The translations under genes and the position numbers were made by a program. The notes under the pieces were generated by a model, which saw only the letters and a list, made by a program, of their open reading frames with translations, was not told where the DNA came from and did not search any database. Positions 1 to 64,000 of a DNA stretch of 64,000 bases are shown here, piece after piece (position 1 is the first letter of the stretch; every line of letters begins with the position of its first letter). The DNA is from Sphingomonadales bacterium (GTDB lineage Bacteria; Pseudomonadota; Alphaproteobacteria; Sphingomonadales; Sphingomonadaceae). Location: positions 124,001 to 188,000 of the forward strand of contig JAIXPC010000002.1 in assembly GCA_027486415.1 (NCBI GenBank), written 5' to 3'.

Positions 1-1
1 C

Positions 2-472
2 AAGCGGCGTTTCTGGGAAGAGGATGAGGCCATCTATGGCGGCATCAGCTTCACCGACCGGGAGATCAGCATGATCTCCTACCCTTCCGGCCGCATGCAC
101 AGCGATGGCCCGGCGGTGGTGCTGGGCGCCTATACCTTCGGCCCGGCCAGCTACAAGTTCGCCGGGATGACGCCGGAAGAACGCATCAAGGTTGCGCTGG
201 AACAGGGCAGCGTGTTCCACCCCGGCCGCTACAAGGAAGAATTCATCGGCGGCGCGGCCGTGGCATGGAGCCGGGTGCCGTTCACGCTGGGTTGCTGCGC
301 GCAGTGGAACGAGGACACACGCAAGGAGCATTACCAGCGGCTGGTCGCCGTCGACAACCGGCTGGTGCTGGCCGGCGAGCACGCCAGCTATGTCGGTTGC
401 TGGATGGAAGGTGCCATCCTGTCGTCGCTCGACGCGATCACCCGTCTGCACAAGCGCGCGCTGGAGGCCTGA
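2..472 (+). CDS. flavin monoamine oxidase family protein, C-terminal part (partial)
   Basis: This is the C-terminal 156 residues of a protein that begins outside the window; the reading frame is open from base 2 to the TGA at 470-472. The sequence fits the tail of the flavin-containing amine oxidase family (FAD-dependent oxidation of amines). The stretch with LVLAGEHASYVGCWMEGA near the end corresponds to the conserved FAD-contacting segment with its G-E-H/A-x-S pattern, followed by a final helix. The substrate cannot be told from this part. A small secreted cytochrome c gene starts 3 bases after the stop on the same strand, so the two are probably co-transcribed and the cytochrome may accept electrons from, or work alongside, the oxidase (inference). 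The family call is fairly secure; the specificity is unknown. Confidence 0.75.
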   Translation, partial: KRRFWEEDEAIYGGISFTDREISMISYPSGRMHSDGPAVVLGAYTFGPASYKFAGMTPEERIKVALEQGSVFHPGRYKEEFIGGAAVAWSRVPFTLGCCAQWNEDTRKEHYQRLVAVDNRLVLAGEHASYVGCWMEGAILSSLDAITRLHKRALEA

Positions 473-474
473 GA

Positions 475-873
475 ATGCGCACGATCCTGTTGATGGCTGC
501 CCTTGTGGCCACTCCGACGCTGGCACAGAAGCCCGCCGCTGCACCGCCGGCACCGCACCCCGGCGCCATCGTCTATCAGAATATCTGCCAGGCCTGCCAC
601 ATGGCCAATGCCATGGGCGGCGAAGGCGCCGGCAAGATTCCGGCACTGGCCAGAAATGGCGCGCTGGAGGCGGCGGCTTATCCGATCATGGTCGTCACCG
701 GCGGCAAGGGCGCAATGCCATGGTTCCGCGGATCGCTCACTGATCAGCAGATCGCCGATGTCATCACCTATGTCCGCAGCAATTTCGGCAACAAGTACAA
801 GGACAAGGTGACGGCGGCGATGGTGGCGGAGCAGGGCGTCCCTGCTCCGCGTGGCGGCTTTCGCGGCGAGTGA
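475..873 (+). CDS. secreted c-type cytochrome, monohaem
   Basis: A 132-residue protein with an N-terminal signal peptide (hydrophobic residues 4-16, likely cleaved after A17) followed by a Pro/Ala-rich linker. The haem-attachment motif CQACH lies at residues 38-42, and a probable axial methionine lies at M81 in the GAMPW segment, so this looks like a class I cytochrome c of the periplasm carrying one covalent haem. The ATG at 475 is 3 bases downstream of the preceding amine oxidase stop, which indicates one transcript and perhaps a redox partnership. A longer reading frame upstream (from 265) is ignored because it overlaps the oxidase and would bury the signal peptide. Family assignment is firm; the electron donor and acceptor are not known. 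Confidence 0.85.
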   Translation: MRTILLMAALVATPTLAQKPAAAPPAPHPGAIVYQNICQACHMANAMGGEGAGKIPALARNGALEAAAYPIMVVTGGKGAMPWFRGSLTDQQIADVITYVRSNFGNKYKDKVTAAMVAEQGVPAPRGGFRGE

Positions 874-888
874 TGCCGTCGCGGCGGG

Positions 889-2487
889 TCACGCCGCGAA
901 GTGGAACTCATAGGCAGGCAGGGTGAGGAACGGCTCCAGCCGGTCGGCCAGCACCAGCGTGCGGAACAGATCGGCGGCCTCGCGATATTTGCCGGTGGCG
1001 AAGAAATTGTCCCCGACCTGGGCCTTGTAGATCGCCAGCTGTTCCTCGGTCACACGGGCGATCAGCGCAGCGTCAACCGCCTCGCCACTGTCCAGCGTCG
1101 CGCCATTCTTGCGCCACTGCCACAACTGGGTGCGGCTGATTTCGGCAGTCGCGGCATCTTCCATCAAATTGTGCAGCGGCACCGCGCCCTGCCCGCGCAG
1201 CCAGGCCGCGACATAGCCGATGCCGACATTGATGTTGTTGGTGAGGCCGGCGAGAGTGCGCGGTCCTTCCGCCGGTGTGACCAGATCCTCGAACGTCGCT
1301 TCGCCGGGCGGAATGACGTGCAGTTGGTTGGGCGTCGGCATCAGCCTGTCGAACACCTCGCGCGCCACCGACACCAGGCCGGGGTGGGCCACCCACGTAC
1401 CATCATGGCCCAGCGTCGCCTCCCGCTCCTTGTCGGCGCGGACAGCGGCAAAGGCGGCTTCGTTGGCCGCCGCATCGTCCTTCACCGGGATGAAGGCACT
1501 CATGCCGCCCATGGCGTGGGCGCCACGGCGGTGGCAGACGCGCACGACGTGCGCCGCATAGGCCGCCATGAACGGCACTTTCATCGTCACCGCCGCGCGA
1601 TCGGGCAGCAGCTTGGTGGCGTCGTTCTGGAACGTCTTGATATAGCTGAAGATATAATCCCAGCGCCCGCAGTTCAGTGCGGTGATATGATCGCGCAGTT
1701 CGTACAGGATTTCCTCCGCCATGAACGCGCCGGGCAGGGTTTCGATCAGCACGGTGGCGCGGATGGTGCCCAGCGGCAGGTTCAGCATCGACTGGGCGGT
1801 GATGAAGATATTGTTCCACAGCCGCGCTTCCAGGCTGTGCTCCAGCTTGGGCAGATAGAAATAGGGACCGCTGCCCTTCGCGAGCAGCGCCTTGGCATTA
1901 TGGAAGAAATAGAGGCCGAAATCGAAGATGGCCCCGGCCACGCGCTGGCCGTCCACGACGAGGTGCGCCTCGTCAAGATGCCAGCCACGCGGACGGCAGA
2001 TGAGGACGGCGGTTTTTTCGTGGAGCGCATAGGTCTTGCCCTTGTCCTCAAGGGAAATCGTGCCGGCCACGGCATCGCGCAGGTTGATCTGGCCCTGCAC
2101 CATCACGTCCCACGTGGGTGCCGACGCATCTTCAAGACAAGCCATGAAACAGTGCGCGCCGCTGTTGAGCGCGTTGATCACCATCTTGCGATCACATGGG
2201 CCGGTAATCTCGACACGGCGGTCGGTCAGATCGGCCGGTGCCGGGCGCACCTGCCAGGAACGGTCATCGCGAATGGCCGAATATTCCGGCGCAAAGCCAA
2301 TGAAGCCGTCCTGGTTGATCCACGCCTGCCGCTGGTCACGCGCGCGCAGCAGGCTCTGCCGCGTCGGTTCGTACATGCGGTGCAACTGCGCCACGAACGC
2401 CAGCGCCTCGGGCGTCAGGATCGTTTCGTAACCGGGCTGCATGGCGCCCTTGATCTCGACGCCGGCAAGCGCGGGGTGGCTGGTCAT
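889..2487 (-). CDS. aceB: malate synthase A
   Basis: A protein of 532 residues that condenses glyoxylate with acetyl-CoA to give malate, the second step of the glyoxylate shunt in the cytoplasm. Family-specific stretches are visible, including the ITGP.DRKM region, the GRWDYIFS motif of the TIM-barrel core, and a C-terminal region with NINVGIGY and LWQW. Length matches the A-type enzyme (about 530) rather than the longer G type. An ATG exists at 2505, but it overlaps the stop of the upstream regulator; the ATG at 2487 is preferred because GAAAGG sits six bases before it. The gene follows the ScfR-like regulator on the same strand with an 11-base gap from stop to the preferred start, and isocitrate lyase lies divergently just beyond, so the shunt and its regulator form one locus. 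Confidence 0.95.
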   Translation of the reverse strand: MTSHPALAGVEIKGAMQPGYETILTPEALAFVAQLHRMYEPTRQSLLRARDQRQAWINQDGFIGFAPEYSAIRDDRSWQVRPAPADLTDRRVEITGPCDRKMVINALNSGAHCFMACLEDASAPTWDVMVQGQINLRDAVAGTISLEDKGKTYALHEKTAVLICRPRGWHLDEAHLVVDGQRVAGAIFDFGLYFFHNAKALLAKGSGPYFYLPKLEHSLEARLWNNIFITAQSMLNLPLGTIRATVLIETLPGAFMAEEILYELRDHITALNCGRWDYIFSYIKTFQNDATKLLPDRAAVTMKVPFMAAYAAHVVRVCHRRGAHAMGGMSAFIPVKDDAAANEAAFAAVRADKEREATLGHDGTWVAHPGLVSVAREVFDRLMPTPNQLHVIPPGEATFEDLVTPAEGPRTLAGLTNNINVGIGYVAAWLRGQGAVPLHNLMEDAATAEISRTQLWQWRKNGATLDSGEAVDAALIARVTEEQLAIYKAQVGDNFFATGKYREAADLFRTLVLADRLEPFLTLPAYEFHFAA

Positions 2488-2497
2488 GGCAGGCCTT

Positions 2498-3895
2498 TCA
2501 TTCATCAGTAAAGCGGAAGGGGGTCAGCCCGCGCTGGCGCTCATCAAAGGCCAGGTAGGCGTTGGCAGGCGGCAGGCCGCGCTGGCGGCAGGCGGCGCGG
2601 TGACAGGCGGCACAGCCGGGGCCGATGGGCGCGGCGGGGCCGTTCATCTGGATGCCGGCACTCCACGAAAGCGCAGGGGCGTGGGCGACATCACAGCCGA
2701 TGCCGATGGCAAAGCTGGGCCGCGCCCCTCCCCACGGCATCGCGGCGGTGCGGACGGTGCGGGCGAGGGTGAGGAAACGCTGGCCGTCTTCCAGCTCGAC
2801 CAGCTGGCGGCGGATTTCGCCAGGCCGATCAAAGGCGTGATAGACGTGCCACAGCGCACAGCCGCCGGCCACGGGCAGCGGCGAGGCCCCCGGTGCGAAG
2901 GACTTGGAGATGGTGCCGGCGCGATCGACCCGCAGGAAAAAGAACGGCACGCCGCGCGCGCCGGGGCGGTGGAGCGTGGTCAACCGGTGCGCCACCTGCT
3001 CCAGCCCGCGCCCAAACCGCGCCTGCAGCAATTCGACGTCGTAACCGGTGGTTTCGCAGGCATTGAGGAACCTGCCGTAGGGCATCAGCGTGGCCGCTGC
3101 CGCATACTTGCCGAGCGCCACCGTGCAGGCCCGCACGGCGAGCGGATCAGTGACACCGGCAGCGGTGATCGTGTCAGCGATCTGCATCTTCAGCTCGATC
3201 AGGCCAAGTTGCACGGCGGCGGCAAAGCCCCGGCTGGCGGCATCGAGCGACTCCGACAATTGCAGCTGGCGGGCGTGCAGGTCGAGCCGGCGAAGCTGGC
3301 CGGGCAGAACTTCGGCCGGCAGCGCCCGCACCGTGATGGCATGCCGGGCGCGCAGCCGTTCCACGACAGCCGCATTCAGGTCAGAGCCTGACAATCGCAG
3401 TTCGTCGGCCAGTGTTTCCGCCGCTTCGTCCAGCACGGCAAAATAATTGCCCGCGCCGTCGATCATTGCGCTCACAGCCGCCAACGGGCCGGGCGGCGGC
3501 GCTGCGGGCGCGACAGCCGGGGTGGCCGCTGCCAGCCGCAACAGGGCATGGGCGATGGCAGGTGAGCGAGCGGCGAGGTCGCGCAACTCGCTGCGCGGTA
3601 CGTCGATTCCGATCAGTCGGGGATCGGTGAAAAGTTTTGACAGGTCGTCGACCAGCTCGCCCTCGTCATCGCCGGTCAAGCCGCGGATATCGAGATCATA
3701 ATTTTGCGCCAGCTTGAGCAGGAAACTCGCCGACAGCGGCCGCTGATCGCGCTCGATCAGGTTCAGATAGGAAATCGACACACCCAGATCATTGGCCATG
3801 CGCGTCTGGGTCAGGCCGCGCTGCGTCCGCAGCCGGCGCACACGTGCACCGGCAAAGATCTTGCGGCCGCCAGCCAGGGATTCTGGCGGCGGCAC
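2498..3895 (-). CDS. XRE-family short-chain acyl-CoA responsive regulator (ScfR/RamB type)
   Basis: About 465 residues. An N-terminal helix-turn-helix carries the family signature VSISYLNLIERDQRP, followed by a long ligand-binding region of the DUF955/DUF2083 type and a C-terminal cysteine cluster (GCAACHRAAC). This architecture is that of ScfR/RamB regulators, which in other bacteria control glyoxylate-shunt and acetate genes in response to acyl-CoAs. The gene sits between aceB (downstream, same strand) and aceA (divergent), which supports that role. The start is uncertain: an ATG at 4033 would consume the divergent promoter region, so the GTG at 3895, just ahead of the conserved RKIFAGARVRRLR stretch, is preferred; a TTG at 3925 is the alternative. 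The HExxH-like residues of active DUF955 peptidases are not seen, consistent with a sensor role (inference). Confidence 0.85.
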   Translation of the reverse strand: MPPPESLAGGRKIFAGARVRRLRTQRGLTQTRMANDLGVSISYLNLIERDQRPLSASFLLKLAQNYDLDIRGLTGDDEGELVDDLSKLFTDPRLIGIDVPRSELRDLAARSPAIAHALLRLAAATPAVAPAAPPPGPLAAVSAMIDGAGNYFAVLDEAAETLADELRLSGSDLNAAVVERLRARHAITVRALPAEVLPGQLRRLDLHARQLQLSESLDAASRGFAAAVQLGLIELKMQIADTITAAGVTDPLAVRACTVALGKYAAAATLMPYGRFLNACETTGYDVELLQARFGRGLEQVAHRLTTLHRPGARGVPFFFLRVDRAGTISKSFAPGASPLPVAGGCALWHVYHAFDRPGEIRRQLVELEDGQRFLTLARTVRTAAMPWGGARPSFAIGIGCDVAHAPALSWSAGIQMNGPAAPIGPGCAACHRAACRQRGLPPANAYLAFDERQRGLTPFRFTDE

Positions 3896-3927
3896 GGTGA
3901 CAGGAGAGGCGACCTTGTCTGTCAATA

Positions 3928-3957
3928 TTTTTACGACTTCACACGTCAGTTGGGCAA
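3928..3957 (-). promoter_or_regulatory. candidate sigma-70-like promoter of the ScfR-like regulator
   Basis: On the minus strand, TTGCCC (3957-3952) and TAAAAA (3933-3928) are separated by 18 bases, an acceptable -35/-10 arrangement. Transcription from it would start close to 3920, which agrees with the GTG start at 3895 rather than the upstream ATG. This was found by eye only. Confidence 0.3.
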
Positions 3958-3990
3958 AACGGCGACCTTTACACACGATTCTTTGACTGA

Positions 3991-4031
3991 ATCGCGTTGA
4001 CCGGGCGGTAGCCGAAGCGCATCGCGTTGAC
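3991..4031. promoter_or_regulatory. direct repeat upstream of aceA, possible operator
   Basis: The 11-mer ATCGCGTTGAC occurs at 3991-4001 and again at 4021-4031, start to start exactly 30 bases, in the divergent region between the ScfR-like regulator and aceA. Repeats spaced by three helical turns are typical of paired regulator sites, and the ScfR-like protein encoded next door is the obvious candidate to bind. Each copy also contains a TTGAC that could act as a -35 element, so the repeat may instead reflect promoter elements. Confidence 0.4.
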
Positions 4032-4089
4032 AAGTTTTACCGCGCCGGTGGCCAGACCCCCTGCACCGTCGCCAAGGAGAGGACAGGCC

Positions 4090-5682
4090 ATGAGCTATCA
4101 GGACGAAATCCGTCAGGCGGCCGCCGCCATCACCGGCAAGGCTGGCTGGGAATCCATCAGCCCCGCCAACGTGGCCCGCATGCGGCTGCAGAACCGTTTC
4201 CGCTCCGGCCTCGATATTGCTCGTTATACCGCGGCGATCATGCGCCGCGACATGGCGGCCTATGATGCCGATCCGAGCGCCTACACCCAGTCGCTGGGCT
4301 GCTGGCATGGCTTCATCGGCCAGCAGAAGCTGATTTCGATCAAGAAGCATTTTGGCACCACCGACAAGCGTTACCTCTATCTGTCGGGCTGGATGATCGC
4401 CGCCCTGCGCAGCGAGTTCGGCCCGCTGCCCGACCAGTCGATGCATGAAAAGACCAGCGTTCCGGCCCTGATCGAAGAGCTTTACACCTTCCTGCGCCAG
4501 GCCGACGCCCGCGAACTGGGGATGCTGTTCCGCGATCTTGACGCCGCCAACGCTGCCGGTGACGCCGTGAAGGCCAAGGCGATCGAGAACCAGATCGACA
4601 ACCACCAGACCCACGTGGTGCCGATCATCGCCGATATCGACGCCGGGTTCGGCAATGCCGAGGCCACCTATCTCCTCGCCAAGAAGATGATCGAAGCCGG
4701 CGCCTGCGCCCTGCAGATCGAAAACCAGGTGTCGGACGAGAAGCAGTGCGGCCACCAGGACGGCAAGGTGACGGTGCCGCACGAGGATTTCGTGGCCAAG
4801 ATCCGCGCCATCCGCTACGCCTTCCTCGAACTCGGTGTTGATGACGGCATCATCGTCGCCCGCACCGACAGCCTGGGCGCCGGCCTGACCAAGCAGATCG
4901 CCTATAGCCGCGAGCCGGGCGACATTGGTGACCAGTACAACAGCTTCCTCGACTGCGAGGAAATCGACGTGAACCAGGTCGGCAACGGCGACGTGGTGAT
5001 CAGCCGGGGCGGGAAGCTGCTGCGGCCCAAGCGGCTGGCGTCGAACCTGTTCCAGTTCCGCCCCGGTTCCGGCGAAGATCGCGTCGTGCTCGACTGCATC
5101 AACTCTCTGCAGAACGGCGCCGACCTGCTGTGGATCGAAACGGAAAAGCCCCATATCGGCCAGATCGCCGGTATGGTGGATCGCATCCGCGAAGTCGTGC
5201 CGCACGCCAAGCTGGTCTACAACAACAGCCCCAGCTTCAACTGGACGCTGAATTTCCGCCAGCAGGTGTTCGACGCGTGGACGGCCGCCGGCAAGGACGT
5301 CAGCGCCTATGACCGCGCCAGGCTGATGAGCGTCGATTATGACGGCAGCGAACTGGCCGCCGAGGCCGACGAGCGCATCCGCACCTTCCAAAAGGACGCC
5401 GCGGCCCGCGCCGGCATCTTCCACCACCTGATCACGCTGCCGACCTATCACACCGCCGCGCTGTCGACCGACAATCTTGCGAAGGAATATTTCGGCGACG
5501 CCGGCATGCTTGGTTACGTCAAGAACGTCCAGCGCGCCGAGATCCGGCAGGGCATCGCCTGTGTGAAGCACCAGAATATGTCGGGCTCCGACATTGGCGA
5601 CGACCACAAGGAATATTTCGCGGGCGAGGCCGCGCTGAAGGCCGGCGGCGTTCACAACACGATGAACCAGTTTGCCGCGTAG
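4090..5682 (+). CDS. aceA: isocitrate lyase
   Basis: A 530-residue isocitrate lyase that splits isocitrate into succinate and glyoxylate, the entry step of the glyoxylate shunt. The catalytic motif KQCGHQDGK is present with C220 as the active-site cysteine, together with the metal-binding DIDAGFGN segment. At 530 residues it belongs to the longer form of the family with an inserted region, rather than the approximately 430-residue E. coli form. The ATG at 4090 is chosen because AAGGAGAGGACAGGCC immediately precedes it; the frame is open further upstream but without a ribosome site. It diverges from the ScfR-like regulator and aceB, and its 3' end is followed by a hairpin and a strong terminator, so it is probably a single-gene transcript induced on acetate or fatty acids (inference). 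Confidence 0.96.
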   Translation: MSYQDEIRQAAAAITGKAGWESISPANVARMRLQNRFRSGLDIARYTAAIMRRDMAAYDADPSAYTQSLGCWHGFIGQQKLISIKKHFGTTDKRYLYLSGWMIAALRSEFGPLPDQSMHEKTSVPALIEELYTFLRQADARELGMLFRDLDAANAAGDAVKAKAIENQIDNHQTHVVPIIADIDAGFGNAEATYLLAKKMIEAGACALQIENQVSDEKQCGHQDGKVTVPHEDFVAKIRAIRYAFLELGVDDGIIVARTDSLGAGLTKQIAYSREPGDIGDQYNSFLDCEEIDVNQVGNGDVVISRGGKLLRPKRLASNLFQFRPGSGEDRVVLDCINSLQNGADLLWIETEKPHIGQIAGMVDRIREVVPHAKLVYNNSPSFNWTLNFRQQVFDAWTAAGKDVSAYDRARLMSVDYDGSELAAEADERIRTFQKDAAARAGIFHHLITLPTYHTAALSTDNLAKEYFGDAGMLGYVKNVQRAEIRQGIACVKHQNMSGSDIGDDHKEYFAGEAALKAGGVHNTMNQFAA

Positions 5683-5721
5683 TGCGGCGAGTGGATAGCA
5701 TCGCTATCCACCGGCTCGCAC
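5683..5721. repeat. stem-loop with GATAGC-NNN-GCTATC core
   Basis: Immediately after the aceA stop lies a perfect hairpin, GTGGATAGC (5691-5699), loop ATC, GCTATCCAC (5703-5711), with GTGCG and CGCAC able to extend the pairing further out. The GATAGC-NNN-GCTATC core is also the innermost hairpin of the nested palindrome at 41.9 kb. It could stabilise the aceA 3' end or be a relic of a dispersed palindromic repeat. Confidence 0.6.
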
Positions 5722-5740
5722 AAGCGCGGACGGCGAGCGA

Positions 5741-5770
5741 AAAGGGCGGGGCCAACACCCCGCCCTTTTT
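5741..5770 (+). terminator. intrinsic terminator of aceA
   Basis: An 11-bp stem, AAAGGGCGGGG (5741-5751) pairing with CCCCGCCCTTT (5758-5768), has a 6-base loop and runs into a T-run. The A-run on the 5' side means it could also act on the opposite strand for the converging HerA-like gene. Confidence 0.85.
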
Positions 5771-5826
5771 GACTCGTCCGACGGCGTGGCTTTGCCGCGC
5801 ACTTCCTTCTGACGTCTTCGGCCGCC

Positions 5827-7428
5827 CTATCGCGTATTCGCCCGCCACCGCGCAATCACGCGGCCCAGCATCTCCGTGTCGTCCCCCGTCTCCACCCACA
5901 GCTCGCTGAACACGGGATCATCGCTCATAGGTCGCTTCTCGCGCTCCAGTTCGTCCAGTCGCACGCGGATCGGGGCCGGCACGCCTTCGCCCGAAATGAT
6001 GCATTCCCGGTTGCGCAGCGCCGGGATGGCGTCGATCAGGCTACGACCGCCTTCGGGCAAGGCGTTCTTCACGAAATCCTGGTCGCGTTCGTTGTTCAGG
6101 CGCAGCGAAACGATGGTACCGCACTGGGACAGCGCGCCTTCGGCCAGATCGGACGGGCGCTGGGTGACAAGGCCCAGCGACACGCCATATTTGCGGCCTT
6201 CCTTGGCGATGCGTTCCAGCACGTCGCGTACCGGCGACCGCAGCGAGATGGCGCGATTGGGGATGTAGCGGTGGGCCTCCTCGCACACCAGCACCACCGG
6301 GCGGCGGCGTTCTCCGCGCGACCATACCGCGAAATCGAACACGATGCGCGACAGCACCGAAACCACCGCCGTCACAACGGCCGTCGGCACGCCGGACAGA
6401 TAGATCACCGAGATCGGCTTGCCCTGCACCGGCAGACGCAGGATGCGCGCCATGAATTCGGGCATGGTGTCGTTGCTGTAACGGCGATCGAACATGAAGC
6501 CGTGGCGTGGATCGCGCATGATCTGATCCAGCTTGTTGCGGATGCGAATATAGTTGGTCGCGTTCTGGCTTTCCGACATCTTGCCCATTTCCGATTGCAG
6601 CGCATCGACCAGCGCTGACAGCAGATAGGGGATGGGCGTATCGGTGGTGACGCTGGCCAACCCTTGCGCATAAACCGATTTGGCCCGTGCCATCTGCAGG
6701 CAGCGCGCCAGGATATCCCGGTCCATGTCGCGGGCCGCGCCTTCGCTGGTCAGCAGCACCTCGCAATGTTCTTCGAAATTGAGCAGCCAGTAGGGCAGTT
6801 CCAGATTGTCGACGTTGAACACCATGCCGGTGTGTTCGAACGCCTTGGCATATTCGCCGTGGGGATCGATCATCACCACATGGCCTTCCGGGGCCTTCTC
6901 GATGATGCGGTGCAGGATCAGCGCCGTCGAGGTCGACTTGCCGGTGCCGGTCGAACCGACGATGGCGAAATTCTTTGACAGGAACGTGTCGAAATAGACG
7001 GCGGCACGGACGGCGCTGGTGGGATAGACGACACCAACCTGGATATGGGGCCGGGAATCGCCGGAGTAGACCAGCGCGGCCTCGGCAGAATCAAGCGGCC
7101 AGGCCTGATCGCCCGCACGGGGATAGCTGCCGACGCCCCGGCTGAACGCGCCAATGCGGCCATCAGGCAGCCGCGTCGCCTCGCCGACCAGATCGGCCTG
7201 GGCAATGGCTTCGGCGCCAACCAGATCGACACTTCGCAGCGTCGCGACCACCCAGCGATCATCCACCGCCAGCTTGACCATGCTGCCCAGCCGCCCCGCA
7301 GAGGCCAGCACGTCGTCACCGGCATCACGCAGCGCTGCGGTTGCCGCCACGTCCAGCCGCAATCGCGCGCCGCCGGCCGTCACCGCCACGATATCGCCGA
7401 TTGCCCCGCTCAAGGTTCCAGCCTGCAT
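5827..7428 (-). CDS. HerA-like DUF87 ATPase
   Basis: A 533-residue P-loop ATPase of the HerA/FtsK superfamily. An N-terminal beta-barrel-like region of about 130 residues is followed by the ATPase core: Walker A STGTGKST with lysine near residue 164, the HGEY segment after strand 2, Walker B VVLVCEEAH with glutamates near 383-384, and a sensor-like TQRPSDL region. HerA proteins form hexameric DNA pumps, often with the nuclease NurA, in recombination or defence; no nuclease gene is adjacent here, so the partner and role are unknown. ATG 7428 is preferred because AAGGGAGGCGCAG sits just before it; upstream in-frame starts would run into the divergent lactonase gene. It converges on aceA across that gene's terminator. 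Confidence 0.85.
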   Translation of the reverse strand: MQAGTLSGAIGDIVAVTAGGARLRLDVAATAALRDAGDDVLASAGRLGSMVKLAVDDRWVVATLRSVDLVGAEAIAQADLVGEATRLPDGRIGAFSRGVGSYPRAGDQAWPLDSAEAALVYSGDSRPHIQVGVVYPTSAVRAAVYFDTFLSKNFAIVGSTGTGKSTSTALILHRIIEKAPEGHVVMIDPHGEYAKAFEHTGMVFNVDNLELPYWLLNFEEHCEVLLTSEGAARDMDRDILARCLQMARAKSVYAQGLASVTTDTPIPYLLSALVDALQSEMGKMSESQNATNYIRIRNKLDQIMRDPRHGFMFDRRYSNDTMPEFMARILRLPVQGKPISVIYLSGVPTAVVTAVVSVLSRIVFDFAVWSRGERRRPVVLVCEEAHRYIPNRAISLRSPVRDVLERIAKEGRKYGVSLGLVTQRPSDLAEGALSQCGTIVSLRLNNERDQDFVKNALPEGGRSLIDAIPALRNRECIISGEGVPAPIRVRLDELEREKRPMSDDPVFSELWVETGDDTEMLGRVIARWRANTR

Positions 7429-7566
7429 CTGCGCCTCCCTTGCCCGCCAGCCTTGCGCCTCAGCGGTTAAGATTGGCTTACCCCCTGCCTGGCCCGCCAT
7501 TTTTGGCGAGATTGCGCTTTGCACCGGCGCGGGCCACCATCCTGCCACATCTCGAAGGAGGATCGC

Positions 7567-8493
7567 ATGACTGGCTTCACCCCGCACGACATCGTTGCCG
7601 AAGGGCTGGGCTTTCCCGAAGGCCCGGTGGCGATGGCCGATGGTTCGGTGCTGGTCGTCGAAATTCGCCACGGCCGCATCACCCGCGTTCACCCGGATGG
7701 CCGCAAGCAGGTGGTGGCGACCCCCGGCGGCGGCCCCAATGGGATGGCGATCGGGCCGGATGGCGCGCTCTATGTCTGCAACAATGGCGGGTTCGACTGG
7801 TATGAACAGGATGGCATGCTGCTGCCCGGCAATGCCGCCAAGGATTACACGACGGGCCGGATCGAACGCATCGACATCGCCACCGGCACCGTGACCCGCC
7901 TTTACGACAGCTGTGACGGCCATCCGCTGTCCGGCCCCAACGACATCGTCTTCGATACGCACGGCGGCTTCTATTTCACCGATCTCGGCAAGCATTTCGA
8001 CCACCATAGCGATGCCGGCGGGCTGTTCTATGCTCTGCCCGATGGCTCGAGGATCACCCGCCTGATCCACGGCCCCGATCTGAACGGCGTTGGCCTCAGC
8101 CCCGATGGCAAGACGGTCTATGCCGCCTCCACCAGCCGGCGTGTCGTGCTGGCCTTCGATATCGTGGCGCCGGGCGAGCTGGCCCCCGAACCGCTGCCAG
8201 CCGTGCCGGGTCGGTTCGTGACCACCTGGGCCAACAAGACCTATCTCGATTCGATGGCGATCGAAGCCAATGGCAACATTGCGCAGGCGACGCTGATCGA
8301 AAGCGCCGGCATCACCAGCATCGATCCGGTGACCGGCGAACAGGAATATTTCCCCTTTCCCGACCTTCTCACCACCAACATCTGCTTTGGTGGTGCCGAC
8401 ATGATGGATGCCTGGGTCTGCCTTTCGACCACCGGCAAGCTGGCGAAGTGCCGGTGGCCACGGCCGGGCCTCAAACTGAATTACAACGGATGA
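7567..8493 (+). CDS. SMP-30/gluconolactonase/LRE family protein
   Basis: A 308-residue six-bladed beta-propeller of the SMP-30/gluconolactonase family, whose members hydrolyse lactones such as gluconolactone using a bound divalent metal. Visible family features are the N-terminal EGLGFPEGPV with the metal-ligating glutamate, the SGPNDIVFD motif, and repeated PDG/DG turns that mark blade edges. The ATG at 7567 has an excellent ribosome site (AAGGAGGATCGC). The next gene, an alpha/beta hydrolase, overlaps its stop as ATGA, so they form a two-gene operon. The actual substrate is not evident; this family covers lactonases, luciferin-regenerating and drug-resistance proteins. Confidence 0.85.
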   Translation: MTGFTPHDIVAEGLGFPEGPVAMADGSVLVVEIRHGRITRVHPDGRKQVVATPGGGPNGMAIGPDGALYVCNNGGFDWYEQDGMLLPGNAAKDYTTGRIERIDIATGTVTRLYDSCDGHPLSGPNDIVFDTHGGFYFTDLGKHFDHHSDAGGLFYALPDGSRITRLIHGPDLNGVGLSPDGKTVYAASTSRRVVLAFDIVAPGELAPEPLPAVPGRFVTTWANKTYLDSMAIEANGNIAQATLIESAGITSIDPVTGEQEYFPFPDLLTTNICFGGADMMDAWVCLSTTGKLAKCRWPRPGLKLNYNG

Positions 8494-9344
8494 TCCTGAA
8501 GGCGAACGGCCTCGACTTCGCCTGCGACGTGGCGGGCGCGGGCGATGATGTGGCGCTGTGCCTGCACGGCTTTCCCGAATCCCGCTTTTCGTGGCGATAC
8601 CAGCTGCCGGTGCTGGCCGATGCCGGCTGGCGGGCGGTGGCGCCAGACCTGCGCGGCTATGGCAACAGCAGCCGACCTGCCGGCAAGGCGGCCTATCACA
8701 TCGATCATCTCGTCCGCGACGTGGCGGCGATGTTCGACGCGCTGAAACCGCGCCGCCGGCTGCTGGTTGCCCACGACTGGGGCGCCATCATCGCCTGGGT
8801 GGTGGCGATGCGCCGGGCGGTGCCGCTGGACGGCCTGATCATCATGAACGTGCCGCATCCGGCGGTGTTCGACCGCGTGCTGCGGGCGGGCTGGGTGCAG
8901 CGCAGGAAGAGCTGGTATGTCGGCTTCTTCCAAATCCCGTGGCTGCCGGAGGCGATGCTGCGGGCCAACCGGGCCGAAGGCATCGCCAGGGCGTTCGCCG
9001 GCATGGCCGTGGACACGTCCCGTTTTCCGCCCGAGGTGCTGGACGTGTACCGCCGCAACGCACTGCAGCCGGGGGCGCTGACGGCGATGATCAACTATTA
9101 TCGTGCCAATCTCGGCATATTGAAGGAGCGCGCGCCGCCGCTGGAGGTGCCGACGCTGATGCTGTGGGGCGAGGAAGACACCGCCCTCGATATCAGCCTC
9201 ACCGAAGGCTATGCCGGCCATGTGAACGACTTCACCCTGCGGCGCTTCCCGAACGTGTCGCACTGGGTCCAGCAGGAAGCGCCTGAGGCGGTGAACGCCG
9301 CCATGCTGGACTGGCTGAAGGCCAGGGGGCTTTTTCAGTCGTGA
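8490..9344 (+). CDS. alpha/beta hydrolase, epoxide-hydrolase-like
   Basis: A 284-residue alpha/beta-hydrolase. The oxyanion motif HGFPES is at residues 26-31, the DLRGYGNS segment at 53-60, and the nucleophile elbow AHDWGA places an aspartate (D96) rather than a serine at the catalytic position, as in epoxide hydrolases and haloalkane dehalogenases. The C-terminal LWGEED and a histidine in NVSHWVQQE complete the triad. The start codon overlaps the stop of the SMP-30 gene (ATGA), implying translational coupling and perhaps successive steps on one ring-opened substrate (inference). Epoxide hydrolase is more likely than dehalogenase on motif grounds, but the substrate cannot be deduced. Confidence 0.85.
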   Translation: MILKANGLDFACDVAGAGDDVALCLHGFPESRFSWRYQLPVLADAGWRAVAPDLRGYGNSSRPAGKAAYHIDHLVRDVAAMFDALKPRRRLLVAHDWGAIIAWVVAMRRAVPLDGLIIMNVPHPAVFDRVLRAGWVQRRKSWYVGFFQIPWLPEAMLRANRAEGIARAFAGMAVDTSRFPPEVLDVYRRNALQPGALTAMINYYRANLGILKERAPPLEVPTLMLWGEEDTALDISLTEGYAGHVNDFTLRRFPNVSHWVQQEAPEAVNAAMLDWLKARGLFQS

Positions 9345-9500
9345 ATGGGCGGCGTCACTTTTGACACTCTTGACAGATTCTTCCGGTTTTACCGTCTTGG
9401 TGCGCGAAAATTGCCGACCCGGATGTCCGGCCTGACAAAGGGGTGGATCGCCGCCATGATGACAGGTCCGGGGACTGTAGGACAGGCCCGAGGCACGCCG

Positions 9501-12275
9501 TCAATGGGCATCGCCCCACGACGGGCCGTGGCCGATCTCCACGCCCAGCGGCACTGACAGGTCCACCAGCGGGCGATGCGCGTTCGCCATCACGCGGCGG
9601 ATCACGCCCTGCGCCGCCTCCACGTCCGCTTCCGGCACTTCGAACACCAGTTCGTCGTGCACCTGCAGCAGCATCTTCACGGCCGACAGCCCGGCATCGG
9701 CCAGCGCGCCCGGCATCTGCACCATGGCCCGCTTGATGATGTCGGCCGCCGTGCCCTGCACGCGCGCATTGACCACGGCCCGCTCGGCAAACTGGCGCTC
9801 GCCCTGGTTCTTCGACAGGATCAGCGGCGCGTGGCACTTGCGGCCAAACAATGTCGTCACAAAGCCGGCGTCCTTCGCAAACGCGATGGTTTCGGCCATG
9901 TAGTTGCGGATGCCGGGGAAACGGCTGAAATAGAGCTCGATATAACGCGCCGCCTCGCCGCGATCGATGCCCAGCCGCTGCGCCAGCCCGAACGCCGAAA
10001 TGCCATAGATGATCGAGAAATTGATCGTCTTGGCCCGCGCACGCGTGTCGCGGTCGACATGGCCGAACACCTCCCGGGCGGTCAGCGCGTGGACGTCCTC
10101 ACCTGCGGCATAGACGGCCTTCAGTTCCGGCACGTCGGCGATATGGGCGACCAGCCGCAATTCGATCTGGTTGTAATCGGCGGCCATGATGACATTGCCG
10201 GGCGCTGCCACAAACGCATGGCGGATGCGGCGGCCCAGTTCGGTGCGAATGGGGATGTTCTGCAGGTTGGGATCGTTGGAGCTCAATCGCCCGGTCGAGG
10301 TCGCGGCCAGCTGGAAATTGGTGTGGACGCGGTCGGTGGTCGGGTTGATCTGCTGCTGGAGCGCATCGGTATAGGTCGATTTCAGCTTGGAGTTCTGCCG
10401 CCAGTCCAGGATCTTCTGCGCGATCGGCGCGCCTTCCTCGGCCAGCCGCTCCAGCTCGCTGGCATCGGTCGTCCAGGCGCCGGTCTTGCTGCTTTTCTTG
10501 CCGCCCTTGTAACCCAGCTTGTCGAACAGGATCTCGCCCAGCTGCTTGGGGCTGCCGATGCTGAACGGCCCGCCGGCAAGATCGTGGATTTCCAGTTCCA
10601 GCCGGCCAATCTCGGCCTCGTACAGCGCCGACAGCCGCACCAGCTCGGCGCGGTCGACCTTGATGCCGTGCATCTCCATCTGCGCGATAACGGGCAGCAG
10701 CGGGCGGTCCACCGTCTCGTGGATCTGCGTTGCCTGTTCCTTCCACAGCCGGCGGCGGAAGCCGCGCCACAGGCGGAAGGTCACGTCGGCATCTTCCGCC
10801 GCATAGTCGGTGGCGCGCCTGAGATCGACTTCGGCAAAGCTTTTCAGCCCCTTGGTCACGTCCTTGTAGGCAATGGGCGTGTGGCCAAGGTGGCGGGCCG
10901 ACAGATCGTCCATGCCGTGATTCCAGCGCCCGGCATCGAGCGCGTAGGACAGCAGCATCGTATCGTCATAGGGCGCGATCACCGGCACGCCGTGGCGGGC
11001 GAGCACGATCAGATCATATTTCAGGTTCTGGCCGATCTTCAGCACCGACGGATCGGCAAACAGCGGGTTCAGCCGCGCGATCACCGTCTTCATGTCCAGC
11101 TGCGGCGGGCGTTCGGCAAACATGCCGTCGCCGGTGCCGTGGGCGACGGGGATGTAACAGGCCTGGCCAGGCGCGATCGCCAGGCTGATGCCCACCAGAT
11201 CACAGCGCATCTGGTCGGTGCCGGTGGTTTCGGTGTCCAGTGCGACCGCGCCCAGCCGCCGGGCTTGCGCAATCCACCAGTCCAGCCGATCCGGCGTCGT
11301 CACCGTCTCGTAATCGGCGTGGGTGAAGGCGACGGCATCCGGTTCGACAGCGGTGGCTGACGGGCGGTGGACATTGGGCGCGGGGCCGCTGGCGCCGGTT
11401 GAACCCAGCTTGGCCAGCATGGCGCGGAAACCGTGCTTCGACAGGAATGCCGCCAGCGGCTCGGTCGGCGGTTCCTTCAGGGTCAGGCTGTCCAGCGGCG
11501 CGGGCAGCGGCACATCGTCCTTCAGACGCACCAGTTCGCGGCTGAGGCGGGCCATGTCGATGGACGCGGCCAGGGTTTCCTTCAGCTTGGGCTTCTTGAT
11601 GGCATCGATGTTGGCGATCACGCCTTCAACGCTGCCATATTCGCGGATCAGGTCGGCCGCGGTCTTGGGGCCAACACCCTTCACGCCGGGCACATTGTCG
11701 GCAGTGTCGCCCATCAGCGCCAGCACTTCGCCCACCTGTTCGGGCGGCACGCCAAATTTTTCGATCACGCCATCACGATCGACCACCATGTTCTTCATCG
11801 TGTCGAGCAGGGTGAGGCCGGGGCCGACCAGCTGCATCAGATCCTTGTCGGAACTGACGATGGTGACGTCCATGCCGGCGGCCAGCGCCGCCTTGGCATA
11901 GGACGCGATGATGTCGTCGGCCTCCACGCCTTCCTGTTCAAAGCACGGCACCGAAAAGGCGCGCACGGCATCACGGATCAGCGGGAACTGCGGCACCAGG
12001 TCTTCCGGCGGCGGCGGGCGATGCGCCTTGTAGCCATCGAACATGTCATTGCGGAACGTGTGGCTGCCGGCATCGAAGATCACCGCAAGGTGGCTGGGTG
12101 CCTCGGCCCCGCCCTTTCCACCATTGTTGAGATCGGCAATCAGCTTCCACAGCATCGCGGTGAAGCCATAGACAGCGCCTACCGGCGTGCCTTGCGGATC
12201 GGTGAGCGGCGGCAGGCGGTGATAGGCGCGGAAGATGAAGCCGGACCCGTCGACAAGGTAGAGATGCTGAGCCAT
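9501..12275 (-). CDS. polA: DNA polymerase I
   Basis: A 924-residue, full-length family A polymerase with three domains: an N-terminal 5' nuclease (about residues 1-290, with the MAQHLYLVDGSGFIFRAYH start and conserved acidic residues such as EADDIIA), a 3'-5' exonuclease (DTETTG near residue 347) and the polymerase. Motif A DYNQIELR, motif B RAKTINFSIIYG and motif C QVHDELVFEV are all intact. It fills gaps and removes RNA primers in replication and repair. The start at 12275 is chosen for the canonical MAQHLYLVDGSG beginning; the frame stays open far upstream but overlaps leuD. It is transcribed divergently from leuD across 81 bases. The 156 bases beyond its 3' end show no clear terminator or gene. 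Confidence 0.97.
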   Translation of the reverse strand: MAQHLYLVDGSGFIFRAYHRLPPLTDPQGTPVGAVYGFTAMLWKLIADLNNGGKGGAEAPSHLAVIFDAGSHTFRNDMFDGYKAHRPPPPEDLVPQFPLIRDAVRAFSVPCFEQEGVEADDIIASYAKAALAAGMDVTIVSSDKDLMQLVGPGLTLLDTMKNMVVDRDGVIEKFGVPPEQVGEVLALMGDTADNVPGVKGVGPKTAADLIREYGSVEGVIANIDAIKKPKLKETLAASIDMARLSRELVRLKDDVPLPAPLDSLTLKEPPTEPLAAFLSKHGFRAMLAKLGSTGASGPAPNVHRPSATAVEPDAVAFTHADYETVTTPDRLDWWIAQARRLGAVALDTETTGTDQMRCDLVGISLAIAPGQACYIPVAHGTGDGMFAERPPQLDMKTVIARLNPLFADPSVLKIGQNLKYDLIVLARHGVPVIAPYDDTMLLSYALDAGRWNHGMDDLSARHLGHTPIAYKDVTKGLKSFAEVDLRRATDYAAEDADVTFRLWRGFRRRLWKEQATQIHETVDRPLLPVIAQMEMHGIKVDRAELVRLSALYEAEIGRLELEIHDLAGGPFSIGSPKQLGEILFDKLGYKGGKKSSKTGAWTTDASELERLAEEGAPIAQKILDWRQNSKLKSTYTDALQQQINPTTDRVHTNFQLAATSTGRLSSNDPNLQNIPIRTELGRRIRHAFVAAPGNVIMAADYNQIELRLVAHIADVPELKAVYAAGEDVHALTAREVFGHVDRDTRARAKTINFSIIYGISAFGLAQRLGIDRGEAARYIELYFSRFPGIRNYMAETIAFAKDAGFVTTLFGRKCHAPLILSKNQGERQFAERAVVNARVQGTAADIIKRAMVQMPGALADAGLSAVKMLLQVHDELVFEVPEADVEAAQGVIRRVMANAHRPLVDLSVPLGVEIGHGPSWGDAH

Positions 12276-12356
12276 GGCCCCTTGTAGGCGTGTGGGCGGG
12301 GACGGGAAAGCGCCCCATTGCTTCGGGAACACGCATTGTGCCAAGGCAATGCCACC

Positions 12357-12950
12357 ATGCAGCGCTTCACCACCCTTTCCGGCCAGGCGATTCCGTTTGG
12401 CGCCGCCAACATCGATACCGATGTCATCATTCCGGCCCGGTTCCTGAAGACCATCACCCGCGCCGGGCTGGGCAAGGGCGCGTTTTCGGCGCTGCGCGAG
12501 AATCCGGACAATGTGTTCGATGCCCACGCCGGCGCGCCGATCCTGATCGCCGGGCACAATTTCGGCTGTGGTTCCAGCCGCGAACACGCGCCATGGGCGC
12601 TGGCCGATCTGGGCATCCGCGTGGTGATCTCGCCGGGCTTTGCCGACATCTTTGCCGGCAACGCCTTCAAGAATGGCCTGCTGCTGGTGACGCTGCCGCA
12701 GGAGGCTGTCGACCGGCTGATGGCGGTGGCCAGTGCCGGTGAACCGATCACCGTCGATCTGGAAAACCAGGTCGTCACCACGCCATATCAGGATCGGTTC
12801 GAATTCGCGATGGACCCGTTCCGCAAGCATTGCCTGCTGAACGGGCAGGACGAGATCGGCCTGACGCTGGCCATGGGCGATGCCATCACCGCGCACGAGG
12901 CGCGGCTGGCGGCGGATCGGCCATGGATCGCCGGCGCGGCGGCCATTTGA
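12357..12950 (+). CDS. leuD: 3-isopropylmalate dehydratase small subunit
   Basis: A 197-residue LeuD, the swivelling-domain subunit of isopropylmalate isomerase in leucine synthesis. It shows the characteristic [14 protein letters not shown] start region and the [17 protein letters not shown] motif that contacts substrate. It functions only as a complex with the iron-sulphur subunit LeuC, which is not encoded anywhere in this window. leuB follows 40 bases downstream on the same strand, so leuD and leuB are probably co-transcribed. The start is at the MQRFTTLSG methionine; only a distant AAGG is visible as a ribosome site. Length is normal for the family. Confidence 0.95.
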
Positions 12951-12990
12951 CGAAGTTGGCAGCCATCATGGTTGCCGGTAAGGGCGGGGC

Positions 12991-14058
12991 ATGACGAAGA
13001 CACTGCTGCTGTTGCCGGGGGATGGCATTGGCCCCGAAGTCACCGCCGTGGCGCGCCGCGTCGCCGGCCGCCTGATCACGCAGGGGCTGTCGCTCAGCGT
13101 CGAGGAAGGCCCGTTCGGCGGGGCCAGCATCGATGCCCATGGCGTGCCGCTGACCGACGAGACTCTGGCCCGCGCCAAGGCCGCCGATGCCGTGCTGATG
13201 GGCGCGGTGGGCGGGCCGAAATGGGCCGGCCAGCCCTATGACAAGCGGCCCGAGGCCGGCCTGCTGGCCCTGCGCGCCGGCATGAATGTCTATGCCAATC
13301 TGCGCCCGGCGCGCTGCTTCTCGGCGCTGGCTGATGCCTCGACGCTGAAGCGCATCCATGTCGACGGGCTTGACCTATTGTTCGTGCGCGAACTCACCGG
13401 CGGCGTCTATTTCGGCAGCCCGCGCGGTGTGGAAACCCTGCCCGATGGCCAGCGCCGCGGCGTCAACACCCATGTTTATACCACCAGCGAGATCCACCGC
13501 GTCGCCCGCATCGCGTTTGAGCTGGCGCGCGGCCGCAAGGGCGAAGTCTGCTCGGCGGAAAAGGGCAATGTGATGGAAGCCGGCCTGATGTGGCGCGAGG
13601 ATGTGCAGGCGCTGCGCGACGCCGAGTATCCGGACATCAAGCTGACCCACATGCTGGCCGACAACATGGCGATGCAGCTGGTCAGGAACCCCAAGCAGTT
13701 CGACGTGATCCTGACCGACAATCTGTTCGGCGACATATTGTCGGATGAAGCCGGGATGCTGACCGGATCGCTGGGCATGCTGCCGTCGGCCGCCATCGGC
13801 GATGCCGGCACGCCGGGCCTGTATGAACCCATCCACGGTTCGGCCCCCGATATCGCCGGGCGCGGTGTCGCCAATCCGTGCGCCGCCGTGCTCAGCCTCG
13901 CCATGGCGCTGCGCCACAGCCTGGGCGCGCCGGAACTGGCCAGCAAGGTGGAAGCGGCGGTGGAAGCCGCACTCGATGCCGGCGCGCGCACCCCCGATCT
14001 GGGCGGCACCATGACCACCACGGCCATGGGTGACGCCATTCTGGCCAATCTCTCTTGA
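12991..14058 (+). CDS. leuB: 3-isopropylmalate dehydrogenase
   Basis: A 355-residue NAD-dependent decarboxylating dehydrogenase that turns 3-isopropylmalate into 2-oxoisocaproate, the third step of leucine synthesis. Typical features: LPGDGIGPEV at residues 8-17, the substrate-binding LRAGMNVYANLRP segment, the RELTGGVYFG motif with the catalytic tyrosine, DNLFGDILSDEAGML for the metal, and EPIHGSAPDIAGRGVANP for NAD. It is downstream of leuD on the same strand. The next gene (DUF502 protein) starts at or before its stop codon, suggesting a longer operon. Confidence 0.97.
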   Translation: MTKTLLLLPGDGIGPEVTAVARRVAGRLITQGLSLSVEEGPFGGASIDAHGVPLTDETLARAKAADAVLMGAVGGPKWAGQPYDKRPEAGLLALRAGMNVYANLRPARCFSALADASTLKRIHVDGLDLLFVRELTGGVYFGSPRGVETLPDGQRRGVNTHVYTTSEIHRVARIAFELARGRKGEVCSAEKGNVMEAGLMWREDVQALRDAEYPDIKLTHMLADNMAMQLVRNPKQFDVILTDNLFGDILSDEAGMLTGSLGMLPSAAIGDAGTPGLYEPIHGSAPDIAGRGVANPCAAVLSLAMALRHSLGAPELASKVEAAVEAALDAGARTPDLGGTMTTTAMGDAILANLS

Positions 14059-14065
14059 GCCGTCT

Positions 14066-14695
14066 TTGATCCGCAAGTTCCTCACGCCCTTTGCCACCGG
14101 GCTGCTGTTCCTGGCACCGGTGCTGCTGACGCTGATCCTGCTCAACTGGCTGTCGGGCTATCTGGTGGCCGCGCTGGGGCCCGACACGCCGCTGGGCCGC
14201 GCGCTGGGGGCGGCGGGGATGTTCTTCACGCCGTCACCGCTCGCCGCCTTCTGGGCCGGGCTGGGCATGGCGGCGGCGCTGGTGTGGGTGATCGGCCTTG
14301 CCGTGCAGACGCGGTTCCGCCAGCGGCTGGAAGGCGGGCTTGACGGGCTGCTGTCGCGCATTCCCGGCCTTGGCGCGCTGTATCGGCCACTGGCGCAGTT
14401 CGTGCGCATGATGGGGCAATCGCCGGGCGGCGAAATGAGCGGAATGTCGGTGGTGTCGGTCAGCTTTGGCGACCATGTCGAGGCGCTGGCCCTGCTCACC
14501 TCACCCCGTCTGCACGATTTCGGCCAGGGCCCGCGTTACCTGATCCTGATCCCGACCGCGCCGGTGCCGGTGGGCGGCGGCATGCTGTTTGTCGAGGCCA
14601 GCCGGGTGAAGCCGGTGCCATCGATGGGCGTCGATGATCTGGCCAAGCTGTATGTGACGATGGGCACCCTGTCTGGTCCGGGGGCAGCGTCATGA
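14066..14695 (+). CDS. DUF502 family membrane protein
   Basis: About 209 residues with two strong N-terminal membrane segments (roughly residues 8-30 and 55-80) followed by a soluble C-terminal half containing the IPGLGALYRPLAQFV and FVEASRVKPVPSMGVDDLAKL stretches characteristic of the DUF502 family. The function of this inner-membrane family is not established. The start is ambiguous: TTG at 14066 gives a typical beginning (IRKFLTPFATGLL), whereas GTG at 14030 lies inside leuB. The stop overlaps the start of the downstream symporter as ATGA, so the genes are translationally coupled. Confidence 0.75.
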   Translation: MIRKFLTPFATGLLFLAPVLLTLILLNWLSGYLVAALGPDTPLGRALGAAGMFFTPSPLAAFWAGLGMAAALVWVIGLAVQTRFRQRLEGGLDGLLSRIPGLGALYRPLAQFVRMMGQSPGGEMSGMSVVSVSFGDHVEALALLTSPRLHDFGQGPRYLILIPTAPVPVGGGMLFVEASRVKPVPSMGVDDLAKLYVTMGTLSGPGAAS

Positions 14696-15906
14696 GCCTT
14701 ACAATGCGGATCTTCCTCGCGCTGCTCGCCGGGCTGGCGGTGGGGGCGCTGCTGCCGGCCGACGCGGGCAAGCCATTGCTCCCCGTCGCCGATGCCATCG
14801 GCAATCTGTGGCTGCAGGCGTTGCAGATGACGATCATTCCGCTGATCGCCGGGCTGTTGTTCACCGGCATCGCGCAGTCCGTGGGCCAGGCTGGCGGCGG
14901 CAAGGTGGCGGGCCGGGCGCTGTTCGCCTTCTTCTGCCTGCTGGTGTTTTCGGCCGGCTGGTCGATGCTGTTCGTGCCGCTGCTGCTCGATGTGTGGCCC
15001 GCCCCGCCGGCGGCTGCTGCCGCCATCGTCGCCAGCAGCGCCAGCGCCGCGCCCGCCGGCAATATCGAGGTCGACATCGGCAAGTGGCTGCTTTCCCTCG
15101 TGCCCGCCAACATCTTCGACAGCCTTGCCAAGGGCGACATGCTGCCGGTCGTCACCTTCATCGGCCTGTTCGCGCTCGCCGCCAGCCGGCTGGATGACGA
15201 TCGCCGCCGCGGCCTCGTCGCCCTGTTCGACGCGGTGAAGGATGCGATGCTGGTGCTGGTCGGCTGGATCTTCGTGGTGGCCCCGCTGGGCGTGTTCGCG
15301 CTGGCGGCGTCGGTGGGCATCAAGGCCGGGCTGGGCGCATTCGGCCTGCTTGGTCATTATATCGCCGTGCTGGTTTCGGTGCAGGTCGGCCTCATCATCC
15401 TCGTCTACCCGCTGGCCGTCATCCTGGGCCGCGTCGGGCCGCTGGCCTTTGCCAGGGCGGCGCTGCCGGCGCAGGCGGTGGCGGCCTCCACCCAGTCCAG
15501 CATCGCCAGCCTGCCCGCCATCGTCGATGGCTGCGCGCGGCTGGGCCTGCCGGAAAGCGTCAGCCGCGTGGTGCTGCCGCTCGCGGTGTCGATCTTCCGC
15601 ATCACCAGCCCCTGCGCCAACATCGCGGTCGTGCTCTATTGCGGGCATCTTTACGGCATGGAGCATTCGGCGCTGGCCTATCTCGGCGCGCTGCTGGCGG
15701 CGCTGGTGGCAGCCGTCTCCACCGGCGGCCTGCCGGGATCGATCACCTTCCTTGCCGCCTGCGTGCCGATCGCCAATGCCATGGGCGTGCCGATCGCCGT
15801 GCTGCCGGTGCTGCTGGCGGTGGAGCTGGTCCCCGACGTGTTCCGCACGCTGGGCAATGTGACGGCCGATGTGGCGGTGACAGCCATCCTGTCGCGTGAC
15901 CGCTGA
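14692..15906 (+). CDS. dicarboxylate/amino acid:cation symporter (DAACS family)
   Basis: A 404-residue membrane transporter of the sodium/proton:dicarboxylate symporter family (GltP/DctA type), with about eight transmembrane helices and two re-entrant loops. The family signatures are visible: an STQSSIASLP serine-rich re-entrant loop and a PGSI-like second hairpin (GGLPGSITFLAA). Such proteins import C4-dicarboxylates, glutamate or aspartate. The ATG at 14692 overlaps the DUF502 stop and the next gene starts within its last codons. Substrate specificity is not certain. Confidence 0.88.
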   Translation: MSLTMRIFLALLAGLAVGALLPADAGKPLLPVADAIGNLWLQALQMTIIPLIAGLLFTGIAQSVGQAGGGKVAGRALFAFFCLLVFSAGWSMLFVPLLLDVWPAPPAAAAAIVASSASAAPAGNIEVDIGKWLLSLVPANIFDSLAKGDMLPVVTFIGLFALAASRLDDDRRRGLVALFDAVKDAMLVLVGWIFVVAPLGVFALAASVGIKAGLGAFGLLGHYIAVLVSVQVGLIILVYPLAVILGRVGPLAFARAALPAQAVAASTQSSIASLPAIVDGCARLGLPESVSRVVLPLAVSIFRITSPCANIAVVLYCGHLYGMEHSALAYLGALLAALVAAVSTGGLPGSITFLAACVPIANAMGVPIAVLPVLLAVELVPDVFRTLGNVTADVAVTAILSRDR

Positions 15907-16501
15907 TCCATCCCGCGGCTGGGAAGCTGTGGCGGCGGATTTTGCCCGGCTGCGATCGGGCATCGGCACACAGGCCGTCGTGGGCTGGGCACAATGTCTG
16001 CCGCCCGGCGCCAGCATCCTTGATATCGGCTGCGGCACCGGCGTGCCCATCGCCAGCGCCTTGTGGCACAGGGGCTTTGCCGTGCACGGCATCGATCCCG
16101 CACCTTCCCTGCTGGCGGCGTTCCGGCGCAATCTGCCCGCTGCGCCGGCGGCCTGTGAAGCCGCGGAGTCCAGCGGCTTCTTCTACCGCCAGTTCGATGC
16201 GGCCATTGCCATCGGCGTGATGTTCCTGCTGCCCGAATCCAGCCAGCGGGCCCTGATCCACCGGGTCGGTCAATTGTTGCACCCCGGCGGCCATTTCCTG
16301 TTCACCGCTCCATGCCAGACCTGCCGCTGGGCAGACAGCCTGACCGGCCGGCCATCCCGGTCGCTGGGGGATGCGCGCTATCGCCAGTTGCTGGCGGATG
16401 CTGGCCTTGCACTGGCTGGCGGCTTTGTTGACGAAGGGGCAAACCACTATTTTCACGCCCGCCGGCCTGGAACGCGCGAAACATTGGACTCTGCCCCCTG
16501 A
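15896..16501 (+). CDS. class I SAM-dependent methyltransferase
   Basis: A 201-residue methyltransferase with a Rossmann fold. Motif I ILDIGCGTGVPIA near residue 41 binds S-adenosylmethionine, GIDPAP is motif II, and LLHPGGHFLFTAP is the post-motif region. It starts with GTG at 15896, overlapping the end of the symporter by 11 bases, and is followed 32 bases later by asd. The methyl acceptor is unknown; proteins of this type act on small molecules or proteins. Confidence 0.75.
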   Translation: MTADPSRGWEAVAADFARLRSGIGTQAVVGWAQCLPPGASILDIGCGTGVPIASALWHRGFAVHGIDPAPSLLAAFRRNLPAAPAACEAAESSGFFYRQFDAAIAIGVMFLLPESSQRALIHRVGQLLHPGGHFLFTAPCQTCRWADSLTGRPSRSLGDARYRQLLADAGLALAGGFVDEGANHYFHARRPGTRETLDSAP

Positions 16502-16533
16502 TGCGGTAACAGCCGCAGCCCAAGGAGTATCAC

Positions 16534-17574
16534 ATGGGTTACAAGGTCGTTGTCGTCGGCGCCACGGGCAATGTCGGGCGCGAAATGCTGAACATCCTGG
16601 CCGAGCGCCAGTTCCCGATCGACGAGATCGCCGCCGTGGCCAGCCCGCGCTCCACCGGCGACATCATCGATTTCGGTGAGGACGGCCAGACGCTCAAGGT
16701 CCACAATATCGAGCATTTCGATTTCACCGGCTGGGATATCGCCCTGTTCGCCGCCGGTTCCGGCCCCACCAAGATCTATGCCCCGAAGGCTGCTTCCCAA
16801 GGCTGCGTCGTCATCGACAACTCGTCGCTCTATCGCATGGAGCCGGACGTGCCGCTGATCGTGCCCGAGGTGAACCCGGAGGCCATCGACGGCTATAAAA
16901 AGCGCAACATCATCGCCAATCCCAACTGCTCGACCGCGCAGATGGTGGTGGCGCTGAAGCCGCTGCACGATGAAGCCATCATCAAGCGCGTTGTCGTCAG
17001 CACCTATCAATCGGTGTCGGGCGCCGGCAAGGCGGGCATGGACGAGCTGTTCACCCAGACCCGCGCCATCTTCGTCAACGATGAACCGGTGATCGAGAAG
17101 TTCACCAAGCGCATCGCCTTCAACGTCATCCCCCACATCGACAGCTTCCTGGGCCCCGACAGCGGCATGGACGGTTACACCAAGGAAGAGTGGAAGATGA
17201 CGGCGGAGACCCGCAAGATCCTCGATCCCGATATCGAGGTGACGGCGACCTGCGTGCGCGTGCCGGTGTTCGTCGGCCATTCGGAAGCCATCAACATCGA
17301 GTTCGAGAAGCCGATCACGGTGGCCAGGGCGCAATCGATCCTGCGCGAATCGCCGGGCGTCATGCTGATCGACAAGCGCGAGGACGGTGGCTACGTCACG
17401 CCCGTCGAGTGCGTTGGCGATTATGCCACCTTCGTCAGCCGCGTCCGCAAGGACCCGACGGTGGAGAACGGCCTCGCGCTGTGGTGCGTGTCGGACAATC
17501 TGCGCAAGGGTGCCGCGCTGAACGCCGTGCAGATCGCCGAACTGCTGGGCCGCCGCCACCTGAAGAAGGGCTAA
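16534..17574 (+). CDS. asd: aspartate-semialdehyde dehydrogenase
   Basis: A 346-residue enzyme reducing aspartyl phosphate to the semialdehyde, the branch point to lysine/diaminopimelate, threonine and methionine. The NADP motif GATGNVGREML is at residues 9-19, the catalytic cysteine is C132 in ANPNCSTAQ, and the conserved VPVFVGHSEAIN region follows with the substrate-binding histidine. A good ribosome site (AAGGAG) precedes the ATG. The 3' end overlaps by four bases with a convergent Cro-like gene. Diaminopimelate also feeds peptidoglycan, so the gene is usually essential. Confidence 0.97.
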   Translation: MGYKVVVVGATGNVGREMLNILAERQFPIDEIAAVASPRSTGDIIDFGEDGQTLKVHNIEHFDFTGWDIALFAAGSGPTKIYAPKAASQGCVVIDNSSLYRMEPDVPLIVPEVNPEAIDGYKKRNIIANPNCSTAQMVVALKPLHDEAIIKRVVVSTYQSVSGAGKAGMDELFTQTRAIFVNDEPVIEKFTKRIAFNVIPHIDSFLGPDSGMDGYTKEEWKMTAETRKILDPDIEVTATCVRVPVFVGHSEAINIEFEKPITVARAQSILRESPGVMLIDKREDGGYVTPVECVGDYATFVSRVRKDPTVENGLALWCVSDNLRKGAALNAVQIAELLGRRHLKKG

Positions 17575-17795
17575 TCCGTCTCGTCCGGCGTCGCCTCGTC
17601 AAAGCTGATGAGGTCGCCCGGCTGGCAATCGAGCACGCGGCACAGCCGGGCCAGCGTGTCGAAGCGTACGCCCTTCACCTTGCCCGATTTCAGCAGCGAC
17701 AGGTTGGTTTCGGCAATGCCGATGCTGGCCGCCACATCGCGCGCCTTCATCTTGCGCCGTGCCAGCATGACATCAAGGGTGACGACGATGCCCAT
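17571..17795 (-). CDS. small XRE/Cro-type DNA-binding protein
   Basis: A 74-residue protein that is almost entirely one helix-turn-helix domain: RKMKARDVAASIGIAETNLSLLKSGKVKGVRFDTLARLC, ending in CQPGDLISF, the usual end of YozG-like Cro proteins. It lies 3 bases downstream of a DUF2975 membrane-protein gene on the same strand; such pairs are common in bacteria and probably form a sensor/repressor module, though no function is established. Its stop overlaps the end of asd by 4 bases in a tail-to-tail arrangement. Confidence 0.85.
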   Translation of the reverse strand: MGIVVTLDVMLARRKMKARDVAASIGIAETNLSLLKSGKVKGVRFDTLARLCRVLDCQPGDLISFDEATPDETD

Positions 17796-17798
17796 TGT

Positions 17799-18287
17799 TC
17801 AGACGATCTGATCGAGATCGGCCTGCACGGCCACGGCGTGATCGATCACGCCGGCAAGGCTGCGCAGCGCCAGTCCGATCGCGCCCAGCCCGGCCAGCAA
17901 CGCCCACCCGGCCTGGGTGCCGGCCAGGATCTCGCCGATCACCAGCGCCGACACCGCGGCCGCAACGATCCATTCGCCGCAGTGACGGACATGACGCCCG
18001 GTCGCCGCAACCAGCAACGCACCGGTTTCCAGGTGGGCAAACAGCCGTCGCCCCTCGTGCAGGGCACCCAGCAGCAGCAATGCCGGCAGCAACCGCGTCA
18101 GGCGCTCGACCCCCAGCGAGATCGACGCGAATTCAGGAGGCCCGGATATCAGCTGCTTCAGCGGCACATAGGCTTCGACCACCAGCGACACTGACGTGAA
18201 GGCGAACATGATGGTCAGCAAGCGCTCCAGTCCGGCGAAATTGTCCTTCAAATCGGTGGCGCGGTCGGCGGTCGTCACCTTCGTCAT
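17799..18287 (-). CDS. DUF2975-type membrane protein
   Basis: A 162-residue membrane protein with about four hydrophobic segments (near residues 25-45, 62-78, 105-125 and 128-150 by eye) and a short charged N-terminus. The size, topology and downstream pairing with a small Cro-type protein match the DUF2975 family, a group of unknown function. The ATG at 18287 is preceded by GGAGAGCG. It is the first gene of the pair and diverges from the outer-membrane barrel gene at 18495; a small palindrome lies just upstream of its start. Confidence 0.65.
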   Translation of the reverse strand: MTKVTTADRATDLKDNFAGLERLLTIMFAFTSVSLVVEAYVPLKQLISGPPEFASISLGVERLTRLLPALLLLGALHEGRRLFAHLETGALLVAATGRHVRHCGEWIVAAAVSALVIGEILAGTQAGWALLAGLGAIGLALRSLAGVIDHAVAVQADLDQIV

Positions 18288-18306
18288 TATCGCTCTCCAT
18301 CAAAAG

Positions 18307-18325
18307 CTTTATGTGATGCATAAAG
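18307..18325. promoter_or_regulatory. palindrome upstream of the DUF2975/Cro pair, possible operator
   Basis: CTTTATG (18307-18313), spacer TGATG, CATAAAG (18319-18325), 20 bases upstream of the DUF2975 start in otherwise GC-rich DNA. An AT-rich inverted repeat at this place is a plausible site for autoregulation by the Cro-like protein encoded second in the pair. Equally it may be part of the promoter. Confidence 0.4.
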
Positions 18326-18494
18326 TTTTTTCTCCATCACATCAAGGACGCTCTGCCCTGAAGCGGGCATGAACAGAAAATGGCAATGCTCGCAATGACT
18401 TGCCCCATTCCATTCAGCCGGCGGCCAGACGGCAGGCGGTAAATCGTGCCCCAGCTGGCACCCCCATCGCCGGCGCAAGAAAAAGGAAGACAAA

Positions 18495-19097
18495 ATGTCC
18501 CGTATCGCATTCGCTCTGTTGGCTGCTGCGGCCGTCGCCGGCCCGGCGATGGCCCAAACGGCCGATGCCCCGAATTTCAACGGCGCCTTCATCGGTGGCC
18601 AGATCGGCTGGCAGCAGGATCGCCAGTCGCTGACCGACAGCGCCGTGCCGCCCGCCACTGTCCGCGCCAAGGGCGACGGCCTGCTTTATGGTGGCCAGAT
18701 CGGTTACGACTTCAACCTTGGTGGCGGCGTGTTCGGTATCGAAACCTCGCTCACCGGCCGCACCGGTTCCAACCGCTTCCCGACCTTTGATCTGGAGCCG
18801 GGCCGCACCATCAACGTGACGGCGCGCGCCGGTTTCCTGGTCTCGCCGGAAGGCCTGCTCTATGCCCGCGGCGGCTATTCCAACGCGCGCTTCTCGATCC
18901 CCAACGGCCCGCGCGAAAATCGTGATGGCTACACCGTCGGTGCCGGTTACGAGCACAAGCTGAGCCAGAACGTGTCGGCCCGGCTGGAATATAACTACAG
19001 CGATTACGGCAACGACCAGCTGCCGGGTGCCGGTGGCCCGTCGACGCTGAATTATCACCGCCACGCGGTGACAACGGGGATCAACTTCCGCTTCTGA
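18495..19097 (+). CDS. outer-membrane beta-barrel protein (Omp25/OmpA-like porin family)
   Basis: A 200-residue secreted protein with a signal peptide cleaved after A20 (AMA|Q). The mature part shows alternating hydrophobic/polar strands and repeated glycine-aromatic patterns (GAFIGGQIGW, GGQIGYDFNLGGG, NVTARAGFLVS, TVGAGYEHKL, SARLEYNYSDYG) of an eight-stranded barrel, and ends in phenylalanine (INFRF), the sorting signal for the Bam complex. The closest described families are the small Omp25/Omp31-like surface antigens of alphaproteobacteria. The ribosome site AAGGAAG precedes the ATG. A terminator follows. Confidence 0.85.
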   Translation: MSRIAFALLAAAAVAGPAMAQTADAPNFNGAFIGGQIGWQQDRQSLTDSAVPPATVRAKGDGLLYGGQIGYDFNLGGGVFGIETSLTGRTGSNRFPTFDLEPGRTINVTARAGFLVSPEGLLYARGGYSNARFSIPNGPRENRDGYTVGAGYEHKLSQNVSARLEYNYSDYGNDQLPGAGGPSTLNYHRHAVTTGINFRF

Positions 19098-19118
19098 TCA
19101 TCGGGATCGCCGAACATC

Positions 19119-19151
19119 GGGGGCCGGCAGCGCACATTGCCGGCCCCTTTT
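19119..19151 (+). terminator. intrinsic terminator after the outer-membrane barrel gene
   Basis: GGGGCCGGCA (19120-19129), an 8-base loop, TGCCGGCCCC (19138-19147), then TTTT. It lies between two convergent genes and ends transcription of the barrel gene. Confidence 0.85.
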
Positions 19152-19155
19152 CGCA

Positions 19156-19788
19156 TCACGCTTCGAAATGACCTTCGGTGCGGGCCTTCAACGTGTCGAG
19201 ATCGATGCCCGGCGCCAGCTCGATCAGTCGGAAGGGCGCGCCCTTGGCCGGGCGGGCGAGCACGGCCAGTTCCGAAATCACCATGTCGACAACGCCCTTG
19301 CCGGTGAGCGGCAGGGTGCAGGCGCGCTTGAACTTGGGCGAACCATCCTTGGCGTTGTGCTCCATCAGCACGATGATCTTCTTGACGCCGGCGACAAGGT
19401 CCATGGCGCCGCCCATGCCCTTCACCATCTTGCCGGGGATCATCCAGTTGGCGATGTCGCCATTGTCGGCCACTTCCATCGCTCCCAGGATGCTGAGGTC
19501 GATATGGCCGCCGCGGATCATGGCAAAGCTGTCGGCGCTGCTGAAATAGCTGGTGCGGCGAAGTTCGGTGATGGTCTGCTTGCCGGCATTGATCAGATCG
19601 GCATCTTCCTCGCCGGCAAAGGGGAACGGCCCCATGCCAAGCATGCCATTCTCGCTCTGGAGCGTCACGTCCACGCCGGGCGGGATGTGGTTGGCCACCA
19701 GCGTCGGCATGCCGATGCCAAGGTTCACGTAAAACCCGTCCTGCAGTTCCTTGGCGGCGCGGGCGGCCTGTTGATCACGCGTCCACAT
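19156..19788 (-). CDS. scoB: 3-oxoacid CoA-transferase subunit B
   Basis: A 210-residue beta subunit of succinyl-CoA:3-oxoacid CoA-transferase, which activates acetoacetate using succinyl-CoA. The catalytic glutamate is in the [10 protein letters not shown] motif, and GNIxxW-type and GGAMDLVAG stretches are typical. The ATG at 19788 shares one base with the stop of the alpha subunit (TGATG) and has GGAGAAG before it; a GTG one codon upstream is also in frame. With scoA it forms an operon for ketone-body or short-chain acid use, fitting the glyoxylate and acyl-CoA genes elsewhere in the window. Confidence 0.94.
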
Positions 19789-20528
19789 CACAGCTTCTCC
19801 CGCGCGGCCGGGCTACCCGGCTCGCGCACCGTGCGCTGTTCGATGCGCTTTTCGTAATCCTTGCCGACGATCAGCCGCTGCACGAAGATGCCCGGCGTGT
19901 GGATGTGATCGGGATCGAGGCTGCCGGGTTCCACCAGCTCCTCCACCTCGGCCACGGTCACCTTGCCGGCGGTGGCCATCATCGGGTTGAAGTTGCGCGC
20001 CGTCTTGCGGAAGACGAGATTGCCGTAGGGATCGGCCTTCCACGCCTTGACGATGCTGACATCGGCGACCAGCCCGGTTTCGAGGATATAGGTCTCGGTT
20101 CCAGAAGCTGTGGCAAAATCCTTGTGCTCCTTGCCCTCGGCCACCAGCGTGCCGACGCCGGTTTTCGTGTAGAAACCGGGAATGCCGGCCCCGCCGGCGC
20201 GGATGCGTTCGGCCAGCGTGCCCTGCGGGTTGAATTCCAGTTGCAGCTCGCCGGCCAGATATTGCCGCTCGAACTCCTTGTTCTCACCCACATAGGAGGA
20301 GATCATCTTGGCGATCTGGCGGGTTTCCAGCAGCAGGCCAAGGCCAAAGCCATCGACGCCGGCGTTGTTGGAAATGGCGGTGATGCCCTTCACGCCGCTG
20401 TTCCGCAGGGCAGCGATCAGGTTTTCCGGCAGGCCGCACAGGCCGAACCCGCCCGACATGATCGTCATGCCATCGAACAACAGCCCATCAAGGGCGGCGG
20501 CGGCATCGGGATAGAGCTTGTTGGCCAA
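19788..20528 (-). CDS. scoA: 3-oxoacid CoA-transferase subunit A
   Basis: A subunit of about 246 residues carrying the CoA-binding [13 protein letters not shown] motif near its start, the NNAG loop, and the [19 protein letters not shown] region. The beta subunit follows with a one-base overlap. The start is likely a TTG at 20528 because GGGAGG sits eight bases before it and the family usually begins just before [10 protein letters not shown]; an ATG at 20570 would add 14 residues but lacks a ribosome site and overlaps the divergent decarboxylase region. Confidence 0.92.
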
Positions 20529-20661
20529 GGCGGGGGCCTCCCTGTCATGTTGCACCTGCGAAATAGCCATTATGTCGCAGCCGCGCCAGCCCCGTTTTGC
20601 CCCGGATGGCCGGGCCGATTTTCGCGGGACGGCGGCGCGGCGCTGGGCTATTCCTCAGGGC

Positions 20662-22038
20662 ATGAGCCCGCTTGACATCGCCATCGCCGAAGGCCGGCGT
20701 TTCCTCGACAGCCTGTCCAATCGCCCGGTCGGCCCCACCGGCACGCGCGCCGACATATTGGCATCGCTGCCTGCCAGCCTGCCGCATCAGGGCCTCGAGC
20801 CGGCCGAGGTCGTGCGGATGATCGCCCGCGCGGCGGAGCCGGGCCTGAACTGCAACAGCAGCGCGCGGTTCTTTGCCTGGGTGAATGGCGGTGCGCTGCC
20901 GGCGGCGCAGGCCACTGACGTGCTGGTGAGCCTGTGGGACCAGAATGCCGTGCTTGCCGCCACCAGCCCGGCCGCCGCCGTGCTGGAGGAAGTGGCAGAG
21001 CGCCTGCTGCTGGACGCATTGGGCCTGCCGCCGGAGATGAGCGTGAGCTTCACCACCGGCTGCCAGATGAGCCATGCCACCGGCCTGGCCGCCGCGCGCC
21101 ATCACGTGCTGGCCAAGGCCGGCTGGGACGTGGAAGCAGACGGATTGTGCGGCGCCCCGCGCATCCGGGTGATCGCCAACGCCCATCGCCACGGCAGCGT
21201 CGATCGCGCGCTGCGGCTGATCGGGCTGGGCACCAACTGCCTGGTGCCGATCACCGGCCCCACTGTCGGCCGGGCCGGCGTTGACGAGCTGAATGCGGCG
21301 CTGGCTGCCAATCCGGGCGCGCCCACCATCGTGGTGCTGAATGCCGGCGATCTCAACCTGGGCCAGAGCGATGATTTTGCCACGCTGATCCCGATCGCGC
21401 AGGCGGCCGGCGCCTGGGTCCATGTCGATGGCGCGTTCGGGCTGTGGCTGGCAGCAAGCCCACGCCTTGCCGATCAGGTGGCGGGCATCGGGCTGGCCGA
21501 TTCCATCGCCAGCGACGGCCACAAATGGCTGAACACGCCCTATGATTGCGGCATGGCGATCGTGCGCCACGGCGCGGCGCTGCAGGCATCCATGCGGCTG
21601 ACGGCGAGTTACCTGAGCCAGGGCGGCGACACGCGCGACCCGATGAACGTCACGCCGGAATGGTCACGCCGGGCGCGATCACTGCCGGTGCTGGCAGCGC
21701 TGCTGGAACTGGGCCGCGACGGGCTGGCCGATCTGATCGCGCGCTGCTGCGATCACGCGCTGGCCCTGCACGACGGGCTGGCGGCGCTGCCGGGTGCCAC
21801 CAGCATTGCCCGCCCGATCATGAACCAGGGCATGGTGCGTTTCGACGACACCCATGGCCGCAACATCAGCGACGCGGTGATCGGCGCCATCAACGCCAGC
21901 GGGGAGGCCTTTTTCAGCGGCACCACCTGGGCCGGGGAGCGTGCGCTGCGGATCAGTGTGTGCAACTGGCAGACCAGTGCCGCCGACATCACGCGCACGG
22001 TGGCAGCGGCTGCGGCAGCGGTGGCGCGCCTGCGTTAA
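20662..22038 (+). CDS. PLP-dependent group II decarboxylase family protein
   Basis: A 458-residue fold-type I PLP enzyme of the glutamate/aromatic amino acid decarboxylase family. The Schiff-base lysine is K288 in SDGHKWLNTP, HVDGAFG carries the aspartate that pairs with the pyridine nitrogen, and FTTGCQMSHATGLAAAR binds the phosphate. It may decarboxylate an amino acid or carry out a related lyase reaction; the substrate is not clear. ATG 20662 is preferred (short leader before DIAIAEGRRFLDSL); ATG 20572 is an alternative that abuts the divergent scoA gene. It converges with a small membrane-protein gene, overlapping it by four bases at the 3' end. Confidence 0.8.
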   Translation: MSPLDIAIAEGRRFLDSLSNRPVGPTGTRADILASLPASLPHQGLEPAEVVRMIARAAEPGLNCNSSARFFAWVNGGALPAAQATDVLVSLWDQNAVLAATSPAAAVLEEVAERLLLDALGLPPEMSVSFTTGCQMSHATGLAAARHHVLAKAGWDVEADGLCGAPRIRVIANAHRHGSVDRALRLIGLGTNCLVPITGPTVGRAGVDELNAALAANPGAPTIVVLNAGDLNLGQSDDFATLIPIAQAAGAWVHVDGAFGLWLAASPRLADQVAGIGLADSIASDGHKWLNTPYDCGMAIVRHGAALQASMRLTASYLSQGGDTRDPMNVTPEWSRRARSLPVLAALLELGRDGLADLIARCCDHALALHDGLAALPGATSIARPIMNQGMVRFDDTHGRNISDAVIGAINASGEAFFSGTTWAGERALRISVCNWQTSAADITRTVAAAAAAVARLR

Positions 22039-22364
22039 CGCCGCCGGCCGATGATGCCGCCGATCAGGCCGGTGACGGCGCTGCTGGCCGTGCCCAGTGC
22101 CAGCAGGCTGGTCGGCACATCCCCCAGCGCCACCGAAACGCCTATGCCGATCACGGCGCACAACGCACCGGCAGCCGCACCCTGCCCGGCCGCGCCGGCA
22201 ATGCTGGCCGCCTGCCCCTTCAGCGCCGCCCAGCCGGCCAGCGCCGAAATGCCCATGCCGCCAAGGGCAAATTGATCGGCCACCGCCGGGATCTGGTGCC
22301 CGGCCACCACCATGGCCACCTGGGCCAAGGTGCCAAGCAGCGTCGCGCGAACAAACTGGCTCAT
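22035..22364 (-). CDS. small glycine/alanine-rich membrane protein, unknown function
   Basis: A 109-residue protein with three or four hydrophobic segments separated by glycine-rich turns (AAGQGAAAGALCAVIGIGVSVALG, SAVTGLIGGIIGRRR) and a positively charged C-terminus, suggesting an inner-membrane protein with a cytoplasmic tail. No family was recognised. Two ATGs exist (22370 and 22364); the second has the better distance from AGGGGGG. It lies downstream of an acyl-CoA ligase gene on the same strand, 41 bases away, and converges on the PLP decarboxylase. Confidence 0.6.
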   Translation of the reverse strand: MSQFVRATLLGTLAQVAMVVAGHQIPAVADQFALGGMGISALAGWAALKGQAASIAGAAGQGAAAGALCAVIGIGVSVALGDVPTSLLALGTASSAVTGLIGGIIGRRR

Positions 22365-22405
22365 GTGCATCCCCCCTGGCGGGAATGCTGCGCCAGTTGG
22401 TGTCG

Positions 22406-23908
22406 TCAGGCAACCGTGCCGGTGAAGCCGTCGCGCAATTCGCGTTTCAGCACCTTGCCGATGTGGCTGCGCGGCAGCTCGTCGATCAGCACGACGGCGG
22501 CAAGCCGCTGGGTCTTGCCCACCTTGGCGTTGGCGGCGGCGCGAATGGCGTCGGCATCGCCGCCCGGCGCCACGACAAACGCGACCGGGGTTTCGCCCCA
22601 GGCGTCCGACGCGACGCCGACAACCGCCGCCTCCACCACGCCCGGCAGGGTGAGCAGCACGGCCTCGATATCCGACGGGTAGATGTTGAACCCGCCCGAG
22701 ATGATCATGTCCTTGGCGCGGTCCATCAGGGTGAGGAAGCCATCCTCGTCCAGCCGGCCGATGTCGCCGGTGCGCAGCCATTCCTTGCCGGTGGGATCGA
22801 TCCAATAGGCCTTGGCGGTGAGATCGGGCCGGTTCCTGTAGCCGTTCATGGTCGCTGGCGAGCGGCCGACGATTTCCCCCGGCGTGCCGGGCGGCACGTC
22901 GTTGCCGTCTTCATCGATGATCCGCACCTCGTGGCCGGGCTGCGGCTGGCCAACGGTGTGAAGCTTGTCGAGATGGTCGTGGGCAACCAGCATGAAGCCC
23001 ACCCCGCCTTCGGTCATGCCGAAGAATTCGATCAGGCCGCCCGGCATCCGGCGCAGCACTTCGGCCTTCAGATCGGCCGCAAAGGGTGCGGACGTGCAGA
23101 ATTTCATCTGCAGCGACGACAGGTCGGCCGCGTCGAAGCCGGGATCGGCGAGCAGGCGGCGATATTGCACCGGCACCAGCATGGCGTGGGTGACGCGGTG
23201 GGTTTCCGCCTCCTTCAGCCAGCGCGCGGTATCGAACTTCGGCATCAGCACGACCGTGCCGCCCCAGGCCAGGGTGGGGATGAAGCTGACCAGCGTGGTG
23301 TTGGAATAGAGCGGGGTGGAGCAGAGGGTGACGCTGTCCGGCCCATAGCCCAGCCGGCGCGCGCCGGTGATGTGCAGCGAACGCATGGCGCAGCTTTGCA
23401 CGATACCTTTCGGCGTGCCGGTGGTGCCGCTGGAATAGATGATGTTGAAACCGGCCCTGGGATCGAGCGGCGCCAGCTTCGGCGGCTGCGCGGTGGGATC
23501 GATGAAGCTGTTCAGGCGATCGAGATCGACCAGCGTCTTGCCAGCCAGCACGGCGCCGAATTCGGCGCGGTTGGGGGCATCGACAAACACGAAACGCGCG
23601 CCCGAATCGGCCACCATCGCGGCAATCTGATCGGGCGTGGAGCTGGGGGCCAGCGGTGCCATGGTGGCGCGCAGGCGCAGCACGGCGGCCCACAGCACGG
23701 CATAATCAACGCTGCTGAGCGCAATGCAGGCGATGCTGTCACCGGGCTTGACGCCATGATCGGCCAGCGTGCCGGCAAGCTTGTCGGCCCGGGCAACGAA
23801 TTCGCGCCAGTTCAGCCGATCAGCCCCGCAGATGACCGCGGGGTGATCGGGCCGGGCAGAGGCGTTGTCAGCAAGAGCGGCGGGGAAATCGAAGATGCTG
23901 TCGGTCAT
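22406..23908 (-). CDS. AMP-dependent acyl-CoA synthetase/ligase
   Basis: A 500-residue member of the class I adenylate-forming superfamily, activating a carboxylic acid to its acyl-CoA through an acyl-AMP. The P-loop YSSGTTGTPKG, the FFGMTEGG motif (A5), LRTGDIGRLDEDGFLTLMDRAKDMIISGG (A7-A8) and the catalytic lysine region HIGKVLKREL (A10) are all present. The substrate (medium/long-chain or aromatic acid) cannot be fixed. Start at ATG 23908. Neighbouring CoA-transferase genes suggest a role in acid catabolism. Confidence 0.9.
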   Translation of the reverse strand: MTDSIFDFPAALADNASARPDHPAVICGADRLNWREFVARADKLAGTLADHGVKPGDSIACIALSSVDYAVLWAAVLRLRATMAPLAPSSTPDQIAAMVADSGARFVFVDAPNRAEFGAVLAGKTLVDLDRLNSFIDPTAQPPKLAPLDPRAGFNIIYSSGTTGTPKGIVQSCAMRSLHITGARRLGYGPDSVTLCSTPLYSNTTLVSFIPTLAWGGTVVLMPKFDTARWLKEAETHRVTHAMLVPVQYRRLLADPGFDAADLSSLQMKFCTSAPFAADLKAEVLRRMPGGLIEFFGMTEGGVGFMLVAHDHLDKLHTVGQPQPGHEVRIIDEDGNDVPPGTPGEIVGRSPATMNGYRNRPDLTAKAYWIDPTGKEWLRTGDIGRLDEDGFLTLMDRAKDMIISGGFNIYPSDIEAVLLTLPGVVEAAVVGVASDAWGETPVAFVVAPGGDADAIRAAANAKVGKTQRLAAVVLIDELPRSHIGKVLKRELRDGFTGTVA

Positions 23909-23953
23909 GGCCGACAGCGTTGCCGACCAGGGCCGGCCTGTCCACCGCCCTAA

Positions 23954-24256
23954 TCAGGCAGCCTGCCTGAGCGGCGCGGCAGCGGCCACGGCCGGCACGT
24001 CGCCACCCAGCTGGGTGATGGCGCGGGCGTGGGCGTCATACTGGGCCTGAAGGCGGGCGAGGTGGACGGGATCGCTGCCATTGCGGGTGATGGCTTCGGC
24101 CAGCGATTCGGCGCCAGAGACCAGCGTGGCGATCTGGCGCTTCTTGCGGGCTTCCAGCTGGCGCGGCGCGAGGATGAAGAAATAGGCCACCGGCGCCGAC
24201 AGGGTGATGTAGGTCATGACGATCATGATGATGGTCACGCTGTTGTTGGCCAGCAT
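23954..24256 (-). CDS. small membrane-anchored protein with a helical tail, unknown function
   Basis: A 100-residue protein with one N-terminal membrane helix (about residues 6-27: VTIIMIVMTYITLSAPVAY) followed by a charged helical stretch (RQLEARKKRQIATLV) and an Ala-rich end. The layout recalls PspB-like membrane proteins but no specific family is claimed. The start ATG 24256 is preceded by CCGGAGCG, and longer reading frames upstream lack such a site. It is 45 bases upstream of the acyl-CoA ligase gene on the same strand and may be co-transcribed. Confidence 0.6.
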   Translation of the reverse strand: MLANNSVTIIMIVMTYITLSAPVAYFFILAPRQLEARKKRQIATLVSGAESLAEAITRNGSDPVHLARLQAQYDAHARAITQLGGDVPAVAAAAPLRQAA

Positions 24257-24391
24257 AGGGCGCTCCGGAGGCAAAAGGGCAAAAGAAACAGGCGCAAGCC
24301 CGGGTGAAGCCGGCGGCATGGCAGGGCGCAGGCTTCAAGGAAAGTCCGGTCGCCACCGGCGGGCGCTTTTGCCGCAGTGCGGCAGACACGC

Positions 24392-24423
24392 AAAAGGGCG
24401 GCGGCCTTGCGGCCACCGCCCCT
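24392..24423 (-). terminator. intrinsic terminator of the double cold-shock gene
   Basis: On the minus strand, a GC-rich stem of about 14 bp (GGGGCGGTGGCC with GGCCGCCGCCC, one wobble) around a GCAA loop is followed by TTTT. It lies 15 bases after the stop of the cold-shock gene. Confidence 0.8.
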
Positions 24424-24437
24424 TCATGTGCCGGCGA

Positions 24438-25247
24438 TCAGATCGCCTGCAGGTTCACGGCCGCCTGCTTGCCGCGGCGATCTTCTTCCAGTTCGAACGA
24501 GACGCGCTGGCCTTCGTTCAGATTGGCGAAGCCGGCGCGTTCCACGGCGGAAATGTGCACGAAGGCATCCGGGGCGCCATCATCACGCTGGATGAAGCCA
24601 AAGCCCTTGGTGCCGTTGAAGAACTTCACCGTGCCATCAACACGTTCACCGGTGGTGACCGGCACGCGTTCGCGCGACGGGCGACGTTCGAAATCGCCAC
24701 GCGGTTCGCGCGGTTCCCGCGGCGCACGCTCTTCGACCGGCAGCGGTTCGCCTTCGATCTTGAGATCGGTGGCCGACACGCGACCATTGCGTTCGGTGAG
24801 GGTGAATTCCAGCGGCTGGCCATCAGCCAGGCCGGTGAGGCCCGCGGCTTCCACCGCCGAGATGTGAACGAACACGTCTTCACCGCCGTCTTCACGGACG
24901 ACGAAGCCGAAACCCTTTTGGGCGTTGAAGAACTTGACCGTGCCTCTACCGGTGCCGATCACGATGCCGGGCGACATTTCGCGCCGCGGGCCGCCGAAGC
25001 CGCCACCACCGCCGCCGCCGCCGAAACGGCCACCACCGCCGCCGCCGCCAAAGCGATCGCCGCCGCCGAAGCCGCCGCGACCACCGCCGCCGCCGCCGAA
25101 CCGGTCACCACCGCCGAAGCCGCCGCCACCAAAGCGGTCGCCGCCGCCAAAACCACGGCCGCCGCGATCATCAAAGCTGTCAAAGCCGCCTTCGCGCTTG
25201 TCAAACCCACCGCGTCCGGGACCGCGTCCCCGTCGATCAAAGCTCAT
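24438..25247 (-). CDS. glycine-rich protein with two cold-shock domains
   Basis: A 269-residue RNA/DNA-binding protein. Residues 1 to about 90 are a low-complexity arginine/glycine region built from [10 protein letters not shown]-type repeats. Then come two cold-shock domains, each with intact nucleic-acid motifs: [13 protein letters not shown]...VFVHISAVE near 100-165 and [13 protein letters not shown]...AFVHISAVE near 205-267, separated by an Arg/Pro/Glu-rich linker. Tandem cold-shock domains are common in alphaproteobacteria, but a long RGG-like N-terminus is unusual and recalls plant glycine-rich cold-shock proteins. The ATG at 25247 is chosen over one six codons upstream. A leader of about 150 bases upstream without a gene may be a long 5' untranslated region, as in other cold-shock genes (inference). 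Confidence 0.88.
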
Positions 25248-25401
25248 TATTTCGTCCAAATCCAATTATGTCTGTCTGTTTTGCGGTGCGTTTTCGGGCG
25301 TTGACTTGAGAACTTCAAAACATCCGGCCGAGAGTGCTCCGAGACGGATGGTAAACGATAATCGCCCTTGACGCGAGTCGAATGTTCCAGAGGGAATATC
25401 C
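25248..25401 (-). other. AT-richer leader/promoter region of the cold-shock gene
   Basis: 154 bases between the cold-shock gene and the TIGR02186 gene with noticeably lower GC content than either. No open frame is convincing. Long structured leaders are known for cold-shock mRNAs, and this region is the right size and place, but no fold or promoter was verified. Confidence 0.4.
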
Positions 25402-26163
25402 CTAGAGCCGGCGCCGGGTGACGAGCGCCGCAATCGACCCCGCCGCCAGTGCCGCGAACACGGCGGCAAGGCCATAGGCCAGGCTGTTTTCCTGCGCCAT
25501 GACATAGACCCAGCGTTCAAAACCCGACTTGTCGATCAGGAAGGGTGCCGAAGTGCTGGCCAACACCCGCCCCTTGCGGATCAGGTGGATTTCGGCCGTG
25601 TAATCGCCCACCGGCACCGCCGCCGGCAGCGCGATGCGCGCGGCATAGAGCACACCGCGCGTCACCTGCACGCCGCCCGGTCGTTCGGCGAACAGCCCGG
25701 CCTTTTCGCGTGCCGCGATCAGCCCGCCTTCAAAGGCGCGGCTGACATCATCTTCCGCCCCGCTGGCCGGCGACAACTGCAGGTTGCGGATGCCAATCTC
25801 GTAAATCGCCGTGGTGCGTTCATCGGCCAGCGTCTCGATCGGCCGGGTGGCGGCCACGGCATAGAAACCGGGCACGGATTCAAAGCGCACGGCGTTCGCA
25901 TTGACCCAGATGCCGGCAATGCGCGCCTTTTGCCGGACGGTGACGGGCACCGCCGGCCCGCGCACCACCACCGCGATATCGGGCGGCGCATCCGGCACCG
26001 TGCCTTGCGGATACTGGATGGCGCCGAACACCAGCAGCTCCGCGCCGCGAAACGTCGTGTTGATATCGATGCGCGCCTGGGACAGCTGGGTGATCAGCCG
26101 GATCGGCGCCGCGCCCGCCAGCAGCAGCCACAGGCCCAGCGCAATGATGACGCGCCCCCTCAT
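25402..26163 (-). CDS. TIGR02186 family membrane-anchored protein
   Basis: A 253-residue protein with an N-terminal signal or anchor (residues 5-20), an extracytoplasmic beta-rich domain and one C-terminal membrane helix (about 228-247) ending in Arg-rich residues. It matches the TIGR02186 family, whose members sit beside TauE/SafE exporters in alphaproteobacteria; no biochemical role is known. Here the start codon overlaps the stop of the upstream TauE/SafE gene (ATGA), so the two proteins are made together and probably act as a membrane complex (inference). Confidence 0.85.
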   Translation of the reverse strand: MRGRVIIALGLWLLLAGAAPIRLITQLSQARIDINTTFRGAELLVFGAIQYPQGTVPDAPPDIAVVVRGPAVPVTVRQKARIAGIWVNANAVRFESVPGFYAVAATRPIETLADERTTAIYEIGIRNLQLSPASGAEDDVSRAFEGGLIAAREKAGLFAERPGGVQVTRGVLYAARIALPAAVPVGDYTAEIHLIRKGRVLASTSAPFLIDKSGFERWVYVMAQENSLAYGLAAVFAALAAGSIAALVTRRRL

Positions 26164-27074
26164 GCGCCTTCAAACAACGCAAAGGGTTCGGCTGGCGTCA
26201 GCGTGAGGCCGATGAACAGCCGCACCGCAAAGGCCAGCACGATCAGCGCCAGCGCCAGCCGCAGCCGATCAGGCGACAGTTTCTGCGCGGATCGCACCCC
26301 GAACTGCGCGCCGGCCACGCCGCCCACCAGCAGCAGCAGCGCCAGCACGATATCGACGCTTTTCGATGAGGTGGCGTGCAGCAGGGTCGTTGCGGCAGTG
26401 ACAAAGATGATCTGGAACAGCGACGTGCCCACCACCGCCTGCGCCCGCATGCCGAGGATATAGACCATCGCCGGCACCATGATGAAGCCGCCGCCAATGC
26501 CCATGATCACGGTGAGCATGCCCACCATCGCCCCCAGCCCCAGCGGCGCCAGCGGCGAGATGTAGAGGCCCGACCGCGCGAACTTCATCCGCCACGGCAG
26601 CGCCGCCACCCACGGCAGGTGGCGGATGCGCGGTGGCGGCGGGCTGCCGGCACGCTCGCGCTTCAATGCGGCCAGCGCATCGCGCAGCATCAGCCCGCCA
26701 ATCACCGACAGGAACAGCACATAGACAAGGCTGATCACCACATCGATCTGGCCCACCTTTTGCAGATAGCGAAAGACGATCTGGCCCATGCCGGCCCCGG
26801 CCACGCCGCCTGCCACCAGCACGCCGCCCATCCGCACATCAACCTGGCCGCGTTCCCAATAGGCGAGCGCGCCGGATACCGATGAACCGGTGATCTGGGT
26901 GGCAGACGAAGCGACGGCGACAGCAGGCGGGATGCCATAGAAGATCAGCAGCGGCGTGGTGAGAAAGCCGCCGCCAACGCCGAACATCCCCGACAGGAAG
27001 CCGACCACGCCACCCAGCAGGATGATGACGAGCGCATTCACCGAGATTTCGGCAATGGGCAGATAGATGTCCAT
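26160..27074 (-). CDS. TauE/SafE family sulfite/organosulfonate exporter
   Basis: A 304-residue integral membrane protein with about eight helices in two repeats, each with the family's glycine-rich motif (GGVVGFLSGMFGVGGGF and GAMVGMLTVIMGIGGGF). Members export sulfite, sulfoacetate or related anions. The cytoplasmic linker in the middle contains a short Pro/Arg-rich loop. ATG 27074 begins MDIYLPIAEISVN; longer frames upstream run through the palindromic repeat at 27132-27224. It is followed by the TIGR02186 gene with a 4-base overlap. Confidence 0.88.
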   Translation of the reverse strand: MDIYLPIAEISVNALVIILLGGVVGFLSGMFGVGGGFLTTPLLIFYGIPPAVAVASSATQITGSSVSGALAYWERGQVDVRMGGVLVAGGVAGAGMGQIVFRYLQKVGQIDVVISLVYVLFLSVIGGLMLRDALAALKRERAGSPPPPRIRHLPWVAALPWRMKFARSGLYISPLAPLGLGAMVGMLTVIMGIGGGFIMVPAMVYILGMRAQAVVGTSLFQIIFVTAATTLLHATSSKSVDIVLALLLLVGGVAGAQFGVRSAQKLSPDRLRLALALIVLAFAVRLFIGLTLTPAEPFALFEGA

Positions 27075-27131
27075 CGTGGCGATGACGTTAGGGGGTGACG
27101 GCGGAAAAGGGAATCGCGCTTTTGGGGCAGA

Positions 27132-27224
27132 CCCACCCCCAGCCCCTCCCGCGAGCGGGAGGGGAGCAGGCTGCGCCTGACCCCGGCGACTCCCCTCCCG
27201 CAAGCGGGAGGGGTTGGGGGTGGG
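27132..27224. repeat. palindromic intergenic repeat, copy 1
   Basis: A 93-bp element with outer arms of 21 bases that pair with one mismatch (27132-27152 with 27204-27224) and two internal hairpins of the form CTCCCGC-GAG-GCGGGAG. It lies between pgeF and the TauE/SafE gene. A second, diverged copy with the same CCCACCCC...CTCCCGC words lies at 32760-32861. Such REP-like elements are usually dispersed in the genome. Confidence 0.85.
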
Positions 27225-27229
27225 CGATG

Positions 27230-27997
27230 TTACAGCGCAATCACCGACAACTGCCGGCCATAGTCCGGCTCGGCCCGGTGCGTGGTGCGGCGGAAGCTGA
27301 AGAAGCGGGCGTCGTCGGGATAGGTGTCCACCCCCATCGCCACCACCGTCCGCACGCCGGCAGCGGCCAGCCGCGAGGCGATGAAGCCTTCCAGATCGAA
27401 CTGGCAGTGTCCGGGCTTGCCGGCGGCGAAGAAGGCATCATTCTCCGGATCGACGGCGCAGAAGCGGTCGCGAAAGGCGCGATCGACCTCGTAACTGGCG
27501 CGCGCAATCGTGGGCCCGATGGCGGCGACGATGCGATCCCGGCGGGCACCGAGCGCTTCCATGGCCGCGACGGTGGCCGGGCCGATATCGGCAAGCGCGC
27601 CCTTCCACCCGGAATGCGCCGCGCCGATCACGCCGGCGGCCGCGTCGGCAAACAGGATGGGCGCGCAATCGGCGGTGAGGATGCCCAGCGCCAGGCCCGG
27701 CGTCGCCGTCACCATCGCATCGGCCGGCGGACGGGCATCGTCGGGAAAGGCCGCGGTGACGGGCAGCACGGTGGCGGAATGGACTTGCAGCACCGTCACC
27801 AGCGCAGCGCCGGGGGCCACCGCCTCCACGGCAATCTTGCGGTTTTCGGCAACGGCAGCGCGATCATCGCTGCTGCCCAGCCCGACATTCAGGCTGGCGA
27901 ACAGGCCCGACGACACGCCGCCGCGCCGCGTCAGGAAACCGTGGCGCACGCCGGCCAGTTGCGGGACGGTGAGGAACTCTACAGCGTTGCCCGACAC
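27230..27997 (-). CDS. pgeF: peptidoglycan editing factor PgeF (laccase-domain, YfiH family)
   Basis: A 255-residue protein of the multicopper-polyphenol-oxidase-like YfiH family, which in E. coli corrects misincorporated residues in peptidoglycan precursors. The metal-site histidine/cysteine motifs are present: LQVHSATV, LTADCAPILFAD and AAHSGWKGA. The start is GTG at 27997, supported by GAGGA six bases upstream; it lies within the 3' end of the GNAT gene. It is the last gene of the lgt operon, an order usual for alphaproteobacteria. Confidence 0.9.
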   Translation of the reverse strand: MSGNAVEFLTVPQLAGVRHGFLTRRGGVSSGLFASLNVGLGSSDDRAAVAENRKIAVEAVAPGAALVTVLQVHSATVLPVTAAFPDDARPPADAMVTATPGLALGILTADCAPILFADAAAGVIGAAHSGWKGALADIGPATVAAMEALGARRDRIVAAIGPTIARASYEVDRAFRDRFCAVDPENDAFFAAGKPGHCQFDLEGFIASRLAAAGVRTVVAMGVDTYPDDARFFSFRRTTHRAEPDYGRQLSVIAL

Positions 27998-28494
27998 AGG
28001 ATATCCTCGTCGGCCTTGGTGCCGACCATGAAATGATAGGGCGCGATTTCGGCAAAGCCATGGCGGGCATAAAAGCGCCGGGCGCGCGGGTTTTCGGTGA
28101 ACACGCTGAGCCACAGTTCGGGCGCCCCCTCGGCCCGCGCCGTGTCCTTCGCCCACTGGGTCAGCACATCGGCGATGCCAAGGCCCTGCCATGGCTTGAA
28201 GATATAGAGCTGGCGCAGCTCCATCGCGCCCGGCAGCGGGGCGGGGGCCGGCAGCTTCAACGCAGAGACCTTGCAGAAGCCGATCGGAACGCCCGGCGCA
28301 AGCTCGGCAAAGCGCACCACCACGTCGGGCTGCGCCAGTTCGGCCGCATAGGCGGCATCGGTGTAGTCCGACAGGAAGGCGTTGAGATCATCGAGCGCGT
28401 AAAGATGCCCGAATGTCTCGATGAAGGTCGCACGGGCGATGCCGGCAAGGACAGGCCCGTCGGCAGGTGTGGCGTCGCGGTAAAGGATGGTCAT
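27979..28494 (-). CDS. GNAT-family N-acetyltransferase
   Basis: A 171-residue acetyltransferase with the acetyl-CoA-binding segment QGLGIADVLTQWA (motif A, variant of Q/RxxGxG/A) and a C-terminal VFTENPRARRFYARHGF stretch typical of GNAT motif B. The acceptor is unknown; similar proteins acetylate small amines or protein N-termini. ATG 28494 overlaps the stop of the upstream methyltransferase (ATGA), and the gene overlaps the start of pgeF, so it is embedded in the lgt operon. Confidence 0.88.
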   Translation of the reverse strand: MTILYRDATPADGPVLAGIARATFIETFGHLYALDDLNAFLSDYTDAAYAAELAQPDVVVRFAELAPGVPIGFCKVSALKLPAPAPLPGAMELRQLYIFKPWQGLGIADVLTQWAKDTARAEGAPELWLSVFTENPRARRFYARHGFAEIAPYHFMVGTKADEDILCRATL

Positions 28495-29519
28495 GCCGAT
28501 GCCATGCCAAATCCGGCCGGTGCCGGCCACCCCTTTGCCGTGACAGCCATGGCCCGGAAGATGCCGCCCATCTGGTTCGGTGCTGTCAGCCGCAGCAGGG
28601 CAGCCGTGATGGCACCAGCCTCGTGCGCGGGCTTGCCCTGCTTCAACGCTTCGGCGCGCGCCGCGATGCCGAGTGCGCCCAGCAGCGCCCCCTGTGCCAC
28701 CGGGCCATGCACCGCCAGGCCGGCAGCATGGGCAGCGGCGGCCAGCGTGCTGAAATCGACGTGCGCGGTCAGATCATGGCAGCCGGGATCGCGCCAGGGG
28801 CTGACCTTTTCGCCGCGATGCACGGCCTGCAGCGTGTCGAACGGCACGGTTTCGATCACCTGCCCACCATAACCATAATCGATGATCAGCATGGCCCCGC
28901 CCTGCACCGCCAGCCGCGCCGACAGGCTGGCCATGATGGCGACGGCCACCTCGCTCCACTCCGCATCGTCGCCATCGGCGGGCAGCCAGGCGGGCAGGAA
29001 CAGGCCGTCTGCGAAGCCGACGTGGAGTTCCTTGCCCTTGCGGCGCTGGCGGATGGGCAGGGCATCAAAGAATTCGTTGGCGATGATGATGAGCGGGCGA
29101 TCAACGGGCAGCTGATCAACGCTGTCGTGCCAGTGCGCGGCCCAGCCGGCCAGCCGCGCCCGCTGGATGGCGCGCAGCGCGAGGCTGGTTTCGACGAGGT
29201 GCAGCCCGGTGCCGGCAAAGCCCGGCAGCCGGCCCAGCAGGCGCAGCGCATCGGCCATCAATGTGCCATGGCCGGGGCCGAGTTCGACGAGGTGGCACGG
29301 GGGCTTTTCGGCGCGCAGCCACAGATCGCCGGCCCAGCCGCCGATCATCTCGCCAAACATCTGGCTGATTTCGGGCGCGGTGGTGAAATCGCGGCCCAGC
29401 GGGTCTTCGCCGCCATAATAGGCCGTGTTGCAGGCGGCCATCCACGCATCGAGCCGCATCGGGCCATCGGCCACGATCCGGGCGCGCAGGGTTTCGGCCA
29501 AAGGCGCTTGCGGCCTCAC
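28491..29519 (-). CDS. SAM-dependent methyltransferase, NDUFAF7/MidA family
   Basis: A 342-residue protein of the DUF185/NDUFAF7 family. It shows the PLGRDFTTAPEISQMFGE signature, the SAM-binding ELGPGHGTLM near residue 78 and IANEFFDALP. Eukaryotic members methylate an arginine in a complex I subunit; the bacterial target is not established. The start is GTG at 29519 overlapping the lgt stop (GTGA), so translation is coupled. Confidence 0.93.
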   Translation of the reverse strand: MRPQAPLAETLRARIVADGPMRLDAWMAACNTAYYGGEDPLGRDFTTAPEISQMFGEMIGGWAGDLWLRAEKPPCHLVELGPGHGTLMADALRLLGRLPGFAGTGLHLVETSLALRAIQRARLAGWAAHWHDSVDQLPVDRPLIIIANEFFDALPIRQRRKGKELHVGFADGLFLPAWLPADGDDAEWSEVAVAIMASLSARLAVQGGAMLIIDYGYGGQVIETVPFDTLQAVHRGEKVSPWRDPGCHDLTAHVDFSTLAAAAHAAGLAVHGPVAQGALLGALGIAARAEALKQGKPAHEAGAITAALLRLTAPNQMGGIFRAMAVTAKGWPAPAGFGMASA

Positions 29520-30340
29520 GCCGAAACAGGTTTGCGGATCAGCGCCAGCAGCAGCAGCAGCACGCCGGCGGCGATGATCGGCAGGGTGAGCGTCTGGCCC
29601 ATGGTCAGCCCGCTATCGAGAATGCCGAGCTGGCGATCCGGTTCACGGTAATTTTCGACGATGTAGCGCGAGCACCCATAACCAATGCCGAACACGCCCG
29701 ACAGCAGGCCAGGCCGCAGCCGCGCCGGCGTGAACCAGAACAACAGGTTGAGGATGATCAGCAGCACGCCGCCTTCAAGGCCCGCCTCGTAAAGCTGGCT
29801 GGGGTGGCGCGGTTCCGGGCCGGCTTCGGGAAAGATGATGCCCCAGTTGCCCCCCGTGGGCCGGCCCCACAGCTCGCCGTTGGCGAAGTTGGCGAGGCGG
29901 CCCAGGCCCAGCCCGATCGGCGTGACGGTGGCGACATGATCGAGCAGGCGCAGGCCGGAATATTTGGCGAACCAGCCGTGCAGGAAGCAGGCGGCGATCA
30001 CGCCGAAGCAGCCGCCGTGGAAGCTCATGCCGCCATCCCACAGGCGCAGGATCTCCATCGGATCGGCAGCATATTTGTCGGGGTTGTAGAACAGCACATA
30101 GCCCAGCCGGCCCCCGCCGATCACGCCCAGCGTGGCCCAGGTGATATAATCGTCGAGCAGTTTCTGGCTGAGCGGTGCGCCGGGCTTTCGGATCATGCGG
30201 GTGAGCAGGAACCACGCCGCGCCGATGCCGATGATGTAGGCCAGACTGTACCAGCGCAGCACGAACGAGCCGATGGTGAGCGCATCGGGGCGCACCGGCA
30301 GGGTAGTGAAATCCACCACCTGATTCAGGAAATCGAACAA
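29516..30340 (-). CDS. lgt: prolipoprotein diacylglyceryl transferase
   Basis: A 274-residue inner-membrane enzyme that transfers diacylglycerol from phosphatidylglycerol to the lipobox cysteine of prolipoproteins, the first step of lipoprotein maturation. Seven membrane helices and the Lgt signature (GGLRLGYVLFYNP-like, GMSFHGG, GRLANFANGELWGRPT) are visible, along with HPSQLYEA. The start is TTG at 30340 with GAGG seven bases upstream. It is the first gene of a four-gene operon with coupled starts, and it is transcribed divergently from the acyl-CoA dehydrogenase at 30431. Confidence 0.95.
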   Translation of the reverse strand: MFDFLNQVVDFTTLPVRPDALTIGSFVLRWYSLAYIIGIGAAWFLLTRMIRKPGAPLSQKLLDDYITWATLGVIGGGRLGYVLFYNPDKYAADPMEILRLWDGGMSFHGGCFGVIAACFLHGWFAKYSGLRLLDHVATVTPIGLGLGRLANFANGELWGRPTGGNWGIIFPEAGPEPRHPSQLYEAGLEGGVLLIILNLLFWFTPARLRPGLLSGVFGIGYGCSRYIVENYREPDRQLGILDSGLTMGQTLTLPIIAAGVLLLLLALIRKPVSA

Positions 30341-30430
30341 GCAAGCGCCTCTACATCATCTGCCAGCTTTGCGCGGCAAGCGGGGCGCACCATAAAGCCC
30401 AGGATCGATATTTCCAGAGGGAGAGGCAGC

Positions 30431-31618
30431 ATGGCCGATTTGGAGACCTTCCGCGCCGAAACACGCGCCTGGCTGGAGGCGAACTGCCCGCCCGAAATGC
30501 GCGAGCCGATCCGCGATGACGACGACGTGTGCTGGGGCGGCCGCAATGTGAAATTCAAGAATGACGCCCAGCGGGTCTGGCTGGAGCGCATGGGCGCGAA
30601 AGGCTGGACGGTGCCGGAATGGCCGGCCGAATATGGCGGCGGCGGGCTGAGCCGTGCCGAAGCCAAGGTGCTGGCCGAGGAAATGCGCCGCATCAAGGCG
30701 CGTTCGCCGCTGTCGAGCTTCGGCATCTGGATGCTGGGCCCGGCGCTGCTGAAATATGGCAACGAGGCGCAGAAGAAGGAGCATCTGCCGAAGATCGCCC
30801 GCGGTGAAATCCGCTGGTGCCAGGGCTATTCCGAGCCCGGCGCGGGGTCCGACCTCGCCTCCTTGCGGACCAGCGCCGAGGACAAGGGCGACCATTATCT
30901 CGTCAATGGATCGAAGGTGTGGACCAGCTATGCCGACAAGGCGGACTGGATCTTCTGCCTCGTCCGCACCGATCCGGCCGCGCCCAAGCACCTGGGCATC
31001 AGCTTCCTCCTGTTCGACATGGCCTCGCCCGGCGTGTCGACCAGCCCGATCAAGCTGATCTCCGGCTCCTCGCCGTTCTGCCAGACCTTCTTCGACAATG
31101 TGCAGGTGCCCAAGGAAAACCTGATGGGCACCGCCGGCAAGGGCTGGGAGATCGCCAAATATCTGCTCACCCACGAACGCGACATGATCGGCGGGTCTGA
31201 CAGCACTGGCGGCGGCCAGCGTGACAGCGTGTCGAACATCGCCAAGCGCCAGATTGGCCTGGATGCCGCCATCCTGGCCGACACCGCGCTGCGGACCGAC
31301 ATCGCCCGCCACGAGATCGACGCGATGGCGTTCGGCCTGACCATGGAGCGCGTGCTGGCCGAGACCAAGAGCGGCCAGGGCACCGGCGCGCTGTCGTCCA
31401 TGCTGAAATATTACGGCACCGAGCTGAACAAGCAGCGCATGGAGCTGCTGATGTCGATCCGGGGTTCGGATGGCCTGACCTGGGAAGGCCCGGAACCGCG
31501 CGACGGCGATCTGGCCCGTTCGTGGCTGCGCAGCCGCGCCAACTCCATCGAAGGCGGCACATCCGAAGTGCAGCTGAACATCATCGCCAAGCGCGTGCTT
31601 GATCTGCCGGGGGCCTGA
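30431..31618 (+). CDS. acyl-CoA dehydrogenase family protein (larger subunit of a pair)
   Basis: A 395-residue flavoprotein of the acyl-CoA dehydrogenase family, catalysing alpha,beta-desaturation of an acyl-CoA. FAD/substrate segments include CQGYSEPGAGSDLAS, VNGSKVWTSYAD and the C-terminal EGGTSEVQLNIIAKRVL. It is followed 4 bases later by a second acyl-CoA dehydrogenase gene. In actinobacterial steroid and some proteobacterial pathways such adjacent genes encode two different subunits of one heterotetramer; that may apply here. A ribosome site (AGAGGGAGAGGC) precedes ATG 30431. Confidence 0.92.
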   Translation: MADLETFRAETRAWLEANCPPEMREPIRDDDDVCWGGRNVKFKNDAQRVWLERMGAKGWTVPEWPAEYGGGGLSRAEAKVLAEEMRRIKARSPLSSFGIWMLGPALLKYGNEAQKKEHLPKIARGEIRWCQGYSEPGAGSDLASLRTSAEDKGDHYLVNGSKVWTSYADKADWIFCLVRTDPAAPKHLGISFLLFDMASPGVSTSPIKLISGSSPFCQTFFDNVQVPKENLMGTAGKGWEIAKYLLTHERDMIGGSDSTGGGQRDSVSNIAKRQIGLDAAILADTALRTDIARHEIDAMAFGLTMERVLAETKSGQGTGALSSMLKYYGTELNKQRMELLMSIRGSDGLTWEGPEPRDGDLARSWLRSRANSIEGGTSEVQLNIIAKRVLDLPGA

Positions 31619-31622
31619 ACCA

Positions 31623-32759
31623 ATGCCGCTCATCCTCACCGACGACCAGTTGATGATCCGCGATTCGGCGGAAGGCTTCTTCAAGGACGAAGCCCCCGTC
31701 GCGCAGCATCGCTCCCTGCGTGACACGGCCAATCCGGATGGCTTCTCCCGCGATGTCTGGGCCAAGATGGCCGAGATGGGCTTTGCCGGCGTGCTGGTGC
31801 CGGAAAGCCATGGCGGCGCGGACATGGGCCATGTCGCCGCCGGCATCATCATGGAGGCGATGGGCAAGAACCTGTCTGCCGCGCCGATGCTCTCCACCGC
31901 CGTGCTGGGCGCGACCGCCATCAAGCATGGCACGCCCGAACAGCAGGCCAAGTATCTGCCGCTGATCGCGCAAGGCGCGCATCTGCTGGCGCTGGCGGCT
32001 GACGAGGCGGCACGGCACAAGCCGAACCATGTCGCCACCACCGCCACCCCGTCGGGCAACGGCTTCCGCCTGAATGGCGTAAAGGGCTTCGTCGTCGATG
32101 GCGGCGTGGCCGACACGCTGATCGTCGCCGCCCGCACCTCCGGCGAGGTGGGCGACACCGCCGGCATCACCCTGTTCCTCGTCGATCCCAACGCCGAAGG
32201 CGTCACCCGCGAAGCGCGTGCGATGGTGGACAGCCGCGGTGCCGCGCGCGTGACGCTGAACGATGTGCAGGTCGACGGCGCCGACGTGCTGGGCGAGGTT
32301 GGTGGCGGCCATGCCATCCTGGAAAAAGTGCTGGATGCCGGCCGCGCCTGCCTTGCCGCCGAAATGCTGGGCGTGTCGGGCACCTCGTTCGCGATGACGG
32401 TGGATTATCTCAAGCAGCGCGAACAGTTCGGCCAGAAGATCGGCAGCTTCCAGGCGCTGCAGCACCGCGCCGCGCACCTGTTCTGCGAGATCGAACTGGC
32501 GCGGTCGGCGACGCTGAAGGCGCTGCAGGCGCTGGACGAAGGCAGCGACCGCGCGCCGATGTATGTGTCGCTGGCCAAGGCCAAGGCCGGCGATGTCGCC
32601 ATCCTGGCCAGCAACGAAGGCGTGCAGATGCACGGCGGCATCGGCATGACCGATGAATATGACATCGGCTTCTTCATGAAGCGCGCCCGCGCCGCGCAGG
32701 AGACGTTCGGCGACAGCGCCTTCCACAGCGACCGCATCGCGCGCACGTTCGGGTACTAA
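31623..32759 (+). CDS. acyl-CoA dehydrogenase family protein (second subunit of a pair)
   Basis: A 378-residue member of the same family as the preceding gene, but with the usual flavin-binding region reduced: the central segment around HLLALAADEAARHKPNHV lacks the standard Y.LTEP.AGSD motif seen in its neighbour. The C-terminal part (LKQREQFGQKIGSFQALQHRAA and QMHGGIGMTDEYDI) is normal. Loss of part of the active site in one partner is typical of heteromeric acyl-CoA dehydrogenases. ATG 31623 is 4 bases after the first gene's stop. Confidence 0.9.
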   Translation: MPLILTDDQLMIRDSAEGFFKDEAPVAQHRSLRDTANPDGFSRDVWAKMAEMGFAGVLVPESHGGADMGHVAAGIIMEAMGKNLSAAPMLSTAVLGATAIKHGTPEQQAKYLPLIAQGAHLLALAADEAARHKPNHVATTATPSGNGFRLNGVKGFVVDGGVADTLIVAARTSGEVGDTAGITLFLVDPNAEGVTREARAMVDSRGAARVTLNDVQVDGADVLGEVGGGHAILEKVLDAGRACLAAEMLGVSGTSFAMTVDYLKQREQFGQKIGSFQALQHRAAHLFCEIELARSATLKALQALDEGSDRAPMYVSLAKAKAGDVAILASNEGVQMHGGIGMTDEYDIGFFMKRARAAQETFGDSAFHSDRIARTFGY

Positions 32760-32861
32760 CTCCCCTCCCGCCTGCGGGAGGGGCCGGGGGTGGGATTGGG
32801 CACCAGGCACCGCCCTTCGAATAACGCCCACCCCTAACCCCTCCCGCAACTGGGAGGGGAA
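32760..32861. repeat. palindromic intergenic repeat, copy 2
   Basis: Begins one base after the acyl-CoA dehydrogenase stop. Two hairpins of the CTCCCGC-NNN-GCGGGAG type in opposite orientation, with GGGGGTGGG after the first (from 32785) and CCCACCCCTAACCCC before the second (from 32828). It resembles copy 1 at 27132-27224 but with a spacer of about 33 bases instead of 23 and with more divergence in the outer arms. It may end or attenuate transcription of the two dehydrogenase genes. Confidence 0.8.
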
Positions 32862-32960
32862 TGGAAATCCTTGCGCTTGCAAGCATCCGCCAGCGTGGCA
32901 TTAATAGAGTGTAATATGGCCGCACAAAGCGGCTGGCCTTGCCCCTGGGGAGACTGAACC

Positions 32961-34691
<1,731 letters not shown>

Positions 34692-34707
34692 GTCGGGGAG
34701 AGATCCG

Positions 34708-35253
34708 ATGTTCAAGACCATGCTGGAAGGCACGAAGGACGACTGGATGCACATCGCGTCCGAGCACGTGAAGCACCAGCAATCGGCGGCCGCCGACCAG
34801 ATCATCGATTCCCTGAAACGGCTGGAGGCGATGGAAGTGGGCTTTGGCGCCAACCAGCTGGTCCACAGCCTGATGACCGCGACCCTGGCCCGCCGCGACG
34901 GGGCCAATGACGAGGAGATCGTCGCCGCCCTGTGCCACGACATCGGCAAGTTGTTCAGCATCCCCAACCACGGCGCCATCGCCGGCGAGATGCTGAAGCC
35001 CTATGTGTCGGACGACATCTATCACGCCATCGTTCACCACCAGGATTTCCAGGGCCGCTATTATTACGAGCACCTGGGCAAGGACCCCAACGCCCGCGAG
35101 AAATTCCGGGGCCAGCCGTGGTTCGAGATGGCCGAAAAGATCGTCGACCGCTGGGACGCGCCGGCGTTCGACCCGGATTACGACGTCGACAGCCTTGAAA
35201 GCTTCGAGCCCGAAATCCGCCGGGTGTTCGCGGCGCCGAAGCGCGCGATCTAG
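34708..35253 (+). CDS. HD-domain protein, PhnZ/TmpB-like diiron oxygenase candidate
   Basis: A 181-residue HD-domain protein. Candidate metal ligands are H53, H77-D78, H88, H111 and an aspartate near 147-150. H53 to H77 is 24 residues and H88 to H111 is 23, close to the spacing recalled for the six-ligand mixed-valence diiron oxygenases PhnZ and TmpB; the YYYEHLGKDPNARE stretch also resembles that group. These enzymes cleave C-P or C-C bonds of hydroxylated substrates, whereas ordinary HD proteins are phosphohydrolases. It follows the acyl-CoA ligase by 16 bases on the same strand, so it may act in the same catabolic pathway. The oxygenase call is tentative; the HD fold is clear. Confidence 0.7.
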   Translation: MFKTMLEGTKDDWMHIASEHVKHQQSAAADQIIDSLKRLEAMEVGFGANQLVHSLMTATLARRDGANDEEIVAALCHDIGKLFSIPNHGAIAGEMLKPYVSDDIYHAIVHHQDFQGRYYYEHLGKDPNAREKFRGQPWFEMAEKIVDRWDAPAFDPDYDVDSLESFEPEIRRVFAAPKRAI

Positions 35254-35918
35254 CGCCCCAGCCGCACCTGCACGGTGACAGGGCCGCCGGGCGGCACGTC
35301 GGTCAGGCTGCTGGCGAACATCACGGTTGCGCCGGGGCCGACGCTGGGCGCGGGCGGCGGGATGGTCCAGTCACGTGCAGGCTGGCCAGCCACCAGCAGA
35401 CGCGCGTTCAGCGGCGGAACGCTGGCGCTGCTGCGGCCGGGGTTGCGGATGGTGCCAGTCACTTCCAGCAGCGATCCGCCGCCGGGCAGGCGCGTCACCC
35501 GCCCTTCCACCCGCACGTCCAGCAACGTGGATGGCGTTTCGGTGCTGGCAAGGATGGTGCCGACACCAGGCAGCAATGCCGGATCGACCCGGCCCACCCA
35601 CAGACCCACGGCCGCCGTCGCCAGCGCCGCGCCCAGCACGATCGCCACCATGTTCTTCAGCCACGGCGCGGTTGGGGGCGGCGGCGGCGGCGGCGGTTCC
35701 GGTTCGGCTTCGGGTTCCGGTTCGGGCTCCGGCGGGGGCGGCGGCAGGCTGGCGGCGCGCGCCTCTTCCTGCACGGCGGCCACGGCTTCGTCTTCGTCCA
35801 GCTCTTCGGCCGGCACCCAGCGGTGACTGCAGGCGGCGCATTTCAGCCGCGGCCGGCGCGCCACGACGCCCACAGCCACCCGATATTGCGCCGAACAATT
35901 GGGGCAGGAAATGATCAC
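35250..35918 (-). CDS. MJ0042-type zinc-ribbon protein with DUF3426-like domain
   Basis: A 222-residue protein with an N-terminal zinc ribbon (CPNCSAQY...LKCAACSHRW, two CxxC pairs), a low-complexity Pro/Glu linker (about residues 55-85), one membrane helix (about 92-112) and a C-terminal domain containing VEGRVTRLPGGGSLLEVTGTIRNPG and FASSLTDVPPGGP, typical of DUF3426. Such proteins are widespread in alpha- and betaproteobacteria but their role is unclear. The start is GTG at 35918, right before the zinc ribbon, divergent from serS. The stop overlaps the end of the HD-domain gene by 3-4 bases in a convergent arrangement. Confidence 0.85.
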   Translation of the reverse strand: MIISCPNCSAQYRVAVGVVARRPRLKCAACSHRWVPAEELDEDEAVAAVQEEARAASLPPPPPEPEPEPEAEPEPPPPPPPPTAPWLKNMVAIVLGAALATAAVGLWVGRVDPALLPGVGTILASTETPSTLLDVRVEGRVTRLPGGGSLLEVTGTIRNPGRSSASVPPLNARLLVAGQPARDWTIPPPAPSVGPGATVMFASSLTDVPPGGPVTVQVRLGR

Positions 35919-36027
35919 CCCGGCACCATAGGCAGGCGGCTTTGTGGTTGGAAGGCCCCCCGAAGCCATTTGCGAGTCACGCCGTTGCTTGCGCGCGCCG
36001 GCCGGTGAAGGCAAAGGCTGTGGCGCT

Positions 36028-37308
36028 ATGCACGACATCAAATTCCTTCGCGCCGATGCGCCCGCTTTTGCCGCTGGCCTCGCCCGGCGCGGCATCACAG
36101 ATGCGGCCGACACGCTGGTTGCCGCCGACGCCGCCCGCCGCGCGGCCGAAACCCGCGCGCAGGAGGCGCTGGCCCGGCGCAATGCCGCGTCCAAGGAGAT
36201 CGGTGCTGCCATGGCCGCCAAGGACATGGCCCGCGCCGAAGCGCTGAAGGCCGAAGTCGCTGGCCTGAAGGACGAGATTGCGACCCTTGAGGACGCTGCG
36301 CGCGCGGCTGCCGAACAGGTCGACGCCCTGCTCACCACCCTGCCCAACCTGCCCGCCGCTGACGTGCCGGATGGCGTGGACGAACATGGCAATGAGGAGA
36401 TCATGCGCTGGGGCACGCAGCGCACATTTGATTTCACCCCGCTGGAGCATGACCTTGTCGCGGCGAAGCTGGGGTATGATCCCGAAGCCGCCGCCAAGGT
36501 GGCCGGGGCCCGCTTTGCCGTGCTGAAGGGGCCATTGGCCCGCCTGCAACGCGCGCTTGGCCAGTACATGATCGACACGCACACGGCGCAGCACGGCTTT
36601 CAGGAGACGTTCGCGCCATACCTCGTCAAGCGCGAGGCCGCCTTTGGCACCGGCCAGCTGCCCAAGTTCGAGGAGGATGTGTTCCAGACCACCGATGGCC
36701 GCTACCTGATCCCGACGGCCGAGATGAGCCTGACCAACCTCGTCGCCGGCGAGATCATCGATGCCGTCCAGCTGCCAATCCGCATGACGGCGCTGACCCC
36801 CTGTTTCCGCAGCGAGGCCGGCAGCGCCGGGCGCGACACGCGCGGCCTGATCCGCCAGCACCAGTTCGAAAAATGCGAGCTGGTGACGATCTGCACGCCC
36901 GAACAGGCGGACGCCGAGCACGCCCATATGCTGCAATCGGCCGAAGCCATCCTGCAGGCCCTGCACCTGCCCTATCGCCGGATGCTGCTGTGCGCCGGCG
37001 ACATGGGCTTTGCGGCGCGCAAGACCTATGACCTTGAAGTCTGGCTGCCGGGCCAGGGCGCTTATCGCGAGATATCGTCGGTGTCCGATTGCGGCGAATT
37101 CCAGGGCCGCCGCATGAACGCGCGCTGGAAGGTGGCGGGCGAAAAGGGCAGCCGCGGCGCGGTCAACACATTGAATGGCTCCGGCCTTGCCGTTGGTCGC
37201 ACGCTGGTGGCGGTGATCGAGAATTACCAGCAGGCCGATGGCAGCGTGGTCGTGCCCGACGTGCTGAAACCCTATATGGCCGGCATCGACCGGCTGGAGC
37301 CCCGCTGA
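36028..37308 (+). CDS. serS: seryl-tRNA synthetase
   Basis: A 426-residue class II aminoacyl-tRNA synthetase. The N-terminal coiled-coil tRNA-binding arm (about residues 25-100) is followed by the catalytic core with motif 2 (PCFRSEAGSAGRDTRGL and the QFEKCELV sequence) and motif 3 (GLAVGRTLVAVIENYQ). It starts a run of tightly spaced genes: surE begins in its stop codon (TGATG). ATG 36028 gives the standard MHDIKFLRAD start. Confidence 0.97.
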   Translation: MHDIKFLRADAPAFAAGLARRGITDAADTLVAADAARRAAETRAQEALARRNAASKEIGAAMAAKDMARAEALKAEVAGLKDEIATLEDAARAAAEQVDALLTTLPNLPAADVPDGVDEHGNEEIMRWGTQRTFDFTPLEHDLVAAKLGYDPEAAAKVAGARFAVLKGPLARLQRALGQYMIDTHTAQHGFQETFAPYLVKREAAFGTGQLPKFEEDVFQTTDGRYLIPTAEMSLTNLVAGEIIDAVQLPIRMTALTPCFRSEAGSAGRDTRGLIRQHQFEKCELVTICTPEQADAEHAHMLQSAEAILQALHLPYRRMLLCAGDMGFAARKTYDLEVWLPGQGAYREISSVSDCGEFQGRRMNARWKVAGEKGSRGAVNTLNGSGLAVGRTLVAVIENYQQADGSVVVPDVLKPYMAGIDRLEPR

Positions 37309-38078
37309 TGCGTATCCTGGTCACCAACGATGATGGCATCAACGCGCCCGGCCTGGTCGCGCTGGAAGCCATTGCGGCGGAGCTGTCTGACGATGTCTGG
37401 GTGGTCGCGCCGGCTGAGGAACAGTCGGGCGCCGGCCACAGCCTCACCCTGTCGCAGCCCGTGCGCCTGCGCGAGATCAGCCCGCGCCGCTTTGCCGTCA
37501 AGGGCACGCCCACCGATTGCGTGATGCTGGCGCTGGGCGCAGTGCTGGAAGATATGAAGCCCGATCTGATCCTGTCGGGCGTCAACCGCGGCGGCAACCT
37601 CGCCGAGGACGTGACCTATTCCGGCACCGTGTCGGCCGCGATGGAAGGCTGCCTGGCCGGCATCCGATCGATCGCGCTTTCACAGGTGATGGCCGATTAC
37701 ACCGCCGGCATGGAGGATTTTTCCTGCGCCACTGCGCACGGGGCGGCCATCATCCGCCGCGTCATCGCCACCGAATGGCCGTCGGGCGTGCTGATCAACA
37801 TCAACTTCCCGCCGGTTGCCGCCAGTGCCGTCAAGGGCGTGCGCGTCACCGAACAGGGCTTCCGCGATTACGGCAACATCCACCTGGTGAAACGCATCGA
37901 TCCGCGCGGCTTCCCCTATTACTGGCATGGCTTTGGCAAGGAAAAGCCGACGCCGGGCCACGAGACCGATCTGAAGGCGATGCACGAAGCCGCGATCTCG
38001 GTGACGCCACTGCATCTCGACATGACGCATTACCAGTCGATGGCGCGGCTGAAGGCGGCGCTCGCCGATCTGGCCTGA
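37308..38078 (+). CDS. surE: 5'/3'-nucleotidase SurE
   Basis: A 256-residue nucleotidase/polyphosphatase. The metal-site NDDG is at residues 7-10, and the conserved SGVNRGGNLAEDVTYSGTVSAAMEG region is present. It dephosphorylates nucleoside monophosphates in stress or stationary phase. The start overlaps the serS stop, and the next gene overlaps its own stop (TGATG), matching the familiar surE-nlpD order. Confidence 0.97.
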   Translation: MRILVTNDDGINAPGLVALEAIAAELSDDVWVVAPAEEQSGAGHSLTLSQPVRLREISPRRFAVKGTPTDCVMLALGAVLEDMKPDLILSGVNRGGNLAEDVTYSGTVSAAMEGCLAGIRSIALSQVMADYTAGMEDFSCATAHGAAIIRRVIATEWPSGVLININFPPVAASAVKGVRVTEQGFRDYGNIHLVKRIDPRGFPYYWHGFGKEKPTPGHETDLKAMHEAAISVTPLHLDMTHYQSMARLKAALADLA

Positions 38079-39061
38079 TGCGGCTGCGGGCGGCCTTGCT
38101 GGCGCTGCTGGTGACAGGCTGCTCGATCAGCAGCGCGCCGCCGCCCAAGACCCGCGCGGGCACGGCGTCGCGCATCGTCAAGCGCCCGCCCGTCACCGGC
38201 CCTGCTGCCGCGCAATCGGCACCGCGCCCGGCCGTGGCCAGGCCCGCACCCCGGCCCACCCCGCCACCGGCACCGCGCACCGATTGGGTGGCGCGCAAGG
38301 TGGTGCCGGCGGCAATCACGACGCCGCAGGGCCGGTTCCACGTCGTGAAATCGGGCGAGACCGGCATTGCCATCGCCCGCGCCTATGGCGTGACCTGGAG
38401 CCAGTTGATCGCCCTGAACCAGTTGGCCGAACCCTTCGTGTTGAAGGTGGGCCAGCGGCTGCGGCTGCCGGCACTGCCGCCAGTGACGACGGCACAGACG
38501 CTGGAAGAACGCGCGCGCGCCTTTGACATTTCCATCGACGACGTGATGACCGGCGGCCAGCCCGCCGCCACGCCGGCCCGTCGCGCAGCCCGCACCGCCA
38601 CGACGCCCGCACAAGCCACGACCGCCACAACGCAACCGTCTGCCCCGCCGGCCACCCCGCTGCCCAGCGTCACCGGCCCGGCCCCCGCCTTCCGCTGGCC
38701 GCTGCCCGGCCGCATCGTGTCGGGCTTTGGCCCCAAGCCCGGCGGGCGGTTCAACGATGGTGTCAACCTGAAGGCCAGCATGGGCGAGGCGGTGCGCGCC
38801 GCCGGCGACGGCGTGGTGGCCTATGCCGGCGATGCCATCCCCGGCTTTGGCAATCTGCTGCTGATCAAGCATGCCGGCGGCTGGGTTTCAGCCTATGGCC
38901 ACAACGAGGCGCTGCTGGTGGCGCGCGGTGCCCGCGTGAAGGCCGGCGAGGTGATCGCCCGCGCCGGCCAGTCGGGCGCGGTGGCGGAACCCCAGCTGCA
39001 TTTCGAATTGCGGCGCGGGCGCACGCCGGTTGATCCGGCGCGGGTGATCGGCGGGCGATAG
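38078..39061 (+). CDS. LysM/M23 lipoprotein, NlpD-like amidase activator
   Basis: A 327-residue lipoprotein. The signal peptide ends in LVTGC with the lipobox cysteine at residue 15. A Pro/Ala-rich linker, a LysM domain ([19 protein letters not shown]..., near residues 85-130) and a C-terminal LytM/M23 domain follow. The LytM active site is degenerate: the first zinc ligands are replaced (FNDGVNL in place of HxGxD) and QLHFEL replaces HxH, so it is probably not a peptidase but an amidase activator like NlpD/EnvC. It overlaps surE, an arrangement typical of nlpD. The outer-membrane anchor would be added by Lgt and Lnt, both encoded in this window. Confidence 0.88.
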
Positions 39062-39107
39062 TGCCAGACACTTGCACTTTTGCCCTGAACAGCGCAGGGG
39101 CCGCGCG

Positions 39108-40436
39108 ATGAGTGTCAGCCTTGATAACAGCCCGCGCGTTGGCATGGTGTCCTTGGGATGCCCCAAGGCGCTGGTCGATTCCGAACGCATCCTCACCCAG
39201 CTGCGCGCCGATGGCTATGCGCTGTCGGGCGATTATGCCGGGGCAGACGTGGTGATCGTCAACACCTGCGGATTTCTCGACAGCGCCAAGGCCGAAAGCC
39301 TGGACGCCATTGGCGAGGCCATTGCCGAAAACGGCAAGGTGATCGTGACAGGCTGCATGGGCCACGAGGCCGACGCCATCCGCGCCCGCTTCCCCGATGT
39401 GCTCGCCGTCACCGGCCCGCAGCAATATGAGGCGGTGGTGAGCGCGGTGCACGAGGCGGCGCCGCCCGTCCGCTCCGCCTTCATCGATCTGGTGCCCGAT
39501 GCCGGCCTGAAGCTGACGCCGCGCCATTATGCCTATGTGAAGATTTCCGAAGGCTGCAATCACACCTGCGCCTTCTGCATCATCCCGTCCCTGCGTGGCC
39601 GGCTTGCGAGCCGTCCGCCGGCCGCCATCCTGCGCGAGGCGGAAGCGCTGGTGAAAGGCGGGGCGAAGGAACTGCTGGTCATCAGCCAGGACACGTCGGC
39701 CTATGGCGTTGACCTCAAGCACGCCACCTCGGCGCTGGGCGGCGTCGAACGCCGCGCCCACATCACCGATCTGGCCCGCGCGCTGGGTGAAACCGGCGCG
39801 TGGGTGCGGCTGCACTATGTCTATCCCTATCCGCACGTTGACGACCTGATGCCGTTGATGGCCGATGGGCTGGTGCTGCCCTATCTGGATATCCCGTTCC
39901 AGCACGCCAGCCCGGCCGTGCTGAAGGCGATGAAGCGCCCGGCCAACGAGGCCAAGGTGCTGGAGCGCATCCAGAACTGGCGGCGCATCGTCCCCGATCT
40001 CGCCATCCGCTCGACCTTCATCGTTGGCTTCCCCGGTGAGACGGAGGCCGATTTCCAGTATCTGCTGGATTGGCTGGAACAGGCGCAGATCGATCGCGCC
40101 GGCTGCTTCAAATATGAAGCGGTGGACGGTGCCCAGGCCAATGCCCTGCCCGGTGCCGTGCCGGAGGACGTGAAGGAAGAGCGCTGGCACCGGTTCATGG
40201 CAGTGCAGGCGCGGATTTCGGAAGCGCGGCTGGCAGCCAAGGTGGGCCGCGACATCGACGTGCTGATCGACGAGGTCGATGATGAGGGCGGCGCGTCCGG
40301 GCGCAGCAAATATGATGCGCCCGAAATCGACGGCATGGTGCACCTGCGCGACGCCGGCGGCGTCAAGCCGGGCGACATCATCACCGCGCGCATCGAGGAT
40401 TCAGACGAAACCGATCTGTTCGGAGTGCCGATTTGA
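39108..40436 (+). CDS. rimO: ribosomal protein S12 methylthiotransferase RimO
   Basis: A 442-residue radical-SAM enzyme adding a methylthio group to S12 Asp89. Domains in order: N-terminal UPF0004 domain with cluster cysteines ([27 protein letters not shown]), radical-SAM core with CNHTCAFC, and a C-terminal TRAM domain ([22 protein letters not shown]). The [12 protein letters not shown] start and TRAM are typical of RimO rather than MiaB. Its stop overlaps the start of the aminopeptidase gene (TTGA). Confidence 0.96.
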
Positions 40437-41818
40437 CCGATCCCGCCGCGCTGCTCGCCCCCGCCGATGGCCAGCCATCGGTGCCGCTGATCCCGTTGAC
40501 CAAGGCGGGGCTGGACGGCTGGCTGGCCACCCAGGGCGAACGGGTGCGGGTGGCAGTGACGGCGCAGGGCTTCACCGCCGCGCCCGACAGCATGGCCATA
40601 TTGCCGGGGGACGGCGTTGCCGACTGGTCGGTGGCGGTGGGCGTGGCCGATGGCCCGCTGGGCCCGTGGGCGCTGGCGGCGGCAGCGGAAAAGCTGCCGG
40701 CGGGCCGCTATGCGCTGGCCGGCGATCTGGGCCAGGCCGGGCTGGGCTGGTGCCTGGCGCAGCACAAGTTCACCCGATACCGCAAGGCCGAGCCCAAGGG
40801 CGCGCGGGTGCTGACAACCACCAGCCTTGCCGCCATCGGCAGCGCGGTGGCCGAAGCCCGCGCCACCATGCTGGTGCGCGATCTGGTCGACACGCCGGCC
40901 AGCGACATGGGCCCCGCCGATCTGGCACAGGCGGTGATCGACACGCTGAAACCGCTGGGTGCCGACGTGCAGGTGACGGTGGGCGAGGCGCTGCTGGAAA
41001 GGAACTTCCCCGCCGTCCACGCCGTTGGCCGGGCCGCCGCGCAGTCACCGCGCCTGATCGAGGCGACGTGGGGTGATGTGGCCCACCCGGTGCTGGCGAT
41101 CATCGGCAAGGGCATCACCTTCGACAGCGGCGGCCTCAACATCAAGCCGGGCAGCGGCATGGCGCTGATGAAGAAGGACATGGGCGGCGCGGCGCACGCG
41201 CTGGCGCTGGCGCGGCTGGTGATCGAGGCCAATCTGCGCGTTCGCCTGCACCTGATCATCCCGGCGGCCGAAAACGCCATTTCCGGCAACGCCCTGCGCC
41301 CCGGCGACATCATCGCCACCCGCGCCGGCAAGACGGTGGAGATCACCAACACCGATGCCGAAGGCCGGCTGGTGCTGTGCGATGCCATCGCGCTCGCCGC
41401 CGAAAAGAACCCGGCGATGATCGTCGATTTCGCCACCCTCACCGGCGCGGCGCGGGTGGCGCTGGGGCCGCAGCTGCCGGCGCTGTTTGCCAACGATGAC
41501 GCGCTGGCCAGCGAACTCCATGCGGCGGGCGCAGCGGCGGGCGATCCCGTGTGGCGGCTGCCGCTGTGGGCGCCCTATCACGACATGCTGAAATCCAGCA
41601 TCGCCGACATGGTGAACAGTGCCGATGGCGGCTTTGCCGGCGCGATCACGGCAGCGCTGTTCCTCGAAAAATTCGTGCCGGCCGGCGTGGCGTGGGCGCA
41701 TTATGACACCTTCGCCTGGAACAACGCCGCCCGCCCCGGCCGCCCGCGCGGCGGCGAGGCACTGGGCCTGCGCGCCACCTGGGCCGTGCTGCGGAGCCGG
41801 TTTGGGGGCCAACTTTGA
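40433..41818 (+). CDS. M17 leucyl aminopeptidase family protein
   Basis: A 461-residue dizinc aminopeptidase. The M17 signatures are intact: [18 protein letters not shown] with the KDMGGAA metal residues, and [13 protein letters not shown] with the catalytic region. The N-terminal non-catalytic domain is shorter than in E. coli PepA. The start is TTG at 40433, overlapping the rimO stop, with CGGAG upstream. The last codons (GGQL) lie inside the outer arm of the nested palindrome at 41802-42072, so its present C-terminus may have been altered by that element. Confidence 0.92.
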
Positions 41819-42072
41819 TCTGGATGGGGGTCGGCATGGGCCGGAGCGGCGATATGGCTAGGCGCGGGCGCGCGGGCTGGGCTTCGCCCCCCGGCGAGCG
41901 TCCGCAACGACGCCATATCGCCGCTCCGGCCCACCCTTCGGGCGCCACGCAGAAGGCCGATGGCGCGCTCACTCGATTGCCAGATAGCTCTGCTATCTGG
42001 CTGCACTCGCTCACTCCCCTCGGCCTTCTGCGTGACGTGACGACCCCCATCCAGACCAAAGTTGGCCCCCAA
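41802..42072. repeat. 271-bp nested palindromic (three-armed junction) element
   Basis: Outer arms 41802-41833 and 42041-42072 are 32-base inverted repeats with a single mismatch. Inside, hairpin A pairs 41837-41858 with 41912-41933 (22 perfect bp, 53-base loop), and hairpin B pairs 41946-41960 with 42020-42034 (15 perfect bp) and carries a further 10-bp hairpin, 41979-41988 with 41992-42001. Only 3 to 12 bases separate the arms, so the whole can be drawn as a three-way junction. Neither strand encodes a convincing protein and no target-site duplication is evident at the ends. It spans the M17 aminopeptidase stop (41816-41818) and ends at the A of the NlpC/P60 start codon. A small non-autonomous palindromic element (MITE-like) is the best guess; a regulatory RNA structure is an alternative. 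Confidence 0.85.
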
Positions 42073-42911
42073 TGAGCTGGGTGCTGAAGGGGCCGGCGCA
42101 GCGGTTCGAGCCGCGCGAATGGTTCGCCGGGCCGGACGTGGTGGAGCGCGCGCTGGCCGACGAGATCGGCGCCATGCGCTATGTCGAACCGCGCACGCTG
42201 GTGTGTGTCGTGCCGCGCGCCACCATCCGCCGCGATGCCGATGCCGGTGCCGAGGCGGTGAGCGAACTGCTGTTTGGCGAGGCGTTCGAGATTGCCGACG
42301 TGAAGGACGGCTTTGCGCTGGGGCGCTGCCTGCACGACCGTTATATCGGCTGGGTGAATTTCGACGCGCTCGCCCTGCCGGGGGCAGCGCCGACGCACCG
42401 CATCACGGCGCGGCGCGCACCGGTGTTTGGCACTGCCAGCATCAAGGCGGCGGTGATGATGGAATTGCCGTTCGGGGCCGCTGTGGACGGCACGATGGAC
42501 GGCAATTTCCTCGCACTGGCCGGCGGCGGTTTCGTGCATCGCCGCCATGTGGAGGCCGCGCCGAAGGACAGGTTTGCGGCGGCCGCGCTGTTCATGGGCG
42601 CGCCCTATCTGTGGGGTGGGCGGTCACCCGATGGCGTCGATTGTTCCGGGCTGGTGCAGCAGGCACTGGCCGCCGAAGGCATCGCGCTGCGCCGCGACAC
42701 CGATCTGCAGCGGCATCAGGGCGAAGCGGTGAAATTCGAGGCGCGGCAGCCCGGCGACCTGGTGTTCGTGCCCGGCCATGTCGGCATGCTGGTGGACGGC
42801 GACCAGCTGCTCCACGCCAACGCCCACTGGATGGCGGTGGTCGCAGAGCCGCTTACCGACGTGCTGGGGCGGCTGGAAAAGCCGGAGCCTGTCGTCAGAC
42901 GATTTGTCTGA
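42072..42911 (+). CDS. NlpC/P60 family cell-wall hydrolase with SH3-like domains
   Basis: A 279-residue C40 peptidase-like protein. Two SH3-like regions (about residues 40-105 and 110-155) precede an NlpC/P60 domain with the catalytic cysteine in VDCSGLVQQ, the histidine in PGHVGMLVDG and a third polar residue in LHANAHWM. Such enzymes cut the D-Glu-gamma-Dpm bond in peptidoglycan peptides. No signal peptide is seen, suggesting action on recycled muropeptides in the cytoplasm or non-classical export. ATG 42072 is the first base after the nested palindrome's right arm; no ribosome site is visible upstream, which is unusual. Confidence 0.88.
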   Translation: MSWVLKGPAQRFEPREWFAGPDVVERALADEIGAMRYVEPRTLVCVVPRATIRRDADAGAEAVSELLFGEAFEIADVKDGFALGRCLHDRYIGWVNFDALALPGAAPTHRITARRAPVFGTASIKAAVMMELPFGAAVDGTMDGNFLALAGGGFVHRRHVEAAPKDRFAAAALFMGAPYLWGGRSPDGVDCSGLVQQALAAEGIALRRDTDLQRHQGEAVKFEARQPGDLVFVPGHVGMLVDGDQLLHANAHWMAVVAEPLTDVLGRLEKPEPVVRRFV

Positions 42912-42915
42912 CGGA

Positions 42916-42948
42916 CTTTGCCCGCTGTCACATCACCAGCGGGCAAAG
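42916..42948. terminator. bidirectional hairpin between convergent genes
   Basis: A perfect 12-bp stem, CTTTGCCCGCTG (42916-42927) with CAGCGGGCAAAG (42937-42948), and a 9-base loop sit between the NlpC/P60 gene and the convergent methyltransferase. There is no T-run on either side, so termination efficiency is uncertain. Confidence 0.6.
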
Positions 42949-42958
42949 GCCGAAAACA

Positions 42959-43747
42959 TCACTTGGGTTTGACAAAGCGCAGGGTCATGCGATCGCTCTC
43001 GCCGATCGCCACGAACTTGGCCCGGTCCACATCGCCCTTCTGCAGGGTGGGCGGCAGGGTCCAGACACCGTCCGGATAATCCTTGGTGTCCTTCGGATTG
43101 GCGTTCACTTCCGACGAACCGGCCAGCTTGAACCCGGCCTTTTCGGCCAGCGCCTTCACATAGCTGACCTTCATGTAACCGCTCTTCTTCATGTCGGCAT
43201 CCGGCCGGTCTTCCGGCAGGCGGTGTTCGACGACGCCCAGCGTGCCGCCCGGCTTCAGCGCCTTGAAGAACAGGTTGAAGGCTTCCTGATCCCAGCCGCC
43301 CATGTGCCAGTTGTGAACGTTGCGGAAGGTCAGCACCACGTCGGCCGTGCCCGGCTCGACGATATTCTCGACGCCCTTGCCGAAGGTGCCGATGCCGATG
43401 TCGCCATAGATGGCCTTGTCGGCATATTTCGTCTTGAAATTCTCGACGCTCTTGGCGGCGTTCACCGATGCCAGCGGGTTGGCGAGGCCGGCGACATATT
43501 TTCCGTTCCCCTTCATGGCCGGTGCCAGGATCTCGGTGTACCAGCCGCCGCCGGGCGACACTTCCACCACGGTCTGACCGGGCTTCACGCCGAAGAATTT
43601 CAGCGTTTCGGCCGGATGGCGATACTGGTCGCGCGCCTTGTCGGCGGGCTTGCGCCAGGCGCCGGCGATGGCGGTATCAATCGGGCCGGCGGCGAAGGCC
43701 GGGGCGGCAATGGCGACCGCAGCGGCGGCGGCGAACAGGCGCATCAT
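42959..43747 (-). CDS. secreted SAM-dependent methyltransferase-like protein
   Basis: A 262-residue protein combining a clear signal peptide (MMRLFAAAAAVAIAAPAFA, cleaved near residue 19) with a class I methyltransferase core: motif I VVEVSPGGGWYTEILAP, then VVLTFRNVHNW and a KPGGTLGVVEHR post-I motif. Predicted methyltransferases of the COG4798 type have this design. How a SAM-dependent enzyme would obtain SAM in the periplasm is unclear, so the true function may differ. The start is supported by GGAGGAAGTTCAC upstream. Confidence 0.85.
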   Translation of the reverse strand: MMRLFAAAAAVAIAAPAFAAGPIDTAIAGAWRKPADKARDQYRHPAETLKFFGVKPGQTVVEVSPGGGWYTEILAPAMKGNGKYVAGLANPLASVNAAKSVENFKTKYADKAIYGDIGIGTFGKGVENIVEPGTADVVLTFRNVHNWHMGGWDQEAFNLFFKALKPGGTLGVVEHRLPEDRPDADMKKSGYMKVSYVKALAEKAGFKLAGSSEVNANPKDTKDYPDGVWTLPPTLQKGDVDRAKFVAIGESDRMTLRFVKPK

Positions 43748-43851
43748 GTGAACTTCCTCCCAAGGGTGAATGCCATACGGGTAAACTTGCTCAAAACCCC
43801 CTGCAAGCCACATGATTGCCGCCGCCTGAATGGCCTGCCAAAGGCAGCGCA

Positions 43852-44046
43852 ATGGACATGGACACGACAGCGATGCTGATGGCGGGCAGCCTGGGGATTG
43901 CCGTGCTGGGCGGTGCGGGCGGCTGGCTGCGTGCCCGTGCGCCGCTGGCCTGGCACGCGCATCTGCCGTGGAACGGGGTGGCGTTTATTGGCGTCGCCGG
44001 CGTGCTGTTTGCCGCCGTTCACCTGTTCACGCTGCTGCGGGGTTGA
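43852..44046 (+). CDS. small two-helix membrane protein, unknown function
   Basis: A 64-residue protein with two hydrophobic helices (about residues 7-27 and 42-60) separated by a short basic loop. AAAGG lies a few bases before ATG 43852. It converges with, and its 3' end overlaps by 20 bases, the thioesterase gene. No family was recognised; the overlap lowers confidence slightly. Confidence 0.55.
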   Translation: MDMDTTAMLMAGSLGIAVLGGAGGWLRARAPLAWHAHLPWNGVAFIGVAGVLFAAVHLFTLLRG

Positions 44047-44446
44047 GGAACGGCGCGGCAATCTCGGGCCGCACGCGGGTCAGCCGGCCGGTCGCCTTGT
44101 CGATGATCGCCCAGGTGGTGATGGCCTTCACCCGCACATCGCCCGCCGGGCCGCTGATCTCCACATGACGGTCGAAACGGGCGCCCTTGGGTTCGCCCAC
44201 CCAGGTGGTCAGGGTCAGCGTCTCGCCCTCCAGCGTCTGGCGCAGATAATCGATCTCGTGCCGGGTCACGACCCACACGAAGGCAGCCAGGTGTTCCGGT
44301 GCCGCCACCGCGCTCCAGTGGGCGGTGGCAACGTCCTGAATCCATTTCAGATACACCGCGTTGTTGACGTGCCCCAGTTCATCGATGTCGCCCGGCGCGG
44401 CGGTGACGGTGATGGCAAAGCCGCGCCGGTCGGCGGGAACCGGCAT
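44027..44446 (-). CDS. acyl-CoA thioesterase, 4-hydroxybenzoyl-CoA thioesterase (hot-dog) family
   Basis: A 139-residue hot-dog fold thioesterase. The family motif DIDELGHVNNAVYLKW places the catalytic aspartate near residue 22. Related proteins include YbgC of the Tol-Pal locus and FcbC; the substrate is unknown. Its start shares a base with the stop of the upstream prolyl-oligopeptidase gene (TGATG), so they are coupled. Confidence 0.88.
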   Translation of the reverse strand: MPVPADRRGFAITVTAAPGDIDELGHVNNAVYLKWIQDVATAHWSAVAAPEHLAAFVWVVTRHEIDYLRQTLEGETLTLTTWVGEPKGARFDRHVEISGPAGDVRVKAITTWAIIDKATGRLTRVRPEIAAPFLNPAAA

Positions 44447-46551
44447 CAGTCTTTGATCCCGAACTGGGTGAGGATGAAGCTATACTCCTCCGCCAGCTCC
44501 TCAAGCGCCGCAAAGCGGCCGGACTTGCCGCCATGGCCGGCCCCCATGTTGGTCTTGAAGACGAGCAGATTGTTGTCAGTCTTCACGTCGCGCAACTTGG
44601 CGACCCACTTGGCCGGTTCCCAATAGGTGACGCGCGGATCGTTGAGGCCAGCGGTCACCATCAGCGGCGGATAGGCCTGGGCCTTGACCTGGTCATAGGG
44701 CGAATAGGAGCGGATCAGCTCGAAATCCGCCTTGCTGGTGATCGGGTTGCCCCATTCCGGCCATTCGCCGGGCGTCAGCGGGAGGCTTTCATCCAGCATG
44801 GTGTTGAGCACGTCGACGAACGGCACATGGGCCACGACAGCGCGGAACTGTTCGGGCGCCTGGTTGACGACCGCCCCCATCAGCTCGCCGCCGGCCGAAC
44901 CGCCGCTGGCCGAAATCATGCCCGGCGCGGCCCAGCCGGCCTTCACCAGGCCCTTGGCGGCATCGACGAAATCGTTGAACGTGTTGGTGCGCTTGGCCAG
45001 CTTGCCATCCAGATACCATTGATAGCCCAGATCATCGCCGCCGCGGATCTGCGCGATGGCATAGGCCATGCCGCGATCGAGCAGGCTCAGCCGGTTGGCC
45101 GAAAAGCCCGGCATCGACGGGATGCCATAGGCACCATAGGCATAAAGATGCAGCTTGCCGCTGCCATCCGGCTTGAAGCCCTTTTTATACACGATGGCGA
45201 CCGGTACCTTGGCTCCATCCCGCGCCGTCACGAAGATGCGCTGGCTTTCGTATTGGCTGGGGTCATAGCCCGAAGGCACCTGCTGCACCTTGCGGGTGAC
45301 CAGTTTGCCGGCCTTCACGTCATAATCGAACACCGTCGCCGGCGTGACCATGGAGGCGTAGTTGATCCGCAGCAGCGGCGCATCCGGCTCATAGCCCGAC
45401 GAGAAGGACGCGGTGTAGGCGGCTTCGGTGAACGGCACCACCGTCTCGCTGCCATCATCCCGGCGCAGCACGATGCGATCCAGCCCTTCGCGGCGGCCCT
45501 GCACGGCAAGGTATGACGTGAAGGCGGTGATGCCGGTGATGTAATCGCGATCCGATCCGGCGATCAGCGTCGTCCACTGGTCAGGGCTGGCCAGCGGCGC
45601 GGTCGCCACGCGGAAATTCACATGATCGTCGTTGGTGCGGATGAACAGGCGATCTCCGCGCACATCGACATCATAGGCCACACCGGCCTGCCGGCGCTTG
45701 ACCAGAATCGGCGGCGCAGTCGGGTTGGCGGCGGGGACAAGGCGCACCTCGCTGGTCACGTGATCCGAGGTCGCAATGATGATCCACTTGCCGTCCTGGC
45801 TCTTGGCCGTGTTGACGCCAAAGCCCTTGTCCTCGGTTTCCTCGTACAGCACCCGGTCTTCGCCGGTCTGGCCCAGCACGTGCAGCCGCGCCTTGATGCG
45901 CCGCCAGTTCTCGTTGACTTCCGTCCAGACGATGGCCCTGGAATCGGCGGTCCACTCGACACCGCCCACGCTCACCCTGGTGACGGTCTCGATATCCTTG
46001 CCCGTGGCCAGATCGCGGATGCGGATGGTGAAACGCTCGCTGCCATCGGTATCGGTGGCATAGGCGGCCAGCTTGCCATCCGGGCTGACACGCATTGCAC
46101 CGAGCCGGAAATAGCCCAGCCCCTTGGCCAGTTCGGGTTCGGACAGCACCACCTGTTCCGCGCCACCACCCTTGGGCCGGCGCATCCACGTGCGATACTG
46201 GTCACCCGGCTTGAACTGCCACCAATATTCGAACGCGCCATCGGGCAGCGGCACCGAGGCGTCGTCCTGCTTCACCCGGCCCTTCAGTTCCTCGAACAAC
46301 CGGTCCTTCAGCGCCGCCACCGGGGCCATCTGCGCCGTGTAATAGGCGTTTTCGGCAGTCAGATAGGCCAGCACATCGGCATCATCCACCTTGGGATAGC
46401 CGGGGTCCTTCAGCCAGTTCCAGGGATCCTCCACGGTGATGCCGTGGTGGGTGAAGCTGTGCGGGCGCTTGGCGGCAATCGGGGGCTGCATCTGGGCAAA
46501 GGCTCCGGAAACGGGAAGGATGGTGATCAGCGCGGCAACGAGAAGGCGCAT
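44446..46551 (-). CDS. S9 prolyl oligopeptidase / oligopeptidase B family protein
   Basis: A 701-residue serine peptidase with a signal peptide (first 19 residues, SGAFA|Q). An N-terminal seven-bladed beta-propeller gates a C-terminal alpha/beta-hydrolase domain. The triad is visible: Ser552 in SGGSAGGE, Asp638 in GLNDPRV and His673 in GAGHGGKSG. The ARDGAKVPVAIVYKKG and RGGDDLGYQWY stretches are close to oligopeptidase B. It probably degrades short peptides in the periplasm. It is divergent from the aminopeptidase P gene across 76 bases. Confidence 0.93.
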   Translation of the reverse strand: MRLLVAALITILPVSGAFAQMQPPIAAKRPHSFTHHGITVEDPWNWLKDPGYPKVDDADVLAYLTAENAYYTAQMAPVAALKDRLFEELKGRVKQDDASVPLPDGAFEYWWQFKPGDQYRTWMRRPKGGGAEQVVLSEPELAKGLGYFRLGAMRVSPDGKLAAYATDTDGSERFTIRIRDLATGKDIETVTRVSVGGVEWTADSRAIVWTEVNENWRRIKARLHVLGQTGEDRVLYEETEDKGFGVNTAKSQDGKWIIIATSDHVTSEVRLVPAANPTAPPILVKRRQAGVAYDVDVRGDRLFIRTNDDHVNFRVATAPLASPDQWTTLIAGSDRDYITGITAFTSYLAVQGRREGLDRIVLRRDDGSETVVPFTEAAYTASFSSGYEPDAPLLRINYASMVTPATVFDYDVKAGKLVTRKVQQVPSGYDPSQYESQRIFVTARDGAKVPVAIVYKKGFKPDGSGKLHLYAYGAYGIPSMPGFSANRLSLLDRGMAYAIAQIRGGDDLGYQWYLDGKLAKRTNTFNDFVDAAKGLVKAGWAAPGMISASGGSAGGELMGAVVNQAPEQFRAVVAHVPFVDVLNTMLDESLPLTPGEWPEWGNPITSKADFELIRSYSPYDQVKAQAYPPLMVTAGLNDPRVTYWEPAKWVAKLRDVKTDNNLLVFKTNMGAGHGGKSGRFAALEELAEEYSFILTQFGIKD

Positions 46552-46627
46552 GAAAACGGGTTCCTGTGCTTGAGGCGCGGGGGCAGTGCGCCTATCTGGG
46601 TCGGCATTGATAGAGGGAAGATTTTTC

Positions 46628-48424
46628 ATGTCCACCATCGCTCAGCGTCTCGCCGCCTTGCGCGCCGAATTGTCGGCACAGGGGCTCGCCGGCTTCGTGG
46701 TGCCGCTGACCGACGAGCACATGAGCGAATATGTCGGCGATTATGCCCAGCGGCTGGCGTGGATCAGCGGCTTTGGCGGTTCGGCCGGCAGCGCGGTGGT
46801 GATGGCCGACAAGGCGGCGATGTTCACCGATGGCCGCTACACGGTGCAGGTGCGCCAGCAGGTGCCGGCTGACCTGTTCGCCTATGAAGACGTGCCAAAG
46901 ACCAGCGCGGCGCAGTGGCTGGGCGAACAGGCCAGCGCCGGCCAGCGCATCGGCCATGATCCGTGGCTGCACACGCGGGCCTGGGCCAAGTCCACCGCGG
47001 CCCTGCTGGCGGCGCGCGGCGCGGAACTCGTGGCCGTGACGCGCAATCCCATCGACGCGGTGTGGGCCGACCGGGCGGCGCCGAGCCGCGCGCCGATCGA
47101 GGTGCACGACGATCAATGGGCCGGCCGCAGCCATGCCGACAAGCGGGCCGACGTGGCGGCGTGGCTGGCCGACAGGCACGCTGACGCCGTGGTGATCGCC
47201 GCGCTCGATTCGGTGGCCTGGCTGCTCAACATCCGTGGCCGCGACGTGCCGCGCACTCCGGTGGCGCTCGCCTTTGTGATCGCCCACAAGGATGGCAGCG
47301 TCGATCTGTTCGCCGATCCGGCCAAGTTCACGCCGGCCGTGCGCGCTCACCTGGGCGATGCCGTGCGCTGCCAGCCCCGTGACCGTTTCGAAGCGGCCCT
47401 GAAGGCGATGACCGGCCAGACTGTCGTGGCCGATCCGCAATCGTGCGTCGCTGCCATCTTCGACGCGCTGGATGCCGGCGGCGCGCAGATCGTCGAGGCG
47501 CGCGACCCGACCGTGCTGCCGCGTGCCATCAAGAACGAGACGGAGATTGCCGGCACCATCGCCGCCCATGTGCGCGACGGTGCGGCGCTCAGCCGTTTCC
47601 TCGCCTGGTTTGATGCCGAAGCGCCCAAGGGCGGTCTCGATGAACTGTCCGCTGCCGAGCGGCTGCGCCAGTTCCGCGCCGAGACCAACAGCCTGGAAGA
47701 CCTGTCGTTCGACACCATCTCGGCCGCAGGCCCCAATGCCGCCCTGCCGCATTATCGCGTTTCGACCGAAACCAACCTGCCGATCCGCAACGACAGCATC
47801 TATCTGGTCGATTCGGGCGGCCAGTATCGCGACGGCACCACCGACGTGACGCGCACCATGGTGGTGGGCGCACCGACGCCGGAGATGCGGGACCGTTTCA
47901 CCCGCGTGCTGAAGGGCCATATCGCGCTGGCCCGGGCCATCTTCCCGGCCGGCACCAAGGGCGTGCAACTGGACGCGCTGGCCCGCCAGCACCTGTGGAG
48001 CGCCGGCCTTGATTACAACCACGGCACCGGCCACGGCGTCGGCAGCTATCTTTCGGTCCACGAAGGCCCGCAGCGCATCGCGGCGGCCTGGTCGGCACAG
48101 CCGGGCGGCGATGAACCGCTGCAGCCGGGCATGATCCTTTCCAACGAGCCGGGCTATTACAAGCAGGGCGATTACGGCATCCGCATCGAAAATCTCGTGC
48201 TGGTCGAACGCCGCAGCGCAGCCGGCGCCGAACGCGAGATCATGGGCTTCAGGGAGCTGACGCTGGCCCCCATCGACAAGCGCCTGGTGGACGTGAGCCT
48301 GCTCACCGACGAGGAGCGGACGTGGTGGAACGACTATCACGCCCGCGTGGCGGCGGAGATCGGGCCGCTGCTGACCGATGCGGCGGAACAGGCATGGCTG
48401 GCCGAGGCGTGCGCGCCGATCTGA
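46628..48424 (+). CDS. Xaa-Pro aminopeptidase (M24B, aminopeptidase P family)
   Basis: A 598-residue enzyme with three domains, as in eukaryotic-type aminopeptidase P1: two creatinase N-terminal domains and a pita-bread catalytic domain. All five dinuclear metal ligands are identifiable: the two Asp in VDSGGQYRDGTTDVTRT, His in HGTGHGVG, Glu in SNEPGYY and Glu in RIENLVLV. It removes N-terminal residues preceding proline. GAGGGAAG precedes ATG 46628. Confidence 0.94.
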   Translation: MSTIAQRLAALRAELSAQGLAGFVVPLTDEHMSEYVGDYAQRLAWISGFGGSAGSAVVMADKAAMFTDGRYTVQVRQQVPADLFAYEDVPKTSAAQWLGEQASAGQRIGHDPWLHTRAWAKSTAALLAARGAELVAVTRNPIDAVWADRAAPSRAPIEVHDDQWAGRSHADKRADVAAWLADRHADAVVIAALDSVAWLLNIRGRDVPRTPVALAFVIAHKDGSVDLFADPAKFTPAVRAHLGDAVRCQPRDRFEAALKAMTGQTVVADPQSCVAAIFDALDAGGAQIVEARDPTVLPRAIKNETEIAGTIAAHVRDGAALSRFLAWFDAEAPKGGLDELSAAERLRQFRAETNSLEDLSFDTISAAGPNAALPHYRVSTETNLPIRNDSIYLVDSGGQYRDGTTDVTRTMVVGAPTPEMRDRFTRVLKGHIALARAIFPAGTKGVQLDALARQHLWSAGLDYNHGTGHGVGSYLSVHEGPQRIAAAWSAQPGGDEPLQPGMILSNEPGYYKQGDYGIRIENLVLVERRSAAGAEREIMGFRELTLAPIDKRLVDVSLLTDEERTWWNDYHARVAAEIGPLLTDAAEQAWLAEACAPI

Positions 48425-48506
48425 TCGGGGGCCTGCGTCACCCTTCACCTTCGCAAAGCCCGGCCCACCATGGTATCAGCGGCCCACATCACAGGGAGCC
48501 ATCACC

Positions 48507-49058
48507 ATGCTGAAGCACTTCACCCTCGCCGCCGCCGCGCTGGTCGGCCTCGTGGCCGCCTCGCAGCCGCCGCAGAGCCTGCACCAGTTCACCATGAAGA
48601 CCATCGACGGCAAGCCGATGCCGATGGCCCAGTACAAGGGCAAGGTGGTGCTGCTGGTGAACACGGCATCGATGTGCGGTTTCACCCCGCAGTATGAAGG
48701 CCTGCAGAAGCTGCACGACACCTACAAGGGCCAGGGCTTCACCGTTCTGGGCGTGCCCTCGGGCGATTTCGGTGATCAGGAATTCGGCAGCAACGGCGAA
48801 GTGAAGCAGTTCTGCGAGAGCAAGTTCGGCATCAAGTTCCCGATGGCCGAAAAGGCCGTGGTGAAGGGCCCCAAGGCGATCCCGGTCTACCGCTGGGCGG
48901 CGATGACGCTGGGCGATGACAAGACCCCGCAGTGGAACTTCCACAAATATCTGATCGGCAAGGATGGCAAGCTGATCGCCGCCTTTGGCACCAAGACCAC
49001 GCCGATGTCTCCGGAAGTGACTGGCGCTGTGGCCAAGGCCTTGGCGGCCAAGGGTTAA
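48507..49058 (+). CDS. glutathione peroxidase family protein, secreted
   Basis: A 183-residue thiol peroxidase with an N-terminal hydrophobic leader (about residues 5-19). The peroxidatic cysteine is C57 in NTASMCGFTPQY; the Gln in the FGDQE segment and the Trp-Asn of QWNFHKYLI complete the catalytic set. Cys replaces selenocysteine, as in other bacteria. The usual resolving-Cys segment (PCNQF) reads PSGDF, so thioredoxin-type recycling may differ. The leader suggests a periplasmic or membrane location. Confidence 0.9.
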   Translation: MLKHFTLAAAALVGLVAASQPPQSLHQFTMKTIDGKPMPMAQYKGKVVLLVNTASMCGFTPQYEGLQKLHDTYKGQGFTVLGVPSGDFGDQEFGSNGEVKQFCESKFGIKFPMAEKAVVKGPKAIPVYRWAAMTLGDDKTPQWNFHKYLIGKDGKLIAAFGTKTTPMSPEVTGAVAKALAAKG

Positions 49059-49207
49059 TCAGCGGATTTGGGCGATTCCGGGTGCTGGCTGCGCGCCGGA
49101 TCTCCGGTGTCGCCCAGCCCCTTGCGCTTCCTGAGATTGGCCCGCAGCGCCGCTGCCAGCCGCTCGGCGCGTGCGGCTTTTGCTGTTTTGCCCTGCTGAT
49201 CGCTCAT
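49055..49207 (-). CDS. small basic hypothetical protein
   Basis: A 50-residue, strongly basic protein (AARAERLAAALRANLRKRKG) of the kind annotated as conserved hypothetical in many alphaproteobacteria. It starts at ATG 49207 in the sequence between GPx and the tRNA and overlaps the GPx stop by four bases. No ribosome site is clear. Function unknown. Confidence 0.5.
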   Translation of the reverse strand: MSDQQGKTAKAARAERLAAALRANLRKRKGLGDTGDPARSQHPESPKSAD

Positions 49208-49258
49208 GGTGCTGCCATAACCGATTGCAATGCCGGCGTCAGCGCCAGATGACTCCGC

Positions 49259-49287
49259 TTGACAGTCAGGGAGCGCTTGGCCATAGG
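49259..49287 (+). promoter_or_regulatory. promoter of the tRNA-Thr gene
   Basis: TTGACA (49259-49264), 17-base spacer, CATAGG (49282-49287), with the tRNA starting 38 bases after the -10. A small GC-rich hairpin (CCCGCC with GGCGGG) lies between the promoter and the tRNA. Confidence 0.6.
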
Positions 49288-49325
49288 GCCGCTTCCCGCC
49301 CACGTGGCGGGCCATTTCGGGCCGT

Positions 49326-49400
<75 letters not shown>

Positions 49401-49426
49401 CCCCCGAAATTTCCGCGGTGACGGCC

Positions 49427-49861
49427 ATGTTTTCCGATGACGATACCGTCACCCGCATCGGCCAAGGCCTGATCGCCGCCACCCTGCCAAAACCCGAATG
49501 GACCCACGCCGCGCACGTCGCAGCCGCCGTCTATCTGTGCACCGCCCGGCCCGATCTCCATCCGGAACGCGACATGCCGGGCATCATCCGGCGCTACAAT
49601 GTCGCCACCGGCGGGGTGAACAGCGATACCGCCGGCTATCACCACAGCATCACGCTGGCCTCCATCGCCGCCGTGCGCGCCGGGCTGCAGCCGGGGCTGG
49701 GGCTGGCAGCGCAGGTGAACGCCCTGCTGGCCGGGATGATGGGCGACAAGCACTGGCCGCAGCGTTTCTGGACGCGTGAGACGCTGTTTTCGGTCGCTGC
49801 CCGGCGGGGCTGGGTGGCGCCGGACAAGGCGCCGCTGCCGTTCCCCGTTGCGCTTGGCTGA
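49427..49861 (+). CDS. conserved hypothetical protein
   Basis: A 144-residue soluble protein. The order WTHAAHVAAAVY, then IIRRYNVATGGVN and GYHHSITLASI, resembles a small conserved family of unknown function with His-rich segments that might bind a metal. It begins shortly after tRNA-Thr and may be expressed by read-through; no independent promoter is seen. Start ATG 49427. Confidence 0.7.
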   Translation: MFSDDDTVTRIGQGLIAATLPKPEWTHAAHVAAAVYLCTARPDLHPERDMPGIIRRYNVATGGVNSDTAGYHHSITLASIAAVRAGLQPGLGLAAQVNALLAGMMGDKHWPQRFWTRETLFSVAARRGWVAPDKAPLPFPVALG

Positions 49862-49898
49862 CAACGGGCTACACCTGCTCACCGAAAAGGGGAGCATC

Positions 49899-51236
49899 AT
49901 GAAGGCCATCATCACCGCCGCGCTGCTGCTGGCCGGCACTGCTGCCGCCGCACAGGATTACCAGCTGCCGGGCGTGCCATCCTTGCGCGATCGCGTGGTA
50001 GCGCATGATCGGCTGATCAAGGCGCGGCTGGACCAGGTCGTGCCCAGGATCATGCGCGAAGTCGGCGTGGACATGTGGGTGCTGGTCGCATCCGAATACA
50101 ACGAAGACCCGGTGGTGAAGACGATGCTGCCCGCCACCTGGGCGTCAGCACGGCGGCGCATGGTGATCATCTTCCACGATCGCGGGCCGGAAAAGGGCGT
50201 CGAGCGGCTGGTGGTGGCGCGTTACCCGGTGGGCGACCTGTTTCCGGCGGCGTGGGACCCGGAAAAGCAGCCCGACCAGTGGGCCCGAGTCGGCCAGCTG
50301 ATCGCCGAGCGCGCCCCGAAACGCATCGCCGTCAACGTGTCGAAGGATTTCGCGCTGGCCAACGGGCTGGCGGCGGGTGAACAGCAGCAGCTGATGGCGG
50401 CGCTCGGCCCGCTGGCATCGAAGGTCGAAAGCCACGACCGGCTGGCGCTGGGCTATCTGGAAACCCGCACGCCCGAAGACATGGCGGTGTATCAGGGCAT
50501 CATGCGCGTCGCCCACGCGCTGATCCCGGAAGGCCTGTCGGAAAAGGTGATCACGCCGGGCGTGACCACCACGCAGGACGTGGTGTGGTGGTATCGCGAA
50601 CGGCTGGCGGATCTGCGTCAGGATGCCTGGTGCCAGCCGTCGGTGGACGTGCAGCGCGCGGGTGGCCCCGGCATCGTGCCCGGCCGACAGACGCTGCCCG
50701 AAAACCCGGTGATCATGCCGGGCGATCTGCTGCACGTTGATTTCTGCGCCGGCATGCTGGGCCTGAAGACCGACACGCAGATGCTGGCCTATGTGCTGAA
50801 ACCCGGCGAGACTGATGCCCCGGCGGGCCTGAAGGCCGGCATGGCCGCGGCCAACAAGGTGCAGGATGCGCTGGTGTCGAGCTATGCCGACCGCATCACC
50901 GGCAATGATGCACTGGTGACGGCGCGGGCCAAGGCCGTCGCGCAGGGGCTGAAACCCATCATCTACACCCATTCGATCGGCCTGCACGGCCACGGCGCCG
51001 GCCCGTGGATCGGCGCGTGGGACAATCAGAACCCCACCCCCGGCCGCGGCGAATATCGCCTCTATCCCGATACCGCCTGGTCAATCGAACTGGCAGCCGT
51101 GGCCAAGGTGCCGGAATGGGGCGGCGCCGAGGTGCGCTTCCCACTGGAGGTCGACGGCTTCTGGGATGGTGCCAGGTTCCGTTGGATCGATGGCCGGCAG
51201 ACGGAGCTGCTGCTGATTCCGCGAAAGGCGAAATAG
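49899..51236 (+). CDS. secreted M24 peptidase family protein
   Basis: A 445-residue protein with a signal peptide (residues 1-18) and a pita-bread fold of the M24 family. Metal-ligand candidates are D and D in LLHVDFCAGMLGLKTDTQ, His in HSIGLHGHGAG and Glu in SIELAAVAK; the last Glu of the usual set is less certain. It is distant from the cytoplasmic aminopeptidase P encoded at 46.6 kb and probably acts on Xaa-Pro peptides in the periplasm. AAAGGGGAGC precedes ATG 49899. Confidence 0.85.
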   Translation: MKAIITAALLLAGTAAAAQDYQLPGVPSLRDRVVAHDRLIKARLDQVVPRIMREVGVDMWVLVASEYNEDPVVKTMLPATWASARRRMVIIFHDRGPEKGVERLVVARYPVGDLFPAAWDPEKQPDQWARVGQLIAERAPKRIAVNVSKDFALANGLAAGEQQQLMAALGPLASKVESHDRLALGYLETRTPEDMAVYQGIMRVAHALIPEGLSEKVITPGVTTTQDVVWWYRERLADLRQDAWCQPSVDVQRAGGPGIVPGRQTLPENPVIMPGDLLHVDFCAGMLGLKTDTQMLAYVLKPGETDAPAGLKAGMAAANKVQDALVSSYADRITGNDALVTARAKAVAQGLKPIIYTHSIGLHGHGAGPWIGAWDNQNPTPGRGEYRLYPDTAWSIELAAVAKVPEWGGAEVRFPLEVDGFWDGARFRWIDGRQTELLLIPRKAK

Positions 51237-51239
51237 GCC

Positions 51240-52814
51240 TCAGCGCGGCGCGCCCAGCCACTCCTCGCGAATCAGGCTGACCGGGATCAGGCCAAAGCTG
51301 CCGAACCGGTCATAAAAGCCCTTCACGTTGAAGCCTGAGCCTTCCTTCTCGGCCAGTTCGGCGAACAGCTGCTCTACCTGCGCCTTGCCGGTGATGTAGC
51401 TGGGGCCATAGCCGGCCTGCCGCAGATAGAGCGACTGTTCAAAGCCCAGCAGCGGCAGGTCGGGGCTCATCCAGCCATTGGGGGTGCGCTTGACCTGCAT
51501 GGCCATCGCCGCCTTCAGGTCGATCATGTTGGCCTGGGCATAGAGCGACGCCAGCCCGCGCGCGGCGCGCTGGGCCTGCATGATCCACACCACTTCCCGT
51601 TCGCGCGGGTTCACGTCGAACAGGCCAGCATCCAGCATCATCGCTTCCATCGCGGTGGCATTGCCTTCGGCGCGGCTGACCCAGATGTTGTAGAGCAGCG
51701 GCCCGCGCCGGATCGGCGAGGCGTGCGGGCGCGCCTGCATCTCGGCCAGATCCCACCAGTGATAGAAATGCGCGAACAGGCTGTTGGGCGCGCGGCCCTG
51801 CGCGATCTTGAAGAAATCCTGCTTGTCGGCCGGCACCCACTTGCCGATCCGCTTCACCAGTTCGGGCTTCATCCACGGCTGGATCGTGGCCACGCCGGTC
51901 GTGTCCATAAAACGGATGAAATGATCGATGGCAGCGAGGCTCTTCGCATCCCATTCGGCCTGATTGGCCGGGCTGGTCAGCGCCGGCAGCGCCTTGTGGT
52001 GATTTTCCTCCAGCCGCAGACCGGCGTGGGCGCGGGCCAGTTCCCGGCTCAGGATCGCCACCTCCTGTTCCCAGCTGTAGGGCGAAAGCTGCACGTGCTT
52101 CAGATACCAGTTGTAGGCCTCGATCCCGACGCCTGACGGCCCGGTCTTCTTCGGCGCTTCCGCCTTTACCCACGCGATGAAGCCGCGCGTGGCAACAAGC
52201 GCCTCGGCAACGCGGCGTTCCAGCAGGGCATGGCCCTTCACCTTGCCGGCCAGATCGGCCAGCGCCTCCTCCTGCTCGGCCAGGCTGATCAGGCTGGCGT
52301 TCCACAGATCGGCGGCATTGCCGGTCAGGTTGCCGCGCGCCTGCGCCAGCAGTGGCGGAATGTGGGCCAGCTCGCCGGCCAGTTTCGCCGCGTCGGGCTT
52401 TGTCAGGGGAAAGCTGTATTGCCACAGCTCCACCGTCGCGGCGTGCACGGGGCCTTCATGCGCCGGCGTGTCGCTCTGCGCCGTCCAGATCGAAACATAC
52501 CAGGCCGGATCGCGCGCCCACGGCTTCGCCACCTCCAGATCGAATTTCAGGCCGTTCATTTCGGCCTGCACCAGCTGCCAATCCACCCGGTCGGCGGCTG
52601 ACCAGCCCGCCGTATCGATTGCCGCCAGCCGCGCCTGAAAGGATGTCAGCGCTTGCGCCCGCGCCGCGACGGCCGCTGCGCCATAGTCGGGAACGCCGCC
52701 CGGCCCGGCGTGGAACTGCCGCCATTGGGCAAACAGCGCGTGCAACTGGCCGGGCGTTCCGGCCCAGGCCGGCGCGGCAATCAACAACAGCAGGGCAAGG
52801 GCGATCCGGATCAT
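51240..52814 (-). CDS. secreted DUF885-like protein
   Basis: A 524-residue protein with a signal peptide (residues 1-18). It is largely helical and shares with the DUF885 family (peptidase-like) a late region running from RAEGNATAMEAMML to GFEQSLYLRQAGYGPSYITGK. A classic HExxH motif is not visible, so activity is uncertain. It converges with the M24 gene (3-base gap) and is divergent from lnt. Confidence 0.55.
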   Translation of the reverse strand: MIRIALALLLLIAAPAWAGTPGQLHALFAQWRQFHAGPGGVPDYGAAAVAARAQALTSFQARLAAIDTAGWSAADRVDWQLVQAEMNGLKFDLEVAKPWARDPAWYVSIWTAQSDTPAHEGPVHAATVELWQYSFPLTKPDAAKLAGELAHIPPLLAQARGNLTGNAADLWNASLISLAEQEEALADLAGKVKGHALLERRVAEALVATRGFIAWVKAEAPKKTGPSGVGIEAYNWYLKHVQLSPYSWEQEVAILSRELARAHAGLRLEENHHKALPALTSPANQAEWDAKSLAAIDHFIRFMDTTGVATIQPWMKPELVKRIGKWVPADKQDFFKIAQGRAPNSLFAHFYHWWDLAEMQARPHASPIRRGPLLYNIWVSRAEGNATAMEAMMLDAGLFDVNPREREVVWIMQAQRAARGLASLYAQANMIDLKAAMAMQVKRTPNGWMSPDLPLLGFEQSLYLRQAGYGPSYITGKAQVEQLFAELAEKEGSGFNVKGFYDRFGSFGLIPVSLIREEWLGAPR

Positions 52815-52909
52815 GCCCGCAGACTGGCGGCGTAAGCGGCCTGCGGCAAGTCCCCACCTGCCAAAAGCCCACTGGCCTTGCACCGTGGGGCCGTTTACCA
52901 CCCGTCCCC

Positions 52910-54640
52910 ATGCAGGCATATCTTCCCCTTCTGGCCGCGCTTGCCGCCGGCAGCGCGTCGGCCCTGGCGTTTGCGCCGCTTGATCTGTGGCCGCTGGCCA
53001 TCGCCGGGCTGGCGGTGCTGATGCAGCTGCTGATCGGCGCGGCCACCGCGCGGCGCGCCGCCCTCTTGGGCTGGCTGTTCGGCATCGGGCATTTTGCCGT
53101 GTCGCTGAACTGGATCGCCACCGCCTTCACCTTCCAGGCCAAGATGCCGCCGCAACTGGGCTGGCTGACGGTGCTGGGCCTGTCGATGTACCTGTCGCTG
53201 TTCATCGCCGCCCCCGCCGGGCTGGCGGCACGGCTGGCGCACAAGCCGCTGGCGCGCACGCTGCTGTTCGTGGCGCTGTGGGGCCCGGCGGAATGGCTGC
53301 GCGGCACGCTGCTCACCGGCTTTGCCTGGAACCCGGCCGGTGCGATCTGGCTGCCGACGCCGGTGGCGCAGATCGCATCGGTGATCGGCGGCAGCGGCCT
53401 GTCCCTCGTCACGCTGGCCTGCGCGATGGCGATCCTGTGGCTGCTGCGCGGGCCATCGCCGCGGCGGCGGCTGGCGGGCGGCGGCATCCTGATCGGCACC
53501 GGCGCACTGGCGCTGGTTGGCGATGGCATGATCATCGACAGCGATTTTGTCGGCACGCCCGTCGTCGTGGTGCAGCCCGGCATCGGGCAGGACGAACGTT
53601 ATGATGCGGCCTCGGCCGAACGGCGCATGGCGACCTATCTGGCGCTCACCCGGCAGGGCCTCACCCAGGCCGGGCTGGCCGGGCGGCCGGTGCTGCAGAA
53701 TGCCGACATCGCGCGGCGCACGCTCACCGAAACCGATGGCGTGGTGTCGCCGCTGCCGCCATCAGCCGAAAAGGTGACGGGCGAACTGACGAACAAGGTC
53801 GCCCCCGGTCTTGCCCCGCCGCCCGCCGATCAGGCCGGCGGCGGGGCCGCGCTGCTGCCGCGCAAACCCGCCCTGATCGTCTGGCCGGAAGGCGCCATCG
53901 ACGAGCTGATCGAATTTGATGAGGCGGCACGCAGCCGCGTCGCGTCCGCGATTGGCCCCGGCGATCTGCTGCTCACCGGCGGCACCGGCATTTCGCGCGC
54001 CGGCAACGGCAACGCGCGTTACGCCAACAGCCTGTTTGCGCTGGCTGGCGATGGCCGGATCGTCGCCCGGTATGACAAGGCGCACCTGGTGCCGCTGGGC
54101 GAATATGTGCCGTGGCGCGGCATCCTTGAACCACTGGGCATTGCCCGGCTGGTGCCCGGCGATTTCGATTTTGCCGCCGGGCCGGGGCCGCGCACGCTCA
54201 ACCTGGGTGCCTTCACCAGCGTATCCCCGATGATCTGTTACGAAATCGCCTTCCCGCAGGCGGTGGCGGATCGCGGCAACCGGCCGGGCTGGATCGTCAA
54301 CGTCTCCAACGATGCCTGGTTCGGGGCATGGGGGCCGCCGCAGCACCTGGCACAGGCCCGGCTGCGCGCCATCGAGGAAGGCCTGCCCATCGCGCGCGCC
54401 ACCCCCACCGGCATAAGCGCGGTGATCGACGGCTTTGGCCGGGTGCGGGCATCGCTTGGGCAGGGGGAGGCCGGCACCATCGTCATCAGCCTGCCGCCGC
54501 CACAGCCTGAAAGCCTGTTCGTGCGGCTGGGCCTGTATCCGGCCGGCGTGCTGGTGCTGCTGATCGGCCTTGTCGCTTTGATCATCGAGCGCCACCAGCC
54601 GCCACCACCGCCGCGCCCGATACGCATGATCGTCGCCTGA
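52910..54640 (+). CDS. lnt: apolipoprotein N-acyltransferase
   Basis: A 576-residue inner-membrane enzyme completing lipoprotein maturation by N-acylating the lipobox cysteine. An N-terminal part with six or so membrane helices is followed by a nitrilase-like periplasmic domain. The catalytic triad is E327 (VWPEGA), K390 (YDKAHLVPLGEYVPWR) and C443 (MICYE); spacing between them matches E. coli Lnt (267, 335, 387), but E327 is about 60 residues later because of an extra loop near residues 245-318. ATG 52910 is chosen because the next helix starts there. Confidence 0.94.
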   Translation: MQAYLPLLAALAAGSASALAFAPLDLWPLAIAGLAVLMQLLIGAATARRAALLGWLFGIGHFAVSLNWIATAFTFQAKMPPQLGWLTVLGLSMYLSLFIAAPAGLAARLAHKPLARTLLFVALWGPAEWLRGTLLTGFAWNPAGAIWLPTPVAQIASVIGGSGLSLVTLACAMAILWLLRGPSPRRRLAGGGILIGTGALALVGDGMIIDSDFVGTPVVVVQPGIGQDERYDAASAERRMATYLALTRQGLTQAGLAGRPVLQNADIARRTLTETDGVVSPLPPSAEKVTGELTNKVAPGLAPPPADQAGGGAALLPRKPALIVWPEGAIDELIEFDEAARSRVASAIGPGDLLLTGGTGISRAGNGNARYANSLFALAGDGRIVARYDKAHLVPLGEYVPWRGILEPLGIARLVPGDFDFAAGPGPRTLNLGAFTSVSPMICYEIAFPQAVADRGNRPGWIVNVSNDAWFGAWGPPQHLAQARLRAIEEGLPIARATPTGISAVIDGFGRVRASLGQGEAGTIVISLPPPQPESLFVRLGLYPAGVLVLLIGLVALIIERHQPPPPPRPIRMIVA

Positions 54641-54666
54641 CGCGGCCTCTCAACAGGTCTTAACGA

Positions 54667-54684
54667 TATAAAGAAGTCGTTATA
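54667..54684. promoter_or_regulatory. AT-rich imperfect palindrome upstream of metK
   Basis: TATAAAGA, AG, TCGTTATA (7 of 8 bases symmetrical), followed by an overlapping perfect hairpin AAGTCGT-TAT-ACGACTT (54674-54690), about 70 bases before the metK start. In the alphaproteobacteria AT-rich palindromes upstream of metK and other SAM-cycle genes have been described as sites for ArsR-type regulators (SahR/SamR); this site has a similar design but identity is unproven. Confidence 0.45.
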
Positions 54685-54751
54685 CGACTTGCACGCAGGG
54701 CGCGTCGCTCGTATGACGGCGCGTCTTTGCAATTGCGTGAGAGCCCCCGCC

Positions 54752-56002
54752 ATGACTCGCAGCAGCTTCATCTTCACCTCCGAATCGGTTTCAGAAGGCC
54801 ATCCCGACAAGGTTGCGGACCAGATTTCCGATGCCGTCGTCGATCTGTTCCTGGGCAAGGACCCGGAAGCCCGCGTCGCCTGCGAAACGCTGACCACCAC
54901 CAACCGGGTTGTCCTGGCCGGCGAAGTGCGCGGCCGCGGCATGATCGATGCCGATGGCAACTGGGAACCGGGCGCGCAGGAGGAAATCCAGAAGGTCGTG
55001 CGCGAAACCGTGAAGCGCATCGGTTACGAACAGTCGGGCTTCCACTGGCAGAACCTGACCTTTGAAAACCACCTGCACCCGCAGTCATCTGACATCGCGC
55101 AGGGCGTCGATGCCAGCGGCAACAAGGATGAAGGCGCCGGCGACCAGGGCATCATGTTCGGTTACGCCACCGACGAGACCCCGGATTTCATGCCGGCCAC
55201 GCTCTATTATTCGCACCGCATCCTCGCCCGCATGGCCAGCGACCGCCACAGCGGCATCGCGCCGTTCCTGGAACCGGACGCCAAGAGCCAGGTGACCCTG
55301 CGTTATGAAAACGAAGTGCCGGTGGCCGCCACCGCCATCGTCGTTTCGACGCAGCACGCCGTGGATTACTGCACCCCGTGGGAAAAGGACGGCGAAAAGG
55401 GCGGCGATGCCGCCAAATATGCCCAGCTGCGCGATTATGTGATGGGTGTGCTGCACGATGTGCTGCCGGCCGGCTTCATCACCGGTGAAACGGTGATCCA
55501 CCTCAATCCCACCGGCAAGTTCGAAATCGGCGGCCCGGATGGCGATGCCGGCGTGACCGGGCGCAAGATCATCGTGGACACCTATGGCGGCGCGGCCCCG
55601 CACGGCGGCGGCGCGTTCAGCGGCAAGGACCCGACCAAGGTTGACCGTTCGGCTGCCTATGTCTGCCGCTATCTCGCCAAGAACATCGTGGCAGCCGGCC
55701 TTGCCAAGCGCTGCACCATCCAGCTCAGCTATGCCATCGGCGTCGCCGCGCCGCTGTCGATCCACGTCGATCTGCACGGCACCGGCACCGTTTCGGAAAA
55801 CGCCGTCGAAGCCGTGCTGGCCGATCCCGCCAAGCTGGGCTTTGCGCTCACCCCGCGCGGCATCCGCACCCATCTGGGCCTCAACCGCCCAATCTATCAG
55901 CGTTCGGCGGCCTATGGCCACTTTGGCCGCACGCCGGATGCCGACGGCGGCTTCAGCTGGGAACGCACCGATCTGGTCGGCGCGCTCAAGGCGGCGCTCT
56001 AA
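54752..56002 (+). CDS. metK: S-adenosylmethionine synthetase
   Basis: A 416-residue enzyme making S-adenosylmethionine from methionine and ATP. Family signatures are present: [16 protein letters not shown] near the start, [12 protein letters not shown], and [19 protein letters not shown]. It provides the SAM needed by the many methyltransferases in this window. A non-coding leader of about 110 bases with an AT-rich palindrome precedes the ATG at 54752; no SAM riboswitch class was recognised there. Confidence 0.97.
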
Positions 56003-56006
56003 GGGG

Positions 56007-56297
56007 TCAGGCAACCCCGTCGAGATACTCGACCTCGGGCTTGCCGGCGAGGCAGGCACCGAGGCCGGGACCGGCGGCACGGAAATGATCCGATGCGCCA
56101 TGCGCCTTCAGGGCATCGGCATCGGCGTAGACTTCCAGCACCTTGTAGGTGAGCGGATCGGCTTTCGATCGCGTCAGCTGGTAACAGAGATTGCCTGGCT
56201 CGTTTTCGCGCACGGCCCGGCTCAGCGTGCGGAACACGTCTTCGAACTCGGCTGCCTTGCCGTCGAGAATCGTCAGGGTGGCGATCACACCGATCAT
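56007..56297 (-). CDS. putative antibiotic biosynthesis monooxygenase (ABM) / quinol monooxygenase family protein
   Basis: A 96-residue ferredoxin-like fold protein of the ABM/YgiN family, visible from MIGVIATLTILDGKAAEFE and NLCYQLTRSKADPLTYKVLEVYAD. Members oxidise quinols or bind small aromatic ligands. It converges with metK with only four bases between them. GGGAG lies upstream of the ATG. Confidence 0.85.
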   Translation of the reverse strand: MIGVIATLTILDGKAAEFEDVFRTLSRAVRENEPGNLCYQLTRSKADPLTYKVLEVYADADALKAHGASDHFRAAGPGLGACLAGKPEVEYLDGVA

Positions 56298-56430
56298 GTC
56301 TTTTGTCTCCCGATGTTGCAGCGGGCAGGGTGGCGCAGGGCGGCCAGCCGGCCTAGCTGGCGAAAAGATGGACGTTAACGCGCGCGAAGGTTAACATCCC
56401 GTTCGTTCACCGTGGTGGGAGGAACGAACA

Positions 56431-57216
56431 ATGGCGACACGGGCGGCTGCTGCCGGTGCCAAGGCGCATTCCGGACACGACTGGCTGAAAACGCAGGCGC
56501 GCATCACCGGGGTGATGGCGCTGATCTTTGCGGCGGCCTTCTCCTTCCATGTCGGCATGGGCCGATCCAGCTTTGCGATGCCGCTGACCTGGCACGTCCA
56601 CGCCGTGATCTTCTTTGGCTGGGTGGCGATCAGCCTTGTGCAGGCGGGGCTGGCAGCCAGCGGGCAGCGGGCCTGGCATCGCCGGATCGGCTGGCTGGGC
56701 ACGGCGTGGATCCTTGCCATGATTGCCGCCGGGGTGGCGATCACCGTGGCGGTGGCGCAGGTCGGCCGCACGCCGTTCTTTTTCCGCCCGCAATATTTCC
56801 TGGTGCAGAACCCGCTGGGCCTGATCGCCTTTGCCGCACTGGCGCTCGGCGCCGTGGCCAAGCGCCGCGACACCGGCTGGCACCGCCGCCTGCACCTGTG
56901 TGCGCTGGCAACGATCATGGGCCCGGCGTTCGGGCGGCTGCTGCCGTCGCCGTTGCTGATTCCCTATGCGATGGAAATCACCAGCATCCCCGGCCTGCTG
57001 TTCCCGGCCTGGCTGGCATGGCGCGAAGTGCGCGCTGGCGAAGGCCTGCACCCGGCCTGGATCATTGGCCTTGCCGCGCTGCCGATCTCGCTGGCGCTGG
57101 GCTGGGCCATCGCCGCCGCGCCGCTGGGATCCTCGCTCTATGCCGCCGTCGTGGCCGGCACGCCCGGCGCGGCGATATCCGGCACCGCGTTCGGCCCGGT
57201 GCCGCCCGGCCTGTAA
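56431..57216 (+). CDS. multi-pass membrane protein, unknown function
   Basis: A 261-residue membrane protein with about seven hydrophobic helices, a His-rich lining ([33 protein letters not shown]) and a short N-terminal extension. Paired WHRR motifs suggest a possible haem- or metal-binding role, but no family is recognised. It is separated from the ABM gene by 133 bases and converges with the flippase gene. Confidence 0.65.
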
Positions 57217-57220
57217 CGGC

Positions 57221-58732
57221 TCAGGCGCCGGGCAGGGGCAAGGCGGCGGCTTCGTCCTCGATCTTCTTCAGGCCGCGGGCGAACAGCAGACGATCGGCGC
57301 CCTTGAAGCCGAACCGCCAGATGATGAAGCCATAGCTGCCCAGAATTGCGACCAGTCCGATCGACAGCTGGATGGGTTCCGGCGTCCGCAGCACCAATGT
57401 GCCAACCGCTGCCGCCGGAATGCCAGCCAGCAGCAGCGAAGGACGCCATCCGGACACCCTGTGACCAAGACGGGCCTGCAAAAGCCGCGATTTGGCCACC
57501 GATTGCAGCAGCGCCGCAATCGCCAGCGCCAGCGCTGCGCCAACCCCGCCGCCCAGCGGGCCGTCCATCGGCACCAGCCACAGCGACAGGCCCAGCTGCA
57601 CCGCCAGCCCCGCCACCGACCACACAAGGTTGGCCCCGCGCGCCACATAGATCAGCGCACCTTCGGCCACCGCCGCCTGCGCTGCGAACAATTCCACCGT
57701 CAGCAGGGCGGCAAGCACGGTGACGCCGGCCGCAAAGGCGGGGCCAAACAGCCCCATGCCGGCCTTGCCCGTCATCCCCAGCGCCAGCACCGCGCCCAGC
57801 TGCACCGCCGCCACCCAGAAACTGATCTGGCGCACGTGCGCTGCCACCTTGGCGATGTTGCCGGCCGCCAGATTGCGCGTCAGCACCGGGCCGAGGATCG
57901 GATCAAAACTGGACTTAAGCCGTTGCGGCAGCGAGGCAATCTGCTGTGCCACGTAATAGATGCCGACGATTTCGGCGCTGGCAAAACGTCCCAGGATGAA
58001 GATGTCCAGCCGGCGCGCACCCCACTCCGCGATGTCAGCGCCCGCCAGCGGCCCGTTGGCCTTCACCAGGCGCCAGAGCCGCGCCGGATCGAGGCGATAG
58101 CGCACCGGCCAGCCAAAGCGCCCCAGGGCCGGCGCCAGCGCCGCCACGAACGCCGCCACCATCGACAGCAGATAGGCGATCAGCATGCCGTCGCCCTTCC
58201 AGGCGGTGAAGGCCAGCGCCAGCGCCGCGATCGACAGCACCCACGGCTCCACGATGGAGCGAGCGCGCACCTGCGCTGCCACATCATGGTGGAAGGCCAG
58301 GCCGGCCAGCGCCACGTCGGCCAGCGCAATGAACGGGATGATCAGCGCGAACCAGCGATCCAGCGCCTTCAGTTCGGTGGCCGGAAACACGAGTTCGGGC
58401 AGCGCCACCAGCACGGCCGATCCGGCCAGCGACACCAGCAGGGTGATCAGCAGCGCGTCGATGAGCGCTCCCGCCTCGTCCTGCGGGCGCCGCGCCATTT
58501 CCTCGGCAAGGCCGCGTTTCAGGCCCAGCGTTGCCAGCATGGCGACCAGCTCGACCAGCATGGTGGCATAGGCAAAGCGGCCCAGCGCTTCCGCGCCATA
58601 CAGACGTCCGGCGATGAACAGGAAGGGAAAGCGCGCTGCCAGCCGCAGCACATAGCCAAAGAAACTCGTGCGCCCGCCCTTTGCCAGCGTCGCGGTTTCC
58701 GCCGCATCGCGCGAGGCGACGGGATCAGCCAA
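57221..58732 (-). CDS. polysaccharide flippase (MOP superfamily)
   Basis: A 503-residue integral membrane protein with about 12-14 helices, related to RfbX/Wzx and PST-type exporters of the MOP superfamily that flip lipid-linked polysaccharide units. The first helix and the region FFGYVLRLAARFPFLFIAGR match that family. The start is a TTG at 58732 overlapping the stop of the flavin reductase gene. GalU, which makes UDP-glucose for surface sugars, is encoded 2 kb away. Confidence 0.8.
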   Translation of the reverse strand: MADPVASRDAAETATLAKGGRTSFFGYVLRLAARFPFLFIAGRLYGAEALGRFAYATMLVELVAMLATLGLKRGLAEEMARRPQDEAGALIDALLITLLVSLAGSAVLVALPELVFPATELKALDRWFALIIPFIALADVALAGLAFHHDVAAQVRARSIVEPWVLSIAALALAFTAWKGDGMLIAYLLSMVAAFVAALAPALGRFGWPVRYRLDPARLWRLVKANGPLAGADIAEWGARRLDIFILGRFASAEIVGIYYVAQQIASLPQRLKSSFDPILGPVLTRNLAAGNIAKVAAHVRQISFWVAAVQLGAVLALGMTGKAGMGLFGPAFAAGVTVLAALLTVELFAAQAAVAEGALIYVARGANLVWSVAGLAVQLGLSLWLVPMDGPLGGGVGAALALAIAALLQSVAKSRLLQARLGHRVSGWRPSLLLAGIPAAAVGTLVLRTPEPIQLSIGLVAILGSYGFIIWRFGFKGADRLLFARGLKKIEDEAAALPLPGA

Positions 58733-59228
58733 CGTGCACCCGGCGATAGCGGCCGTGCAGATACAGCAAGGGTTCCCGCGCCTTATCAAGCGCAAGGCGG
58801 GTCACGCGGCCAACGATGATGCGGTGATCGCCGCCATCGTGATCGGCATGGAGCGTGCAGGCAAAGGCCGCCTTCGCGCTGGCCAGCACCGGGACGCCAT
58901 CCCAATCCTGCCAGTCATGCTCGCCAAACCGGTCAATGTCTTTCCTGGTGAAGCGATCGGCGACGACCTGTCCGTCCAGATCGAGGATGTTGATGGCAAA
59001 GCGCCCCGACTGGCGCAACACCGGCAAGGCCGACGCTCCGGTGGCGGGGCAGAACAGCAGCAAGGGCGGATCAAGGCTGACCGAGGTGAAGCTGTTGGCC
59101 GTCAAGCCGACCCGTTCCCCGCCAGGTGACTGGCTGGTGACAATGGTGACACCGGTGGCAAAACAGCCGAACGCATCCCGCAGCAGGCGCGGATCAAAGG
59201 CGTCATTGTTGGGAGCGGTGGAAATCAT
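58725..59228 (-). CDS. flavin reductase family protein
   Basis: A 167-residue FMN-binding split-barrel protein. The motif ATGVTIVT...GLTANSFTSVSLDPPLLLFC is typical of short-chain flavin reductases that supply reduced flavin to two-component monooxygenases. The monooxygenase partner is not in this window. ATG 59228; the flippase start overlaps its stop. Confidence 0.9.
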   Translation of the reverse strand: MISTAPNNDAFDPRLLRDAFGCFATGVTIVTSQSPGGERVGLTANSFTSVSLDPPLLLFCPATGASALPVLRQSGRFAINILDLDGQVVADRFTRKDIDRFGEHDWQDWDGVPVLASAKAAFACTLHADHDGGDHRIIVGRVTRLALDKAREPLLYLHGRYRRVHVG

Positions 59229-59316
59229 CGCCGTCCCCTATCGCGATTCTCTCCGCCGTCAATGTTGCGGATGCCGGGTGCGGCGCTATCGTGCGCCGCC
59301 ACCTGCCAAGGAAAGC

Positions 59317-59754
59317 ATGATCATGTCGCTTGCTGCCAGCCTGTTCCTGATTGCCGCAACATTGCCGGCCAGCCTGCCCACCGATGCGGCAACCCTGTCG
59401 CGCCTGCCGGTCGCCACGGCGACGTTGGTCGCGCACCGGCAGACCCACAACTGCAGCGGTGTCTGGTTGGCTGATCTTGCCGCAGTCGCTGGCCTGCCGA
59501 AAGGCGAGGCGCTGCGCGGCCCGGCGCTGACCACTCTGATCGTCGCAGAGGCAGCGGATGGCTATCGAGTCGCTTTCACGCTGGCAGAACTCGACACCAG
59601 GCTGGGCAACCACCCGGTGCTGGTCGCAAACCGGTGTGACGGCAAGCCGCTGACAGATGCGGATGGCCCGTTGCGGCTGGTCGTGCCGGGTGAATCGCGC
59701 GCGGCGCGATCGGTGCGCCAATTGCGTCAACTGCGGGTCGTGGCGTTGCCCTGA
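59317..59754 (+). CDS. small secreted molybdopterin-binding-domain-like protein
   Basis: A 145-residue secreted protein with a signal peptide (about residues 1-18). The rest resembles the sulfite-oxidase-type molybdopterin-binding domain: WLADLAAVAGLP...LTTLIVAEAADGYRVAFTLAELD and GPLRLVVPGESRAARSVRQL. It is much shorter than full enzymes and lacks a clear metal-ligating cysteine (the C of NRCDGKPL aside), so it is likely a degenerate relative of unknown role. AAGGAAAGC precedes ATG 59317. Confidence 0.75.
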   Translation: MIMSLAASLFLIAATLPASLPTDAATLSRLPVATATLVAHRQTHNCSGVWLADLAAVAGLPKGEALRGPALTTLIVAEAADGYRVAFTLAELDTRLGNHPVLVANRCDGKPLTDADGPLRLVVPGESRAARSVRQLRQLRVVALP

Positions 59755-59862
59755 AGGGGCAAAATGCCCTTGAATCAAATCAAATCCTGCCCTTTTTGTC
59801 CTGTTCATAGAGCGCAACCTTTGGCACAAGATCGTTACCAAAGATAACAAGCGGGCGCGCCG

Positions 59863-60534
59863 ATGCGAGTTGGGGTTCTTCACCAGGAACCTGCTGAAGC
59901 CAGCCGGCTTTCGGTTGCCTTGGTGCGCGCCGGGCACACGCCCGTTGCTTTCACAAACGGCTTCGCGCTGCACGACGCTCTCGATAGTGAGCATTTCGAT
60001 CTGTTGCTGATGCGCTGGGACGGCGCGGCCCTGAGCGGCGTCGCGCTGATGCATCGCCTGCGTGCCCGGCAGACGGCGCCGCCCACCATCGTGATGCTGG
60101 TGGACGAGCAGACGCCCGGTGGAATCGCCGACGGTGCCGATCTGCTGATCGACGACATATCCGACGAAACGGCCGTGATCCAGGCACTGACGCAGTTTAC
60201 CCGCCCCAACATCAACGGGGTGCCGCGTGTCGAACAGTTCGACGAGATCCAGTTCGATTCCGGTTCAGGCCAGGTTGTCGTGCGCGGCCATCCGGTGCTG
60301 TTGACCGCCAAGGAATTCGCGCTGGCGTTGCTGCTGATGCGAAACGTCGGGCAGGCGCTGTCACGCGATCATATCATGGGGTCGGTGTGGGGCAGGCGCG
60401 ACTCGCCGGGCAGCCGCACGCTCGACGCCCACATTGCCCAGATCCGCAAGCGGCTGATGCTGCGCCCCGAACAGGGCTGGCGGCTGTCGAGCGTCTATGG
60501 CTTTGGCTACCGGCTCGACCGCACCAGCGGCTGA
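59863..60534 (+). CDS. atypical response regulator with winged-helix output (OmpR/PhoB type)
   Basis: A 223-residue protein with an N-terminal receiver-like domain and a C-terminal winged-helix DNA-binding domain (LTAKEFALALLLMRNVGQALSRDHI...SRTLDAHIAQIRKRL...GWRLSSVYGFGYRL). In the receiver the phospho-acceptor position (DLLLMRWDGAALSG) reads arginine (R51) instead of aspartate, and the acidic pair and invariant lysine are also lacking, so it cannot be phosphorylated in the usual way. It may be a constitutive or ligand-sensing regulator. No histidine kinase is nearby. Confidence 0.85.
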   Translation: MRVGVLHQEPAEASRLSVALVRAGHTPVAFTNGFALHDALDSEHFDLLLMRWDGAALSGVALMHRLRARQTAPPTIVMLVDEQTPGGIADGADLLIDDISDETAVIQALTQFTRPNINGVPRVEQFDEIQFDSGSGQVVVRGHPVLLTAKEFALALLLMRNVGQALSRDHIMGSVWGRRDSPGSRTLDAHIAQIRKRLMLRPEQGWRLSSVYGFGYRLDRTSG

Positions 60535-60538
60535 GCCG

Positions 60539-61417
60539 TCAGAATTGCTGCGCGCGCAGCCATTCCCGCACGGCCGGCCCAACGTCCTCGCGCTCCAGTG
60601 CCAGCGCGATATTCGCAGTAACGTGGCCGGCCTTGTCCCCGCAATCGAACCGCGTGCCGGTAAAGGTGAGGGCATGGAAAGGCTGGTTGCCGATCATCTC
60701 TGCCATGGCGTCGGTCAACTGGATTTCGTTGCCGGCGCCGCGCTTGCCCAGCGCCAGCACGTCCATTACCTCCGGCTGCAGGATATACCGCCCGATGGCA
60801 GCAAGCCGTGACGGGGCGGTGCCGCGCGCCGGCTTTTCCACCAGCGCCGACACCTCGGTGATCAGCCCGTCGCGGCGGCCCGGCGAAACAATGCCGTAAC
60901 GGTGGGTATGCTCTTCGGGCACTTCCAGCACCGAAATGATATTGCCGCCCAGTTTCATGTAGGCGTCGTGCATTTCCTTCAGCGCCGGACTGGCCGGATT
61001 CCACAGCAGCTCGTCGGGCAGCAGCACGGCAAAGGCATCGCGCCCCACCACATGGCGGGCGCACCACACGGCGTGGCCCAGGCCCGCCGGTTCCTGCTGG
61101 CGGACATAGACCATGCGGCCCGGCTCGATCTGGGTTTCCTCCAGGGTCGCCAGTTCGGCCGTCTTTCCCTTCGCGGTCAGACTGTCGACCAGTTCGCGGG
61201 CGACATCGAAATAATCCTCCAGCGCGCCCTTGCCGCGCGCCGTCACGAACACCAGCCGCTCGATGCCGGCGGCCAGCGCCTCGTCGACCGCATATTGCAG
61301 CAGCGGCTTGTCCACCACCGGCAGCATTTCCTTGGGCATGGCCTTGGTGGCCGGCAGAAAGCGGGTGCCCTGGCCCCCAACCGGAAATACCGCTGTCTTG
61401 ACTGGTTTTATCGACAT
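60539..61417 (-). CDS. galU: UTP-glucose-1-phosphate uridylyltransferase
   Basis: A 292-residue nucleotidyltransferase producing UDP-glucose for polysaccharides and glycolipids. The nucleotide-binding FPVGGQGTRFLPATKAMPKEMLPV start, the catalytic VEKP segment and the NEIQLTDAM motif are present. GAGGGAAAC precedes ATG 61417. It converges with the response-regulator gene. Confidence 0.96.
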   Translation of the reverse strand: MSIKPVKTAVFPVGGQGTRFLPATKAMPKEMLPVVDKPLLQYAVDEALAAGIERLVFVTARGKGALEDYFDVARELVDSLTAKGKTAELATLEETQIEPGRMVYVRQQEPAGLGHAVWCARHVVGRDAFAVLLPDELLWNPASPALKEMHDAYMKLGGNIISVLEVPEEHTHRYGIVSPGRRDGLITEVSALVEKPARGTAPSRLAAIGRYILQPEVMDVLALGKRGAGNEIQLTDAMAEMIGNQPFHALTFTGTRFDCGDKAGHVTANIALALEREDVGPAVREWLRAQQF

Positions 61418-61495
61418 GTTTCCCTCGTCATGCGGTGTGCAGCGATTGTCAACCGCCTCTGCCGGTCAAGCGAAGGCCGGGCCGGGCGGTTCCCG

Positions 61496-62158
61496 TCAGA
61501 CGACCGGAAAGCGCAACAGTTTGCCAGCTTCCACCACCAGCGCCGTGGCCGGGCCAGCCAGCGCCGTGCGGATCGCGGGATCGGCAATGTCCAGCCCACC
61601 GGTAAACGCGCCATAGGCAGGCAGGATCAGCTTGGTTGGCGCGTGGGCAAAACAGCGCCGCGCGATGTGCCGCCCACGGTGACGGATGACCAGCTTGGGG
61701 TGAAAATGGCCCGACAATTCCGGCATCGGGTCGCCGGGATCGGCCTCGTGGCGCAACACCAGCGGGCCGATGCGCCCCTCCACCATCGTCCGACCGCCCA
61801 GCCGGCCGGCGGCATCATCATCGTGGTTGCCGGTGATCCACCACCAATCAAGATCGCGGATCATGGTCATCAGCGTGCGCCGCGCCGCGTCCGACAGCCG
61901 ATCGGGGCCGGCAGCATCATGGAAACTGTCACCCAGGCACACGAGCCGCGTCGCGCCGGTCGTTTCCACGGCCGTGATCAGCGCGGCAATGGTGTCGGCG
62001 GTGGCGTGCGGCGGCAGCAGCCAGCCGCGGCGGGCAAAATGGCTGGCCTTTTCGAAATGCAGGTCGGCCACGAACAACGTTGCCTGCGCCGGCCACCACA
62101 AGGCGCCACAGGCCAGCGGCTGCAGCGATTCGCCGGCGAACGAAAAGGAAACGGGCAT
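61496..62158 (-). CDS. pdeM: ligase-associated DNA damage response endonuclease PdeM
   Basis: A 220-residue calcineurin-type metallophosphoesterase with the metal motifs DLHFEK, GDSFHD, GNHDD and SGHFHP in order. In other bacteria PdeM belongs to a conserved set with an Lhr-like helicase, a DNA ligase and an exonuclease. The helicase gene lies 9 bases upstream on the same strand, so the module is at least partly present here; the ligase and exonuclease would lie beyond the window. Confidence 0.9.
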   Translation of the reverse strand: MPVSFSFAGESLQPLACGALWWPAQATLFVADLHFEKASHFARRGWLLPPHATADTIAALITAVETTGATRLVCLGDSFHDAAGPDRLSDAARRTLMTMIRDLDWWWITGNHDDDAAGRLGGRTMVEGRIGPLVLRHEADPGDPMPELSGHFHPKLVIRHRGRHIARRCFAHAPTKLILPAYGAFTGGLDIADPAIRTALAGPATALVVEAGKLLRFPVV

Positions 62159-62167
62159 GGCCGGTGC

Positions 62168-64000
62168 TTAATCGACCGCCATCGCCTCGGCAATCAGCGC
62201 CTCGGCCTCGATCAACAGCGTGGCATCGGCACTGTCGCCCACCCGCTCCCGCCCGATGGTCAGCAGCGACGGCACCGCCAGCGGCGTGACGTGGCTGGCG
62301 CGGACATGGCTCATCCGCGCGTGCGCTTCCTCCAGCAGGCCGGCGAGCCGGGCAACATCCGTCAGCTTGCCGCGCGCATCGGTCCAGGCGGCGGTGAGCA
62401 GCAGATGGTCGGGCTCATGCCGGCGCAGCACGTCATAGATCAGGTCGGCCGACACGCTCATGGCCTTGCCCGATTTGTGCACGCCGGGTTGGGTGCGCTC
62501 GATCAGGCCGCCGATGATGGCCACTTCGCGGAAGGCCCGCCTGAGGAACGGCGAGGCGGCCAGCCACTCGGCCAGTTCATCCTCCAGCACGGTCGGATCG
62601 AACAGCGGCTGCGGATCATCGACCGGATCGAGGCTCCACGCCGCCATCGCATAATCGCTGGCCACAAAGCCCATCGGCTTCAGCCCGGCGCGCTCCATGC
62701 GCTGCGTGACCAGCATTCCCAGCGTCTGGTGCGCCGCAGCCCCGGCAAAGCCATAGACAACCATGTACCAGCGGCCATCGCGTTCAAATGTTTCGACCAG
62801 CACGTCGTCGCGGCCCGGCAGCCGCGAGACACGCGACTGGATCGCCAGCCATTCGCGCACGTCGGGCGGCATTTCGGCCCACCGCGTCCGATCGTTCATC
62901 AGGCCGCGCACCCGCGCCGCCAGCCGCGTCGTCATCGGCATACGACCGCCCATGTAGCTTGGCACCTTTGGAGCGCCCCGCCCCAATCGCACGTGGACAT
63001 CGCCGCCATCAAAGCCGGTCACCTCCACGACCTGGCCGGCGAACATGAAGCTGTCGCCGACGCGCAGCTGGCTGACGAAATACTCCTCGACCTGGCCCAG
63101 CTTGCGGCCGCCGCGCCCCGGTTTGCCGGTGCCGAACACGACATTCATCGTCACCGCCTCGACAATGGTGCCGCTGTTCATCCGCCACTGCCGGGCCAGC
63201 GCGGCAGACCGCAGGCGCATCCGGCCGTCGGGCTGCGTCACCAGCCGTTGATAGCGCTCATAGGCCTTCAGGGCGTAACCGCCTGTCGCGGCATAGCCGA
63301 GCACCGACGCGAACGCGCTGCGGGTGAGGCCCGCATAGGGGGCGGCGCTCTTCACCTCGTCATAAAGATCGTCAGGAAAGAACGGCCCGGCGGCCGCACA
63401 GCCGACGACGTGCTGCGCCAGCACGTCCAGTGCGCCGGGGCGGAAACCATCGGGATCAAGCTCCCGCGCCTCGACTGCGTCGCGCGCGGCCAGCGCCTCC
63501 AGATACTCAAAGCGATTGCCGGGCACGATGAGGCAGCGGCTGGCTTCATCCATGCGGTGGTTGGCACGGCCCGTCCGCTGCAACAGGCGGGATGCGCCCT
63601 TGGGCGCGCCCATCTGGATGACCAGATCGACATCGCCCCAATCCAGCCCGAGATCGAGGCTGGCCGTGGCCACGATGGCACGCAGCCTGCCTGCCGCCAT
63701 CGCCGCTTCGACCTTGCGGCGCGCTTCGGGGGCAAGGCTGCCGTGATGGATGCCGATGGGCAAGGCGTGGTCATTCTCTGCCCACAGATCGCGGAAGACG
63801 AGCTCCGCGACGGCGCGGGTGTTGACGAAGACGATGGCCAGCCGTGCCGCCTCGATCCGCCGCATCACCGCGCGTGCAGCCCAGCGGCCATTGTGGCCGC
63901 CCCACGGAATACGGTCGTCGATCACCAGGATGTCGATGGCGGGATCGGCCCCGCCCTGCGCCACCACCACCTCGACCAGATCGGCGTCGGCGTCGGGTGC
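62168..64000 (-). CDS. ligase-associated DNA damage response DEXH-box helicase, C-terminal part (partial)
   Basis: About 611 residues of an Lhr-like SF2 helicase that starts outside the window. The visible part includes helicase motifs of the second RecA-like domain (AIVFVNTRAVAELVF, ATASLDLGLDWGDVDLVIQMGAPKG, RTGRANHR), then the winged-helix and the helicase-associated core of the Lhr family. It ends 9 bases before pdeM on the same strand, giving a tightly linked repair module. N-terminal motifs (Walker A, DEXH) are not visible. Confidence 0.88.
   Translation of the reverse strand, partial: APDADADLVEVVVAQGGADPAIDILVIDDRIPWGGHNGRWAARAVMRRIEAARLAIVFVNTRAVAELVFRDLWAENDHALPIGIHHGSLAPEARRKVEAAMAAGRLRAIVATASLDLGLDWGDVDLVIQMGAPKGASRLLQRTGRANHRMDEASRCLIVPGNRFEYLEALAARDAVEARELDPDGFRPGALDVLAQHVVGCAAAGPFFPDDLYDEVKSAAPYAGLTRSAFASVLGYAATGGYALKAYERYQRLVTQPDGRMRLRSAALARQWRMNSGTIVEAVTMNVVFGTGKPGRGGRKLGQVEEYFVSQLRVGDSFMFAGQVVEVTGFDGGDVHVRLGRGAPKVPSYMGGRMPMTTRLAARVRGLMNDRTRWAEMPPDVREWLAIQSRVSRLPGRDDVLVETFERDGRWYMVVYGFAGAAAHQTLGMLVTQRMERAGLKPMGFVASDYAMAAWSLDPVDDPQPLFDPTVLEDELAEWLAASPFLRRAFREVAIIGGLIERTQPGVHKSGKAMSVSADLIYDVLRRHEPDHLLLTAAWTDARGKLTDVARLAGLLEEAHARMSHVRASHVTPLAVPSLLTIGRERVGDSADATLLIEAEALIAEAMAVD

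Follow-up and report, generated by a model that had tools for sequence, protein, structure and literature searches.

The 271-base nested palindrome at positions 41802-42072 of the window (the whole 64,000-nucleotide stretch of sphingomonad DNA analysed here) is one copy of a small, mobile, gene-free DNA element. Its copies are dispersed, with empty sites in relatives, and they keep a nearly constant geometry, conserved loops and stems that covary in Watson-Crick fashion with no excess of G.U pairs. Movement of the element is well supported. It is probably a dispersed, non-autonomous, MITE-like element moved in trans by a transposase of the IS5/IS427 kind, with the folded strand mattering for mobility; two parts of this reading we infer, namely which transposase serves the window copy's subfamily and what the fold does.

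The window copy and its setting between two genes

The element and the two genes beside it comprise the following features.

40433..41818, + strand: upstream M17 leucyl aminopeptidase gene (pepA-like), its end altered by the insertion
41802..42072, no strand assigned: the full element in the alignment with other copies, 271 nt
41802..41836, + strand: left outer arm, ends TTGGGGGCC
41834..41834, + strand: conserved unpaired G, facing A 42040, beside the junction
41837..41933, + strand: hairpin 1 (left), with stem 41837-41858/41912-41933 and conserved apical part 41859-41911
41934..41942, + strand: mini-hairpin CCC-TTC-GGG at the junction, filling the 9-base gap between the hairpins
41943..42037, + strand: hairpin 2 (right), with stem 41943-41963/42017-42037 and conserved internal loops
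42038..42072, + strand: right outer arm, complementary to the left outer arm
42040..42040, + strand: conserved unpaired A, facing G 41834
42072..42911, + strand: downstream NlpC/P60 peptidase gene, whose ATG begins on the last base of the element

The preliminary description of this DNA had recorded 32-base terminal inverted repeats with one mismatch, a perfect 22-bp hairpin and a second hairpin with a 10-bp inner stem, and we recovered all three. The outer arms extend to 35 nt and are 94% complementary, with two mismatches, one of them within the outermost 32; the left arm has the consensus TTAGGGTCC in 22 aligned copies. The stem of hairpin 1 is paired at 22 of 22 positions. Hairpin 2 has an outer stem of 21 nt (90% complementary) and an inner stem, 41979-41988/41992-42001, paired at 10 of 10. 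Neighbouring arms are closely spaced, with gaps of 0 to 9 bases. The unpaired bases beside the junction are G.A in 20 of the 22 copies and T.C in the other 2.

Folded as RNA, the + strand reaches -199 kcal/mol (z -15.3) and the - strand -213 kcal/mol (z -16.0); folded as DNA, the + strand reaches -121 kcal/mol (z -16.3). None of 200 shuffles was as stable in any of these three tests, so the earlier judgement that the symmetry lies far beyond chance was sound. The element has no coding capacity for a transposase, and only mechanical ORFs cross its 271 nt. The earlier description needs one correction, since the palindrome does touch neighbouring genes: the pepA stop codon (TGA, 41816-41818) sits within the left outer arm, and the nlpC start codon begins at 42072.

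In seven relatives the pepA TGA and the nlpC ATG overlap, and the site reads ...CGGTTCGG^ATGAG..., or nearly so, without the element. Compared with these empty sites, the net insertion is ~266 bp (roughly 41806-42071, the exact cut being ambiguous by ~2 bases). It splits the overlap, pushes the two genes ~266 bp apart and changes the PepA C-terminus from RSRFG*, as translated in two relatives, to RSRFGGQL*. The two genes had been called coupled; they overlap in the relatives, and in the window the element separates them. A scan for the sigma-70 consensus and for T-runs found neither a promoter nor a terminator at the window copy.

Two other inverted repeats lie in the window. One, at 42909-42955 (TTTGCCCGCTG...CAGCGGGCAAA), is found just past nlpC (+), faces an ORF on the - strand and is terminator-like. 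The other, at 32756-32870, is GC-rich, of the type CTCCCCTCCCGC...GCGGGAGGGG, and directly follows a gene stop; it matches the element's covariance model weakly (E 6.5e-4) and looks like a member of a different repeat family.

Dispersal, insertion sites and element ends

The genome that contains the window (2.71 Mb) carries two copies, C14:165802-166072 and C14:297376-297646, with unrelated flanks. It belongs to the genus Sandarakinorhabdus: 1,060 bases of one relative, G009, are identical to part of an S. cyanobacteriorum record. At the DNA level, matches turned up in 19 of the 60 related genomes searched. Sixteen of these genomes, counting the window's own, belong to the same genus, and some of the faintest matches span only 24-29 nt. 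We then searched with a covariance model built from 22 aligned copies, using genome samples that overlap and that each include the window's own genome. The model matched 17 of 24 Sandarakinorhabdus genomes, 18 of 149 sampled genomes of the family (the 18 falling in 14 of 96 genera), 20 of 196 genomes of the order (one in another family) and 3 of 240 genomes of the class (two outside the order). The search for further copies that the preliminary description had called for, in the same and in related genomes, was therefore positive.

Among 57 genus copies that were read (contig-edge fragments, reverse-strand self-matches and weak hits being left out), only one pair, L136/L142, has both flanks in common. 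A further 23 family-level copies were read, with several weak or odd-length hits set aside. Carriage on plasmids or phages was rejected: 72,556 plasmid and 50,697 phage records gave no DNA match at E 1e-3. In one assembly, G023, element ends lie close to the ends of contigs C82, C188, C190, C221 and C300, which suggests more copies than the assembly shows.

Empty sites were sought by joining the flanks of 14 further copies and searching the genus, making 15 copies with that of the window, and 13 of the 15 (the window's included) gave a readable junction. L041 gave none, and for L070 there was no spanning match among the matches listed. At about half of the 13 junctions the flanks abut within a few bases; at the rest there is a short, diverged spacer. 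Comparison of occupied and empty sites had been proposed at the outset, and it succeeded both at the window site and elsewhere. Since copies and empty sites exist, a local accident of duplication and inversion was rejected. Dispersed copies with unrelated flanks, empty sites and, for one subfamily, ends that match those of a transposase family support the early suggestion of a non-autonomous mobile element.

The ends of the element are mostly YTAG...CTAR. All 57 genus copies have G at position 4, 49 have A at position 3 and 43 have T at position 2. The ends differ between subfamilies (TAGGG, TAGGC, TAGAG, TAGTG, TAGAC). Copies of subfamily III end TAGGYCGTGAACTCATAAA, which matches IS5/IS427-type terminal repeats over ~17 bases. 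An insertion sequence of ~830 bp in locus L219 of G009 has ends TTAGGTCGTAAACTCATAA / CTAGGTCGTAGACTCATTA, as read by eye, with a two-frame transposase bearing a DUF4096 domain between them. Across 80 loci of related transposases, mostly alphaproteobacterial, many have TA-GGYCGTRAACYCATAAA-like ends; these insertion sequences are ~830-860 bp long, several with TA on both sides, and subfamily III copies have nearly the same end. By script, many of the 80 loci gave no convincing ends, and 16 DUF4096 loci of the genus gave no terminal repeats of this type. DUF4096 transposases were hit in 10 of 24 genomes of the genus, with no hit in the window's own genome. The likeness of the ends thus supports a probable IS5/IS427 link for one subfamily, III. 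For subfamily I, an IS partner would have ends of the form TAGGGTCCAAACTCAAT; a non-exhaustive search of DUF4096-type transposases found no insertion sequence with subfamily I ends. The window copy's own ends have diverged (TTG...CAA), and its mover is for that reason a presumed one.

IS711 of Brucella targets YTAR and duplicates TA (PMC2266754). Some junctions fit this pattern. L073, of subfamily III, reads TTA...TAA where one relative has TTAA and the other CTAG (read by eye), and with the TTAA relative it fits a TA duplication; L040, whose relatives read CTAG, fits one as well. L043 has TA at both sides, but its relatives read CA. Most junctions of subfamily I, the window's among them, show no clean TA duplication and retain the native right side, often TGA. 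At the left junction of L042, L045 and L040, TT stands before AGGG where all relatives shown have CT, and this TT is not explained by plain IS5-type insertion. The empty sites of L044 differ among relatives (CTGA, TTGA, TTAA), and several subfamily I empty sites read CTGA, which lies outside YTAR.

Gene context was scored with gene calls that rest on a simple codon-usage score, in the 56 copies with enough flank (L056, 1 of the 57, had too little). Copies occur in all gene orientations. The genes around these copies present 64 3' ends to the element; for 38 of the 64, the stop is precisely the TAG that the element itself brings (positions 2-4). In 34 of the 56 copies, one or both element ends have a gene stop within positions 0-4. 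YTAR is rare in this window of 67% GC, with 19 sites in 64 kb, one inside the element, and 8 of the 19 are gene stops by the same codon-usage score. Targeting of YTAR together with loss of harmful insertions therefore explains much of the 34 of 56. A special mechanism that seeks stop codons was considered and is not needed in full, although YTAR targeting does not account for the CTGA sites.

Conservation of the fold

The length and layout of the element vary little. Of 92 copies read, 70 are 266-277 nt long, 15 are shorter (158-226) and 7 longer (278-307); among the short copies, several resemble forms in which one hairpin has suffered an internal deletion, and at least two run off the end of a contig. 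All 23 family-level copies measure 269-277 nt except one that is cut by a contig end, and they share one layout: the outer stem occupies ~1-35, and the two hairpins fall near 36-133 and 141-238, although the copies have widely different stem sequence. Most of the 12 order- and class-level copies fold alike. Hairpin 1 is interrupted near the meeting point of its stem and apical part in two copies, by 36 bp that themselves form a hairpin in L054 and by 13 bp in L051. The DUF3800-VIII RNA (Rfam RF03075) is matched beside, not within, the element in one family-level copy (L253:145-209, -).

Because the covariance model rewards any palindrome of this shape, common descent needs evidence from sequence. 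L356, whose genome belongs to a different family within the class, shares with the reverse strand of the window element a 9-mer, GCGTCGTTG, and an 8-mer, CGCCTAGC, at matching positions. L354 has several 8-mers in common with the window element; L357, L246 and L253 have only isolated ones. We tentatively raise a broader possibility, which we do not favour: that the copies form an old alphaproteobacterial superfamily whose mobility machinery reads the three-armed single-strand fold of near-constant size, its two conserved loops and the junction mismatch. The fold, and not the sequence of the ends, would then define the element, and its core would have been coupled to different transposon ends over time.

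In the 22-copy alignment, 97.7% of 2309 cells are paired, compared with 82.7% in shuffled alignments and 36-44% when the structure is slid. Both sides have changed with pairing kept at 60 of 105 pairs, and 337 cells carry such a change. No shuffle of 500 matched the element's pairing and covariation values, and slid structures gave 17-26 both-side-changed pairs. The element is thus neither unique nor unconserved nor lacking in covariation, the circumstances under which it might have been dismissed. Mean pairwise identity is 0.61 in the outer stem, 0.65 and 0.80 in the two hairpin stems, 0.82 in the inner stem of hairpin 2 and 0.80 in the mini-hairpin. It reaches 0.88 in the internal loop of hairpin 2, 0.90 in the apical part of hairpin 1, some short stretches of which are paired, and 0.97 at the junction. 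The junction and loops are therefore the most conserved parts, above the outer and hairpin stems.

Compensatory change of this kind had been expected if the palindrome were a structured RNA between two coupled genes. The changes are present, but they are not of the RNA type. The 22-copy alignment has 28 G.U against 24 A.C cells. RNase P RNAs from 22 genomes of the genus, counted likewise over only 29 consensus pairs, have 46 against 9 (Fisher p 0.0015 for the difference, in cells of related sequences that are not independent). Energy-free stem counts gave 47 G.U against 41 A.C in the 57 genus copies, and 26 against 26 in the 23 family copies, part of which are oriented the other way. A weak orientation rule, with many ties, gave an oriented total of 69 against 53 (p 0.17); as this rule is weak, the test rests on the 28 against 24, the energy-free counts and the RNase P control. 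Since RNase P of the same genomes shows a G.U excess and the element does not, the pairing looks to be maintained in DNA and not in RNA.

A structured RNA spread as a repeat, whether a regulatory RNA, an mRNA 3' end or a terminator, would agree with the strong covariation and conserved loops, the stable fold on both strands, the many copies at gene 3' ends and the slight lead of G.U in the weakly oriented copies. It is opposed by the want of a significant G.U excess such as RNase P has, by copies in all gene orientations and by the scan of the window copy, with neither promoter nor T-run. No Rfam family was matched: the best of 10 hits in the window region had E 0.022 and 26.9 bits against a gathering score of 168, and the 2 hits in 13 other loci both fell outside the element. 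We consider a structured RNA very unlikely, and as the main reading it was rejected on the G.U test and the RNase P control. A cruciform-forming site, another early proposal, fits the DNA-type covariation; such extrusion is putative.

Pairing kept in DNA could also be the by-product of neutral copying between arms, by template-switch quasipalindrome correction or hairpin repair, which would leave an ordinary MITE with functionless symmetry. G.U and A.C mismatches are equally rare, as this predicts, and L039 has lost one base per arm at paired positions. Such copying does not predict, however, that the junction and loops should be more conserved than the outer and hairpin stems. The nearly constant geometry across genera with unrelated stem sequence also speaks against it. 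The only orthologous pair found, L136/L142, bears on the same question. Its flanks are 97% alike, and the shared part differs by four point changes, none with a matching change in the partner base, while a shared A.C mismatch persists uncorrected. From this one pair, pairing seems to persist through the lineage that moves, and not to be repaired at a given site. Neutral copying is accordingly an unlikely account of the fold.

Integron attC sites and the ends of IS200/IS605 elements are recognised as folded single-stranded DNA. The element might likewise be a folded single-stranded site for a recombinase or single-strand transposase, with its likeness to IS5-type ends secondary. Structure kept while stem sequence varies, the two conserved unpaired bases beside the junction, ends that vary between subfamilies and the rarity of a clear target duplication in subfamily I would all suit such a site. 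The ~17-base match of subfamily III ends to IS5/IS427-type repeats and the TA duplication that fits L073 speak against it, and we judge it less probable still than neutral copying.

In the MITE-like reading that we prefer, a transposase acting in trans, most likely of the IS5/IS427 kind, would recognise the element ends, and insertion would occur at YTAR or stop-codon-like sites. Many surviving copies lie at gene ends, where translation stops at the terminal TAG of the element. Folded into its three arms, one DNA strand would pair both element ends together, and the folded DNA may be needed, or regenerated, during movement. A conventional transposon needs no 270-nt fold, so the link between fold and mobility is one that we infer.

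Relation to known elements

IS711/IS6501 and the IS5/IS427 group resemble the element in the YTAR target with duplicated TA (for IS711, PMC2266754) and, in alphaproteobacterial insertion sequences, in TA-GGYCGTRAACYCATAAA-like ends; the element differs in having no transposase and, in the window copy, no clean TA duplication. Dispersed palindromic repeats are also known in alphaproteobacteria as Bru-RS1/Bru-RS2 of Brucella and RIME of rhizobia, single palindromes near 100 bp. By this description, and not by sequence, they are set apart from the element. Bru-RS is linked to IS711 (PMC2266754).

REP/BIME sequences with their RAYT transposases are likewise extragenic palindromes near gene ends. 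REPs are short hairpins with GTAG-type motifs; compared by size and form, the element has three arms and several times their length. Integron attC sites share with it a stem whose sequence is free and unpaired bases that are conserved, and there the folded single strand is what is recognised; the ends of one subfamily of the element, in contrast, resemble those of DDE transposons.

The closest likeness is to bacterial MITEs, which include IS5- and IS630-linked kinds. Like them, the element is small and gene-free, has terminal inverted repeats, is dispersed with empty sites and, in subfamily III, has ends in common with a full insertion sequence. The usual view is that a MITE requires its ends and nothing else. 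The element, in contrast, has a three-armed fold of near-constant size; its loops are conserved, its stems covary far past the terminal repeat, and its core is common to subfamilies with different ends. Searches of open-licence papers gave no description of such an element in sphingomonads: a MITE is a known kind, and the three-armed conserved DNA fold is a form not listed by these searches. From genus to genus, and in two genomes from other families of the class, the interior retains a single shape while most of the stem sequence changes, following pairing rules of DNA and not of RNA. Should movement require the fold, there would be a structure-dependent branch of bacterial DDE transposition. 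The many copies at stop codons, where they supply a new TAG, suggest a way for such elements to lie within operons and leave the genes intact.
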